The notes beneath the pieces are model-generated. The model was not told the origin of the DNA. It saw only the letters and a program-made list of their open reading frames with translations, and did no database searches. DNA of 64,000 nucleotides from Mytilus galloprovincialis. Taxonomy: Eukaryota > Mollusca > Bivalvia > Mytilida > Mytilidae. The stretch is taken from positions 94,073,743-94,137,742 of the forward strand of contig NC_134839.1 in the NCBI RefSeq assembly GCF_965363235.1, read 5' to 3'. This document shows positions 1 through 64,000 of this stretch, one piece after another (positions within the stretch are counted from its first letter, which is position 1; every line of letters starts with the position of its first letter). Both the position numbers and the translations under genes were made by a program.

Positions 1-60
1 AGAATAAAACTTTTAGATAATATATATAGATAGATAGATATGACTAGTGTAACACCATAT

Positions 61-145
61 TGTGATATGAATATGGCACCCAATTCTAAGTACTTTCACT
101 GGAGTGTGATATGAATATGGCACCCAATTCTAAGTACTTTCACTG
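61..145. repeat. Two-copy 44-bp tandem duplication in globin intron
   Basis: A 44-bp unit starting tgtgatatgaatatggcacc occurs at 61-104 and again, almost complete, at 105-145. A short tatata/gata microsatellite precedes it (25-43). It lies in the last intron of the first globin gene. The two copies are essentially identical, so the duplication is young. Confidence 0.9.
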
Positions 146-346
146 ACCTGAAAAAGAACGAACAACAAAATAAGCAGACTTTCAACCAGTCATCTGTCAA
201 GTGCTTGAAATATTTGTTTTCATACCTTTTCGGAAACGAAGAAATAAGCTGTAAATATGTAAATTAAATAGAGTATTAATATGCTAGTTACCAAAGAATT
301 GTTAGTCCCTAAGAAATGATATTTACTTTTTACTTTTTTACTATAG

Positions 347-490
347 GTGTTTGGTGAATGTCTAATTCATGCCGTTGAGGAAGCGCTAGGTGATAGCTTT
401 ACCGATAAGGATAAGGATGCATTCATGACACTGTATCATTGGGTTGGTGGATGTATAGTAAAAGGAATAGCAATGGAGTCTTATAAATAA
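347..490 (+). CDS. Globin, last exon (3' end of a gene starting left of the window)
   Basis: An AG acceptor at 345-346 opens a 47-codon frame that begins VFGECLIHAVEEALGDSF and ends ESYK before TAA at 488-490. This is the globin G-H helix region, entered in phase 0 at the conserved G7.0 intron position. It matches the last exon of the complete globin at 19864-22559 at 35 of 47 residues, so the two are tandem paralogues on the same strand. Haem-binding residues would lie in the upstream exons, outside the window. An AATAAA overlaps the stop (486-491), but it may be too close to be the working poly(A) signal. Identity as a globin exon is secure; which globin class it belongs to is not decided by this exon alone. 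Confidence 0.85.
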   Translation: MFGECLIHAVEEALGDSFTDKDKDAFMTLYHWVGGCIVKGIAMESYK

Positions 491-705
491 ATTGTGTCTA
501 CCTGGAAACAGTATTGCCTCATGTTAAACATACATTATCAAGTGTACTTGGATACATGGAACCATTTCTGTGGTGTGATTTCGTGTATTTTTATTTTTTT
601 TTATAAAAACAATGACTTTTCTGCTCACCTGTTAATGTCATTACTTGTTTTGTGGCGGATCAAGATTTAAAAAAAAGTCGAAAGAGAGAAGACTGTATAA
701 CAAAC

Positions 706-711
706 TTTATT
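706..711 (-). promoter_or_regulatory. Poly(A) signal of the thyroglobulin-domain gene
   Basis: AATAAA on the minus strand (TTTATT on plus), 93 bases after the stop codon of the 805-3422 gene, a normal distance for a 3' end. Confidence 0.6.
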
Positions 712-804
712 GTGATAAAAACAGATCTCATTAAAAATCAAGTTATTTCTTTTAATTTCAGTGTACACAGTAGAACAAAACAGAACAAAATGAAGTTCAG
801 ATGA

Positions 805-3422
805 TTAACAATTAAGTCTGTCTAGATAAACAATATGAACACTATCACTTCCGACTTGTTGTCCGTCTTCGTCAGCACAGTAACACTGTGACCCTGTACA
901 CTGAATTTCGTCATAGCTACCGTCGGCTGTACAACGGAAAGATTTCCCAATCATACCAGTTTCCTGATACTCAGCTTGAGAACGTGCGCACTCTGTAATT
1001 AAATTGATACAGATTAGAATTAAATGTTGTTTTTATCAATACGTTTTAAGCATAAGAAAACAAATATTTTTATTGGAGTGAAGATCGCATTTATCATTCA
1101 ACCATAGCCCTTGTGTGATTGGCTAGTGCCTTAATCACTGCTTTTGGAATAAAACAAAATATAGTGCATTGATCACAGCTCTATAACATTGACTGAACAT
1201 TTCAAGATATTCATCAATGAAATATATACTCAGATACTAGTACTCAAGTTACAAAATGATGTGTAAGTGTATAACCATACAAGTGAAGAAAATTACTACG
1301 AAATGAATTGTTGAAGTAAATTAAATTAATATCTAAATTTAAGTTATCTTTCATCGTACATAATTATAGCTGAACCTATTTTATACTTTCCCACTACACG
1401 ATAATATGAGACTCCGATTCATGGTATTACATTCCAATGCTTAAAATAATCAAAATATTATTTTATAGTTCCAACCGCAAAATAATATTGGAGGGCGTCT
1501 GACTGATATAGACAGAACGCAATAAGTGTATCTAAGTAGACATACAACGAAATTAGTTTTCAATAAAGATGATATATACTAACTGCATGTCTGTTGTTCG
1601 GCCTCCCAACGGTTAACACTAAAATCTTCAATTTGTTTACCGTCATCTTTTACACAGTAACATCTGAAATTGACAATATTACTAATACGAAAACGCACAT
1701 ATTTTGTAACCAACTTAGACATAAAAATAGCATTTTATAACCAAAGAAAAAATAACGGACGCATAGTATTTTTCGGGAAATAACTTTTGGCGCAGCAGTT
1801 CTGAAAAAAAAAAATCCGTTCTTTAGTACCGTATTTGATTATTTTTTTTATTACTTTATGAATTTAAAATCATAATCGTTTTGCACGATTATTTGGCAGT
1901 GCGCTAACTCTGCTATAAGAAGAAGACAAGACGGATTTAATTAATCTAATCAAGAACCCATTAAGGGCATCATTTTACAACAATATTATATTATATCTTC
2001 TATCCTAATCAAGATTTGAGACTAGCATGATAAAGTCATCAAAGTCACACAATTGCAATTTTACCGTAGACAATAAGTATGTATGGTCAGGTACATCTTG
2101 GGAAAGTATATCCTTAGTATATTCTTTTTGGTGATAGTTTGTTGTTCTTTAGATATCTTTTGACTACTAGATATGAGTGCCAATGAGACAACTCTCCATC
2201 CAAGTCATAATTTGTAAAGTATTTGCACACCTCGTATATAGATTTATAGCCCCCTTCTAAATGAAGGTACTAGGTACAATTATATTCTTTCATTGATGTA
2301 CTATCATGCAGTTCCCTTCAGTGTTTTAATGAAAATCGATTATATTCAATTGGTATTGTATCACGCTACTTACTGAGACCCTGAGCACTGCTTTGGGGCG
2401 TAGTTCCCCTCGCTGTCACAAACCGGCTTCCTTCCTCCAACCATACCCAGCTCTGAGTTTGTATGAAACTGTTTCAATTCACGTAGACAATGTTTTTCTG
2501 AAAGGATGGAATGCGTTTAAAGAGCTATGCTGTATTATAATATTTAATTATTACATATGTATATAATTTAAATGGGGCAAACGTTTACTATTTTCCTTTT
2601 AAAAACAGTTGAACAAAACTCTAACCACTGAATAAAACACAAGAAAATGCTGATTCAAAACATACGGAAAATGAAATTATTCATGACTTGAAAAAGTAAT
2701 TTATTCAATCATTTTGATTCTTAAATTAAAATGTCCAAAGTATTCATCGACATACAAAACAACATCAAAGGTATTATTCCAATTTGGACGACTCAAAAGT
2801 ATTACAATCTTGCTGTCTTAAAAAAATGTATGTTGCACACTATGTAATGGATTGAGAAAAGTACCTATGAAAAACACTGAAATAAAAAAAAAAACTGCGC
2901 AACAACCAAACGAAAATTAATTTAATGTGTCTCTTCGACAGTTGTATTAAAGCCAAATCAGTATGTCTCTGCATTATTTTTTTATCAAACGCACTAATAA
3001 AAATACCCATTATTTGTTATAAAGGCATATTTACTATGAATATGTAACAACAAATGTTTGTTTAATCTTTTCAGATTATGATATTATCAAACATGAAATC
3101 AAAGTAAGTCTAGTATACCCATGACAGTCATATCAATGTTGTAAAAAAAAAAAAAAGTTCAGAACCTATCAAAATTTTAAAATTTCACAAAAAAAAAGAA
3201 GATACGTCTATTCTCTTCCTTCAAAGGTACAGGGTTACTATAACTTTGCGACATGAAATGGAAAAAGGATTAATTTCTGACTAAATGTAGTTTTCACTAT
3301 AGACATTAATGTATTTAATATATACCTTCACCGTAACTGCGTGTACGTGCAGTCGCTCCATCCAGAAGAAATAAATAGCAAACACTAAGAATACAGACAG
3401 CAAAGTTAAAGGCTCCCTTCAT
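805..3422 (-). CDS. Small secreted protein with two thyroglobulin type-1 domains (4 exons)
   Basis: Coding exons on the minus strand are 3326-3422, 2374-2497, 1584-1663 and 805-992. All have GT/AG borders and phases that join without a break to give 162 residues plus stop. Residues 1 to about 25 (MKGAFNFAVCILSVCYLFLL, then DGATA) form a signal peptide. Two thyroglobulin type-1 domains follow, each with the pattern C..., RC or VC, QC, CYC, C: the first holds KQCSGSQCYCVKDDG and ends EQQTC, the second holds IQCTGSQCYCADEDG and ends LNC. The CYC motif replaces the commoner CWC. In this family such domains often inhibit papain-like or other proteases, so an extracellular protease inhibitor is a reasonable inference, not shown by the sequence. 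The gene runs opposite to, and lies between, two globin genes. Confidence 0.85.
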
Positions 3423-3483
3423 TTTCGGTATGGTCTTTACAATTCAGAAGTCAGAAATACTTTGAGACAATCTACAACCCCCA

Positions 3484-3490
3484 TTTTATA
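3484..3490 (-). promoter_or_regulatory. Candidate TATA box for the thyroglobulin-domain gene
   Basis: TATAAAA on the minus strand, 61 bases upstream of the start codon at 3420-3422. Initiation about 30 bases downstream would leave a 5' leader of roughly 30 bases. Such motifs are common by chance in AT-rich DNA. Confidence 0.4.
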
Positions 3491-6400
3491 CATATCTTCC
3501 ACTGCCAGAAGCTAACAGACATAACTCAATATCCCATTTTTGGGCACAGTGAAAGTATTTATGTAACATATGGCTACATTCAGATCCCTGATAATTGGAC
3601 ACCTTGCAATTAAAAATGTCAAGAACAGAAAGCTGGAAGGAATGAATATACCAACCAACATTAAATTATATAATGATCAAAACAAATATTGTCTATGTTA
3701 ACTATCTGATAAGGGAACATTGTCAATTGTGATAACCAACACTGTAACACCGTGCCTTTCGGTTGACATTAAAGCAGATGTTAATACATGTATAGTACAT
3801 CTGATTAAAATCATTACATATATTTACATGTCTTTAGGCTTTGAAAAAGTGACGCAAGTATTGTCTATTCACATAATGTGCTTTTTTTTAATTTTGTTTT
3901 CGGGTATTGCACTCCAAAAATGATACCCCTGGTCTAGAATGTACAAAGTGGTGTATACATGCAGAAATTTTTATCATTTTGTTTTATAATATTTTACACA
4001 AAAGTTCATTACATACAGTATTTGTAATAGTGAGTTTGTAAAATCCCTGAAACATTGAGAGATTTTGTAAAACCACTAGCAGTTTAAGTAATTTTTTAAA
4101 CTCCTGAAGTTTTATAGGAATTTTATAAAATCACTGAATGATACGGATTTCACTTCACGTCTAATATTGCAATGCTTTTCATATTTTTTTTGTTAGAAAT
4201 GTCTCTCTTTGCGGTTCAATTGTAAAAAGACCACACCCTACTATTTATTAAAGTTTCTAAATCTCCTTTAAAAAGTTTGGCCTCATTCACAAAGATTTCG
4301 TGTAATATCCAAAGTGTTGAAAAAAGACTAGCTCTTTATTTACTATTTACCTTAACTTACATAATTAAACTAATTTAAAATGTGTACAAAACAAACATAT
4401 CTCATATTTTCCAGTAATTCTGAAATGTCCCAAAACTTGCCAAAAATCAGGTATTTCATAATTTCCGTATCTTAAAACATTTCACATTCCAGCTAATAAA
4501 GCGGAAAAAAACTCGTATTTCATTTTACAATTCTATCGTTTAGTTTAGCTTCTAATACATAATGATGTTTTTTCCTGTATAATCCATACAAAATATGTCA
4601 TTTTGTCACAAACTGTATCTTGGGAAAATGCGCTGTGACCTATCATTTTTATTATAAATTCTAAGTGTTAAGCATATAATATATGTTTTTTCTTTTAATT
4701 AAGTGTTTCAGAAATTAATATAAATATATGTACATCTTTTTACCAACGACGAAAAGTCTCTTGTAGAGATCTTAGAATTGATATTGATATATTTTTTATA
4801 TGTATACATTGAATTAGTTATGTAACTTCCACCTCTTTATTTCTTGCTATTCAACCAAGCCTTAGGTGAGAGGTTAGTAAAGCGATCTCGTGGATTTTAT
4901 GACATTTTGTAAGGAACAGTATAAAAAAAAATGCGTTACAAAGTTTGAATAACCAGTGGCGGATCCAGAAATTTTCATAAGTGGGGGCCCACTGACTGAC
5001 CTAAGAGGGGGCCCGCTCCATTCACGCTTCAGTGATTTCCTATATAAGCAACCAAATTTTTCCCAAAAAGGGGGCCCCCCCCCTCTAAATCCGCCTCTGA
5101 TAACAATATGTAAGTATCTGTAACACTTTTGGTGATAAAGCATTACATAAATTGTAGAATAATTTAACTTCAAATTACCATTATAGAAAACCCGTGCTAC
5201 CAGTTTAATTTAAATATAATGTTTCAAAGATATTTATATCTCTTGAAAAAGTGTTTGTCGTATATTATTTAAAATCACCCATTTGACCACAGCCTACTTC
5301 GTTATCACAAAATTCAAAAGTAGAATATACTGCATTAAATTGATTTACGATGTCAAAGTTTAACAGTTATATAGTTCGGATGAAGTAAGAAGCATGATGT
5401 ACTGCGTTTTGGTTTCCAGTTGTGAAACGAAGATTCTGCCACGAGACTATCTGACAACAATGAATTTCTGGATAAACCTCAAACATCCTTTCATTATCTG
5501 TACAACCCTAACGAATCAGTAACGTCATTTTTAAGATTTCATAATAGGAAAACTCTCAGCTGATTGATGAAAGATTTTTCCCGCGTAAAACGGGATCTTA
5601 TTTACTATGTCTATATGAATAATTTTACAAAGTAAAACAAAATATAAATGTCAACAATATATGATTATTCAATATATATCCAAGTACCATAGAAATCATT
5701 TGAATTGTTTGCATCCCACGTCTTCACAAATTATACCACAGAATAAAGATAGGTATAATAATTAAAAGAAAACGTTGTAAAAGATTTTCACATTTAAAAT
5801 ATATAGTAAAACTATTCTTAGCGATAGTAATATTGGTAACACACTTTTATTTATATAAATTGGTCTAAATGAGATTTCCTATCTTTGCGATAATTTATTT
5901 TGATATTTATCACCAAACATTTTATACAATTTTAGTTTAAAATCATTGATCATATTTGTCATTCTTATTTAAAAGAAACTGTAAGAATGTATGGCATGTG
6001 TATATACACAAGAACTTTCAATTATCATGCAGTAACTGTGATTATCTTTTATTATGGGTTTTTCTTTTGTTTTTGGTTTACTTTTGGTGAGGGGGCGTAA
6101 AAATTTTCAATAATTTTGTACTTTTCCCACTGATTTTTAATGTGTTTTAATGTCTATGTATTATTTTGTATCCTATGTTGGATAGGCGAGTATTCATGGA
6201 GGAAGTTTGACACCGCCATATATTAAAGTGCCTCTCTAGCAAAAAAGTAACCAACAAAAACTCATCAGCATCAGCTGTTTCTTTTTTTCTCTAAATATTC
6301 GCGCATGTATTGATTTCAACAATGTGTGGCTTTACATCGATCTACGGCTTGCCTCGATCTGAAACGACGAAGAACTACCCTTTTTATAATTGTCAATATA

Positions 6401-7150
6401 TTATAACCCTGGTCGAGCTGAAAAAATTAAAGCAGTTTATGAAAATCTCCGACATTGGTCTTATTAGATATTTGTTAAACTTTATAAAGGTTATCTCCCT
6501 TTTTTAATACGTTCTATTGAAACAAACTAAATTTATCATGTCCATACAGATATGCTTGATTGTATATGTGTGTTCACTTGGGTTTCACGATGAATCACCT
6601 CTTGCATGACTTTATAAATAACTTCATTCAAAAGCAAATTTATTTAATTATTCTTAAAGAAGGTGGCTCATTAATTAAAGCAGAACGCTATCTTAGGAAT
6701 TCAAATTTTTGTTCTTTATCTTATGGCCAATGACAGTACGTAAACGTGTGATATCTTTCTAATAGATTTTTTTACAATTTGCTTCTAATATTGTCCCTTT
6801 AACTTAATTTATGTTAGTTATAAATATAAGTCATGTAATTCTTTCAAAAGTGGAACTTGGCGATATACGGTATACGGTATTTTTAACAGGAGATAGGCGA
6901 CAGGTAAAGTTACATTTGAATTTACATATCTTTGCATATTTATAAATGTTATTCTGACCAGTAAATTTGTCATTAAATCTGTTTATAAGTTTAATGTATA
7001 ATTCTTGCAGAGAAAACGTTTCAATAGCATGAACAATAACCAAAAGTTCATATTCATATCTATATACATATGCTCGACTCTACGGCCTCCTTTCTACTCG
7101 AATTACTTTCATATCTTCTTCTTTCCTTTCCTTTTCTTATATCTTCCATA
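3491..7150. other. Gene-free AT-rich stretch
   Basis: Apart from the hAT-like MITE at 4954-5099 I see no splice-compatible coding exon, RNA gene or strong repeat. The short open frames here (for example 3720-3923, 6310-6507) have AT-rich, low-complexity translations and no recognisable motif. Confidence 0.6.
4954..5099. mobile_element. Short hAT-like MITE with 5-bp target duplication
   Basis: A 146-bp element starts CAGTGGCGGATCCAG and ends CTAAATCCGCCTCTG, which are inverted versions of each other. It is flanked by ATAAC at 4949-4953 and 5100-5104. The interior is G/C-tract rich and noncoding. The same terminal sequence bounds the longer element at 61917-63011, which carries a hAT-type transposase fragment and also has a 5-bp target duplication, so this is a deletion derivative of that family. 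Confidence 0.8.
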
Positions 7151-7164
7151 ATACTAAAATAACG

Positions 7165-7770
7165 AGGTCCAATTTGTCAGCCGTCATGGGGGTAAAAACG
7201 ACAAATCAAAGAATTAACTTTATATATAGCTAATATAGGACAATGGTGTTGATTAAAAATTACACCACTCCAGACCCTTTTGTTGTCAATAATTAACAAG
7301 TTCCGGGTCGAATCCGATACCGATACCAATAGTATATTCACCTGTTACCTATTACTATCTGTACGTTCCGCATCTGACGGACGCACCACCATACGGTGTA
7401 TTTAGGATTATACTATATACACGGGTCATAACCACAGGGTTGACACTACTAAATTCAATCATTGTCACATTGTTCCATATTGTAGTATTTTAATCAGTAT
7501 GACTTTCTAAGATGACAATACGAATACTAAAAATCTGGACTAAATTAAGGCGTATAGGTAGAGTTTTCAATTTGTTAGCCGGCATGACGTAAAACAGCGA
7601 ATCAAAGAATTCAACTTTATTGATAACTAATATGGGACAATGCTGTTCATTAAAAAAAAAAATACTCCATTCCAGGCCCTTTTGTTTTCCAAAGAAATAA
7701 TATTACCAATAATTGATAAGTTCAAGGTCGATGGGTTAAAACAGAAAGATTTTGAAAGCAGAGAAAACTG
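7165..7770. repeat. Two diverged copies of a dispersed repeat
   Basis: Sequences beginning near 7165 and 7550 share the same order of motifs (aatttgt-agccg-catg, aatcaaagaatt, aacttta, aatat-ggacaatg-tgtt, cccttttgtt, ataatt-a-aagttc). They are two copies about 385 bp apart with many changes. No coding capacity is seen. Confidence 0.7.
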
Positions 7771-8009
7771 TGCATCTTATAATCGGCATGAATATATCAG
7801 ATGACAATTCCAATACTATAATAAGGCTTACGCATAGTTATATACTCTAATTCAGTCACGGACCCGTGATATCACGGGTGTGTTCTAGTCTTATTGAGCG
7901 GGAATCATGTTCTGCGGGAATCGAACAACAGATAATACATAACCTTCCCCATAACGGTTTGGACCCAAAAGTATGGAACGCCATAGCTGTCTTGTGGGTC
8001 TTTTTTTAT

Positions 8010-8471
8010 TGCTTTTCTATTATACGAAGGTACTTTTCTATTATACGATGGTGGTTTTCTATTATAATAAGGTGCTTTTGTATTATACGATGGTGGTTTT
8101 CTATTATAATAAGGTGGTTTTCTATTATACGATGGTGTTTTTCTATTATAATAAGGTGCTTTTCTATTATAATAAGGTGCTTTTCTATTATACTAAGGTA
8201 CTTTTCTATTATGATAAGGTGCTTTTCTATTATACAAAGGTGCTTTTCTATTACACGATGGTGCTTTTCTATTGTATGAAGGTGCTTATCTATTATACGA
8301 TGGTGGTTTTTTTATTATACGATGGTGGATTTCTATTCTACGATGGTGGTTTTCTATTATACGAAGGTGCTTTTCTATTATACGATGGTGTTTTTTTTTT
8401 ATTATACGATGGTGGATTTCTATTCTACGATGGTGGTTTTCTATTATAATAAGGTGGTTTTCTATTATGTT
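8010..8471 (+). repeat. 21-bp minisatellite array, left arm
   Basis: About 22 head-to-tail copies of a 21-bp unit, typically GGTGGTTTTCTATTATACGA with variants at the GTG-C/G and ATAC-GA/TAA positions. Because 21 is a multiple of three, long open frames appear in several phases; their translations (FYYTKVL-type repeats) are artefacts of the repeat. The array is the inverted partner of 11236-11755. Confidence 0.9.
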
Positions 8472-8579
8472 GATGGGGTTTCCGTGATTAACCGGAAGTG
8501 TGGAGTTAATTTGAAAAAAGGACGGACCAATTGCTAATTTAATATGAAAAAAAATCAAGAAAATCTGAAATTATTCCTA

Positions 8580-9360
8580 AGAATCATGTATTAGTTTGTG
8601 ATTAAGTCAATTATTGGGAACATGGGGAACCAACAGTGGTAAGTTAATGATAATTGGTAAGAAAGTGTATAATCATTGGCCTATCTTATTTCCATGGAGA
8701 TGATTTGGTCCCGCCCCTCAGTCATGGTCTATTGGCTTAACCTTTTGCTTAGTTTTTATGCATTAGTTCGTGATAAAGTTGGTTTATCGGGAACCACTAG
8801 CGGTAGGTCAATGGTATTTGATATGTAGTTGTCATAACATTTGTACACCTTATTACCACAAATATTATTTTACCTTGCCCCCTCAGTTAGGCAGCAATCA
8901 TTTGATTTTATGGAGGGGGTGGGGGCTATGGATTTTTTTGGAAAAAAAAGTTTGTTCCAAGTTTTTTGAAAAAAAAATAATTTGTTTTAAACCCTGAGAT
9001 AAACAAATTGTTTGTTTCACCCTCACCCTCAGCTGCCACTATATGTAATGTTAAAACTGAAAGAAAAAAAATGTTTTCGACTTGTCGCCAAAAATTGAAA
9101 AAAAGTTTGTACAGGAAAAAAATCCATAGCCCCTCCCCCCCCCCCCCCCCCCCCCCACCCGAAAATCAAATGATTGCTGCCTTATGATTTATTGACCTAG
9201 TTTACATGTATTCGTTTGTATTTAAGTTTGTTTAAAGGGAATTATGATAAGTCAAAGGTATTTGGTATTAGCATTGACACTTCTCATTTCCATGGAGATT
9301 GTTTAGCCATGTACCTTCAGGCATGGTTCATTGACTTTGAATATTTGCAAAACTTGCATG
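8580..9360. repeat. Degenerate tandem repeat, period roughly 150-175 bp
   Basis: The phrase attag-t-gtgat-aagt followed by gggaac, then tccatggagat and catgg-tcattg, recurs from about 8588, 8762 and, across the MITE inserted at 8890-9181, about 9209. About three diverged copies lie just inside the left minisatellite arm. No coding potential. Confidence 0.65.
8890..9181. mobile_element. Harbinger-like MITE with TTA target duplication
   Basis: A 292-bp element with inverted ends GGCAGCAATCATTTGATTTT, flanked by TTA at 8887-8889 and 9182-9184. A 3-bp TTA/TWA duplication is the hallmark of PIF/Harbinger elements (family knowledge). The interior contains G-rich and C-rich tracts including a poly-C run near 9135-9156. 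It interrupts the tandem repeat around it and is therefore younger. Confidence 0.75.
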
Positions 9361-9542
9361 TTAAAATGTTGCTTTTTTTTAATTTCAACATATGCATTAT
9401 AAAAATTACCAAAAAGGGAGACATATCTCTATGATAAAAGTTTATTTATTTTAGTAAACCAAACTGGAGAAATTTCAGTAGAGAAAGATCTATTTAAGTT
9501 GAATTTTTAGTGTTTGATATACTCATACCATGACTCCAAGTT

Positions 9543-9568
9543 TTAAAAAGGTATCGATACCTTTTTAA
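9543..9568. other. Perfect 26-bp palindrome
   Basis: ttaaaaaggtatc is followed directly by its reverse complement, centred on the ATCGAT at 9553-9558. It could be a dimeric protein-binding site or chance in AT-rich DNA; nothing around it decides. Confidence 0.6.
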
Positions 9569-10269
9569 TATAACTGATAGACTAACTTAAGATAAACACA
9601 GATGAGCATCACCACCAATCTATTTTAATTAGATTGCATCACCACACAAGTCGTTTTTAGTGGGAATGATGCCTTTAAATAAAATTAAGCACAAGTTCAA
9701 GATAGGTGATAATCCTATATAGCCAAATTTAATCACTAGAAAGCATTTTCCCAAATATCAGCATTGATTTTATTACATTAAAAATGCTTTTAACCCAATT
9801 CTTATAGTAAAAATAAGTACATTCAGCTACATACTAATACTTCGGACAGTTTCGAAAAGCTTGCCGACACATTTATTTTTGAATCAATGGACTTGTGTAC
9901 TTCTGCAATACTTGTGACACAGTAAAACCTGTCTAAACCAAACCAATTTCAGTTAGTTGATGTAGTGACATATAAAACAAGAGATCGGAGACTCTGAATA
10001 TCGTACAATAAAAAGTTGAAGAAGTTTCGGTCTGGAACATTCTATGACAAAATGAAGTTTTCATATTATTATGACAATATTTTGAAACTTACTAAATAAT
10101 AAAGTATTGAGGGACATGTGCTGATTTTTGATACTTCTTTTACAATTTCTGTGATCGGTATATTCAGATATCTTTTTAAGTTTTTGAAAAATTTAGGAAT
10201 ATTTCTGAAAACCTAACTCCTTTCTTTCTTTATATAGGACTCTTATATGATCGAAACATGGCTGCGATA

Positions 10270-11080
10270 TTTCATTTAGATTTCACAAAGTTGCTTATCT
10301 CTAGTATTATATGTCTCTGGTTGAAGTAGAGGTCCGCCTTTTTGAATCAACATGTAGTTTGCCACAGAAACATTTTCCAATTCTTTGTCAGACCTAACTT
10401 TATTGGGAATCCCATACTTTGCAACACCGGAGAAGAAACAATCCAAAACTGTTCTTGATGTGTTGTTGTCGGTACATTTTAAAAATGTTATCAATCGACT
10501 AAACCCGTCAATCCCACCTACAAAAACAAATCTTCACCGGACAAGTTTATGGTTTGCATCTATGTGCCAGAGGTGATTTGGAACCATTACATTGTAAACA
10601 CGCCTATGAAGCCTACCAGTACGTCTCGCCTGTACATCGGCGGTATTTCATCGATGCATACACTCCCTCAGTCTCCATCTCTGTACTTTTATGCCTTTTA
10701 ATAGAAGCATCTGTTGCAATAGTGCCACACAATGGAAACTCTATCATTATTTGTCCAAGTGTCAAGTCTAAATCACTGTCATCAATTTGTGAAAAGAATC
10801 ATTTTGCTTAATCCGAACTGTGACATTCTTCGGTAAATGGTGCTTTTAGACACGGACAACAATTACGAAATGTCGGATATTTTAAATCCATTTTCCATAA
10901 CATTTTTTAGAACAGAGTTTGGAATATCAAATTTCAGAGGGCCGCATTTAGAGTTTAGTCTATTAGGGGCAGACGTTCCGTATTTTACACATTCAGTTCT
11001 TAACTTCATCATCTGTGCCCTACTAGATACACCTAATATTTCCTTTCATGTGTCGAAAGCCTACATACAATGTCTGGAGT
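10270..11080 (-). pseudogene. Fossil of a transposon integrase-core (rve-like) gene, broken
   Basis: The minus strand at 10276-10494 reads ITFLKCTDNN, GIPNKVRSDK and ENVSVANYML, which match the catalytic-core style of a multi-copy integrase-domain family seen in bivalve and fish genomes (recalled, not searched). Upstream on the same strand (about 10500-10800) there are further traces of the same protein. The copy is clearly broken in several places and cannot be active. Whether it belongs to a cut-and-paste transposon or to a virus-like element cannot be told from this fragment. It sits between the inverted minisatellite arms. Confidence 0.6.
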
Positions 11081-11235
11081 GATTTTTTTCTCTCTCAAAG
11101 TCTGGAAATGCTTGCTGAAAGTTTAATTTTTGTAAAACGTTTAACATTTTAGTGTTCACAGCCATGACCGCCATGTTGGTTCTGTGGGATTCAAATACAC
11201 GCCACGCTTCTGATTAATCACGGGAACCACATCCA

Positions 11236-11755
11236 CATAATAAAAAAGCACATAATATAATAAAATAGCACCATCGTATAATAGAAAAGCATCTTCGTAT
11301 AATAGAAAACCACCATCGTATGATAAAAAAGCACCTTCGTATAATAGAAATCCACCATCTTATAATAGAAAACCACCTTCGTATAATAGAAAAGCACCAT
11401 CGTATAAAAGAAAAGCACCATCGTATAATAGAAAAGCACCTTATAGTAATAGAAAAGCACCTTATTATAATAGAAAAGCACCATCGTATAATAGAAAAGT
11501 ACCTTCGTATAATAGAAAAGCACCTTATTATAATAGAAAACCTCCATTGTATGATAGAAAACCACCATCGTATAATAGAAAAGCACCTTATTATAATAGA
11601 AAAGCACCTTCGTATAATAGAAAAGCACCATCGTATAAAAGAAAAGCACCTTCGTATAATAGAAAAGTACCATATTATAATAGAAAACCACCATCGTATA
11701 ATAGAAAAGCACCTTCGTATAATACAAAAGCACCTTATTATAATAGAAAACCACA
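11236..11755 (-). repeat. 21-bp minisatellite array, right arm
   Basis: About 24 copies of the 21-bp unit in the opposite orientation to 8010-8471, read on plus as AAAAGCACCTTCGTATAATAG with CACCATCG and CACCTTAT variants. The open frames through it on both strands are repeat artefacts. Confidence 0.9.
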
Positions 11756-11804
11756 CATAAATAAATAAAAGACACATAAGACAGTTATGGCGTTCCATAC
11801 AAAA

Positions 11805-11886
11805 GCACAGGCACTTGTCTCAGAATTTTTTTTGTCTATATACCTTAATATATAGGATTTACTTTTTCTGAGACAAGTGCCTGTGC
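11805..11886. other. Perfect 21-bp stem hairpin next to the composite element
   Basis: gcacaggcacttgtctcaga(a) at 11805-11825 is exactly inverted at 11866-11886, with a 40-base AT-rich loop. It starts six bases beyond the outer edge of the 7971-11799 element. It may be a small foldback element of its own or an insertion hotspot. Confidence 0.8.
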
Positions 11887-12456
11887 CAAATGGGAAAGAC
11901 ACGAATCATGCAAAAAAAAAAAAAATAAAAAGATTTCGCAAGTCTACCAGTAATGTATTCAAAGTGAACATTAAGGTGTAATAGTGTTATACATAATTCG
12001 ATAATCAATAATTCAGTTATCGCCAAAACAGAATACATTAATGACGGAGGGAATAACTTATATTGTAGATTTACATACTAGTATGTCTTAAGAAATATAG
12101 GCAAAACATGACAAAAGGTTTTCTTCAATCACACATGTGAAATAAAGTTTAGCTATTTATTTCGAAAATCCATTTACGATTAAATCTTTTTACATAAAAA
12201 TATATATTAGGTACTTCTATTCATGTAAAAGTGAATTGAATCGTATATGCATTATATCAATCAAAATATGTGTTGTGAAATTATTATCAGCAAAGCTTTT
12301 GTGTAATAAACTTTAATAAAAAGAGTAAAACTAAATGGAAAACCTAAGAAGCATTGTATTTTTACACAAGTAACCATGTAACCAAGCATTATACAAGACA
12401 ACAAGAATAAAGATCGAAAGAACTGTAATTTTGATTATGCATGACTGAATAATATA

Positions 12457-12605
12457 AGTTATCTACGTTCATATCCGTAGATATGGATATTTTAACACCC
12501 TGAAGTACCCCAGTACACCATGAGGCCCGCTCAGATATGACACAAAAGACAATATATGTATCTTCGTGGCTGGCCTCCTCAGATATGACTTGAAAAAACA
12601 ATATA
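12457..12605. repeat. Single arm of a palindromic MITE plus a local duplication
   Basis: ttatctacgttcatatccgt, then agatatggatattttaacac, at 12457-12500 is nearly the left arm of the palindromic element at 26076-26213, but no right arm follows. Downstream, ctcagatatgac followed by acaatatatgta occurs twice (about 12529 and 12578), a local duplication of roughly 50 bp. Confidence 0.7.
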
Positions 12606-12609
12606 TGTA

Positions 12610-15600
12610 ATACTTAAATAAGTCCAAGAAGCGGGAACTTTAAAACTATTCTGGTCTAGGAAACAACGCATCTTTGAAATATTTCAAATTGTATCTCTGG
12701 TAATAAGATATGTGCATAGAATTCCAATCAGATTAGTAAACATTATAAAATATCTGTTTTGTCAACGGTCCATTTTATTTCTGTTTTATAATGATTAATA
12801 AAATGGGTAGTCACTATTTCAGTTCTCTCCTTGACAATATAGTTATTCGATCGTCGAGACCCGTTCGATCATTATATCATGTTTATTTCAGCTGAAAAGG
12901 CTTATTTCACAGAGTCGGATGTTAATTTTAAATAACTTTTTATTATATAATCAACAGGTCCGAGACCACAATTATTTCGTAGTGCATTTCTTTTAGAACA
13001 CAAATGAAATTCAAAAAAATCCCACCTGCGCTTTCTCAATGAAATTTTTACAGTGTGTTGAAATACTTTTGGGACAAATTATATCAAAATTATAGAAAAC
13101 TTCATCGGCTCTAACTCAAAATATGGACAATTTTATGTTTAGGGCGTCTTGAAATCTTTTGACAGCTTCCGAAGTGCTTATTTTAACCTTTTTCAGCTGG
13201 ACCAAATCACTACTTTCCTTTAAAATTCGGAACCCAATTTTTTTTACAGTGTAATTTCACCCCCTTCTTGCAATTTGACGCATTAAACATGGAGAAATAA
13301 ATTAGGAAGGGGTATAAAAATTAATGGCAAGTAACCCACTGTCAACACTAGGGACTATATTCGTGGACCAACATGCCTATTTAAGACTTGATAGCAGGTC
13401 GGTTCGTGGTAACTCTTATCAATTCAAAATTTAAAAAAGTTTTGAATTTTTTATTTTTTTTAAATTTTGATCAACGTTTTAAATTATCAAAATTTCACCA
13501 TGGTACATGGAATTATTTTAGTCAGACATTTGTATTGAAAAAATTCAGAATTTATTTGGTATTTTTCTCAATGACAGTCGACTACGTGCCTATATTTTTT
13601 CAACCAAACATAAATTCAGTTGTTTTTTTGAAGAAAAAAAATCCTGAATAATTCTGTAATGTTTTTAGTTCAGCTTTATTGTCTTTATACAAGGTCTTTA
13701 TCTTGAGCTTTTAAAGTAAATTCTTGATGACTGTCTTTTAAAAGTTTTAACCTTTTTGTTATCTTCATTTTTTTTATTAACGTATTTTCTGAATTTTATA
13801 CGACGAACTGTCAATACTTGTAAGTCCAATTAAGCTCCATTATCAACAACACATAAACTATGTGGCAACTTAGGGATACAAAAGATCAGCCATATTTCAT
13901 TCTGTTTTGTATTTTTAGTGGATGGTATTCAGAACAATTTGTTATCGAACGAAAACACACACTCACACACACACGATATTTATTTTTCTCATTTGTAGCA
14001 GGTAGAAGTCAAGAAATGCGCTACATTGTCTTTTAAGGATATTTATATTGATCACTCTTTAAGATTCACGTTCCAGTGATTGTGATTGATTTCACATTTA
14101 TTTCAGAGATCCGTTGCACGATTCTTTATACACACCAAAGTGCTTCAAATCAGAATCAGAACGATCTTTTATTGCTTGGTACATCCCATTTCTATCTCTA
14201 TTCAACGTCAAGGAAAGTCATTTCTTTCCGCAAAATATTGGTTACATCCTAGATATTATTGAATCAATGTATAGATAGGTGACTATAAATCTAATTTGAT
14301 TTAAAATTTTCTCATTAACTACACAGATATTGACTTGTCTGGTAAGTATCAAATTTACCGTTAAGATAGTTAAAATTTCTATCAAAGCAATTTATACATT
14401 ATGATTTTGATAGGATATTGAAAACGTGAAATATAATATTTCAACTTCAATAAAAATGTCATTAATTAAGGAAAACATACTAGTAGTTGAAACCTAACAG
14501 TTGACTTCTTCGGTAAGTTCATTTGTTTTACACGTTTTTTTCTTTTTCTTTTCTTCATTCATTTGATTGCTGCGTCATTCATGTATACATACAAAGGTAT
14601 AGAAAGGCAATTTTCAAAAAGAATTGTTTTCCTATAATGTCAGGCGATGTTACTGCTATAATAAGGGAGTTACTTCATTGCATAATATGCTTTCTTTTTT
14701 CCAATAACAGAGAGAAGTTATAAGTGGTGACATAGTGATACTTGTTATTTGGTAAGGATGAGTTATATTCAGTGATGTTGAATCGATGTTACAATTTTTT
14801 GAAATGATATTGAATCGATGTAACTATTTTTCTTCTGTGGAGGATAACTAAGATGATAGTTGGTTCATTGTAAAAGATATATAAGATGATGTTTAGTTTA
14901 TTGTTAACAATTCTAAATAAGTTATTCTTGTTTTATTGTGAAAGATTGTATTAGGTGGTCTTTTAAAATAATTGTTATCAAAAATATTTAAAATTCGATT
15001 ATACTTAGTCTAAATAAAATATATGTTTTACAAAATTTGATAAAAAAAAATCATAATTCTATTCCATTCTGCACAACATGATTTCACACCCAAATGACAA
15101 TAGGTGTTGTAGCCTATGTCATAAGCTGTAGAGGTTCAATTACCCATACATTTTGTGCTTTGTATTTGTTATACGACAATGACCATTGTTCAATTCAACA
15201 AATATTTTTAAATTCTTATGTGTCAATGACAGAGCATGAATACCGACCTTGATGTCTTTTAAAGTGAACTTCTACTATTTATGGGTCGAATTTGGTCAAC
15301 AAAGCATTTCACAATGGAAAGCATTTTATCGCTGAATTTCCTTTCATTTTATCTAAAACTTGATTCTCATAAATATAGGTGTTTTGCATATAAAGAAGGC
15401 AAATCACAAACATATTACAAATATTCCCTGTGATGTTTTCAAAACTAAAAATAATGTAATTTGGATAGCTGCGGAAAATATTTAAAAGTTAAATGTCCAA
15501 CACAATATATGCATTGACAAAACAGATAAAAAGTTGAAATAGGTTTACCACGGTTAAATTGAATATTCGTTTTAACAGTAAATCAATACAAAAATTAAAA

Positions 15601-16440
15601 CATTAATGTGCTAACGAGTTGTTACTTGTTGATAGTCATCCTTATAGTAAAAACATTAAGATCCGAGTTCAGTTCAGTTAACTTATATTCTATACATAAT
15701 TTTTCAAATACCTCATGCAGTTTCTTTGAACTATTTTTATCTGATAAATGCAAAGTCATTTAATATTTGTTATATTATACGATAATTAAGTTTTTTTTTT
15801 CTAAATTGTAAAATTAATTGAATTGCAATAGTAACATTAACCTGAACGATTACCTAAACGACCCTTAAATGGATTATGGTTGATTGTTGTTATAATTGAC
15901 TTTTAAATGCAAAAATGGCTCGACTTTCTTCACAGTAGTTAAACATAATTCATAATACCTTAATAAAAGTATCGATCAGAATTGATAAAATGAGTTTTAT
16001 TCTATTGCATGGTGAACAATAACATGGTTACATTATATTAAGATATTTGGAAAGTATCTTCAAGAGATTACAACATCTGTATTGTGCATTTACACCAATA
16101 ATTGAAAAGTTTGCGTTAAGATTTAAAAAAAAAATGATTTTAAATCCTTGTTAACATGTATTTTGCTTAAATGACTCAATTCATGATTGTCACATCATTT
16201 TACAACTCGCATTTATCATCATAGAGTAAACATTTTATAAGAGTCATTTTGTCGTTTTTGGTAGTAACTGCCAATGTTACTAATACTCTTTGGTATTCCA
16301 ATTACGCTCAAATAATTATACACATACTGTAAAACCATTTGATTATCTTAAATGGTCACCAGACTAATATTTTAAGAGATTATTTAACACAATAATATTG
16401 ATTATGTGTATTATCTATATTTTACGACAGACAAAAACAA
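12610..16440. other. Gene-free stretch
   Basis: AT-rich sequence with a short CA microsatellite (about 13951-13974). The open frames at 13388-13651 and 14523-14723 translate to low-complexity F/L/K/N-rich peptides with no motif. I see no convincing exon, RNA gene or mobile element with clear ends. Confidence 0.55.
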
Positions 16441-16449
16441 GTAATTTGC

Positions 16450-16860
16450 AACACACAATTGCTAATGTTCTTTGTCTATATGCCTTTTTGTCCTTCTTTG
16501 TTACATATTTGTTTGTTTTTATAGTGATTTAGATTATAATACAATGTTGACTGCTGTATCCCTATTTTTGATATTTTACCTATTATGTCTGTTAATTCGT
16601 TTTGCTCACACACCGTTGTCAATATTATGGAATTTGATGCGACTGTCATACATCTGAGAGGTTTAGCTAGATATAAAACCTGGTTTTATCCACCGTTTTC
16701 TACATAAGAAAATGTCTGTACCAAGTAAGGAATATGACAGTTGTTATCCATTCGTTTGATGTGTTTGAGCTTTTGATATTGCCATTTGATAAGGGACTTC
16801 CTTGTTTAATTTTCCTTAGAATTCAGTATTTTTTGTGATTTTACTTTTTACTGTGTTACA
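16450..16860 (+). repeat. Dispersed repeat, long copy (mussel-type, widely repeated)
   Basis: The block from about 16690 contains tgtaccaagtaaggaatatg, ccattcgtttgatgtgttt, gccatttgataagggacttc and a gttcagtatttttgtgatttt-like end. The same string recurs at 20530-20715 (-), 27222-27300 (-), 30033-30175, 33455-33560 and 51923-52062. The 61-codon frame at 16472-16657 inside the 5' part belongs to the repeat and is not treated as a gene. It may be the 3' tail of a retrotransposon; the class is not determined. Confidence 0.75.
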
Positions 16861-16944
16861 ACTCTAGATAAATCCAACTAGATAAGGCATTGCCCGAATA
16901 ACAAAAACTACATTTTTATAAAGATTATTTGGATGAGTGGTACA

Positions 16945-17312
16945 AACTCGTGTGTTCCGAAGGAGTGAGCAGATATTGCTCCAAAAACATGCGACTTATA
17001 CTCAGGTGCTCCGAAAGAGTGAGCTAGTCGTAATTAACCAACGAAACCCATCTTGTTACTCAGGTGCACCGAAAGAATAAGCAGATCTTGCTCCACTAAC
17101 AGCATTCGTTTTGTTACTCAGGTGCTTCGAAAGAATAATGATTGCTCCATTAACGGCTTCCGTCTTGTTACTCAGGTGCTCCGAAAGAGTTAAGCCTATC
17201 TTGCTCCACTAACAGCTTCCGTCATGTTATAAATGAGATCCGAAAAAGTAAGCCGATCTTGCTCAATAACGGTATCTGTCTTGTTACTCTGGTACTCCGA
17301 AAGAGTATGTAG
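16945..17312 (+). repeat. Degenerate minisatellite, about 60-65 bp period, six copies
   Basis: The phrase ggtgctccgaaagagtaagc, then agatcttgctccactaacag and cttccgtcttgttactca, recurs with changes about six times. A related but shorter version is near 63725-63840. From memory, this unit accompanies the 3' end of a common mussel retroelement whose tail is also seen at 54858-55045 and 55570-55740. Confidence 0.75.
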
Positions 17313-17399
17313 TTGTTGTTGGTTCATACCTGTCATTTTTTTCGTATTTTTTTTGGTTATACATGTAAATTGATTCGTTATTATTTTCTCAATTGAATT

Positions 17400-17830
17400 G
17401 TTTTATATATGTCATGTCGGTCCTTTTAATAGCTGACCAGAAGGTATGGGTTTTTCCTCATTTTTGAAGTACATACTGTTGCCTTTAATTTCTTACATCA
17501 ACATCATTTGAACTTTGTTGGATGGTTCTCATTGGCAATCATACTACATCTCCTTATTTTTTTATTCATTTGTCCAAGTTTAATAAAATCATGAACGGTC
17601 AAGTACATGTATTTGACGTCAAAAATATTAAAAGAGGATGTGGTATGATTGCGAATGAGAGAACTCTTCACAAGAGACCAAATGACACAGAATTTAACAA
17701 CTATGGATCACCGTACGACCTCCAACAATGAGCAAATCCCATACCGCATAATCAGCTATAAAAGGTCCCGAAATGACAAATTTAATGTGAAATAATTCAA
17801 ACGAGAAAACCTACGGTCTAATTAATGTAC
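17400..17830. repeat. Inverted pair of one dispersed repeat
   Basis: Right copy (17636-17830): gatgtggtatgattgcgaat, then gagacc-aaatgacacag, aacaactatgg, cccata-cgcataatcagc. Left copy (about 17400-17565) is the same family inverted (aatagctgacc, attggcaatcatactacatc). A close forward copy lies at 63150-63310, and shorter copies at 49075-49215 (inverted) and about 2165-2220. The open frame 17522-17731 crosses this junction and is not a gene. Confidence 0.75.
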
Positions 17831-18649
17831 AAAAAATATGTGAAAAATACATACAGAATGTGGCGAGGTTAAACATGTTAACGGAATCCCAACCTCCCCT
17901 AACCTGGGATAGTGGTGTACCAGTAAGAACGAACTTGAAAAAGGCTTAACTCATCACATGGATCTAAATAGAAATACATCTAACAAAAACACAGAGTAGA
18001 CGTATACGGGTACTTGTAAATACACACAACAAAAAGACAAAAAGTACAGATCTGAGAGAATTCGCAGACAGTTACTGACAGCCAATAACAACTTATAAAA
18101 AAATATGCATCTAAGTCTAAATTGTATAGATTATTGGGTTTTCTAACCATTAATGTCGTAAACATATCTATCTACCATATGTAAATATCTAACTCGTCCC
18201 AGGTCTACGGGTACAATATCCATGACTTAAGAATTCGGCTTATATAGTCCATTTTATGTCAGTATTTTAATACTATTAATCCTCAACAGAATAAATAAAA
18301 CATGCCTGTTTGTAGATATCAATGTCAGATACTTGAATGTAGGTTGTCAAACAATACTACTGTTAAAAATAAGCCTGATTGCATATCTTTTTTGAGAAGT
18401 TTTCTAGGTGATTAATTTTGTTTGATTTGTTTGACATGCATTCATAGTGTTTTAACAAAGGTTAGGTAGTTAAGATTAGGAATCTGTCTTTTGTATTCCG
18501 ATCTTATGCAGTGTTTATATATCACCTATATAGTCTTAATTCAACATCTTCTCTTTAAATGCTATATTTTTAGGATACCAGGCCTACTCCTCTAGCCGCA
18601 CAAGCTCTATGATCTTATCATATATTCTTTCATTTCTCATTTTATTATT

Positions 18650-18712
18650 TGTTCATTCCTTCCTTCCTATCTTCATTTATTCGTTCATTCACTCGTTCGT
18701 TCGTTTATTTAA
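18650..18712. repeat. ttcattc/gttcgttc simple repeat
   Basis: Degenerate 4-mer and 8-mer repeats (ttcc, ttcattca, cgttcgttcg) with no associated feature. Confidence 0.7.
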
Positions 18713-18881
18713 TATCAATGGTCATATTTAAGTAAGACATTCAACTTCAGCATACTTTATGCAACAGACACACACAATTTTTAAATAATGATTATTAGTG
18801 AACTCAAATAATAGAAAACAAAAAATAAAATAGCACATATATGAAAAAAAGTATATTTGTATACATCAGTCAATAAAGGAG

Positions 18882-19597
18882 ATTATTCTATATTGGAATT
18901 ATTTTAGTAGGTTTCTCTATATGAATTGGATTTTGAATAAAAAAGCATATTCACCTGAGAAAGTGTTATTCACCGCGCTAAACGTCACGCGCTTTTACAT
19001 GCAACGTTATGGTAAAATGTTTCGTGTAAAAATTTGTTTTGGTATATGTTTGTCATTAAATACATTTTCTTTTCTCGGAATATGGAATAAAACAATTACT
19101 GTCTTTTGTTTCGGTAAATATGGGGTTTTATTGACTTTTGAAAAACTGATATTCACTTCGGCCGTCGGCCTCAGTGAATATCTTTTTTTCAAAAGTCAAT
19201 AAAACCGCATATTTACCTCATCAAAAGACAGTAATTGTATATTATTCTATATTGGTATTATTTTAGTAGGTTTCTCTATATGAATTGCATTTTGAATAAA
19301 AAAGTATATTCACCTGAGAAAGTGTTATTCACCGCGCTAAACGTCACGCGCTTTTACATGCAACGTTATGGTAAAATGTTTCGTGTAAAATTAGTTTTGG
19401 TATATGTTTGTCATTAAATACATTTTCCTTTCTCGGAATATGGAATAAAACAATTACTGTCTTTTGTTTCGGTAAATATGGGGTTTAATTGACTTTTGAA
19501 AAACTGATATTCACTTCGGCCGTCGGCCTCAGTGAATATCAGTTTTTCAAAAGTCAATAAAACCGCATATTTACCTCATCAAAAGACAGTAATTGTA
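18882..19597. repeat. Tandem duplication of a ~358-bp unit containing a long palindrome
   Basis: Two nearly identical copies (18882-19240 and 19241-19597) each carry a long imperfect palindrome (19092-19238 and 19450-19596) with arms of about 72 bases closing on GGCCGTCGGCC. Arm motifs include actgtcttttg, ggtaaatatg, attgacttttgaaaaac and gatattcact. The open frames at 18921-19202, 19007-19192 and 19235-19417 arise from it. The foldback is probably a MITE; the outer 200 bp were duplicated with it. It lies about 270 bp upstream of the globin start. Confidence 0.9.
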
Positions 19598-19813
19598 TAA
19601 TATACAAACGTCCATACTATTTGTAAAGTTCTCAATCCCCTTGAACCGATAAATCCATGTGACCATTGAACATTTGACATCAGTTCTTTAAATATTTACT
19701 AGGACGAAAAGAGGAAAACATTTAAAATCAACTACAACTAATGAACCATTGACAAGGTCGACTAGGTGAAAAACATTAGTATGTGGTTGTAATAATTCAA
19801 TGTATTCTCTTCT

Positions 19814-19820
19814 TTTATAA
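19814..19820 (+). promoter_or_regulatory. Candidate TATA box of the complete globin gene
   Basis: TTTATAA (inside cttttataagg) lies 44 bases upstream of the globin start codon at 19864. Spacing is plausible for a short leader, but the motif is common in AT-rich DNA. Confidence 0.35.
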
Positions 19821-19863
19821 GGAAAGATGGAACATTAATAAACAGCGAGGACTACTCCAAACA

Positions 19864-22559
19864 ATGTCGGACGGTAAATATATATTCAATTTATTTTAAA
19901 GGACAATTTGTTTATGATTTAGAAGTTTTGTAGAGTTTAGTTACTTTTCTGCACTGATTTTTACTAATCTGTTGATCGAGATAAAAGATCGGGGACTGGT
20001 TATTAAACAATCCCTTTCAGCCTTGTTTCGGGGGTGGTGGGTTGGGGTTTACAGAATACAAAATCATGCCCCTAAAAAAAACAGAATGGAGAAAATAAGT
20101 TAAATTTTTTTTTAGAGAAAATACGCTTTGAAAAAGAAGGGCAAACAAATACAGAATAGAAAAATGGCATAAGAAATTGAAGAAATATAAAAATAAAGCC
20201 CCAGACCTTCGTTCATTTGCCTGTCTCAAATAAGTTGAAATAATGAATCTATAAAATGTTGTATTTGTTTATATCTTATTGTTGTTTAAAGAATTAAAGA
20301 ATTTGGGGTTGATGCCAGATCATTGAAAGACTATTGTTGAAACCATCTGCTGTTTTTTAATACTAGTTATTTGTTGGTTTTACTACATGTCTCTTTGACG
20401 TTTACAATCATTCAACGTCTATAAACATTTTTCATTTTCAAAAATTGTTACATTCTTGTGATGGAAATACGTTAGCGATGCTCTTAAGTTTTTAGTACAT
20501 TGTGAACATTTATTTAAAACAATAATCTATCATTAGAGCAGTAAGGACGATGAAAATAATGTGTAGATAAAAAGAACAGTGTTATGAAAAGTAAAATCAC
20601 AAAAATACTGAACCCAGAGGAAAATCCAATCGGAAAGTCCATAATCACATGGCAAAATCAAATGACAAAACACATCAAAAACGAATGGACAAGAACTGTC
20701 ATATTCCTGACTGTTACATATATAATTTATCATTTAAAGCATTGAAATAATTTAACATTGGCTTGTAAAGTAAATGTTAGCCCAAATATAAGCAAAAAGT
20801 GCGATAAATTAAATGTAATTAGCTTATTATTATTGTACCATTTCCGTTTGCCTTGTAGGTTTTCTTGGTATGACCGATGATACTAAGTCCAGTATAAAGA
20901 AAACATGGGCCAATTTTTCAGAAAAACAAGAAGACATGTATGAGCTTGGGATTCCAATGTTCGAAAAGTAAACTTTCCATTATACCATTTTTTTTATAAG
21001 GTCTTTGTATACATTATGATTAAAACCATTTATCTACTAGTTAGTAATGCTACATGATTATAAAATGTCTTCAATTAAATATGCAAATTATTGACTAGGC
21101 GTTAAATCAAATGAGAGGAGGGGTGGTTCAAATGAGTTTTAGTGTTATTATCTGGCGTTAACCCTAAAGTTTCCGAAATAAGCGGTGGAAATAAGCATAC
21201 GATGACTTACCATGAAACATATAATACATTTTACATACTTGTGTATGTTAAGACGTGATCAGTATAGTTCAAATCTTTTACCATATAGCCATATATATAG
21301 ATAACACAAACTATAAGCAATTTTGTTTTTATCAAATACTTTCGAATGTGAATAAAATTCAAATCAAAGATAATACAGTTGTTTCATTTCAAATTTCAAA
21401 AAGGAACAAAATGAATTTATCATGGTACATTACAACATATATTTTAGGTTATTTGAACTAAAACCTGAAACAAAGAAACTATTTCATTTTGATGAGACTA
21501 ACCCGGAGAGGTGGGCGAAAGTAAAGGCCCATGTTAAACTATTATTTGATACAATGGGCTTTTCAATCAGTATGATTGACGATCAGGCAGCAGTGACACC
21601 CATAATTGTAGACCTAGGTACCAGACATTTTTACTATGGAGTAAACCAGAATTTCTACCTCGTAAGTTTAGCTTCAAAATAGGTGTTACAATCATGAATG
21701 TTTATGCAAATAGACCGATCGAGAAAGATAGTAATGATAAGAATATAATTACTGTTAAGCGTTGTATTTCACCTACATTATTATAAGAGACATTTTGTTA
21801 AACAATAACGATTAATATTAAAGATGGTAACAGCTAAAATCAGAACTAACTAATGACATCTCATTTAAACGAAAATAAATAAATCAAAATAACGAAAACT
21901 TTGAGAGAAATTTGAGATACAAACACCTAAAAAATTAGAATTGTTGACCAAATAACGAAATCTTTGCATATACATTTATATGAAACTATGGGAATTCATT
22001 AATATTGGATTGTATAAATTGATGTTACAAAATTTCAAAATGTAACCTTTATTTCTCACCAGAGATGTAATATAAGAAGAAATATTCTGGAAACGTTAGA
22101 AACCTAACACTAAAATATACTTAAATATGTACCTTTTCAAAACATTAACTCTAGCTTCTCAGGAAAAAATATTTTTATAAGTAATGCTCGAACTATTTCA
22201 GGCAATATCTATCTTGGATGATCTTTTGTTATTTAAGGGACTTTATAACATTATTATATGATTTGTATGATATATCACAGTATAAGAGTAAATAATTTTA
22301 AAGCTTTGTAGCATCTTTGTTTATTCATTTCTATGTTGCATTAATTATGTGATATTGATGAACAATTGAAAAGTGTACTTTTTAATGAACCTGAAACTGT
22401 TTTATTATCTAGGTATTTGGCGAATGCCTTGTCCATGCCATTACCGTAGCTCTTGGTGACAGCTTTACCGAAGAAGATAAGACAGCATTTATGACATTCT
22501 ATCACTGGATTGGGGGATGCATTGTAAAAGGAATGTCAATTGAGTCTTATAAAAAATAA
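19864..22559 (+). CDS. Globin, complete, 4 coding exons (about 159 residues)
   Basis: Coding exons are 19864-19873, 20859-20967, 21448-21661 and 22413-22559, all with GT/AG borders and matching phases. The protein starts MSDGFLGMTDDTKSSIKKTW and ends ESYKK. By alignment from memory with neuroglobin-type proteins, Phe52 (KKLFHF) is CD1, His68 (VKAHVKLLF) is the distal E7 histidine and His100 (LGTRHFYYGV) is the proximal F8 histidine, so haem binding is expected. The second and third introns fall in phase 2 at B12.2 and phase 0 at G7.0, the conserved globin positions; the first, after codon 3, is extra. No signal peptide is seen, so it is probably intracellular, serving oxygen binding or sensing. 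Exon 4 is 74% identical to that of the globin ending at 490. Subfamily is not assigned. Confidence 0.9.
20530..20715 (-). repeat. Dispersed repeat copy in globin intron 1
   Basis: Inverted copy of the 16690-16850 family (aaaatcacaaaaatactgaac, aaagtccataatcacatggc, gacaagaactgtcatattcc, each split by variable bases). The minus-strand open frame 20533-20733 is this repeat. Confidence 0.75.
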
Positions 22560-22824
22560 ACAAAACTGATATTACAAGAACCTTTCGTTTGATATTAACA
22601 TATGATAGCAATACACAGACAACACCATTACCTTATCATTGTATTATAATTGATTACCATCAAGCATTTTTATATAAAAGAAAATAATTTGTATATAAAC
22701 TACATCATCTAACTTCATCTTACTTTTGCAATATACATATCCTAACTTTGCTTGAAGGAAAAATTTATGTTACAAATATTTATAAAAATGTGTTGATGTG
22801 CAATATATTCTATTTTATTACAGA

Positions 22825-22830
22825 AATAAA
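22825..22830 (+). promoter_or_regulatory. Poly(A) signal of the complete globin gene
   Basis: AATAAA 265 bases after the stop codon, followed by a T-rich tract (tgttttttttatattt), as expected for a 3' end. Confidence 0.5.
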
Positions 22831-24895
22831 AACAGTTTGACGTTGTTTTTTTTATATTTCTTTATCTGAAGTAGATTTAGTTTTATTTCTCAAAATATAT
22901 CAACTTAATGGTAATGTACACAGTGAAATTGATTTTTACAATAAGGTTCTTTTGTAAAGACTAGCAACCGTCACAGGGTACATATCCTTGATGTAATATG
23001 GTGTACGTAGTCTAACAGGGATCAAAACTCGAATTCATAAATATTTTGGGGGATTGTTTTGTCAGTTCACAAGTGCCTAATATTTGATAAACTTATAATT
23101 TCTCTCAACTATATTCGAAATGCATTGCAGTATAGGTCAAATAAAAAATATATCCAATATAGAAGCTATCAATCAAGTAAGATTCGTGTGCATGTGTTGA
23201 TATTGTATCTTAATCAAATAAAGTTTGCTCTTGCAGCCAAAGTTTACTTAATTTCATGTGAAATAATACAGTATTTAAGGAGATGTTATCTTTTATTGCA
23301 TTTGGTTAGCATATAATTTAAAGTTCTTGTATAATCTTTATCGAGGCCGCTCATAACTATGAAATATATCAGTATGTTTTCATAAAAAAAGGATTCATTC
23401 AAGAGGGATAATAATTGATTTGTTTTAAAAGAACAGACAAGACTTTAGGCTTCTTAAAATTTTAAATAATTGGAAGACAAGCAAGTTCATACTTAATATT
23501 AGTAAGCAGTTTACATGTATTTTGGTATTACAAGATGCAATAAGAAAGTGATAAGAATCAACAGCGTAAAAAAATCAACAGTACAGGGGTATCCGCTATC
23601 ATTTTCTAACATTTAAAAAAACATTTTGTGTTTTCTAATTGGCATCTTTTTCCTCTTTTCTAAACAAATTGAAAATACATCAATGTAGCTTTAAAATTTT
23701 TCCATCCCTTTAATTGTCATTAATTTCATTAAGATAGTTTAGAATGAGTTTCGGACATTGAATGGGTACCATAAATTAATGGAACTGGATGTCAATGACT
23801 TTAAAACAATTCGGATCCAAATCACATTAAAAGAGAACCATAATAAAATTGTAATTCTGAAAAGAGTGTTATTTTTAATCAGATTTTGGGTTAATGAAAA
23901 GAAGTAGATATCAATCTAAATTGTAGGATAGTACGGATATAAAAAAAGTCAATAAATGTCATATTCAACCATAAGATAATTATATGACGAATATACACTG
24001 AAGGTGTAAAAGTATATCACTCAGGTAACATTCTTAAATTTATTTTGTAAATCTGTCTCCCGGTTCAAGAGCGCTAGCAGAGACAAACGTGATACGGAAT
24101 CCGTATGATTCCCTAATCACTACAAAGTATATACCGACCATTTCAAAAAGCATAGGTTTGAAATCAAAATCAAAAGCAAACGTCTCAATTTTATACAAAG
24201 AAAACAAAAGATTAGAATCCAACCTAAAACTCGAAATGCACTCATGTAATTAAGATGGGTAATGGATTGCTTTAAGAAATATTAAAGTTATAAATGGCAT
24301 TTAGTCAAATGGTCACATTTCAAGCAGTAACCATGATAGGCAACGTAAACCATGAAATATCATATCAACTGAGAGAAGTATAAATCATTTGCTGGTTCTG
24401 ATAGAAAGCTGCTTCATCAAAATGGAAAAGTCAATAGAATAATTGATCTTTTTGTAGTTCATATAAGTTCTCAATTATTTTGTTGATTTGTAGATGCATG
24501 TTAATGCATGAAGCAGGAAATATATTGTTATCTTATACTAGTATTTCAAGTTCAAAAGGAAAGTTTATAGCAGATCACGGTCTTTTCGTTTCTCTTGAGA
24601 CAGAACATTCTGAAACTTGTCTTACAGGATAAAAGATTAAAAAACAGCAAAAAGGGGAGTGGAACTGGTTCTAAAAAGATTAAAAGGTGAGTGGTTGAAA
24701 ACACGTACAACTTAGGTAACAAAAACATTGTAAATATACAATGTAAAAAAAAAGAAACGACATGAGGACGTCAGTTTTTGGAGAACTTTAATCAATGAGA
24801 TTAAATATTTAACGAATTTTGATTTGTTCCTTCTACATAATGTGACACAACATTGGACTTTTGTTTTTAATCTAGCACTAAGATTCATAAGTCTG
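22831..24895. other. Gene-free stretch downstream of the globin
   Basis: AT-rich, with no exon-like frame, no clear repeat ends and no RNA-like structure that I can see. The short frames at 23059-23316 and 24040-24222 have no recognisable motif. Confidence 0.5.
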
Positions 24896-25345
24896 GTTAG
24901 AAATAAAGGCAACAGTAGTATACCGCTGTTTAACTGTCATTAATCGATGGAGAGAAAACAACCCGGGTTACAAACTTAACCCGAGGGTAACACATCAACT
25001 ACCGCGTATATGAAAAAACAATAGAATAACTGAACATTGAGACTTCTACACCTTTTCCACTGTACATAAATAGAGGCAACAGTAGTATATAGCTATTCAA
25101 TAGTAATAAATCAATTAAGCGAAAACGAATCCGGGTTACACACTAAAACCGAGGGAAATACATTAACCATAAGAAGAAAACAACGAAACAACAGAAATAC
25201 TGATCTGCAAGAAACACAAACTCCAACATACAGAGTAACAAATAATTTGATAACAACTGACACATTCCTGACTAGGTATAGGATATTTTAAGAAAAAAAT
25301 AGTGGGTTGAACCTGGTTTTATGGCTAGCCAAATACATTTTATAT
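24896..25345. repeat. Dispersed repeat, two adjacent head copies
   Basis: ggcaacagtagtataccgct at about 24908 recurs at about 25074 (ggcaacagtagtatatagct). Each is followed by taatc-at-ga/gcgaaaac, ccgggttaca and ac-gaggg-aa, and the block ends in tagtgggttgaacctggttt and tggctagccaaa. Shorter pieces of the same head are at about 33012, 39549 and 40785. Confidence 0.7.
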
Positions 25346-25699
25346 ACTAGTACTGTTGTACGATGTACTACATTAGACTTTTGTACACTATTAGATCTTC
25401 TTGTTACTTAGGATTATCGCTTGAATTTTTAACAAAATATATTTTGACCTAATACTTTTAATACATTTTTTTTTATATTCACAAGGACGGTTAGATATAT
25501 ATTACCTAATGATATACGATGTAATGCTTATATTAGAGTATATATACTCTAAGATATTCTTGTTATTGAAACATTCACAACGCCACTAGCTAGGGATGTT
25601 TCACAGTAACTCTGAAACAAACTGGTTTAGACAGTTGTTTGTTCCATTAAGATGACAGTTAGGATGCACAAAAGTTTATTAAATATTTACTTTTCGTTT

Positions 25700-25790
25700 T
25701 CGATAATGGATCAATACCGCTGGTGGTGGACTGTTAGTCCTGAAGGGAAACACTAGCTCAGTACTTTGATACTGTAATGGTTTCCTACAG
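25700..25790 (+). repeat. Fragment of a retrozyme-like unit
   Basis: gatcaataccgctggtggtg followed by gactgttagtcctgaagg and agctcagtactttgatactg corresponds to the body segment found after the ribozyme-like core in the unit at 37903-38320 (gggtcgatgccactgctggt, gtatcaccagcccagtagtc). No ribozyme core is visible here. Confidence 0.6.
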
Positions 25791-25810
25791 TTATATTGCA
25801 TTCAACATTT

Positions 25811-25937
25811 GTTTGGGTATTTATGCATTTTTGGCTTTCAAGTGTTTGGGTTTGGGTATTTATGCATTTTTGGCTTTCAAGTGTTTGGGTTTGGGTATTT
25901 ATGCATTTTTGGCTTTCAGGTGTTTGGGTTTGGGCAT
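25811..25937 (+). repeat. 39-bp minisatellite, three copies
   Basis: The unit gtttgggtatttatgcattt + ttggctttcaagtgtttgg repeats at 39-bp spacing (atgcattttt at 25823, 25862 and 25901). The open frames on both strands (25753-25980, 25796-25996) exist because 39 is a multiple of three. Confidence 0.9.
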
Positions 25938-26075
25938 TCCTTGAAAATATCATTTCTATAAAACCGCTTCGGATGGACAAAATGTATATAGTGTAAAGTT
26001 ACTTTGAAAACAGATGTTAGCTATTGTGAAAATTGATTTATAAAACATTTGATAGACCAAGCCATATATTATAAG

Positions 26076-26213
26076 TTATCTACGTTCATATCCGTAGATA
26101 TGTATATTTTAACACCCTGAAGTATCCAAGTACGCCCTGAGTCGCAGACGAAGGGTGTAAAGGGTACTGAAGGGTGTTAAAATATCCATATCTACGGATA
26201 TGAACGTAGATAA
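26076..26213. mobile_element. Palindromic MITE (138 bp)
   Basis: ttatctacgttcatatccgt and gatat-tatattttaacaccct are inverted at the right end (agggtgttaaaatatccata ... cgtagataa). Arms are over 40 bp with few mismatches. Each arm also contains its own small palindrome around atatccgtagatat. A solo arm is at 12457. Confidence 0.8.
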
Positions 26214-29000
26214 CGAATTTATCCCTGGTCTTAGTCTGGCGATTTTTAGAGAAATTCTACCACAACCTTTAACGTGAAAGTAACGTTTTTTTCATTTTCT
26301 AAATATCTTTTATTGAAATTTGGGATTTTGACATATTTTAAACGGGGTGTAGGGTTCTACCTTTAATTTGGTAGAACCCTACAGGTAGACTAATATAAGA
26401 AGTTTTTAATCTAAAGACAGAGAAAGTGAAACGGGTCGAATTTGGCGCTCAAAGTTGTGAGAGTTACATCATAGACGGCGTGACGTCAACGTGGGTCATT
26501 TGCATAGCTAGGTCAGTAGTCCCATACACTGACAATGTGGCAGAAGAGTGATACATTTACTAAAATGAGTGCAAATAATCGACATAATAAGATAAAATCG
26601 TTAGTGGATTAAGTAACCTATTATACAGACATCATGGATAATCTACAGAATTTCCCCGATGTAAAGGGTAGCAACGTCCGTTGATATGGGTTAGCAACAC
26701 CCAGGGGTTATGGGTTTTGTAACGACGTGCGTTAACCAATCATATACTAAGTCGGGGGTAAGGTTGTTTGTATTGGCACACATAATATAAGTATTCAGTA
26801 TAGTGAAAGCTTATGTAGGTCTTTATCTTTGTTTGACATTCAAAAGGCACATTAGAGTAACCTAAGACTGTTGAAGACTTCACATGCACAGAATGTAATT
26901 GGATGTGAGGGAAAATGGTACAAAAAGTGTATCAACAGATAAATGAAATAAAACTTTTTATTTATGTAATATTTTTCACTAACACGCATTCACATATTTA
27001 TTGTCTACTTATTGTACCTGAAATCTATTGATTGGTTGAAGACATGATAATATCTGAAATAAAAAAAAATATGTAAATTACTAATTAAACAAGCATTTTT
27101 GTTCTAAGACTTAACAAAACCTGGGGTCACATATTAGTCACTAAAGTAAAGTCTTATAAAAGTTTGAAGAAAAACTTATCGTAAAGTGTAATAAATAGAA
27201 AACAAAATGCTGAAATATCGAAAGAAAAGTAAAATAACAAAAATACTGAACCACAAGGCAAATTCAAAACGGAAGCTCCTTTGTCAAATCAAAAAAGAAT
27301 TTAGGTGCAACAGAGTGCATTACTTTAAGAAATTGTATCAGTTCGGAAAGATATAAGATACTGTGTTATTTCACAAAGCGGTCAAATTCACATTGCGGAA
27401 AATGACGACAAAAATCGTCAATCTTTATCGATAATACAAATTTAGTTTAAAAAGTCGGCAAAGAAATTCAAAATTATAATCACACCTCGTTTGTGTTAAT
27501 GTTTTGAGTTCAAATATCGAGTGTTTGAAATTTAATTTAATTTTCTTGAAACCAATAAAATTGAGAATACAATGTTTGGTCTTTGGTCGGGTTGTTATCT
27601 CTTTGACACATTCCCAATTTCAATTCTAATTTTAAATATTAAGTGTTTTGCATTAAAACAAAAACTCATCAACAATACCAGACACATGATTTGAAACACC
27701 AGAAGCATATTTCGTCCACATAAATCTAATCAGGCATGCACTTGTCTCTTATTTTTTTTTTTTTTATATCTATTACAAACTTTAATATAACACAAGGTAC
27801 CTAACTCAAATAATTGTTAAATGTCACCCGGTCTCGAACTTCCGTTATATTTCGATTCTGCGGTTGTCTTTCCCATTGACACTTTTATGCCATGAATTTC
27901 CATTTAATAATCTATAAAATGGTGTATATCACGCCTATTTCTATTGCTGGAATCAATCATAACAAGCCTTCAAAGTATGTCAACCGGGCATATGACATTT
28001 ACTCCGATTTTTAAAAATGTCATTCTTTCATTTGCGCCGATTTAAATTTTTCACTTGCGCCGATTTTATATTTGCTCCTAATTGCATTTACAGTTTAACA
28101 TAGGTGAGTAAATACTTGTACTATACCTTGAATGTTTATTGGTAAAATTTGGTTATAAACGTTGTACACTTATGTTTAAGTTAAGAAAATCCAGTCTGTT
28201 ACCTAAGCTTATAATGATTTTAATGTTGTAAATATATTTTGAATTCTTATTTTAGTGCAAACAGAATATACACAGAGTGCTTTTATAAGTAAGGTTTTTA
28301 CTTCTTGATTTTAAAGTATTGTAAACATAGTGTGTTTATCCTGCTCGACATCCTACTTCCACCTCCCCGTGGTGAGCAGAGGACAACAGTCATATACGTA
28401 TCATGATTGACAATTCATATCATTTGTACAACTGGCTAACGGAAAAGGTCGATGATGATAAATGAAATATAACATTCATCTGTAATTTACCTGTAAAACA
28501 AATCGTCGCAAATGAAATGCAGATTGGCGCAAATGCAAAACACCTTGTCAACCGTAACTATTTCGTCTCCACACAGCTGATTGGAATTGTAAATTTGCCT
28601 TGAAGAGACATTAAACCTATTGGGCAATATTTTAGTTGGGTATCGTGTATCAAACTCCACTACATATGATATTAAAGAAAAATGCATTTTCATTTGTTTG
28701 CCATGTTTTGCCTTATATTGTTACTTTTTTACTAATAAAACTGAGAAATCAATAGAAATGTTGCCAAATATGTCAAAGAGACAACCACCCGACCAAAGAG
28801 TAGAAAACATCTCAATGCCATAAAAGGAAGTATACGAATATTGCTTGGAGAACAATGTGAATATATTTTGCAGGGGAAAAGGATTTCCTATCTGTATACA
28901 TGTATACAAGAGTTATATGAGGTGCATAGTTAGTGGAAACATTGTGTCCATAATTTCGGATGATATAAAGAATACGAAATTACATAGTTTCCATGTATAA
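26214..29000. other. Gene-free stretch with repeat fragments
   Basis: Contains an inverted copy of the 16690 repeat family (27222-27300). Two fragments of another dispersed repeat are marked by ggtcgggttgttatctcttt (about 27586) and its inverse tgtcaaagagacaaccaccc (about 28770); the same motif recurs at 35405. No exon is recognised; the frames at 28487-28909 show no motif. Confidence 0.55.
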
Positions 29001-29004
29001 CTAT

Positions 29005-29086
29005 AGATTATCGTTGGTTATCTCAGCGAGATTGATTTTCTCGCTTGAGCCGGTCACGATTAAGTTGAGATGACCAATGATTAATC
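29005..29086. mobile_element. Short foldback repeat, copy 1
   Basis: agattatcgttggttatctc at the left is inverted as gagatgaccaatgattaatc at the right, with a gattgattttctcgcttgag core. A second copy is at 58823-58923. Confidence 0.7.
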
Positions 29087-29274
29087 TTTTTATCGCTATT
29101 TTACCTTTTACGACGTTGTCAATTTCATGTCAATTTCATTAGCAAAGTCACGTGGCTCCTTAGTTTCTAGCGATAATTTTCCATCTCAAGCGAGTAGCAT
29201 GATATGAAAAATTATCACAAAAAAAAAGATCAAAGGAAAAATGCACAAAATAGCGATAAAAACATTTATTACTT

Positions 29275-29280
29275 ACCGAA
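29275..29280 (-). promoter_or_regulatory. Poly(A) signal of the 489-residue gene
   Basis: AATAAA on the minus strand, 109 bases after the stop codon at 29389-29391. Confidence 0.5.
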
Positions 29281-29388
29281 TCCGAATTACTGTTATACTT
29301 ATTTAAACTGATCTAAATACATCATCCCCATGTGAGCTAATTAAAAAAATGTTAACTAACCTTATAAATCCTTACTATTGAGAGAAGC

Positions 29389-32300
29389 TTATTCTGCTTT
29401 TTCACCTACAAACCAAAAGACATTTTTAATGAAAACTATTTACAGCTTCTTTACATTTATAAACTAGTAATTGGGAAAAGCCTTCATTCTAAAAAAAATA
29501 TTTCGCCATGCAAGGGTTTTATATCCTAGCTGTAGTTCATATGATTTAGTATTTCAATGAAATGTAAATCAATAGCGAACTTCGTGGGATAAAATAGTAG
29601 TTTAAAATATAATATACAGTGTAGTTTTCACAAAAAAAACAAATATACTCATCGCATGAACTACTATAGCTAGATTATGATGAATAAGTTCTGAAATTAT
29701 CATTTTCACTTCTTCACAGTAAGGAATATGGTTTATTGTGTTCTTAAGACAGATCACTGTACAGGGTTTTGGATTATCAGTACTAATACTTAATGGCGGT
29801 ATAATCGTGTGACCGATGATCAATTCATTCAAAAGTTAATTGTTTTGTACTTAGATATAATCTTAAGAGTAAAAATAAATTAGCACCTGTATATTCCTTT
29901 ATGGATTAGAAAAGGTTTTTGTCGCAATATCATCTTTTAAGCACTAATTACATAGCAGATATTCTGTACTTCTAACGGTGAAAATCTGTTTGATTAATTG
30001 TGTGTACCTATTCAAACAAAACCATTTTCTACATTTGAAAATTTCTGTACCAAGTCAGGAATATGACAGTTGTTTGATGTGTTTTATCCTTTGATTTTGC
30101 CATTTGATTAGGGACTTTCCGTTTTGAATTTTCTTTGGAGTTCAGTATTTTCGTGATTTTTCTTTTCACTACATATATTTTAGAAACGTAGTATTTTAAG
30201 GTATTTCCGACTGTTCTAGAAATAAGTTGATTACTTGATTTATGATACATAAAAATACAATGGAAAAGGGATACATACCCGATTTGCCAGTTTCGTCGGA
30301 CTTGTTTGTCAGCTCTGTAAAATATTTTACATATGTCAATTAATTAAAATCTTACTATATAAGTTTCCGTACAAATACAATTCATGCATCACTTGAAAGT
30401 AAGAAGTATTAAATATCAGTAGTCTTTGGGTTCAATATTTTGTTGACAAGAGAAAAAAGTTTGAATATAACGATGTTCTAAAAAACAATATTTTGAAAAC
30501 AAATACAAAATAGTAGTCCTATTCATGTAAAATATGTAACCATTTTTGTCTATCTCCTTAAGTTTTTCTCTTCCGTCATTTGTTATAAAGAAAAAAAGAC
30601 AATGGCTTCTTCCTTCGTATTTTTTTCGAAGTTTTTCTTATAATAATTTACAAACAACAAACCTGTACCATAGGATGACTTCATTTTCATAAGTCGTTTT
30701 AAAAACATAATCTGTCGAATACTAACGTCACAGTACCCAAATTGCACTGTTTAGCAAAAATAGCAGTACAAGATTTCCTTGAGACTAAACAATTTGTATT
30801 TTTATGATTTGATACTATGCACGTCTTTCAACATAGGTAAAATTAGACATTTACAAAACGTTCACAGTATTTATCAACAGATGAAGTGTTTACTGAAAAA
30901 GCAAAATGTACGAAAACTTCGCCATGCGACATCATCAAAACGTCCTCTTTTTAAAATTAGCAAATACAATATGTTACAAGTATCCATTTCTTAAAAAATG
31001 AAGAGTAAGCATGGAAAATATATGTAATTGTTCAAAATATATTTAAAAATTAAACAAAATCTTTGTTATTCGACTTTTGACGATTCGAATTTAAGCATGG
31101 ATGCATTTTGGGTACTCCTCATTACAGAATCATTGATGGTTAGCAGGTCAGTTCAGACCAATTTTTCTATGATGCCATATGGATTGAAATTCAAATTGGT
31201 GTTCCTTTATAGTAAAGAAGGATACAGCTACAAAATAAAGACAAAATGACAATTTTTGTCTGGATCACAAAAAAACGTAGTTGAAAAAACTGACAAAATA
31301 GGTGCAATTTGTGTACCGTCACTTATAGTATAGTTATTTTTAAGATTTAATACATCATAACAATACTTACTATTTTCAAGTTCAGCTATGTATGCATTCT
31401 TCTCTGCCAGTTCTCTCTTCAGTCTTTCTATTATACCATTTTTGTCTTTACAATGCAAACATTCCTGAGATGGCAATGCAATATTTAACTGTACCTTATC
31501 ACTAATACTGCCACTAGCTTCATCTACAGCTCCAGCAGCTGTGGCAGCACTACCGTCATTGTCTACAAAAAAATCTAAAGTAACTCAAGTTTTATATTTT
31601 ATTGTTATACTTAAATACGAACAAATTGTTTTAAAGTGAACAAACAGAAGTAAAACAAGTTTTTGTAATATATTGATCGACCGCTATCTATAATTTAACT
31701 GGTTGATATACGTAGGATTTTAAAAGATATGTTATTGCTTTCCTTTATATCAATTCAAAGATTCATAGTGCCACAAACCGCTCGTAGATTCAATTGCATA
31801 TAAAAATTCAATCTTTCTATGAATTCGAGTACAATTATTTATTTAAAACATAAAATATAAAAAGAGACTGTCAAAAAAAAAAACGTTCATTAAAAAAAAA
31901 TTTTTCAAGGTTGAAATGTGCAAGTTGAAAAGTTCTTCGTAAAATGAAAAATTTGAAAGTGAACAAGTATCAAATGAATTTACTTTGCAGAAGAAAAATT
32001 AACTTATCATACTCCCTTGTGTTAAACAAATATACAGTATGTCATACCAATTCTTGTTATGTCAACAAACTTTACCTGTAAATGGAGTTCCAGATATGTT
32101 TATCTCCACAGGTACTGTAACCGGAACACTAGTATCTATTTCACACACTTCAACTAACTTCTTTAAGAATGATTTGATAGCATTTTGAAATGTTTCTCTG
32201 TCTTTCATTACATCAGGATTTGCAGTGGTTTTGATCACCAATGATCCTATTCTTGCTGACAGTATTTGGAAGTAATTGTCATCTTCATTCCATGTTGGGA

Positions 32301-35066
32301 TTACCTTTTTCAGGCTAGCAACCATTCTACAATTATCCCATGATGATGGAGTTTCAAGCTTGAAGTGAAAATGTTTCCTTCCTGTGAAAAGATCAAAATT
32401 ACATAATTATGTGTAAATGATAGCATTCACTTTTTAATAAGGAAAGGAAGGGAGATACGCTAAACGTAATAAATACAATTGTTTTATTGCAATATATTTT
32501 ATGTGAAGATGGTCTAAATAAAAAATATATTAATACTTTAATAATCCGTTAATATACGCAGATTTATTCAAAGATGTCTGCTTCTGAATTTGAATGATAC
32601 CTAAAATATTAACGAAAGTATGACTCCATGTTCAAATACATACCTTCAACTGCAACTGAACACCTCAATGCCGTATGGTCTACGTCAAAACGTATATGAT
32701 TCAATTTTTCAGTGAAAAATTCTGAAATTACAAAATGTCCTGTTCTTTTCTAAAGATGTATAAATGAGATTGGCGCATTGCTTATTTCTATAATACACGA
32801 ACTGGTCTGTTACCAGCATCATGCCACTAGTCTTTTTGTTTGCAGAACATGACTAAAGGAAGCCATGAAGTGAAAAAAAATTAATCAGATTAACCAAATC
32901 TGTGTGATGTTGGTGTTATGTATTAAGAAAAGTGTCAACGGAGTTAATGTGATGCAAAAAAGATATTTGTGTTGCTATCTTTAGAGGACGATATTAGTTT
33001 GTGTTCAAATAAAGGCAACATTAGTGTATCACTGTTCAATAGCCAAAAATCAAATAAGTCAAGTATTGAGAATAAATCGCCGAAAAATCTTATCAAGGTC
33101 AATCGTAGTAATGGACGTCTGGTTTTACATGTATTTACAATTTTGATTGTTATTTTAGATAAGTTACAGTAAATAACATTGAACATTCGTAAACTGCAGA
33201 AGTAAACGTATCTCTTACTTGATAACATACATGCATACGCGTTAAAACTGAAAAAGAAATGCAACCATACAACCAATTTAAAGTTACCGACGACAAGTTT
33301 TCAATTTCGGATTCTTTGAGAATAAATCTTCTAAGTCTTTTGTATTGATAACCTTAAAATAATTTCGTCATTCGTTCAACAAAGCAATTATCTATTTCGA
33401 TTTCAAAAGGCTTTTATTTTTTGAAATTGGTTTCTATAGTATATTGTTTAATGTTTTCCATTCGTTTGGTCTGATTGAGCTTTGATTTTGTCATTTGTTA
33501 TGGGACTTCCCAATTTGAGTTTTCACTGGAGTTCGGTATTTTTGTCATTTTGTTTTTTACACTCTTAAGATCTGCTATCAAGAAAATATGTTTACCAAAG
33601 TATATATTTTTTTTAATGTTTTCAATCCCTACGTGTTAATGGCCTTTTTAACTTTTTTGGATTCGAGCGTCACTGATGAGTTTTTTGTAGACGAAACGCG
33701 CGTCTGTCGCAAATACAAAATTTAAATCCTGGTATCTATGATGAGTTTATGAATTACGTCTCTGCGAATTTTCTTTGTCCTCTAATCTATCCAGTTCTAG
33801 TTCGATATGCTGGTCCCTGTTATGCCGACTTTCTGACTGTCTCAACATCGTTTCATCTCTCAAGGCATTGGTGATGCCGTTCATTCTTGTAGTCAACACT
33901 TGACCAATTTTCTAAAAAGAAAAAGAAACACAAGCGTTTTATCATAATGTAAATCCCATTAAGGCATTGGTGATGCCGTTCATTCTTGTAACCAACACTT
34001 GACCAGTTTTCTAAAAGAGCACGAAACACAATCGTTTTATTATAATGTTAATCCCATTATCTTTAGGTGAAACAAAAAAAAAATGTGATAGTTTTTACCA
34101 TAATTCGAACTGTGGTACATTGTTACAGTCATGTGTTTCCATTTGCGTTAATATTATAACGAATAAATATGACTACTTTTCTGTCGAACTGATTATAATT
34201 AATGGTACTGCACAGACAAATATTTAGAAGTTCATAAAATATATTAAAAGTAATAATATATTATTTTCTTTAACTTACATTACAGGCAAGACAACGTAAA
34301 TAAAATATGTTTAAATTGTTTAAAACAACATGTTAACATTGAGACAATGAAAGAGATAAGCAAAATACATATACGATACCTTATCTTTAGAAAGTTTTTC
34401 TAACAGTTCATTCATATCTACTTTTGCAACGTCTGCTATTTTTATTAGTTTGATCTGGTACTCTACAATTCGTCCATAAGATGGAATAAAATGTTCCTGA
34501 ACTATTCCAATAACTGCCTTTTCTAGATTGTTCCACACCATTGTGAAATCCTCATCTGAATAGCGTCTGGTTATAGCTGCACGGAAAACGTCCCATCTCT
34601 GCTGTCGAATACTTCTCATCCGTTCAAGGTCCTGTTTGTGAAGTTTGACACAAGTGAAGATGATACTACAAAGAAGACTTACATCTACGTCTTCCAAACG
34701 TAGGCCTAACCTTGGAGTTATACGACACAAACAGTGTTGGGTGACAGACCCATGAATACCTTTTTTGAAATGACCTAAATTTGTTGATCCGCTCTTGTCA
34801 AACATCTTATTGAAAATTGCTTCATCTATCTCAGCCATTTTCTTGGTTAGAGCCGTTCCCATAGTGACTGATGAACATTGACAACAATGAGTATTTGGTA
34901 TCCATGAATGAAACAAATCATGTTTGTGTGCATCTAAAAAGTGGGTAAAATTGTTCTCATAGTTACATAAAATTTTTGATTCCGTAAAAGCTCTGATGAC
35001 GTCTGCTGATAAGTCAACCGAAAACATCAGAAGTCTCACAAAATTTGTCTCTTCTCTGCTAGACAT
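29389..35066 (-). CDS. Uncharacterised bivalve protein, possibly HEPN/DZIP3-like, 489 residues in 7 coding exons
   Basis: Minus-strand coding exons are 34380-35066, 33758-33911, 32644-32721, 32076-32381, 31371-31562, 30279-30314 and 29389-29405. Each has GT/AG borders and phases that join without a break. I start at ATG 35064-35066 (MSSREETNFVRLLMF) because a T-rich tract and AG lie seven bases upstream, marking an intron in the leader; an in-frame ATG further out would lie in that intron. Residues 1-229 are helical, with CCQCSS near 77 and VTQHCLCRITPRLGLRLED near 130, a layout I associate with a large mollusc-expanded family resembling DZIP3/HEPN helical domains. The HEPN RxxxxH-type motif is not evident. 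The middle (FQILSARIGSLVIKTT) is unassigned. The C-terminal part has CLHCKDKNGIIERLKREL and AYIAELEN, a coiled coil. Function unknown. Confidence 0.7.
30033..30175 (+). repeat. Dispersed repeat copy in an intron
   Basis: Same family as 16690-16850: ctgtaccaagtcaggaatat, gccatttgattagggacttt, gttcagtattttcgtgattt. It lies in the last intron of the 489-residue gene, on the opposite strand. Confidence 0.75.
33455..33560 (+). repeat. Dispersed repeat fragment
   Basis: ttccattcgtttggtctgat ... gggacttcccaatttgagtt ... gttcggtatttttgtcattt: diverged 3' half of the 16690-16850 family. Confidence 0.6.
33661..33745 (+). ncRNA. Hammerhead-like ribozyme core, copy a
   Basis: CTGATGA at 33673-33679, a hairpin closing on GTAGAC, GAAA at 33693-33696, then CGCGCG. 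This is the order of a hammerhead catalytic core with short stem III, followed by the retrozyme tail (aaatcctggtatctatgatg). Stem III is weakened (CGC against TCG) and stem I pairing next to the core is poor, so this copy may be inactive. It lies just past a splice donor of the minus-strand gene, on the opposite strand. Confidence 0.5.
33862..34058. repeat. 99-bp tandem duplication covering half an exon
   Basis: aaggcattggtgatgccgtt begins at 33862 and again at 33961, and both copies run through the acceptor region to taatg-aatcccatt. The downstream copy in gene order supplies the real start of exon 33758-33911. The upstream copy (33961-34058) keeps its own AG and reads a near-identical peptide (KTGQVLVTRMNGITNAL) but lacks the rest of the exon. 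Confidence 0.9.
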
Positions 35067-35269
35067 TTTGACTGAAAAAAAAAATATAAGTGTTTTTAAA
35101 GGAAATACCTGATACATTGCAAAATAGATTATATGTGTTTCATGGTAGGAAGATGATTATGATCCTATAAGTCCTATAAGATTGATGATTTTGTGATTCA
35201 TTGTGGTGTTTTTTTTGGTTTTTTTTATAAATTACTGATCATTACTCAGTAACTGTTTGCAAAAGTATG

Positions 35270-35800
35270 AATTATTCGAAATACTTAGGATTTTCTTCAC
35301 CCAGGCATAGATTACCTTAGCCGTATTTGACATAACGTTTTTGAATTTTGGATACTAAATGATCTTTAACTTTATATATAAAATTGAGAATGGAAATGGG
35401 GAATGTGCCAAAGAGACAACAACCCGACCATAGAAAAAAACAACAGCAGAATGTCACCAACAGGTCTTCAATGTAGCGAGAAATTCCCGCACCCGGAGGC
35501 GTCCTTCAACTGGCCCCTAAACAAATATATACTAGTTCAGTGATAATGAACGCCATACTAATTTCCAAATTGTACACAAGAAACTAAAATTAAAATAATA
35601 CAAGACTAACAAAGGCCAGAGGCTCCTGACTTGGGACAGGCGCAAAAATGCGGCGGGGTTAAACATGTTTGTGAGATCTCTACTTGTTTGTCTTTCTAAC
35701 TACATTTATCTGAGCGTCACTAATGAGTCTTATGTAGACGAAACGCGCGTATGGCGTAACAAAGTATACGTCTGGTAACCTTGATAACTATATGTGTTTC
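35270..35800 (+). mobile_element. Retrozyme-like unit split by another repeat, with diverged hammerhead core b
   Basis: 35280-35385 (aggattttcttcacccagg, gattaccttagccgtatttg) matches the body of the 37903-38320 unit. 35390-35690 is a separate dispersed repeat (ggaatgtgccaaagagacaa, tccttcaactggcccctaaa, aggctcctgacttgggacag). The unit then resumes with the ribozyme-like segment 35711-35760, where CTAATGA replaces CTGATGA, a change expected to abolish cleavage. A further body fragment (accagtgggtcggaaccgct) lies at 36144-36240. Confidence 0.65.
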
Positions 35801-36239
35801 ATTGTGGGAAGATAATTAGGGAACTCGGTCTATAAAGTCAAGATTGAAAACGTTTTATTATTCATTTTGATTGATGTATATTAACATGCATGATATAGAT
35901 AATAATATTTGTAGAAATACATTAGTTGTGTGAATCAAATTGATTATTGCATAATTCATTTTATTCTACTAGAATTTCCATATTCAGTTGTTATTGTTTT
36001 GGGGAGATTTTTTAAAACCTAATATATGCTCTAAAAACGTTTTACATGGGTTTGAAAACTTCAAGTCAGATGCAGGCCATGCATGATGAAGGTTGTACGA
36101 GAACTTATATTGTTGACATATATTATATCATTTGTTTCTAGTTACCAGTGGGTCGGAACCGCTGCTAGGGGGCTATAAGTCACTGATGATATCATTTGTA
36201 AAGTAGCAAATACTTCGATGTTGGTTGAAAAGCTAACAT

Positions 36240-37020
36240 CACATTAAGGTACATCGGGTGTTAAACTTTTGGTTTTCAGAGTGAACAGTGAAAACTATTT
36301 CAGAAGCATGTGTTGTCCGCAAGGAAATCATAATAAATGACATTGTCAAATCAGTATACATTTATCTTGAATAACATGCATCGATGTTGCGATCTGATTG
36401 AAAAAGTAACTCATTGTCAGGAGACTTCCATTGAATATGAGAAGTTATCAGTTACATATTGAATAAAAAACAACACAACGAACAGTGATTAATAATTCAT
36501 TTTAATGTTAAAAACTACGCTAAACGAAACCAAACTGTCAACATGTAAGTTAATCTATAAAAATATAAACAGTCTATATAAAACAGGCCGAGTCATGAAA
36601 TCGAAAGTAAAATATACCAAAATGACTTGTACTGCAAAAAACCTGACAAAATACAAAGAATGAAACAAGTCACTGATGTCCAAATAACTCTTAAATGTAT
36701 CTAATCAAAACTTACAAAATACTGCCAATAAAATGCGATCAACAACATATAAGGAAGGAGTTTCCCTATGACAAAAATAGATCAGGTTAAGCTGATTACC
36801 ACAGCCTCTGAATAAAACAGATAAACACGGACACATTTAAATATTTGTTATTTGTGTATATCTATCAAAAGTAATCTCGAATTTTCAATACTGATCAACT
36901 TTGTGATATGTTGTAGTCACAATTGCATGTCAAAGCCCTTCATTTTGAAAATGAACAGCAGATTATCATTGGGGATTGCACAAAAGTCCAGTCAATCTAG
37001 CATAAATTTGACCCTAACCT
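36240..37020. other. Gene-free stretch
   Basis: AT-rich; no exon, RNA gene or repeat with recognisable ends. Confidence 0.5.
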
Positions 37021-37021
37021 T

Positions 37022-37890
37022 GAAGTAATTGCAACAGAAGGTTTTTAAGTTTTAATCTTTAGCATTATACCCCAAATATACACAGAAAAAAGTCTAACAA
37101 AATCTAACTTGAGAAAAACTAAAAAATCATGATTTTAAAATTCCTACGGAGATATGCATTGAAATGGAAGCTTACTCTGCAAAAAAGGCCGAAATATCAA
37201 GTAAATTGATACAAAATCATAACTATACCACTTCTGTTCAACAGAATGTATTGACTCAAGTTATTTTTGCCGTCTTTAGAGTAAAACAAACAAATCTAAA
37301 GGTGTTTTCGTATCTTTTATTAAGTAGAACCTAGATTTTATAATTCATCAGTTGACCATTTAATAGAATTTTCAACATGTCAAGGTAAAGAATTTCAAAT
37401 TTGAAGAAAATAATTAAGCATAGATTTTTCTTTTTGTGGTTTAAAGTTTCTTTAAACAAAGAAGATGTCGAAAAAATATAATTTACAGATATAAACAATA
37501 CCAAATATTCACATTATTTTTCAAAATCGGGTCACAAAGCTATAAATTTGCAATTTCTTTTTAATGAAAAATGTGCAAAGAAAAACCCCAAACCCCATAA
37601 CACTTCGATTTTGTACATTTCATGAACAGAAGATTATATAATATAGTCAAGTACGAACTTATAACCCCATCAAAGTATCATACTTTACATGAATTTTAAG
37701 AAGATCAACCAAAAACTGACAAAAAAGACTTATTTTGGCAGAGATATCTCCCTTTCAAATGTTATTTTCCATAGGAAATTAAAAATGCTGGTTTTGAGTT
37801 TTCCTCAAGTTAGATTTTATGGGACTTTTTTCTGGGTATATATGGGGCTAAATGCTATAGATTAGAATTAATACATTTTCAGTTGCAACT
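37022..37890. mobile_element. Non-autonomous element with ~140-bp diverged inverted ends
   Basis: The left end (attgcaacagaaggttttta, then taatctttagcattataccc, agaaaaaagtctaacaaaat, ctaacttgag) is inverted at the right end (ctcaagttagattttatggg, acttttttctgggtatatat, gctatagattagaattaata, agttgcaact). The interior has no coding capacity. It abuts and appears to truncate the hammerhead region of the next element. Confidence 0.75.
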
Positions 37891-37902
37891 AGTTTGAGGT
37901 TC

Positions 37903-38320
37903 GAACGCGTCTGGCGTATTAAATTATTATCCTGGTACCTTTGATAACTATTTACACCACTGGGTCGATGCCACTGCTGGTGGACGTTTCGTCCCAGAGG
38001 GTATCACCAGCCCAGTAGTCGTCAGCACTTCGATGTTCATATGAATATCAATTCAATCATATCGTCATTTCAATAAATTTCCTGTTGACAAAACTTTAAA
38101 TTTTTCGAAAAACTAAGGATTTTCGTATCCCAGGAATAGATTACCTTAGCCATATTTGGCACAACTTTTTGGAATTTCGGGTCCTGAATGCTCTTCAACT
38201 TTGTACTTGTTTGGTTTTATAACTTTTTTTATTTGAGCGTCACTGGTGAGTCTTGTGTAGACGAAACGCGCGTCTGGCGTCTTAAATTATAATCCTGGTA
38301 CCTTTGATAACTATAAGTTT
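37903..38320 (+). mobile_element. Retrozyme-like unit with direct-repeat ends, period 363 bp
   Basis: cgcgtctggcgt at 37906 recurs at 38269. Both are followed by ttaaattat-atcctggtac and ctttgataacta, so one full ~363-bp unit is bounded by two copies of the ribozyme tail. The body holds gggtcgatgccactgctggt, gtatcaccagcccagtagtc and gattaccttagccatatttg. This dimer-like layout is what is known for retrozymes (non-autonomous retroelements amplified via circular RNA). Further copies are at 35270, 38876, 39757 and 25700. Confidence 0.7.
38239..38281 (+). ncRNA. Hammerhead-like core, copy c
   Basis: CTGGTGA at 38243-38249 (consensus CTGATGA), stem II GTCT/AGAC, GAAA at 38263-38266, stem III ACGC/GCGT with a 7-base loop, then C. 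One core adenine is replaced, so cleavage is expected to be lost. Confidence 0.55.
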
Positions 38321-38875
38321 GACTGGACTACAAGGATACTGTAATAATACAATATAAACGCAAGGTAGACTTAGTGAAATAAATCATTTCTTTCTTAATT
38401 GACCAAAAAAGTTTGATCATCAGTTTAATGTCGAACCAATCAATGTAAAATGATATCTACAGGTTCAAAAGTTTTTAAAGACCAGGGTTTATTTTATTGC
38501 GAATTTAGTATCTTCTACTTTTTAAGTTCTAACGGAATTCCAGTAACATGCGGAAACTCCACGGAAAGAATTATAAAAAAACGGACTCTTTGATCGGCAA
38601 CGTTTATTTGAGTTTGGTGAGTGACATTCTAACAGACGGTTGCTATCCCAACTGGTACAAGGTATACACTGTGTTGTTCTGCATGTTACATTGTCTCAAT
38701 TTGGCCTTGTGTCTGGTTTTGACAAAGACATATATATTCATGACGTTGCATTGAGTGATACAAATGATGCATGAATAGTAGGGTATACATATTCCATCGA
38801 CTTTAATAATTTCATTCTGTCTTGAGTTAATGCTATTCAAATTGTGTCAACTCTCATGTTGTCTGAAATTATGTG

Positions 38876-39265
38876 ATCATCTGTATACTATAATGGTATT
38901 ACTGCCATAAGGTCGGTACCTCTACTGGTTATTTGTTAGTCCCCGAGGACATCAACAACAGAGTATCCCGATGACATCAGCAGCACTGTAGCTTCGGTAC
39001 CGACTTTGGTATACGGATATTGTTTGATTGAAATTTGCTGTTTCACAATCTTGAAAATCTTTTTAAATTCAGGATTATACTTCACTCATGCAAAGCTCTG
39101 ATTCCGGAATTTAGCTATTCTTTAAATCTTTTTGTTTTTGTTTTATCAGTTGTTCAATATTTGTATAAGTTTTGGTTTTTAAAATTCTTTGTCCCAAATC
39201 TTCACTGAAGAGACTTGATTTTCGAAATGCGCTTCAGTTGTAGTAAAATTTGTAGCGTTAAAACA
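38876..39265 (+). mobile_element. Diverged retrozyme-like unit of a second subfamily
   Basis: The body begins aaggtcggtacctctactgg and ttagtccccgaggacatcaa, and ends in ttcactgaagagacttgatt and ttcgaaatgcgcttcagttg. At 39205 the string CTGAAGA is followed by GAAA (39233-39236) and TGCGC. CTGANGA is compatible with a hammerhead core, but stem II is only two to three pairs. Confidence 0.5.
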
Positions 39266-39544
39266 TTTTATAATCTCTTTAATATCTTTCTTTCAAACAG
39301 GCCGCAGTTCATGCTTCAGTGTACAAGCACATATTATAAATCCTTTGGGTTTTTTTTAATTTTAAGGATAGAGTGTTTCTAGTGAAGTTTAATCAAAACC
39401 AAGTGCATCGAACGCAACATATTTATACAGAATTAGTTTAATGTCCTTGAATTTTTTCTCGGGGATGCCTGTTAACTTACACGCGATTATCACAACAAAA
39501 ATTCTTTTACCCGTAACTTTTTACACAGCTGCTGAAATGAAGAA

Positions 39545-39600
39545 TTAAGGCAACAGTAGTTCCCCGATGTTAAAATCTGGTAAATCGATAAAACAGAGAC
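39545..39600. repeat. Fragment of the ggcaacagtagt dispersed repeat
   Basis: aaggcaacagtagttccccg followed by taaatcgataaaacagag matches the head of the 24896-25345 repeat. A similar piece is at 40779-40825. Confidence 0.6.
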
Positions 39601-39756
39601 AATTAAATATATCAAATAAAACCTGCGGAAATCGCATATAACCGGTGCATCGACAGGATTCGCGTCTACTGATATGCATGCATCACGCAGGAGCAAATTA
39701 TAATTTGTTCAAAATGATAACTTGTACACGACACATATTTATGAAATTGATTATAT

Positions 39757-40128
39757 ATGAGAATAAACTCATCATAGATACTAGTACCAGGATTGAAATT
39801 TTATATTTACGCCTGACGCGCGTTTCGTCTATAAAAGACTCATCAGTGACGCTTGAATCAAAAAATGTTTAAAATGTAAAATTACGTACGAATTTGAAGA
39901 GCATTGAGGACCAAACATTCCTTACAGTTTTGCCAAATACAGCTAAGTCAATCTTTTCCTAAGGTAGAAGAGCTTTAGTGTTTTAAAAATTCAATGTTTG
40001 TTAACAGTTAATTTATAATTATTATGAACATATCAATGATAACTCAAGTCAACACAGAAATGCTGACTACTGGACTGATGATACCCTCGGGGAATTAAAC
40101 TCCACCAGCAGTGGCATCGACCCAGAGG
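39757..40128 (-). mobile_element. Retrozyme-like unit on the minus strand, best-preserved hammerhead
   Basis: Read on the minus strand, the unit runs from tctgggtcgatgccactgct (near 40122) through ttccccgagggtatcatcag and gacttagctgtatttggcaa to the ribozyme-like segment 39808-39846. It ends in aatcctggtac and tatgatgagtttattctc. It is the same family as 37903-38320 in opposite orientation and is monomeric here. Confidence 0.7.
39808..39846 (-). ncRNA. Hammerhead-like ribozyme core, copy d (all core bases present)
   Basis: On the minus strand: CTGATGA, stem II GTCT-loop-AGAC, GAAA, stem III ACGC/GCGT with loop GCGTCAG, then A as the expected cleavage base. All invariant core positions are present. 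An outer stem I may form between gatt before the core and aatc after it, but the pairs next to the core are not good. Activity is therefore uncertain. Confidence 0.6.
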
Positions 40129-40139
40129 TTGTAAAAGCA

Positions 40140-40750
40140 TTGATACACACTAAAGAGTTTGTATTCAATGACCACACACTAAACTTTATTTACAAAATAA
40201 AAAATACCATGCTGCAGACAGGAAATGTAAAAACACAGAATAATAAAAATAAGCCTTGTGACAAATCTGATAGCATAATAAAAATTGGTCCCAGTAAAAA
40301 TTCTGGTAGTATAATAGAAATTGGCCCCAGTGGCAATTCTGATAGTATAATCACATAATTTGGCGCGAGTGACAATCAGGATGACACTGACGTTGAAAAA
40401 CCAATCATACGTGCAAGGAGACGTGCGCTGTCTGACCAACAGATCAAAGCCGAATATCAAACCAAGAAAACGAAACAGAAATTATCAGAACTTGCTGTAG
40501 GGGACAATTTCATCATACCAATTCCTCAGTATGACCCTGCCTACAAATGATTCTCGAAATATCTCAGGTATAGTTATTGAATCTGAAGAATCTGCACACC
40601 GCATCGGAACAGCTGTAGGAATTTTAATATGATACCGGTATTTTTCAAGTAATCAAAATGAAGCGGTTAAAGAAACATTTTTGTTCCCAGTAATTGATCA
40701 TCAGCTTCAACTTTCGCTACGTGAAGCAGTTATAAAGCCTTAAAAACTGC
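40140..40750 (+). pseudogene. Fossil of a transposon-derived protein, C-terminal part, broken
   Basis: Plus-strand frames contain ALSDQQIKAEYQTKKTKQKL, VGDNFIIPIPQYD and ESEESAHRIGTAVGI. These resemble the region after the integrase core in KRBA2/SCAND3-like transposon proteins (recalled, not searched). A short internal repeat (IGPSKNSGSII, IGPSGNSDSII) precedes it. The copy is broken in more than one place. The element class is not assigned. Confidence 0.4.
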
Positions 40751-40859
40751 TACACGAGCATAACGTATAAATTGATATATAAAGTCAACAGTAGTATACC
40801 GCGGTTCGAAATTAGTAAATCGATGTGAACACAATACAATGGGGCAAAAGGTGTGTATG

Positions 40860-41460
40860 TTACTGTTTAGAAATGGGAATTGATAATGAAGGAAGTTGAC
40901 ATATCATCCCGTTTGTCATAGATTTTAGGGTGAAGTCGTTCATCAGTGTCAATATTAGGGAAAAGATCAAGATTTTAATAACTACGATTGTCATTGTTAT
41001 AAAAAAAACCCTCTGTTTAATAAGATGGTGTGGTCGATCTTTCAATCGAGCATGGGGAATAGCAGGGTAGAGCGTAGACATATCAAAACTCGTCTTAATG
41101 TTGCTGCAAAATTGCAGTGATTCTGATCCATATGAATTAACAGCACATCTCAAGCTAGATTGTTTAAGGATCCACATCTGATTGACACCACTGCATGGTT
41201 GAATGTATCTCATCATAATATTTTAAGGCCATCTTTAACTGTAGAGAGAATACTATTCAGCACTTAAAAGAAAGATGTTTAGTCGAACATTTTGATCATC
41301 CAGGTTTGCCTCGTTCTTTTTAAGGAGTTTTGTGAATTTTTGGTATCCAGTATAATGACGGTAGATGTTCTTCGTTTTCACCAGTTTTGCTGTATATTTC
41401 GAGCTCTTTTGTGGACATTCTAAGTATTGGTTTATATATAGACAATAGAAAATAGACAAT
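40860..41460 (-). pseudogene. Fossil reverse-transcriptase fragment, broken
   Basis: The minus strand carries TGYQKFTKLLKKNEANLDDQ (41253-41459) and then SGVNQMWILK, CSNIKTSFDMSTLY and IPHARLKDR (40860-41216). These are marks of a multi-copy metazoan reverse transcriptase family. The C-terminal tail of the same family is at 55225-55540. The copy is broken and lacks most of the protein. I cannot say from this piece whether the family is Penelope-like or LINE. Confidence 0.55.
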
Positions 41461-41799
41461 ATGTATTAGCACAGACACATTTACATTAAATAGTTATGGC
41501 ATACAGTATTGAGACAATAAACTGACAATAGTTAAATTGACTATAATTATATTAGAAGGCAATAGTCCTACTGTATTATTGGAGGCTTTATCTGCTGGCA
41601 AAACGACAAATTTGTCATGAAAAGAGATTAAAGCATCCACAAACTCCGAGTTCTTGAATTTTTAAGAAACCTTTGTGCTCATACTACATATTAGCTTCTA
41701 AATGCATGATCAAATAGCTTTGAGAGGTGTCCCGAACAACGTAGAAATTTTGAAGTACATAAAATGTCTAGCTACATGCCAACAAATACAGCATACTAT

Positions 41800-43310
41800 G
41801 GATGAATATAATGAATGCATCGACATCATATTTCACACCAAGAACACTGAAATATGATCTTTCACACAATATCATCGCAGTATGTGGATATCTAAATTGG
41901 TCTTTAATACCAACAAAACACAACCAGCATGACATTAGTCTCAAACGATTTACTTCTGATAATGGATCAAAGCCAACACAAGATATCCAATCTGAACCTA
42001 CATATTTTCATACAGACGGAAAAGCTAACTCTCAGTCAAATTGACTATATTCTGTCAAATAACGACACGTTACTATCAACCAAGATATACAGTCAAGATG
42101 CAGTTAGCACACGAACCCATGCACCAGTAAAAGCAAGTACAAAATTGTATCTAGAAAAAAAGAAGAGCATAGAAACAAAGAAAAATACAGTAGCTTATAA
42201 ATTAGTATGGGAAGAAATGGATGACTTTTAAGACATATACATACATACATGATGAGATTGGTAAACATCTTCAGTTCCTTCCATCCCATGAAACTAATGC
42301 TGGCGATAAGTGAAAGTGTATCATGGAGATTCTGCACAATGCTACCGAACTAGCAGTACCTTCAAGAATTTATTATCAAACTAGTAAATGAACCCAAAAG
42401 GAAAGCTTCCCCTGTCGTTAAAAGACTGATTGGAATTATAAAAAAAACATAGACTCTGGAATGATGCAAGAAGACCTCACATTGACCAATATCTAAGGAA
42501 AAAACGGAAGCCAAAAGAAATTTCAGAAAACAACAGAAATAGAAACTGCATGTACATTCTTGAACCAGAGACAAAATACAAGTGGAAAATGAAAGTAAAG
42601 AAGTCTGTTGATGGATTTTGGTCCGAAAAAATGTTTGCTGAAGCCAAATTAAAACCGTCATTACGGTACTTGAATATATACAATAAGTAAAATAAGTGCT
42701 GTTAATTCTATATGGAAGAGTGCAGGTTCGGAACACATGTCTATACGTAAAGCATGTTATAAGACCAAAATGCTTTGGGATACATACATTCTACAGTACC
42801 ACCGTTCAAAATTTTCAAATGGTAAAAAAAACTTCAATGTGTCCACTGTGTGAAGATGGAACTGAAAACTTATAACACTTTCTTGTCGTGTGCTCTACCT
42901 TAACAAGAATTAGAGTAGACCGATTTTTTTTGGTTTCCTGTGTCCATATTTCACCCTTCCCATATTTGATTTTCCTCATTTTTACCTTTAATGTTTAAAA
43001 ATAAAAATTGAAAAAATTGAAAAATCCAAATGATAAATAGGAAATATGAAATGTCAACACGAAGAGACAGATTATTCGGTCTAGTATTAGAGACATTTGT
43101 ATCTTAAAACTTTATACAGTCGTTGTACCAAAGATTGGAACTGCTGCATGGTCTGGCATATGCGTTATCAACTCGAAAATGATAAAATTAGTCTTGGACT
43201 GTAGTCTTTTTGAATAGCACTCTGTGTTACAGAAAAATGACATTACTTTGGTGGAATCGATTACAAGAAGTCTGTGTTACTATCTCCAAAAAAACGAAGT
43301 GCTCTCCTTG
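41800..43310 (+). pseudogene. LINE relic: endonuclease end, linker and C-terminal zinc knuckle, reverse transcriptase missing
   Basis: Plus-strand frames give SQIDYILSNNDTLLSTKIYS and THAPVKAST, the C-terminal part of an AP-type endonuclease domain. Then come KPKRKASPVVKRLI and HRLWNDARRPHIDQYL, the linker before reverse transcriptase, ending near 42690. Directly after, near 42838, CPLCEDGTENL, HFL and C form the zinc-knuckle C-terminus, followed by VESITRSLCYYL near 43250. The reverse transcriptase between them is absent, so there is an internal deletion besides several frame breaks. The frames at 41802-42231 are part of this relic. Confidence 0.65.
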
Positions 43311-44230
43311 AAAGTAAATAAAACATTTATAAGTTGTAATGTAAGGTTTACTAATATTATAGGTTGTAAATAGATAAAACTGTTTAAAAAATGAATAGTG
43401 ACAGGAAACTTAAGGGTAGATTCATGGTATACCGCCATCTTGGATTGTACTATCACAGAACACAATTGCCCAAATCTGCAAATTTGTAGACAGATGTGCA
43501 GTTTTATTGGTAAGACTGTTTATTCATATGAGGAAAACTTGCTGATTTATTACATTTTCAAAATATTTAAACAAATACCAAACATTTGTGTTTTAGAATC
43601 ATTATTTTTAACTGAGCCATTTAAGGGGAGATAACTCTATAAGTAAAAAATTATACTGGTCTGGTAGGGAAATTTTTTATTTTTACTTGTAGCAAGAAAA
43701 CAAGTTCGGTGACACTATTTTTTTCTTTTTGTTTTCTTAAAATATATTATAAAATATATCTTCTCACAATTTATTTCAAAATTCTATGTCATTGATTTCT
43801 TTTATGCACACAAATTAGTTTTTGCATGATCATTCTAAGCAAATTTAGACAATTTCCAACGACTCATAGCTTGAAAAATATAGCACGATGGCCAATCCTT
43901 TTAATTATATTTTTGAAAAGAGCATTTAGCAAAGTATAAAAAAAATCAATCTCGGAAAACAAAATTTTACTGGATGAACTAGGTTCTCCTGATACAGGAG
44001 GGACTTACAGAAGGTATGAGGTAACATCCAATGGTCGATTCATTCCCCTACACTTTTGGTATCTGACATTTGAAAATAAAAATATCTGATATAGGCTATA
44101 GCAGTCTCCTCAACTTCAATGCTCGAAGAAAGATGCAACGAATATTCAAAAGTATTCTGACCTCAAGGGCTCTGAATCAAGTAAAGAAAAATCACTGTCC
44201 ACATTGTAGGTTTATTTATCACAAATCACC

Positions 44231-44372
44231 CTAGTCTAAATAATTATGACATCTTGAAAGGCTATTATATTTTTTTTCTTTGAGGCAGGCTATTTTATTT
44301 TTTTTCTGGGACGCCTTTCTCCCAAAAAAAAATTAAAAAAGCCTTGCCAGACGTCATAATTATTTGGACTAG
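44231..44372. mobile_element. Short MITE (142 bp)
   Basis: ctagtctaaataattatgac at the left is inverted as gtcataattatttggactag at the right. The second-tier inverted motif is aaggct/agcctt. No clear target duplication. Confidence 0.7.
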
Positions 44373-44459
44373 TGTACACTACATCAATGTCAACATGTCC
44401 TGTTTTGAGTTATCATTTTACAATGTTTTTCATCTGAGGATGTTGCCTAAGCACTCAGC

Positions 44460-45683
44460 CTGCATACATGTCAAGTGACATGATATTCGCGTGTAATACA
44501 CGCTTTTTCAACGGTTTACACGCGAGGATTTTGTCACATGGCGTGTACACGCTTTTCACCACTTTACACGCAATTACACGCTTTTTCGTTCTTTTCATTT
44601 TTTGGTTGTTAGTGATATCGCTATTCTCGGGTTTTTTCCTTATTCGGCGATAAATACCGAAAAATTCGAAGTAATTGTTTGGCTGCCACATTGTTTGTTT
44701 TTCTATATGGACAAACAGTAAAAGGTAAGTAGTTTGTGATTAGTTTTAACAATTTTGTGACTTTCTTTCAAATTCACTTTATAGGGGACATGTGCACAGA
44801 AATAGGTCACTTTCAGGGCCTGTACCGTCGTCTAAAGTGCCGATCGTTAAGCCAAAACGATGTGTACGGCAAGATTCAAGATTTATAAATTATATTTTAG
44901 AGTTCGAGTTTAAATGATCGAGTGACAAATAACGCATATTTTGTGCATTCTATGTTGCAATGATAAAAAAAACAATACATGTGAGAGGAGAAATACAATG
45001 TAGCTATTTGAATAAGCATTTAACATGTTTATCTAATGGAAATCAAATTTATAAAACATTTTTCTTTTTCAATTTCAGTTTCAAATCTAGCCAACACGGC
45101 AACAGATTTCTACAGGCCATGGGAATAAAAATATCACAGAACTGTTGGATCAGCTCTCATAGTACCAGCTTTCTTCTGATGAACTACCCAGTTTTAACCA
45201 GGCAATAGCAATGGGAGCAATGGAAGAAATAATAGATGACATTTTACATTGCTAAAAAAACATGACATTCTTTCAAATCTTGATGAAGCTAATTCAGTCA
45301 AATATCAATTCCTACTGTGGGAGAGCCTTTTCAATTATAAAGAAATTGACACTGAATTTGGATGAGAACTTGACTATGTTACATTTGTATTGTGTGCTGT
45401 TATCAAATAAATGTAACTACACTTGAAACTGGCAGTTGTTTTGAATATGTGCCTAGTGGTGGTGCTTTAAAAGCAACATTTATACAGACCACTGTTTAAT
45501 AAAATAAAAGTTCACAGTAGAATATATATATTGTTTTTTTATATTCACAACTTTGTATGAAATTATGAACATTACCACATTCATATTAACAAGTCCGCAT
45601 CTACGTCACGCGTTTTCACACGCTTTTTGACATATCATGTCATGTCATGACATGATTTCCCATTGTGAGAGGTTGACATGTAT
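44460..45683. mobile_element. Mutator-like non-autonomous element, 1.2 kb, 9-bp target duplication
   Basis: GCACTCAGC flanks the element at 44451-44459 and 45684-45692. The ends share the inverted sequence TGCATACATGTCAA (44461-44474; inverted 45674-45687), which overlaps the target duplication, so the exact border is ambiguous by a few bases. Many copies of acacgc/gcgtgt lie just inside both ends. A 9-bp duplication suggests a MULE. The interior has an intron-like T-rich tract and AG before 45079, then exon-like sequence to about 45370 (LDEANSVKYQFLLWESLF), possibly captured from a gene. No transposase is seen. Confidence 0.65.
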
Positions 45684-46232
45684 GCACTCAGCTGATTGTT
45701 TTATTTTTATTTCTAACAATTCCATCAGTTGTACTTTTCTGTAGGTTAAGATTGGGAATTAATGGTAGATTTTTTAGATTCATTGAACATGTTGAATAAA
45801 AATTGAAATATAAAATGTAAAAAGTTCAATGACTGCGTAATGATGAAAGCCTGTGGACTGTTTGCCCACCAACCCTCAACTTTTGTTCATTTTTATAATA
45901 TTTTTTTTATCATTTATAAACAAGCTTTAGTGACTAGTTATTTGTTTAAAAAGAACTTATTGCTTTTGCGCTAAACTATGATAGCCAATTTCAGTACATT
46001 TTTTCAAGATTTTGTTAACATATTTATTTCACCAAGAAAGTGTTCGCTACAACCACATACATGACATACATGTAGGGGTGTTTTCATCTATTAATGTACC
46101 AATGTAGAGAAAAGGATGTTACATCTCACATCTTCTTTTATCATGTTTTTAAGAATATATTTGTTGTTCATAGTTTGTTATATTATAATTAAATATTTAT
46201 GATTGATGAATTTATTTCTTATTGCACTTTAG

Positions 46233-49200
46233 GTACAAAGGCTCAGAAATGTAACCTACCTTTAGATGGACTTAAGATTTTAGATATCAGCAGGTTCTTA
46301 TACTTTATATTTTACCAGCATATTGAGAAAGAATATGAAAATTAAGAATTTTGTATTTATTTCAAATTTAACCCATTTATGAAGAAAATTGAAAAGGTAG
46401 TATTGAGAGAGATATTGATAACACAACTTTAATATTAAATGAAAAGATCTCATTTTGTGTATCGCTTCTCTTCCTTCCACAATAAATTAACTATCATGCC
46501 TCTGTGTTCTATAAGTACCATGTATAGTCAAATTTGTCATCCTCTCATGATTATTCAGAGTGTTCAGTTTGGGTTATTTTGGGAGTAAAACCAAAATAAA
46601 GGTGTCTGGATATTGTTTTGACAAGACCTGTTTAGGACTGTTTTAAAATGTATACATATAATTTTTTTAAAGTACTTGGGGACAGGACAATTATTTTCTC
46701 GTTTTTACTATTCTCGGCGGTCATTGACATATATTATATAGAGACTAATTCCAAGTTTACTATCCAAGGCGGTCACTGATACATTATACACTGTGGATTC
46801 ATTTATTTTTCGCTGATACCAATTTGCGTGGATTAAGGAAAACTTGCATGTTCGTGAATGTTTAATTTCATGGTTTAGCTGAAGTCTGCATACAGGCCTA
46901 TAAAAAAATTTTCATACGTTGAATAATTAATTTTGTGGTTCAACGGTACCCACGAAATCCTTGAAAATTGGTTTTCAACAAAAAAAATTAATCCATAGTA
47001 GAGTCTCTTTATAATATATCAGTGACCGCAGTGGATGATAAACTCAGAACTGATAGTAAATAGCAAATACACTTTATTCATAGTATATGTATGTTCATAG
47101 TATACAGCAAAACAGAAAACAAAAAGTAACGGACTGTGGAAAAAAAGTGAAGGACTAAAAAAGTTGTTCTGTTGCCAAGTACCTATGACTTTTGATACCT
47201 TTCCTGAAATTCGCCAGTCATAAAAACTTTTTTTGTACAAAAGTTAATCCTACAACAGTTTACATACTTTCAAACTTGCTCTAATGCCCATGATTTTGTG
47301 GGTGTAATCTAGTTGTGTAAAAATAATGAGCGATTAAAGGTTAAAGGATGGCTCTTAGCCATATAAATGTATCTTCCCCTTATACTGAGAACAAACTAAT
47401 TTTTAAAAGCTATTTTTTTTTTAGAGTAAACAACTATTGTAATTGGATTTTCACAAGTATCCTGAACTTTAATTATTTTTAGTGAGTGAGCATTCGTAAA
47501 AAAGATGAAAAAACCCACTCTTTTAGTCAGTTCGAAAGCCAAAAATGAATTGATTGACAGTTCTCAAATCACCCTTCTGTAAATGTTGTGTATCACTTAA
47601 TAGTTAAATCATTTTTTTTTCTTTGCAGGATTTTAGCTGGTCCATATTGTACCATGATTCTAGGAGATCTGGGTGCCGAAATCATAAAGGTTGAAAAGCC
47701 TGGTAACATTGATTTATTTCATTAACATTCATGCTATTCATGTTAAATGAATACAATGTGTCTTGTGTTTACTATTTGCAAGATGAAAAGGGCATTAATG
47801 TTTGCCCTTGTCAGTACATACATTTTGTACATACATCCCAAATAAGTAGTTTGCCTCAACCAAATATTATGAAACTTATACACAATGCTTATTACCACAA
47901 AACTGAGATTAAGTTCAAATGCAGGTGGCATCACTTTTACCTTTCTGTAGTTATGTCCCTTTATAATGTTATATGCAAGGGGGCATCATCAGTGTCCCAT
48001 GGACACATTCTTCATTTATTCCTAAAAGGTTTTCCTGAATGTGCAGAAAATATTAAAGTAAACAACAAGTAAGCAGTTAATAAAAATTGGAACTTTTTTC
48101 ATTGTTTGTCATGATTTTTTTTTATTGAAAATTGTATATTTATATTTTAATAGACAACTTTCGAGTTCGATGGATTTCCGTCAAAAACTCTGGTTTTAGT
48201 GAACGTCATTTGTGCGTTTAGGGGCGTCGTCACTTCCATTCCAATGTTGAACGAGTGGTTGGAAAACTATAATTCTATATTGTACGAATTATTCGGCAAA
48301 TTGAATTCTCAAAATTGACAATCAGCATTGCTGTCATTAGGGAATTGTCATTAAGTACCTACAGAACATCCATTATTTCTAGTTTATCCTGCACAATGAC
48401 GATCACTAAGACGCTTGATGAACGTAAATAGTGCAGGGATACAGGCGACCCCCTCTATCTGGTAAATGACGTCATAAAGGCGCGTATAATTGACGAGTTT
48501 TTTCCGGTGACGGATGAACTCGAAAGTGGTCTATTAATGTTTATTAAATTTTGTGAAATTAACTTCTTTTATACTTTAGTGTCATAAAATAAGACATTTG
48601 TGTTATAGCCTATTGAAATTAAACATCTAGACCTTGAAACTCATAACATGATAAAAATAAAATAAGCATAGCAAGTTGATGAGAGACATAAAACCAGATA
48701 CAGTTGTTTCTTTTCACAAAACATATACATGTAGGATGAATTTTGTAATGTGGGTTTGATAGTTTTATTGTAAACATTATCTTTCTTTTTATCAGGAGTT
48801 GGTGATGATACAAGGTCATGGGGACCTCCATTTTGTGGCAAGGAAAGTGTTTATTTTTTGACTGTCAATAGAAATAAAAAGGTAATGACTTAATACTATT
48901 TGTTAGTAAAACCCAACAACAAAAGACAAAGTCTCTGTTTAATGCATCATATATACATGCAATGCTTTCAAGTAAATATTGCACAATAGCCTGACATGAA
49001 AGCAGTATGAACCTGTATTTTATTTTTTATTAGACCTTTTGTTTTCCTTTTTGAAATGTTTCACACTGTTCATTTTGAGGCTGTTTATAGCTTGATGCTG
49101 GGTGTTAGCTAAGGCTTTGTGTTGAAGGTCGTACTTTGACCTATAATTGTTTACCTTTTACAAATTGTGACTTGGATGGAGAATTGTCTCATTGGCATTC

Positions 49201-52200
49201 ATACCACATCTTCTTTTATCTAACTATGTATTATAGATTTAAGTTTGTTTACTGTACTGATTATATTGTACCTTTTATGTGTCCAGCTATTCCACTTATA
49301 AAGATGTAGAACGTTGAGATCTAAAAATAAAAATAACTTAATCTCATCAAATAGGCATGTGCCTTTTGGAAGTCTGGAACTTTGTCAATTGTTGTCTTTT
49401 TATATCTTCAATGTTGTTTCTTTATATCTTCCTATTGTCATTTAGGGAATTTTGTACTGATGGCAGATCTTTGATTGTCTCTTTATTCTATTCACTACTT
49501 TGCTACAAACAGGGCAATGAAGAGCATGACATATATTGTATAAAAACTTGATAATTGTTCAAGTATGTGTATTTACCTGTAGATGTCTTTTGTTTTTGTG
49601 TGTTGTTTAGTTACTGTCTCTTTGAGATATTACCCATGTCAACTCTGCTAGTTATGCTCTTTTAAACATGAATTAAAATGAATAGAAAATTCAGAAATCT
49701 GCAACTTGTATTTTAATTGACGAAATCATATCTAAGAGTGAAACTTGATGTTACCTTTTGCATTCATGGTGTTTTACTCATTATTTTAGTTGTATTATTC
49801 TTCAAGATTCAGTTTACATTTTACTTTGATGCAATACCGTAAAAGCAATAATAGTTATAATTTGTAAACTATCTGTCATTTACAACATTAAAGCTCAATA
49901 TGCATTATGATTCCTCTTTTCCATATTTCCTGTTATATTTCAGAGTATTGCTATTGACATAAGAACTAAAGATGGCCAAGATCTTATTCAAAAGGTAAGT
50001 TTTATCAGGCTTTTTTTTTTAAAGTATTTACTTATTTACCTATAGACAAAATTTGCTCACTTGAATTTCACATGATTCTCACATGAAATTCATGTGAAAA
50101 TTTCACATGAGATTCACCTCAAACAAGCTTATACATGACACTCATGTGAAAATTTTCATGTGAGTTTTACATGAATTGAGATTCACATCATTTTCAAGTG
50201 AATTATTTTTTATGAATTTCACATGAACTTTCCAAAAACAAATTTGGTATTTTTCATGATTTTAATTAAGGTGGTACCTAACACTACAGGGAGATAACTC
50301 TGTAAAGTCAGCTTAACGTTTTAATTACGTTGTGTTGTAAAGGGAATATTAAGCTTCTCAATGATCAAAATTGGTGTTTGTCAAACTGCTATATAACCAG
50401 TGTAATTTTTCTGACAAAACGGTTGGTTCAAAATTTTTAAAATTTTTATATTTTTGTTAAAGGGTCAAAGTAAATACTTTGACAAAATCTTATGAAAATT
50501 AAACGAGCCAAATTAGTTTTAGTGAAAGTGTTGGGTACCACCTTAAATTTGAAAATTTAGATGTTGTTTGAATTTATACTTTATTTTTAAAAATTTATAT
50601 GAAGTTCACGTGAAAAAAATTTATATGAAGTTCATGTGAATTTCCACATCAAATTCGCATAGTTTCATATGAGATTCATGTGAAACTAACAAACTGATTT
50701 TATGCGAGTTTCATGTATAAGCTCGTTTGAGGTGAAATTCATGAGAGGTTCAAATGAATTCAAATTCACGTGAAATTGATGTGAATTAAATTTGCCTTAT
50801 ATATAGGCAGTATAAAAGTAAAGATGAAATTGTTTTCTCATAGGTTTCTGAAAAATCTCAACTATATTTTATATGCATATACAGGTTCTCTCCAATTTAT
50901 TTTTGTTCCACATAGTGTTTGATTCTAGAAAACTAAAAATATTAATATCGACCACACTCTAATTTGTTTTAAATTGTTTAGTTGAATATTCAGACCTTTA
51001 AAGTAAACATATCTACCTCAGTTTACACATTTTCATGAATGAAGGTCTGTTTAGAGCCTTAATATGTGTCTTTAAATTAATGTACTTTTTATTTTTACAG
51101 TTGGCTAAGCAGTGTGATGTGATAGTTGAGAATTATATCCCTGGTAAACTAGACCAGTACAACCTTGGTTACAAACATCTTAGTGTGGTAGCTCCTCAAT
51201 TAATTTACTGTTCTATAACAGGTAGGCTACAGCTTTATAGAATATTTTAAAATGAATGATAGCCTAGCAGCTAATCTGTTATTTAGGAATAACTCCTGGA
51301 ACAACTGGGTTGATAGCTCTTGCTTCAGTGTTTTTATAGATGTAGAAAAAGATTTGAATCACTAAGTTCTGACTATATATTACACAATATATTTATAAAA
51401 GACAGTGCTACATTTTCAACAGAAAAACTTCCACCAATTCCCCAGAAGTATTTGGATTGTCTTAGTTTTTTGTATGTGAAAAAGGGTATTTGAGAATTCA
51501 TTATACAGGGCTGACACATTGTGCAGATGCAAAAAAGGGAGGTTTATATGCAGTCATGCACTTGGCCATGCTTTGACATAATTGTTAAAAAATAATTCTT
51601 AATTGTCAGGATATGGTCAAACAGGCCCGTACTCACAACGAGCTGGATATGATGTTATTGTATCAGGAGTGGGTGGATTAATGCATATCACTGGACCAGA
51701 GGTGAGGTATGAACACCCCAAAAATCAGTACCCTTTTTTCTCTAATTTTTGTGCTATTTTCACATTTTCTGACCGGTGTGAGAAAAATATTTCTCCTCAC
51801 TAATGAAAAATCTGTTCTCAGCAACTGATTGGTTGAAATTTGATTGTGATGTTAAATTTTCTTGTTTTCTTCTGAATTTTTTTATTGTGACATCTATGAA
51901 AAAAGCTCGTGTATTACAATATTATAAGAAAATGCATGTACCAAGTCGGGAATATGACATTTGGTATCCATTCGTTTGATGTGTTTGAGCTTTTAATTTT
52001 GCCATTTGATTAGGGACTTTCAATTTTGAATTTTCCTAGGAGTTCAGTATTTTTGTGATTTTACATTCTCTTCAATAGTTATATTTGATTTTCTCAAGAT
52101 TGTATTGTGATATTTTACTTATTTAAAATACTGGTGTGTCTATAGGATGGAGACCCTTGTAAAGTAGGTGTGGCTATGACTGATCTTTCCACTGGACTGT

Positions 52201-55200
52201 ATGCCCATGGGGCTATCTTAGCAGCAGTTTTACAGAGACAGATTACAGGGAGAGGACAACATATAGACTGTAACTTATTCTCAACTCAGGTAAGTCACAC
52301 ATATAAACACACATATTTATAGCATACACAAAAACATTGATCAATCATATTTATATATGCTCAAAGACATATGCTGATCACAGTTTAAATTATCTTTAAC
52401 TCAAATTAATGATTTTATTTATTTAGTTTTTGTCTATCAAGTGCACACATTGCAAGATACTGCATTTTTAACAGTACATCAATTTGACCAGTTTTGAATG
52501 GATGATGTTTTAAGGAGAAAAATAACTGTTAGATTTTAGGTCACAGTTTCAAAGTTAAGTGGGCTTACAATGAATTTATAATTTGAAAAAAGATTCTTAA
52601 TATGGATTCATCAAATTAGAAAAAAAAAAGGATATGGGTTATCCATCCATGACACAAAATCAGTAAATGCACAGCAAAAAAACACACAAAAAGAAAAGGA
52701 ACAACACTTTTATTGCTGTTCTTCATCACAAAGTCATAGTGAGGCCTTCAACACATAGGAAAAAAACTCTCACCTCACTGAAATTTCAAGATGGCCCCTT
52801 GTACAGCTTGAGTGGAATTCTTTGTGAAATTTATTTGTATAGACTTTGTGAGAACAACACCACTAATCTGAAAAACTATGTAGCATATATTTTAGTAACT
52901 ATGGCATCAGATGAAAGGTGAAGGACTGGTGATCCTTATAGAGCACACGCTTTACTGATAATTTTGAATAAAACAAAAGTTTATGAATGAATTCTAAAAT
53001 TAAACTAAGCGCATATATAGCCTGTTTTGTTGTATCAAAAATTCTTGTAACCATTGCAGTAAGGTCTGATGTATGAATATAGTTATATTGATCAGGCTTC
53101 CATAAAATGTTTTGAAGTGAAAAATTTAATGTGAATAGACATGTACATTGTTAAGATGATGTAGGTCATTTTCAACTTTACTTTTTATATTATAGGCCTT
53201 ATTCATGTTCAATTTTAAAAATGTAAAAAAGTTTGTCTAAAAAATTTCTTGACTGAATTTTACAAATTATTGTTTTCTAGAAGAGTAAAATAATCATCTA
53301 CCAATTAATAAGTTGACATGCTGATATCTTCTACCATATGTGAAAAATTGAAGGTTTGTTTACATTTATGTCTCAAAAATCATTTTAGACAAAAATCAAG
53401 TTTTGAAAAGCTTATATATCTGACAATTTGAAATAAACTCCCATTACGTTTTTTTTGTTTTTGATTTCCTTTACAAACTTTCTGAAGCGTGTTTGGTTCT
53501 ATTTAGGTTGCATCGTTAATTAATATTGGATCAAATTATCTGAATGCTGGAATGGAAGCTAAAAGACATGGTACAGCCCATCAAAGTATTGTTCCTTATC
53601 AGGTATATATTGACTAGAACTCAATTCCATATATAGTTATTGTACCCCTGCTGCAAATGAAGGGGGATAGTTGTTTACATCTGTCCCATCAAACCATGTT
53701 GTTTTTGTCTATCCCATTACAGGTACATATTTTGTGGCAATTTTCTGAAACAACATTATTTTGTGATAAGCTTCATGTAAGCATGGTAAGCATTGTGATG
53801 CAATATATAAAGCATCAATTATTCTAATTTGTATCTTTTAAATAGTTTTAAGATTGACCTATCAGTAGAACAGAAATTACCTGACCTTGACCCCTTTAAA
53901 GATTCAATGATCAAAGATCAAGTTTTAGGATGACGTGAATTTTCAGTGACAAATAAACAAATTATTAACCATATTTTTTTTGTAATGAATGAAAATGACT
54001 TCAAACTAAACACAGAAGATAATCTTTAGGAGTTGATATTTATATGAGTGAAGTCCATACCTTCATTTTTATTTCGTTTTGAATTTGACCGTCAATATGT
54101 GAAAGTTACATATGTTCCTGCCTTTCAAGTTTGTCAGACTATCAGTGTAGAATCAGTATAAGTTGTACTGAATTGTCTAAAAGAACTTGGTTGTCATAGT
54201 TAATTGATTAATGTGTGTTAATACCTTAATTGCAAAGACTGTTTATTCATTATACAGTTTTAATCAATGTAGCAGGCAAGACATTTCTATGTATGCACTC
54301 TTTTTTAGAGTTTAATATCATAGTATTTTTAGAAAATATTTCAATCTGAGAATCTCTAGTAAACAATATTATTAACCTTACTTTTTAGGCATTTAAGACA
54401 AAGGACAGCTACATTCTTGTTGGAGCAGGCAATGATAAACAATTTCAAACTTTATGTAAGGTGAGTAACAACTAATTGGTCCGTATTTGTGTTGAACACA
54501 ACTCCTTTATAATGTATGATCTTTGTAATATTATGGTCTGTTGACATTGCTGTTTAACTTTTCACTAGAAATAACTAGTAAAGGCTATTATCAGACTCTG
54601 TTTTATTAACCATTAAAGTATGACAAATGAAGTATTCCTGTTTTCATTTGTATGTATTTTATGAACACCGAAAAAAATCTATCATGGGGGACCAGGATTT
54701 GTGAAAGGTTGGTGTAATTCCTGATGATCCTGTCTTAGATTAGGATTGAAGTTTTGTCACTTAGATTTATTGGTCTTTTCTTTTTATTTAGGTTCTGGGA
54801 AAATGTGATCGTTTTTTCTCAGTGTGTTAACTGTTAACTACCATTCATGTTTGTAACATTTAAAAGAGGGACAAAAGATTCCAGAGGGACAGTCAAACAT
54901 AGATTGAAAATATACTGACAATGCCATGGCTAAAAATAAAAATAAAAACAGTCAAATAATAGAACAGAAGACACAACATAGAAAACTAAAGACTAAGCAA
55001 CATGAAACCCAACCAAAAACTGGGGGTGATCTCAGGTGCTCCTTTTCATTTGACCACTTTTGTAGAGGTTGCTGACTTGTATATATACATTTTAGGTGTT
55101 ACAACTCGATAATTTGTTGGAGAATAGCAAATACACAACAAACAAACTTCGTGTGGATAATAGGAAGAGTTTACTGTCAATATTTGACAATTTGTAAGTA

Positions 55201-57141
55201 CTATCGTTGAATACCAAAATTTATGACAAACGCAATGATTTTAATTTTCCTATAGTCAACTTTCCATTTCTGTGTAGCAACATCCCAGTGACACCAGCAT
55301 ATGGAGTATATGTCTCTCAATTGATACGTTACTCTAGAGCTAGCTCAAAGTACGTTGATTTTGTTGAATGAGGAATACTGCTTTCTCAAAAGTTGCTAAG
55401 ACAGGGCTATGAATCAATCAAATTAAGGTCATCACTCAAGAAATTTTACGGTTGCCATCATGAGCTGATTGGCCATTATGACAAAAGTGTGTCAGAAATC
55501 ATATCTGATATTCTTCCTCAGTCATAATAACCTTCAATCATTACCGAACTGAACAAAGAAATAACACGACGGGTGCTGTATACGGTGCAGGAAATGCTTA
55601 CCTTTCCGGAGCACCTGATTTCACTCCCAGTTTTTAGTGGAGTTCGTGTTGTTTCTTATTTATTATTTATAACTGTTGATGTACTTGTCTTTGGTTTTAT
55701 GAGTCTTTGTTTTCTCCTTTGTTTTGATTGTTATTGTCTTTCAACTGGATTAAATTTCTTCTTAGTTTTCTAATTGCTTAGCCTTTGTTCCTGAATTCCA
55801 GTTTATTTTAAATGATTTCATCAGCTTATTCCTGGTTATCTATAAAATTTCTAATCCTATTTTCTCAGTATTAATTAAAGTATTCCTTTTAAATAATCAG
55901 TTTGATACACTTGATTCACCTTAGTCACAAACCATTATTAGGGGCCAGGATTAGCATTTTTCTACTAACTGTTTTTATTCCAAATATCAGAAGGGATTTG
56001 AATTTTTTATTTACTTGTACTGAAAATTACCAATTAAAACATAAAACAACATATAAAATTTAAGAATTTTTTTCTGCTTGCTGTCAGACAGTTTAAAAAC
56101 ACTTAATTATTTACCCAGAACATGAAATTCTTTGATGAAGTTTTCTTGACTCTTATGACAGGGAATACAATCATATTCCAAATTGAAGCTTGATAATGTT
56201 AGCCACTTCCTGCCGTTCAATAGTTTGAACAGGACAGGTATAATGTAACTGCTATTGTACCATATTCATATTTCATTCTATATCTTTATTCACACATCTG
56301 AATGTCTTCTTTTGGATGTATCTATATTGTATTTTTAGCCTGGCTTTAGTAAATTATAGATTTTACTGTCACAAATTGAGTTTACCTAGCAAAGCATAGG
56401 GAGCAAGGTAAACAGATATTTGAGACAGTAAAATCCTGGCCAAGCTTAAAAATCATATCTCCATTCTAATGCCACATATTAAAATAAATACCGTTTAATT
56501 AATATTTTGGCTTAAAAATTCCATAAATGAAAAAGTCCACAAAACTGTTGCATCTTTAGCATCTAAAAAATGGGACGTCATATGTACCCCTGATGTCATA
56601 CATAAAAGCTACAAAAAGATTTGAGGTTCAAAATGTGACTTTCTTGTTTATTTTTGAAAAATTACATACCAAAAAAAAATCAGAATTCAATATGATGGCT
56701 TTCTTAGTTATTGACTGGAAGAACACGGAATCTAAGTAAGTTAGATTCCATGTTCTACCTTGCTTAGTTAGATTCCATGCTCTACCTGCAGTATCTAACC
56801 CTTCAAAATATTTGTCAACATCCAATAAAAATTACTGTTATAAACCAATTGTATTAGAATGATAGATTTATTATAGATGTTCATTTGATGACAAAGTTAA
56901 TCAATATACAACATAGTCATAAGTCTTTTTACAAGACTGTCATTGCGGAAAGAAATAAAACATTGAGTAATGGCCATTGAAAAAGGTGTCTGCATTGCAT
57001 GCATTATGTAAAAATTTTGATTTATTATAAAATTTCAGATTTGTAACAAAAAAGACCGAAGAATGGTTAGATGTGTTTGATGGTTGTGGAATACCCTATG
57101 GTCCTCTAAATGATATGGAAAATGTTTTCAGTGATCCACAG
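46233..57141 (+). CDS. SUGCT: SUGCT: succinyl-CoA:glutarate CoA-transferase (class III), 11 exons, both ends missing
   Basis: Exons are 46233-46293, 47629-47702, 48796-48881, 49944-49994, 51101-51221, 51610-51701, 52146-52289, 53507-53602, 54389-54460, 55096-55193 and 57039-57141. All have GT/AG borders and compatible phases, about 332 codons in total. Family marks in order: [116 protein letters not shown] (its Asp is the expected catalytic, CoA-thioester-forming residue), [47 protein letters not shown]. In animals this mitochondrial enzyme moves CoA from succinyl-CoA to glutarate. The first exon with the targeting peptide is not found: exon 46233 enters in phase 1. The C-terminal ~100 residues must lie past 64000. 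Introns carry many nested repeats but the exons are clean. Confidence 0.9.
48151..48533. mobile_element. MITE with TTAA-type flanks in SUGCT intron 2
   Basis: tagacaactttcgagttc is inverted as gaactcgaaagtggtcta, followed by looser inverted similarity (gatttccgtcaaaaactc against gagttttttccggtgac). TTAA lies on both sides (48147-48150, 48534-48537). TTAA is the piggyBac duplication, but the end bases are not of that type, so the superfamily is open. Confidence 0.7.
49075..49215 (-). repeat. Dispersed repeat fragment in SUGCT intron 3
   Basis: gttgaaggtcgtactttgac, gtgacttggatggagaattg, tctcattggcattcatacca: a diverged inverted copy of the family at 63150-63310 and 17636-17830. Confidence 0.7.
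50038..50808. mobile_element. Foldback element rich in TTCACATGAA motifs, SUGCT intron 4
   Basis: The left arm (cctatagacaaaatttgctc, many ttcacatgaa/ttcatgtgaa words, acctcaaacaagcttataca) is mirrored in the right arm (tgtataagctcgtttgaggt, ttgccttatatatagg). The palindromic words make the arms self-complementary at two scales. The centre is occupied by a second, younger element (50266-50546). Confidence 0.8.
50266..50546. mobile_element. Nested MITE with TTAA borders
   Basis: TTAAGGTGGTACCTAACAC at the left is inverted as GTGTTGGGTACCACCTTAA at the right. If TTAA is the target duplication the element is 50270-50542. It sits in the middle of the foldback element at 50038-50808. Confidence 0.8.
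51923..52062 (+). repeat. Dispersed repeat copy in SUGCT intron 6
   Basis: tgtaccaagtcgggaatatg, ccattcgtttgatgtgtttg, gccatttgattagggacttt, gttcagtatttttgtgattt: a close copy of the 16690-16850 family. Confidence 0.8.
54858..55045 (-). repeat. Retroelement 3' tail, antisense copy
   Basis: agagggacaaaagattccag, gggacagtcaaacat, ccaaaaactgggggtgatct and caggtgctcc are recalled as the antisense of a very common mussel retroelement tail. The sense tail (ggagcacctgatttcactcc, cagtttttagtggagttcgt) is at 55600-55660, so the two form an inverted pair around exon 55096-55193. Confidence 0.55.
55225..55760 (+). pseudogene. Fossil reverse-transcriptase C-terminal tail plus 3' tail, broken
   Basis: Plus-strand frames carry [39 protein letters not shown] and then a noncoding tail (ggagcacctgatttcactcc). 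These match the C-terminal end of the same reverse transcriptase family as 40860-41460. The insertion is 5'-truncated, in the sense direction of SUGCT intron 10, and broken. The open frame 55573-55773 is part of the tail. Confidence 0.6.
56333..56452. mobile_element. Hairpin MITE in SUGCT intron 10
   Basis: tttttagcctggctttagta, gattttactgtc, ttgagtttacct are inverted as aggtaaac, gacagtaaaatc, ggccaagcttaaaaa. Confidence 0.65.
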
Positions 57142-57272
57142 GTATTACAGATTAGGTTATCAATGAATTAAAACAGATATAAATATTTATCATATATTTA
57201 GTAGTAAATACAGTAGTTCTGAATATATGATAAATAGCCGGCTGTTTAATCCATATAGTGCAACTTTAATGT

Positions 57273-57333
57273 GCACCCTTTATCGCACCCTTTATCACAC
57301 CCTTTATCGCATGGCTACCCTTTATCGCACCCT
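57273..57333 (+). repeat. 12-bp tandem repeat (caccctttatcg)
   Basis: About five copies of caccctttatcg with small changes lie 90 bp upstream of the Crypton-like ATG. The open frames 57227-57415 and 57271-57468 arise from it. Confidence 0.85.
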
Positions 57334-58822
57334 ACTCAGATTTCTCGTTCGTATTCTATACGGAGTCTCTCGGACTGTTTTCATTCAGCAGACGACAACA
57401 TTGATCAGCTGTTGAAGTCATGGAGTTGCCACGGAGCCTGCACAGCATTCAAATGGGAGAAGAAGTAATGAATCGTTTGGCTCAAAATGTTTTAGAACTG
57501 GAAGATCGGATTGAAGAACGTGATTGTGCTGCTGAGCAGATGACTATAGATGAATTCATCGACCAAATGAGAAATAAGAATATAAGTAGGAAGACAAATT
57601 CAGATGTCAACAAGTTAAAAACATGGCTTTCCGATCAAAATGAACTACGGGAATTTCATGAGATTCCTCCTCAGGAACTTGACCTCTTGCTAGCAAGATT
57701 TTTCATGACTGCCAAGAAGTGTGATGGAGGGGATTATGAACCAGACACATTAAAATCAATTCAAGGCAGCATAAATAGACATTTGACTGAAAAACACTGT
57801 AATATAGACCTCATCAAAGACAAGGAATTCAAACACTCAAGAGATGTTCTAATATCTAAAAGATAACTACTTCGTTAGAGTGGAAAAGGAAATAAACCAA
57901 AAAAAGCTGAACCACTGACAAAGGAGGAAATTGATATACTGTATCAAAAGAAACTTCTAGGAGCAGGTAAAATTAGAGTTCACAATTAAAATGATTAAAA
58001 AGCAATTAAATAGACCACATGATGTTTTTTGCATTAAAATACTTTTTTTTGACGCGTCTGTCTGATATAAAGTTTGTGCTCTCCATATATATCTACAATA
58101 CTAACTGATTTAAGGTTCACCTTATCCTTTCGGCTCATAGTACATGACTCATACATGATCATGATGATACATGTATATTCTTGTATTCAGCTATCCTTTA
58201 TGAACGTTTTTTTTTACAAGTAACAATAACTGTATATGTATGATGCATGCATATCCCTCATTGGCATTAAACAATGTATAAATATTTTTTCTGCAGTTTA
58301 ATATTTTTTATTTTGGCAAAAAAAATATTACTTGTAGGCTTCATCACACCTGGGACTAATGTTATAGTCCCAGATCTCACACAAAAAAGTGTTGGTTGTT
58401 GAGCATGGTGTTTTATAACTAATATTAACAAAATAATCCATTTTATTTAAAAAGAATTTAGACATAAAACATGCTGTGATAATGATTGACATTAATTTTT
58501 ATTAATTTATTTGAAAAATAATTTGTTGTGTATTTTTTCAGCTAATCCAAGAGCGTTAACAAACACTGTTTTCTTAAACAACAGTATGTTTTTGGAATGA
58601 GATCAAGACTGGAACATCAAAATTTAAGATGGGGGGGATATTGACCTAAAAACAACATCAGCAGGAGAAAAGTATCTGGACTTTACAGAGAGAGCAACCA
58701 AGACAAGGTCTGGTGCAACGAGTGACGCAAGAGCATTTTCCCCCAAGATGTTTGAAAATAAAGGTAAATAAAAAGTTTTCATGTATTGAGCATAATCATA
58801 ACCCTGCTTGAAAGAATATTTG

Positions 58823-58923
58823 TAGATTATTGTTGGTCATCTCAATGAGATTGATTTTCTCACTTGAGACAGTATGGTGAAAGTGAGCAAGGCAATCAAG
58901 TTGAGATGACCAAAGATAATCTA
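58823..58923. mobile_element. Short foldback repeat, copy 2
   Basis: tagattattgttggtcatct is inverted as gagatgaccaaagataatct, with gagattgattttctcacttg between. Same family as 29005-29086. It sits in the intron between the second and third coding segments of the Crypton-like pseudogene. Confidence 0.75.
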
Positions 58924-60060
58924 TTTATAGCTACATGTATATTACTTATGATACATTGTTATTTTCATTGACAACCTCAATGTGCGATAAATTATTTTAC
59001 TGTCCATCTTTCTGCTACACTAGTGTTAGCACACTTTCTCAGCCATTACTAACATGTACAGTCTGAAAATTACACCAAACAGTGATAGAGTTAGATTTTC
59101 TACTGAAAAATATAATATATACACAATGTGCATTTTTATTAAAACAAACATTATATCGTACTATCTGGAAGTTGATGTTAACAAGACTTACAACACAATA
59201 TGAAATTCTACTATACATATACATTGTATATACTTAGAAACTGCACTTTTAAAGTTGAATATAAAGTCAGGGAATAAAAGAAAAGCCTTAACTATACATC
59301 ACACAGTTTTTTCTCTCACTTTTATTACATTATGTATTTTTTGCAGGTGATCCTAGATGTCCAGTAAGTTTGTATTTGATGTATGCAGAAAAACGTCCAG
59401 AGAAAATGAAAGCAAACGACTCCAAATTCTATGTTGGCATCAACAATAAAGGTTCTGGTGATGAATGGTTTATAAACCAACCAATGGGAAAAAACACACT
59501 ATCTAATATAATAAAATCTATGACAGATGAAGCAGGTATACAGGACCGTAAAGTCAATCATAGTGCCCGTAAAACAGGCATTACAACACTTATCCATGCA
59601 GACTGGGACTATTATACTAACGGGACTGGAAACTGTTACACATAATCCTTAATATAAACATGATAACTTTAATGATAAGAGATATCCTGATCTTTGACAG
59701 TTGTTATTAATCACCAAATCCCGCCTTAAGTGTTAAAAAGAGATATGTAAGTTCGGTTTGCTGTAAAGTCATATTTAAAGGTGATAGTTTGGATTTGCCT
59801 ATTTCTACTATCACTTTTTTTAAAGTGAAAATTGGGGAAAAAAATCACTTTTTCATTACAACGGGAACCCACATGCACAGCTCAAATAAATTATACTGTT
59901 CCTATAAAATTGCCTACTCCTTTTTATGTGTCCAATATTTTATTATAATCAGCTTAGTAATGGTCTTCAGGTGGCATTAGAATATAACTTCGTGAAAATA
60001 TGTACACTAGGTTCCACAATTAGAACTACAAAAGTAGGCCCAACCGTGCACCGCCATTTT

Positions 60061-60096
60061 TGTCGAGCCTGCAACTTTTGTTGCAGAAAGCTCGAC
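60061..60096. other. Nested hairpin inside the 2-kb element
   Basis: gtcgagcctgcaac-tttt-gttgcagaaagctcgac forms two stacked stems (CTGCAAC/GTTGCAG within GTCGAG/CTCGAC). Confidence 0.75.
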
Positions 60097-60239
60097 ATAG
60101 GGATAGTGATCCGGCGGCGGCTACGGCGGCGGTGTTAGCTCACTTCTTAAAAGCTTTATATTTCAGAAGGTGGAAGACCTGGATGCTTCATACTTTGTAT
60201 ATAGATGCTTCATGTTATGAAGTTTCCGTCAGTCACATG

Positions 60240-61030
60240 TCCAATGTCCTTGACCTCATTTTCATGGTTCAGTGACCACTTGAAAAAAAAGTTCAAATAT
60301 TTTGTAATGTTGAATTCTCTCTTATTTTAAGTAATAGGATAACTATATTTGGTATGTGCGTACCTTGCAAGGTCCTTATGTCTGTCAGACAGTTTTCACT
60401 TGACCTCGACCTCATTTCATGGATCAGTGATCAAGGTTAAGTTTTGGTGGTCAAGTCCATATCTCAGATACTATAAGCAATAGGGCTAGTATATTCGGTG
60501 TATGGAAGGACTGTAAGGTGTACATGTCCAACTGGCAGGTGTCATCTGACCTTGACCTCATTTTCATGGTTCAGTGGTTATAGTTAAATTTTTGAGTTTT
60601 GGTCTGTTTTTCTCATACTATATGCAATAGGTCTACTATATTTGTTGTATGGAATGATGGTAAGGTGTTCATGTCTAGCGGGCAGATGTCATCTGACCTT
60701 GACCTCATTTTCATGGTTCAGTGGTCAAAGTTAAGTTTTTGAGTTTTGGTCTTTTTATCTAATACTGTATGCCATAGGTCAACTATATTTGGTGTATGGA
60801 AATATTTTATGATCTTTATGTCAGTCGCGCAGGTTTTATTTGACGGTGACCTCATTTTCACGGTTCATTGCACAGTGTTAAGTTTTTGTGTTTTGGTCTA
60901 TTTTTCTTAAACTATAAGTAATGTGTCAACTATATATGTTGTATAGAAGCATTGTTAGCTGTACCTGTCTGCCTGGCATGGTTCATCTGACCTGGACCTC
61001 TTTTTCAAGGTTCATTGGTCTTTGTTTAGT
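60240..61030 (+). repeat. Tandem repeat, ~147-bp period, about five copies
   Basis: tgaccttgacctcattttca with tggttcagtgg, aagttaagtttttgagtttt and caactatatttggtgtatgg recurs near 60400, 60548, 60696, 60841 and 60988. Copies diverge more toward the right end. It forms the core of the 59603-61652 element. Confidence 0.85.
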
Positions 61031-61916
61031 TATCTTGGTTAATGTTAAGTTTATGTGACAGTTGTAATAAAGCTTAGCTTTATACTTAGGACTATCAACA
61101 TAATATCAATGATTAGTATAGAAGGCGAGACATTTCAGCGTGTGCACTCTTGTGAAATTTTGGTGTAAACACGAAGGTCAAAACAATGTGGCTATGTTCT
61201 CATGGATAGCTTTTGTTATATGAATTAATTAGGAACTGAAATTGTCAACATTGTTTAAATTGCACACTAATTGTTTTTATCAGGATTATTTATGATCTGT
61301 TAACCTTTGACACGTTCTTTTCTTAGTGGTCAAGTAAAGTGTCGGCCACTTTAATTTTCGACTATTTCTGGTTTATTTTCAACACTTATATATTGACAAT
61401 TTATTAATATTTTTTCGTAAATAATATCTATTTTTGCATATAAACTAATTAATCTAATAATTATTCTTTATTTCAAATCCACCAATTTTAACAGTTTTCT
61501 ATCTGCTGACTTGTTTACATATACCTAATGCTAATTTACTACGTGACACGATAAGCTGTCAATCAAAACCTAAAATCAACAATCTTGCTATCAGGGCATT
61601 GAAATCTCAACAGATCGATCAGTTTCCAGTCCCGTTAGTATAATAGTCCCAGATGCAGGTGTTCAGAACACTTTAGTGCAACAACATTCAGGCCATAAAA
61701 GCCTTAGTTCTATAAACAATTACTCTAGCGCTTCGTTTCAACAACAAAAAGATATGTCAAAGGTGCTATGTACATTCACTTCAAACCAAGATAGTACTAC
61801 AAATATGAATCAGAATACTATTCAACCAGGTGATAGTACTACTAACTTGAATAATGTTGATACAATTCCTGATGATGATGATGACTACATGGTTTTAGTA
61901 AGAGCATCGCAAGAAA

Positions 61917-63011
61917 CAGTGGCGGATCCAAAAAAAAAATTGGGGGTGGTCCCAAATGAATATTGAATGGTATGAAAAAGGTTAAAAAATACCTTCGACA
62001 TTATGGAAGATCATGAATTTGGACAACACCATGCAATGCACATATTCCTAGGTTTGGATGATAAAACACCTAAATCATCTGATCCAAATAAGAGGCAATA
62101 GATGCAAAAGCAGCCATGTAAAGAAGGTGAATATACAAGGCCTACATATCTTTCCAAGGAAGTACTGTTACGGCCCCCATACTTGGTAACTGGAAATACA
62201 AATGGTTTATTTGGAATGAAATGATTCCGAAGAAGTTGATATTTCTGTTCATCACTGAGTTGCTTTTTATATGAAAAATTACCAACATCATTTTTAGTAG
62301 AAAACTGCAATGGCTGAGCGTGTGAACATGAAGGTTTAACAATTGTATCCAAAAGTGACTCCTCAGATGAGCTCCCTCGACTATTACAAACGCCATCTAG
62401 ATTTGAATTGTGACGTTTTCTAGGCTGAATATTGTCATCTTGCTCCAAATTGCGTTTGGGACTAGGGCAGCTTGACGACCTAAAATATATAGTAGGTCAG
62501 TCAGTCGTGCTTAAACATTTAAAGTTTTTAGGAAGGAAAAGGGAGGGGGAAAGGGGGGGGGGGGGGGGTCAAAGAGATAAATAAACAAATTTAATTTAAT
62601 TCATTCATAATGATTATTTTTTCAAAATGTACATACTTAGTAAATGAAATTTAAAACAGAGACTCCGTTAGTTGGACAATGCAATTATATATGGAAATTT
62701 TACTTTAAAATACAAAAATAATTTGTATTTACCTTTTAAAATAAGAAGCCAACTTCTTCATATTGACAAGCTGTTTTGACAATTTAATTACATCATGTAA
62801 ACAGGTGAAACGCATTGATCTGTATAATTTCTTTGTGACACCTCCAGGTATCCAGGTAATCCATAACCAATTAGTGCGATGAAGGGATTAATCTTAAGTG
62901 TAAATTTGTTAATTAGCTAGTTATTGAAAAAATAAACACTTTAAAAAAATTTGAGGTTCGTCATCGGGGTGGTCTGGTGCGCCGTGGGACCAACCCCTGG
63001 ATCCGCCACTG
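61917..63011 (-). mobile_element. hAT-like element (1.1 kb), 5-bp target duplication AGAAA
   Basis: Ends CAGTGGCGGATCCA and TGGATCCGCCACTG are inverted copies. AGAAA flanks it (61912-61916, 63012-63016). The same ends bound the 146-bp element at 4954-5099. The minus strand carries a hAT-type N-terminal zinc-finger fragment (62011-62448); most of the transposase is missing, so it is a deletion derivative. A G-run lies at about 62548-62569. hAT subgroups with 5-bp duplications are known. Confidence 0.8.
62011..62448 (-). pseudogene. hAT transposase N-terminal fragment (ZMYM1-like, TTF-type zinc finger)
   Basis: The frame reads KKQLSDEQKYQLLRNHFIPN, FVFPVTKYGGRN, LERYVGLVYSPSLHGCFCIY and CLLFG. 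This resembles the TTF-type zinc finger at the N-terminus of hAT transposases and ZMYM1-like proteins (YPWLxYS...C..C..F). After CLLFG the resemblance is lost. The DDE catalytic and dimerisation regions are absent, so it cannot move itself. Confidence 0.65.
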
Positions 63012-63149
63012 AGAAATGATTAGAAAACACACTGCTTGACATAGAAAACTTCGAAAATTATGAAGTTCTTGATATTCATAATGATATACATGTAGATAAT
63101 TGCAAGAAATCTAGCAACTTAGATCAGAAAAACACTGATATTATAAAAA

Positions 63150-63312
63150 AGATGTGGTATGATTGCCAATGAGACAACTATCCACAAAAGACCAAAATGA
63201 CACAGACATTAACAACTATAGGATTACGGCCTTCAACAATGAGCAAAGCCCATACTGCATAGTCAGCTATAATAGGCCCCGATAAGACAATGTAAAACAA
63301 TTCAAACAAGAA
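63150..63312 (+). repeat. Dispersed repeat copy
   Basis: gatgtggtatgattgccaat, gacaactatccacaaaagac, aatgacacagacattaacaa, caatgagcaaagcccatact, gcatagtcagctataatagg. Same family as 17636-17830 and, by memory, one of the most frequent repeats of mussel genomes. Confidence 0.8.
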
Positions 63313-63719
63313 AACTGATATGTCTGTCCGTATGTCTGAGAATTATTCCGTGCCGTCCATTCTCCAAGGTGCTACTGTAAAGGGGAATGTTATAATTAAC
63401 TATGGAAATCCCATTGAGGAAAAAGAAAATTATCAGAGACAAACCCAGAAAAAAAGGAAATGGGTCATTTATGACAGTAGTCATTCTGACTAAATTGTTT
63501 ATATTCTATATTCTTGTTATTAAATTGTTGATTTATTGTTATTTTTTTTATTATTTATTTACAGGTTTTTTTCAAAATGTGTTTTATACAGTACAACCAT
63601 ATTACTAAAGGAGGATAAAAAGAACTCATTGAAATAGTACCATACAAAACTCAAACAAATAACAAAAATATACAATAAACAAAATATTTCTATGGGCAAC
63701 AGTACCTAAATTGTATGGT

Positions 63720-63845
63720 AACCAAGGTGCTTCGGATGGATAAGTAATTCCTATTTATGATAAAGCTTATACAACATGGCAAACAAAAATCCGAAGGTAA
63801 TTCCTGTCCAGGTGCTCTGGATTAGTAAGCAATTCCTTTATACTC
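63720..63845. repeat. Short degenerate minisatellite
   Basis: aaggtgcttcggatggataa-gtaattcct and caggtgctctggattagtaa-gcaattcct: two diverged copies about 100 bp apart, related in style to 16945-17312. Confidence 0.5.
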
Positions 63846-63870
63846 TCCTGTTTAAATATATGATCAAGCG

Positions 63871-63951
63871 AATAATACATGGCAAAATCCGTATTACATG
63901 CCGTATCATCCAGAGATACAGCATGTGATACGGATTTTGCCATGTATTATT
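63871..63951. other. Strong hairpin with 37-bp arms
   Basis: aataatacatggcaaaatcc-gtattacatgccgtatc (63871-63907) is inverted at 63915-63951 with two mismatches and a 7-base loop (atccaga). It is a near-perfect cruciform-forming sequence, possibly a very small MITE. Confidence 0.85.
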
Positions 63952-64000
63952 CTCTATGCATGCTATAAGGTTATGAACACACATGGTCCTCCATCCTGTT

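Follow-up and report, generated by a model that had tools for sequence, protein, structure and literature searches.

A stretch of 64,000 nucleotides of Mytilus galloprovincialis DNA (the window, to whose first letter all coordinates refer) carries copies of a short repeat with a hammerhead ribozyme, and in the genome insertions of this repeat mostly end at one point, 33–47 nt past the ribozyme cut site. The elements are non-LTR retrozymes, a kind already published for this mussel, as the available part of that paper describes it (Cervera and de la Pena 2020, PMC7229834). New here in comparison to the literature are the fixed 3′ end past the cut site and the evenly spread 5′ ends. The best explanation, which we consider fairly probable, is that a circle is copied from a fixed internal start 33–47 nt past the cut, with a random 5′ stop.

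Retrozyme copies in the window

The following features were found:
33645..33750, plus strand: family A retrozyme, 5′-truncated, with the 3′ end ...GATGAGTTTAT
33667-33710, plus strand: hammerhead of this copy, intact core, single mismatch in stem I, cut after 33704
35131..35159 and 35790-35818, plus strand: left and right parts of a direct repeat of 29 nt around the split family B copy, 26/29 identical
35216..35376, plus strand: family B retrozyme, 5′ part, split by a nested repeat
35377..35680, no strand given: unrelated 304-nt insert within the family B copy
35681..35790, plus strand: 3′ part of the split family B copy, last letters GATAACTA
35714-35757, plus strand: hammerhead of the split copy, core G to A (CTAATGA), A at the cut site
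36143..36231, plus strand: weak remnant of the retrozyme head region without ribozyme (62/90, score 65, shuffle maximum 40)
37906..38313, plus strand: family B insertion of 408 nt (1.15 units), GATAACTA ending at 38313
38237-38280, plus strand: hammerhead of this insertion, core A to G (CTGGTGA), cut after 38274
38900..39271, plus strand: old family C copy without an Rfam match, hammerhead helices decayed but core letters retained at 39196-39241
39772..40135, minus strand: family A copy, single full unit, cut between 39815 and 39814
39809-39852, minus strand: hammerhead of this copy, intact core, A.A mismatch in stem I
40863..41661, minus strand: decayed reverse transcriptase fragment, 5′ of the minus-strand retrozyme

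The original prediction of a retrozyme cluster holds, the copies belonging to one repeat superfamily with type I hammerhead cores. All five predicted cores are present, four on the plus strand (33667, 35714, 38237 and 39196) and one on the minus strand (39852). The sites at 35720 and 38243 are indeed mutated, and the former hammerhead is expected to be inactive from its core change together with the A at the cut site. The divergent site at 39205 proved genuine and represents a third family (C): 38900-39271 aligns to the family C unit over nearly its whole length (257/379 identical, score 264; 300 shuffles gave a mean of 31 and a maximum of 52). The head remnant at 36143-36231 is a sixth piece beyond the five hammerhead sites.

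The covariance-model scan proposed as a check (cmscan over 30000-44000; Hammerhead_1, RF00163, gathering cut-off 34 bits) found four of the five copies, all below the cut-off: 33667-33710 (plus, 29.9 bits, E 0.00053), 39809-39852 (minus, 27.7 bits, E 0.0029), 38237-38280 (plus, 25.3 bits, E 0.019) and 35714-35757 (plus, 18.9 bits, E 2.3). No match was obtained at 39205 in this range, and none above the cut-off of Rfam in the entire window. Judged by their sequence, the window sites are beyond chance, because the repeats shared among the copies (46–124 nt) far exceed the ribozyme in length and the genome contains 527 matches to a 35-mer pattern of the core (up to 3 mismatches allowed) but 0 to that pattern reversed.

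A unit of 363 bp bounded by two ribozyme tails had been read as a dimeric retrozyme. The spacing of 363 nt is real, while the left edge (from 37906) consists only of the final letters of one ribozyme; the element is a 408-nt insertion with one core-mutated ribozyme, and a self-excising dimer is rejected. Its 5′ end precedes the cut site by about 5 nt, a boundary which looks accidental since elsewhere just 1/65 copies (0/65 under stricter chaining) begin no more than about 6 nt from the cut. Neither a locus with two working ribozymes nor one with two full units was found in the window. As none has two working ribozymes, these loci could not release a monomer alone, and the window copies look like fossils.

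Families, units and abundance in the genome

The 34-mer core has at least 15,171 exact matches in the genome, and about 44,600 tail matches fall into three families (A, B and C). RF00163 gave 37 matches, 29 of them above the cut-off, among the 74 candidates scored out of 224653. Units measure 349 (C), 356 and 363 (B) and 364 nt (A), with a GC content of 34.9–39.1 % in four units. In the same four units the longest plus-strand frame, read round the unit, has 45–62 codons; coding of the PLE type (reverse transcriptase and GIY-YIG) is thus absent, as no plus frame exceeds 62 codons. Apart from unit tandems, no terminal repeats were seen in the self-comparison of the window and in the locus copies. 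By these sequence features the repeats are classed as non-autonomous, non-coding non-LTR retrozymes of about 350–365 nt. Long arrays of near-identical units are present in the genome, and identity of units is 94.8 % inside arrays (27 pairs, 12 arrays) versus 88.8 % between loci (627 pairs).

The published mussel retrozymes comprise about 5000 ribozymes in two families, with units of 350–390 bp within the 170–400 bp of metazoan non-LTR retrozymes (PMC7229834). The elements described here resemble them in the type I hammerhead, the unit length, low GC, tandems, lack of coding, ribozymes in the thousands and multiple ribozyme families; they are likened by description, and differ in at least 15,171 core matches and in three families instead of two. 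Plant LTR retrozymes share the hammerhead, circular RNA and non-autonomy but have a type III hammerhead, LTRs, a primer binding site and 4-bp duplications (PMC4918200; PMC7229834).

Ends of the insertions

The 3′ ends were sampled from 123 copies that were not truncated at the edge of a locus, taken from 98 loci and from window 30001-44000. By BLAST, 67 end at unit position 355-356, 11 at 351, 14 at 342-353 and 31 elsewhere, the cut site being position 317. Position 351 is the point of divergence of the family A tail. The commonest distance from cut to end is 46–47 nt in A, 38–39 nt plus TT in B and 33–34 nt in C, and TTT comes right after the end point in A and B units. A second class of 3′ ends at unit 320-324 was rejected; most of these arose where members of families C and A were aligned against a reference from family B. 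Among 30 loci chosen by their hammerhead, L011, L021, L023 and L033 stop 3–13 nt short of the tail end, and in L025 part of the tail is deleted with the last letters retained. The 17 family A terminal tails include L031 at 865 (which reads as a decayed internal junction) and the B-like L023.

In contrast to the 3′ end, the 5′ ends of 65 tail-ended copies (one pair sharing the same flank) are uniform over the unit, with KS p = 0.73, or 0.71 under a stricter chaining with a 60-nt limit (the looser version joined four copies across long inserts). The 20 copies from loci chosen by the tail only gave p = 0.99 and 0.79, respectively. At the cut site itself (the interval of about 6 nt considered above), 2.4 of these 5′ ends were expected. 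Insertions span 0.1 to over 4 units: 32/65 (strict 28/65) are longer than one unit, 13/65 (strict 12/65) exceed two and 5/65 (strict 5/65) exceed three, the remaining 33/65 (strict 37/65) not exceeding one. Cut linear RNA is disfavoured as a template, since it would yield neither the observed 3′ end nor copies over one unit. The ends fit a reverse transcription that begins within circular or uncut multimeric RNA.

Flanks, target duplications and an empty site

The 3′ flanks are biased, with T at +1 in 58/66, T at +2 in 49/66 and A at +6 in 41/66; the circle would continue beyond the end point with TTTACA. Target duplications are short or absent, mostly under 5 bp: 18/64 copies have 5 bp or more (8.8 in shuffles, maximum 17) and 2/64 have 8 bp or more. 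Comparison of the insertion in locus L039 with a paralogue of its target in locus L075 revealed an empty site and a 4-bp duplication, TTTA. The 29-nt repeat around the split family B copy (alignment score 20 versus a shuffled mean of 0.05) is possibly a long target-site duplication. Long duplications as a rule were rejected, as this repeat, at the split window copy, is the only one among 82.

A plain satellite, or hammerhead-like motifs arisen by chance without transposition, would agree with the window motifs scoring under the Rfam cut-off, but is very improbable: the copies are dispersed, about 85 distinct flanks follow the common tail, the L039 insertion with its paralogous empty site contradicts it, and the control pattern had no matches.

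LINE/SINE insertions share with the retrozymes the constant 3′ end, the truncation at the 5′ side and the AT-rich flanks. A SINE-like origin would have linear transcripts terminated or trimmed at the U-run after GATAACTA and copied from their 3′ end by a LINE reverse transcriptase, with tandem units made by unequal crossing-over or by read-through of arrays. These three shared features, the TTT that follows the end point in families A and B, and the occurrence of long near-identical arrays speak for it. However, an RNA ending past the self-cleavage site must escape cutting, the covarying hairpins 3′ of the end (see below) would be absent from linear RNA, target duplications are mainly below 5 bp, and mussel retrozyme RNA is reported to be mainly circular (PMC7229834); we therefore regard this origin as unlikely.

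Hairpin module and conservation of the ribozyme

A covarying hairpin module lies directly 3′ of the common end point and is absent from terminal copies. From 85 head segments found, 70 passed the filter and 45 were aligned. These comprised all 3 family C segments, 4/5 of the family A segments whose tail was recognised, the family A copy of the window, and 37 assigned to B, of which two lacked a recognised tail. Covariation amounts to 27 double-change cells; shuffles gave 5.9 and slid controls no more than 9. For the head region RNAalifold favoured a different outer helix, both versions scoring alike, and in the modelled head-region alignment (A1) only the predicted hairpins 31-46 and 73-93 are well supported.

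For the ribozyme, 65 of a set of 127 (A 19, B 102, C 6) were drawn, namely all A and C and 40 random B; 15 mis-parsed or odd-length rows were left out and 50 aligned. Family C differs from A and B by paired changes in all three hammerhead helices with pairing kept, and 24 of the 25 double-change cells come from six family C rows. Over this alignment neither the pairs with a double change (5 versus 3.1; 44/500 shuffles as high) nor the pair types (199/500 shuffles) were significant. Excess conservation of the core in family B was rejected (2140/10000 random site sets as low); 31/55 family B copies have an intact core.

Proposed model of retrozyme insertion

According to the explanation preferred here, retrozyme transcripts would be cut by the type I hammerhead, as sequence and helix covariation suggest, and the monomers closed into circles, as published for mussels, where the RNA is cleaved and circular, mainly circular (PMC7229834). 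A reverse transcriptase would then start at the one fixed internal site past the cut, using as primer the end of a nicked, AT-rich target, which can pair with the U-run there. After circling the RNA over a distance that varies at random, it would drop off. The outcome would be insertions of 0.1 to more than 4 units with a constant 3′ end, 5′ ends at random places and little or no target duplication. The internal start is deduced from the observations on the insertions (constant 3′ end, evenly spread 5′ ends, copies of several units, biased flanks, one 4-bp duplication) and from the hairpins.

The junctions do not tell whether the template was a circle or a linear multimer left uncut, since both templates cross the cut site and both allow more than one unit. 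Uncut multimers transcribed from tandem arrays and started internally, the ribozyme being irrelevant to copying, thus make identical predictions for the junctions, and ribozyme mutants of a lizard PLE insert equally in vitro (Frangieh et al. 2024, PMC11167929). We hold this improbable, as copies of one unit or less, half of the tail-ended sample or more, are unable to give multimers alone, circles dominate the published mussel RNA (PMC7229834), and in a separate family (one lineage) the helices of the ribozyme are maintained by paired changes. The template is presumably the circle rather than the multimer.

Candidate copying enzyme

PMC7229834 proposes that a LINE or PLE enzyme reverse-transcribes the circles; its available part does not describe the element ends, whereas here the 3′ end is defined past the cut site. 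We suppose that a Penelope-like element (PLE) supplies the enzyme. In PLEs with pseudo-LTR hammerheads many copies likewise end in a tail of 30–40 nt and have internal starts, 5′ truncation, partial tandems and AT-rich targets (PMC11167929, PMC3846280). The mussel tail is comparable to these 30–40 nt, a likeness of mechanism only, as the lizard geometry differs. Unlike the non-coding retrozymes with their full type I fold, PLEs have minimal hammerheads and code for a reverse transcriptase and a GIY-YIG endonuclease. The lizard PLE starts in vitro at an internal site downstream of the hammerhead, in an AC-rich stem-loop (+111 to +118, the minimum RNA extending to +172), at AT-rich targets, and its start sites match the 30–40 bp tail of genomic copies (PMC11167929). 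Two differences count against the preferred explanation: the lizard start site lacks homology to the target while mussel flanks partly match the next letters of the circle, and rotifer PLE copies have duplications of 8–10 bp or none (PMC3846280), whereas just 2/64 mussel copies reach 8 bp.

The reverse transcriptase fragment at 40863..41661 is one which we take to be Penelope-like from its motifs FVVLPADKASNN, LPSLYWIPKIHKTP and SFDMSTLYPAIPH; it shows up to 72 % identity, itself excluded, among 150 related genome places scored. Other reverse transcriptase genes found in the genome, with long-frame examples at C13:7908570-7917851 and C1:44202291-44206486, are presumed PLE-like by motifs as well; GIY-YIG genes in long frames are present too, for instance at C8:24677994 and C11:32913355. 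No Pfam family scored above its cut-off for the reverse transcriptase fragments or the frame at 34320-35156, and among 150 places scored in each of three lists none joined a reverse transcriptase with a GIY-YIG match in one gene-like arrangement. Reverse transcriptase fragments beside retrozymes were rejected as a sign of association, L039 being a nested insertion and L075 having the opposite orientation.

It is conceivable, although we put it forward tentatively, that a PLE reverse transcriptase binds the hairpin module 3′ of the start and begins inside closed retrozyme RNA, inserting circles. One-unit copies would then lose the module, since only a circle or multimer has it downstream of the start, and circle formation by the ribozyme would restore it.

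Significance

In this common animal the retrozyme system is a large one, as circles are reported to reach up to 1 (probably per cent) of total mussel RNA (PMC7229834). The insertion ends make the re-entry of animal retrozymes into DNA testable: they locate the beginning of copying at a single site, speak against a linear template made by cutting, and predict the RNA that a PLE protein should use. If the PLE reading is true, the copying enzyme would be named and the retention of the ribozyme explained.

Retrozyme copies in the window

Five copies of one repeat superfamily and one remnant lie at 33.6-40.2 kb of the window. The five hammerhead cores of the original prediction are indeed present, one in each retrozyme copy:

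33667, plus strand: hammerhead core, intact
35714: hammerhead core, mutated
38237: hammerhead core, mutated
39196: hammerhead core letters kept, helices decayed
39852, minus strand: hammerhead core, intact

The model scan suggested as a check (Rfam Hammerhead_1) matched four of the five, but every score was under the Rfam cut-off. The interrupted copy has a 29-nt repeat on both flanks, the sole strong long match among 82 in the flank comparison. The window retrozymes are fossil copies of a known element kind. Accounts of mussel retrozymes, and the proposal that Penelope-like elements (PLEs) or LINEs mobilise them, have been published (PMC7229834; PMC7761336; PMC11722881).

Further features were noted in the window. 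A 304-nt sequence (35377-35680) is nested within a retrozyme copy, and by eye similar letters adjoin other retrozymes in the flanks of loci L033 and L080. An inverted repeat (37016-37125/37792-37901; arms of 110 nt, 79% complementary, separated by 666 nt), possibly a foldback element, terminates 5 nt upstream of the retrozyme at 37906. Directly 3' of the first copy there is a direct repeat of 2 x 56 nt (33862-33917/33961-34016, 99 apart). Between two copies, 34320-35156 on the minus strand reads open from stop to stop over 278 codons; a Pfam search gave no family above cut-off for this frame. Low-complexity repetitive frames (FSIIRW-like) occur at 7851-8449 and 11214-11819, the latter open on both strands.

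Abundance in the genome

The genome (1.385 Gb, 331 contigs; window at C2:94073743-94137742) was searched with several patterns. A 35-mer core pattern, whose spacing suits loops that exceed the commonest length by one letter, had 248+279 matches at up to three mismatches versus 0 for the reversed pattern, and an exact 34-mer of the commoner loop length had 7456+7715 (control 0). Three families, A, B and C, are distinct in both tail and ribozyme.

Tails of the three retrozyme families. Genome matches allow up to two mismatches (control 0 in each case); the flanks of tails without a next unit differ.
Family; genome matches; tails without next unit; commonest cut-to-end distance
A; 6895+6895; 17/22 (by script, at least one miscalled); 46-47 nt (15/17 measured)
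B; 12646+13067; 64/112; 38-39 nt
C; 2483+2640; 5/8; 33-34 nt

Together these are 44,626 tail matches, a mean of one per 31 kb, so that five copies in 6.5 kb form a cluster. The B unit-to-unit junction pattern has 4090+4397 matches, and the majority of B tails are therefore probably element ends, a rough comparison because the patterns differ.

Arrays were also seen. At C10:33586086-33589325 ten exact ribozyme-pattern matches with a spacing of 356-357 nt and a single common loop form a homogeneous array. Two arrays about 345 kb apart (C1:28984488-28989139 and C1:29329480-29334130) have a nearly identical spacing pattern and, with a similar inverted array near C1 29640000, are read as a large duplication.

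Ends and lengths of the insertions

The reference was a naturally occurring B unit (356 nt, cut site after 317), and 98 loci were selected by tail (30, L069-L098), mid-unit anchor (30), Rfam score (30) or core pattern (8). Among 130 copies found, 123 were clear of locus edges; their 3' ends lay at 355-356 in 67, at 351 in 11, elsewhere within 342-353 in 14 and at other positions in 31, the last being partly C and A copies viewed via the B reference and truncated or interrupted copies. A 60-nt chaining limit gave 135 copies and 67, 11, 14 and 43 in the same classes. Ribozyme-chosen loci had the same 3' end, except L011, L021, L023 and L033, which were 3-13 nt short. At L026:1022-1050 a 5'-truncated B copy begins at the 3' end of a C array, either by insertion at the old end or by template switching.

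The 5' ends of 65 tail-ended copies did not depart from a uniform distribution (KS, p=0.73; strict chaining 0.71), nor did those of 20 copies whose loci had been selected solely on the tail (p=0.99; strict 0.79). Only 1 (strict 0) of the 65 began about 6 nt or less from the cut site versus 2.4 expected. In old copies the assigned 5' end may be off by some letters. Lengths ranged from 28 to about 1500 unit letters, with 32 (strict 28) copies longer than one unit, 13 (12) than two and 5 (5) than three.

With a linear, ribozyme-cut RNA as template, copies should end at the cut site and be no longer than one unit, and the insertions show neither feature. Their ends and lengths are consistent with a closed circle or uncut multimer, and copying would then begin inside the RNA.

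Target sites

The flanks of the insertions are rich in AT, with 74% in the first 20 letters on the right, 71% on the left and 68.5% at 21-40 on the right (loci overall 67%). The right flank (n=66) prefers T at +1 (58/66), +2 (49/66) and +3 (32/66) and A at +6 (41/66); the left has no strong letter preference. Past the end point the circle would continue as TTTACACC, with which the flank agrees in the first letter in 59/66, in at least two in 43/66 and in at least three in 17/66. Target duplications of at least 5 occurred in 18/64 versus 8.8 shuffled (maximum 17), and of at least 6 in 5/64 versus 2.7. In one clean case, the L039 retrozyme lies inside a reverse transcriptase gene whose paralogue at L075 is empty; the duplication, TTTA, is identical to the letters continuing the circle.

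Conservation of RNA structure

Family C retains the core motif and TC cut site, while A-U replaces G-C in stem I and, twice, U-A in stem II, and U-A replaces C-G in stem III. Across 50 ribozymes, 31 of them from family B, 13 from A and six from C, the helix cells are paired in 94.7% of cases, with 25 double-change cells versus 4.4 in shuffles (0/500; slid controls at most 10). As 24 of these 25 fall in the six C rows, the covariation amounts to about four events on one branch; two of five measures were not significant (44/500, 199/500 shuffles). The family B core, intact in 31/55 copies, is no better conserved than other sites (2140/10000 random site sets equally conserved). Our reading of these sequences is that the ribozyme was maintained during family formation and that the majority of genomic copies are now decaying freely.

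Just 3' of the end point, paired changes back two hairpins, GGACG-CGTCC and GTCAACAC-TTCG-GTGTTGAC. In 45 aligned copies, of which 37 are B, five A and three C, the whole module is 94.1% paired, with 9 double-change pairs versus 3.8 in shuffles (1/500) and 27 such cells versus 5.9 (0/500); slid controls did not exceed 9 cells. An alternative outer helix performs equally, and RNAalifold omits the second hairpin. The module is missing downstream of a terminal copy's end and present in a circle or multimer.

Candidate enzymes

Two reverse transcriptase sets, which by their motifs we take to be PLE-like, were scored. For relatives of the decayed fragment in the window (40863..41661, minus), the best 150 of 5597 candidates included at least ten with 1007-codon frames; among the matches listed, some are tandem at about 4.55 kb, and contigs C1-C14 and once C180 are represented; a set of fourteen large contigs agrees with a Mytilus karyotype. 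Three tandem genes at C13:7908570, 7913119 and 7917669 (spacing 4549-4550) include two with 1007-codon open frames. For relatives of the L039 gene, many of the best 150 of 8419 have 98% identity and 480-codon frames, some among the matches listed in tandem at about 4 kb; this second family (e.g. C1:44202291, C1:44206322) looks recently active. GIY-YIG domains gave at least 147 hits (best 150 of 1001); their frames reach 911 codons and, among the matches listed, the domains often form inverted pairs; none was within the two gene sets among the matches listed. Neighbours on opposite strands, such as C13:29482393 (minus) and C13:29488874 (plus), show a layout described for PLEs.

According to published work, Penelope outnumbers every other transposable element of M. 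galloprovincialis, with 86,269 copies (PMC4792442), a lizard PLE starts internally, downstream of its own hammerhead, at AT-rich targets and with a genomic tail of 30-40 bp (Frangieh et al. 2024, PMC11167929), and copies of rotifer PLEs may carry a 31-bp tail, can be truncated at the 5' end or partly tandem, and at times lack a duplication (PMC3846280). A link between retrozyme ends and internal PLE starts was not found in the retrozyme literature searched, mostly outside subscription papers; PMC11167929 is not among the papers using the word retrozyme, and the phrase internal initiation is absent from PMC11722881. The genome-wide retrozyme ends bear on an open step of the element's life cycle.
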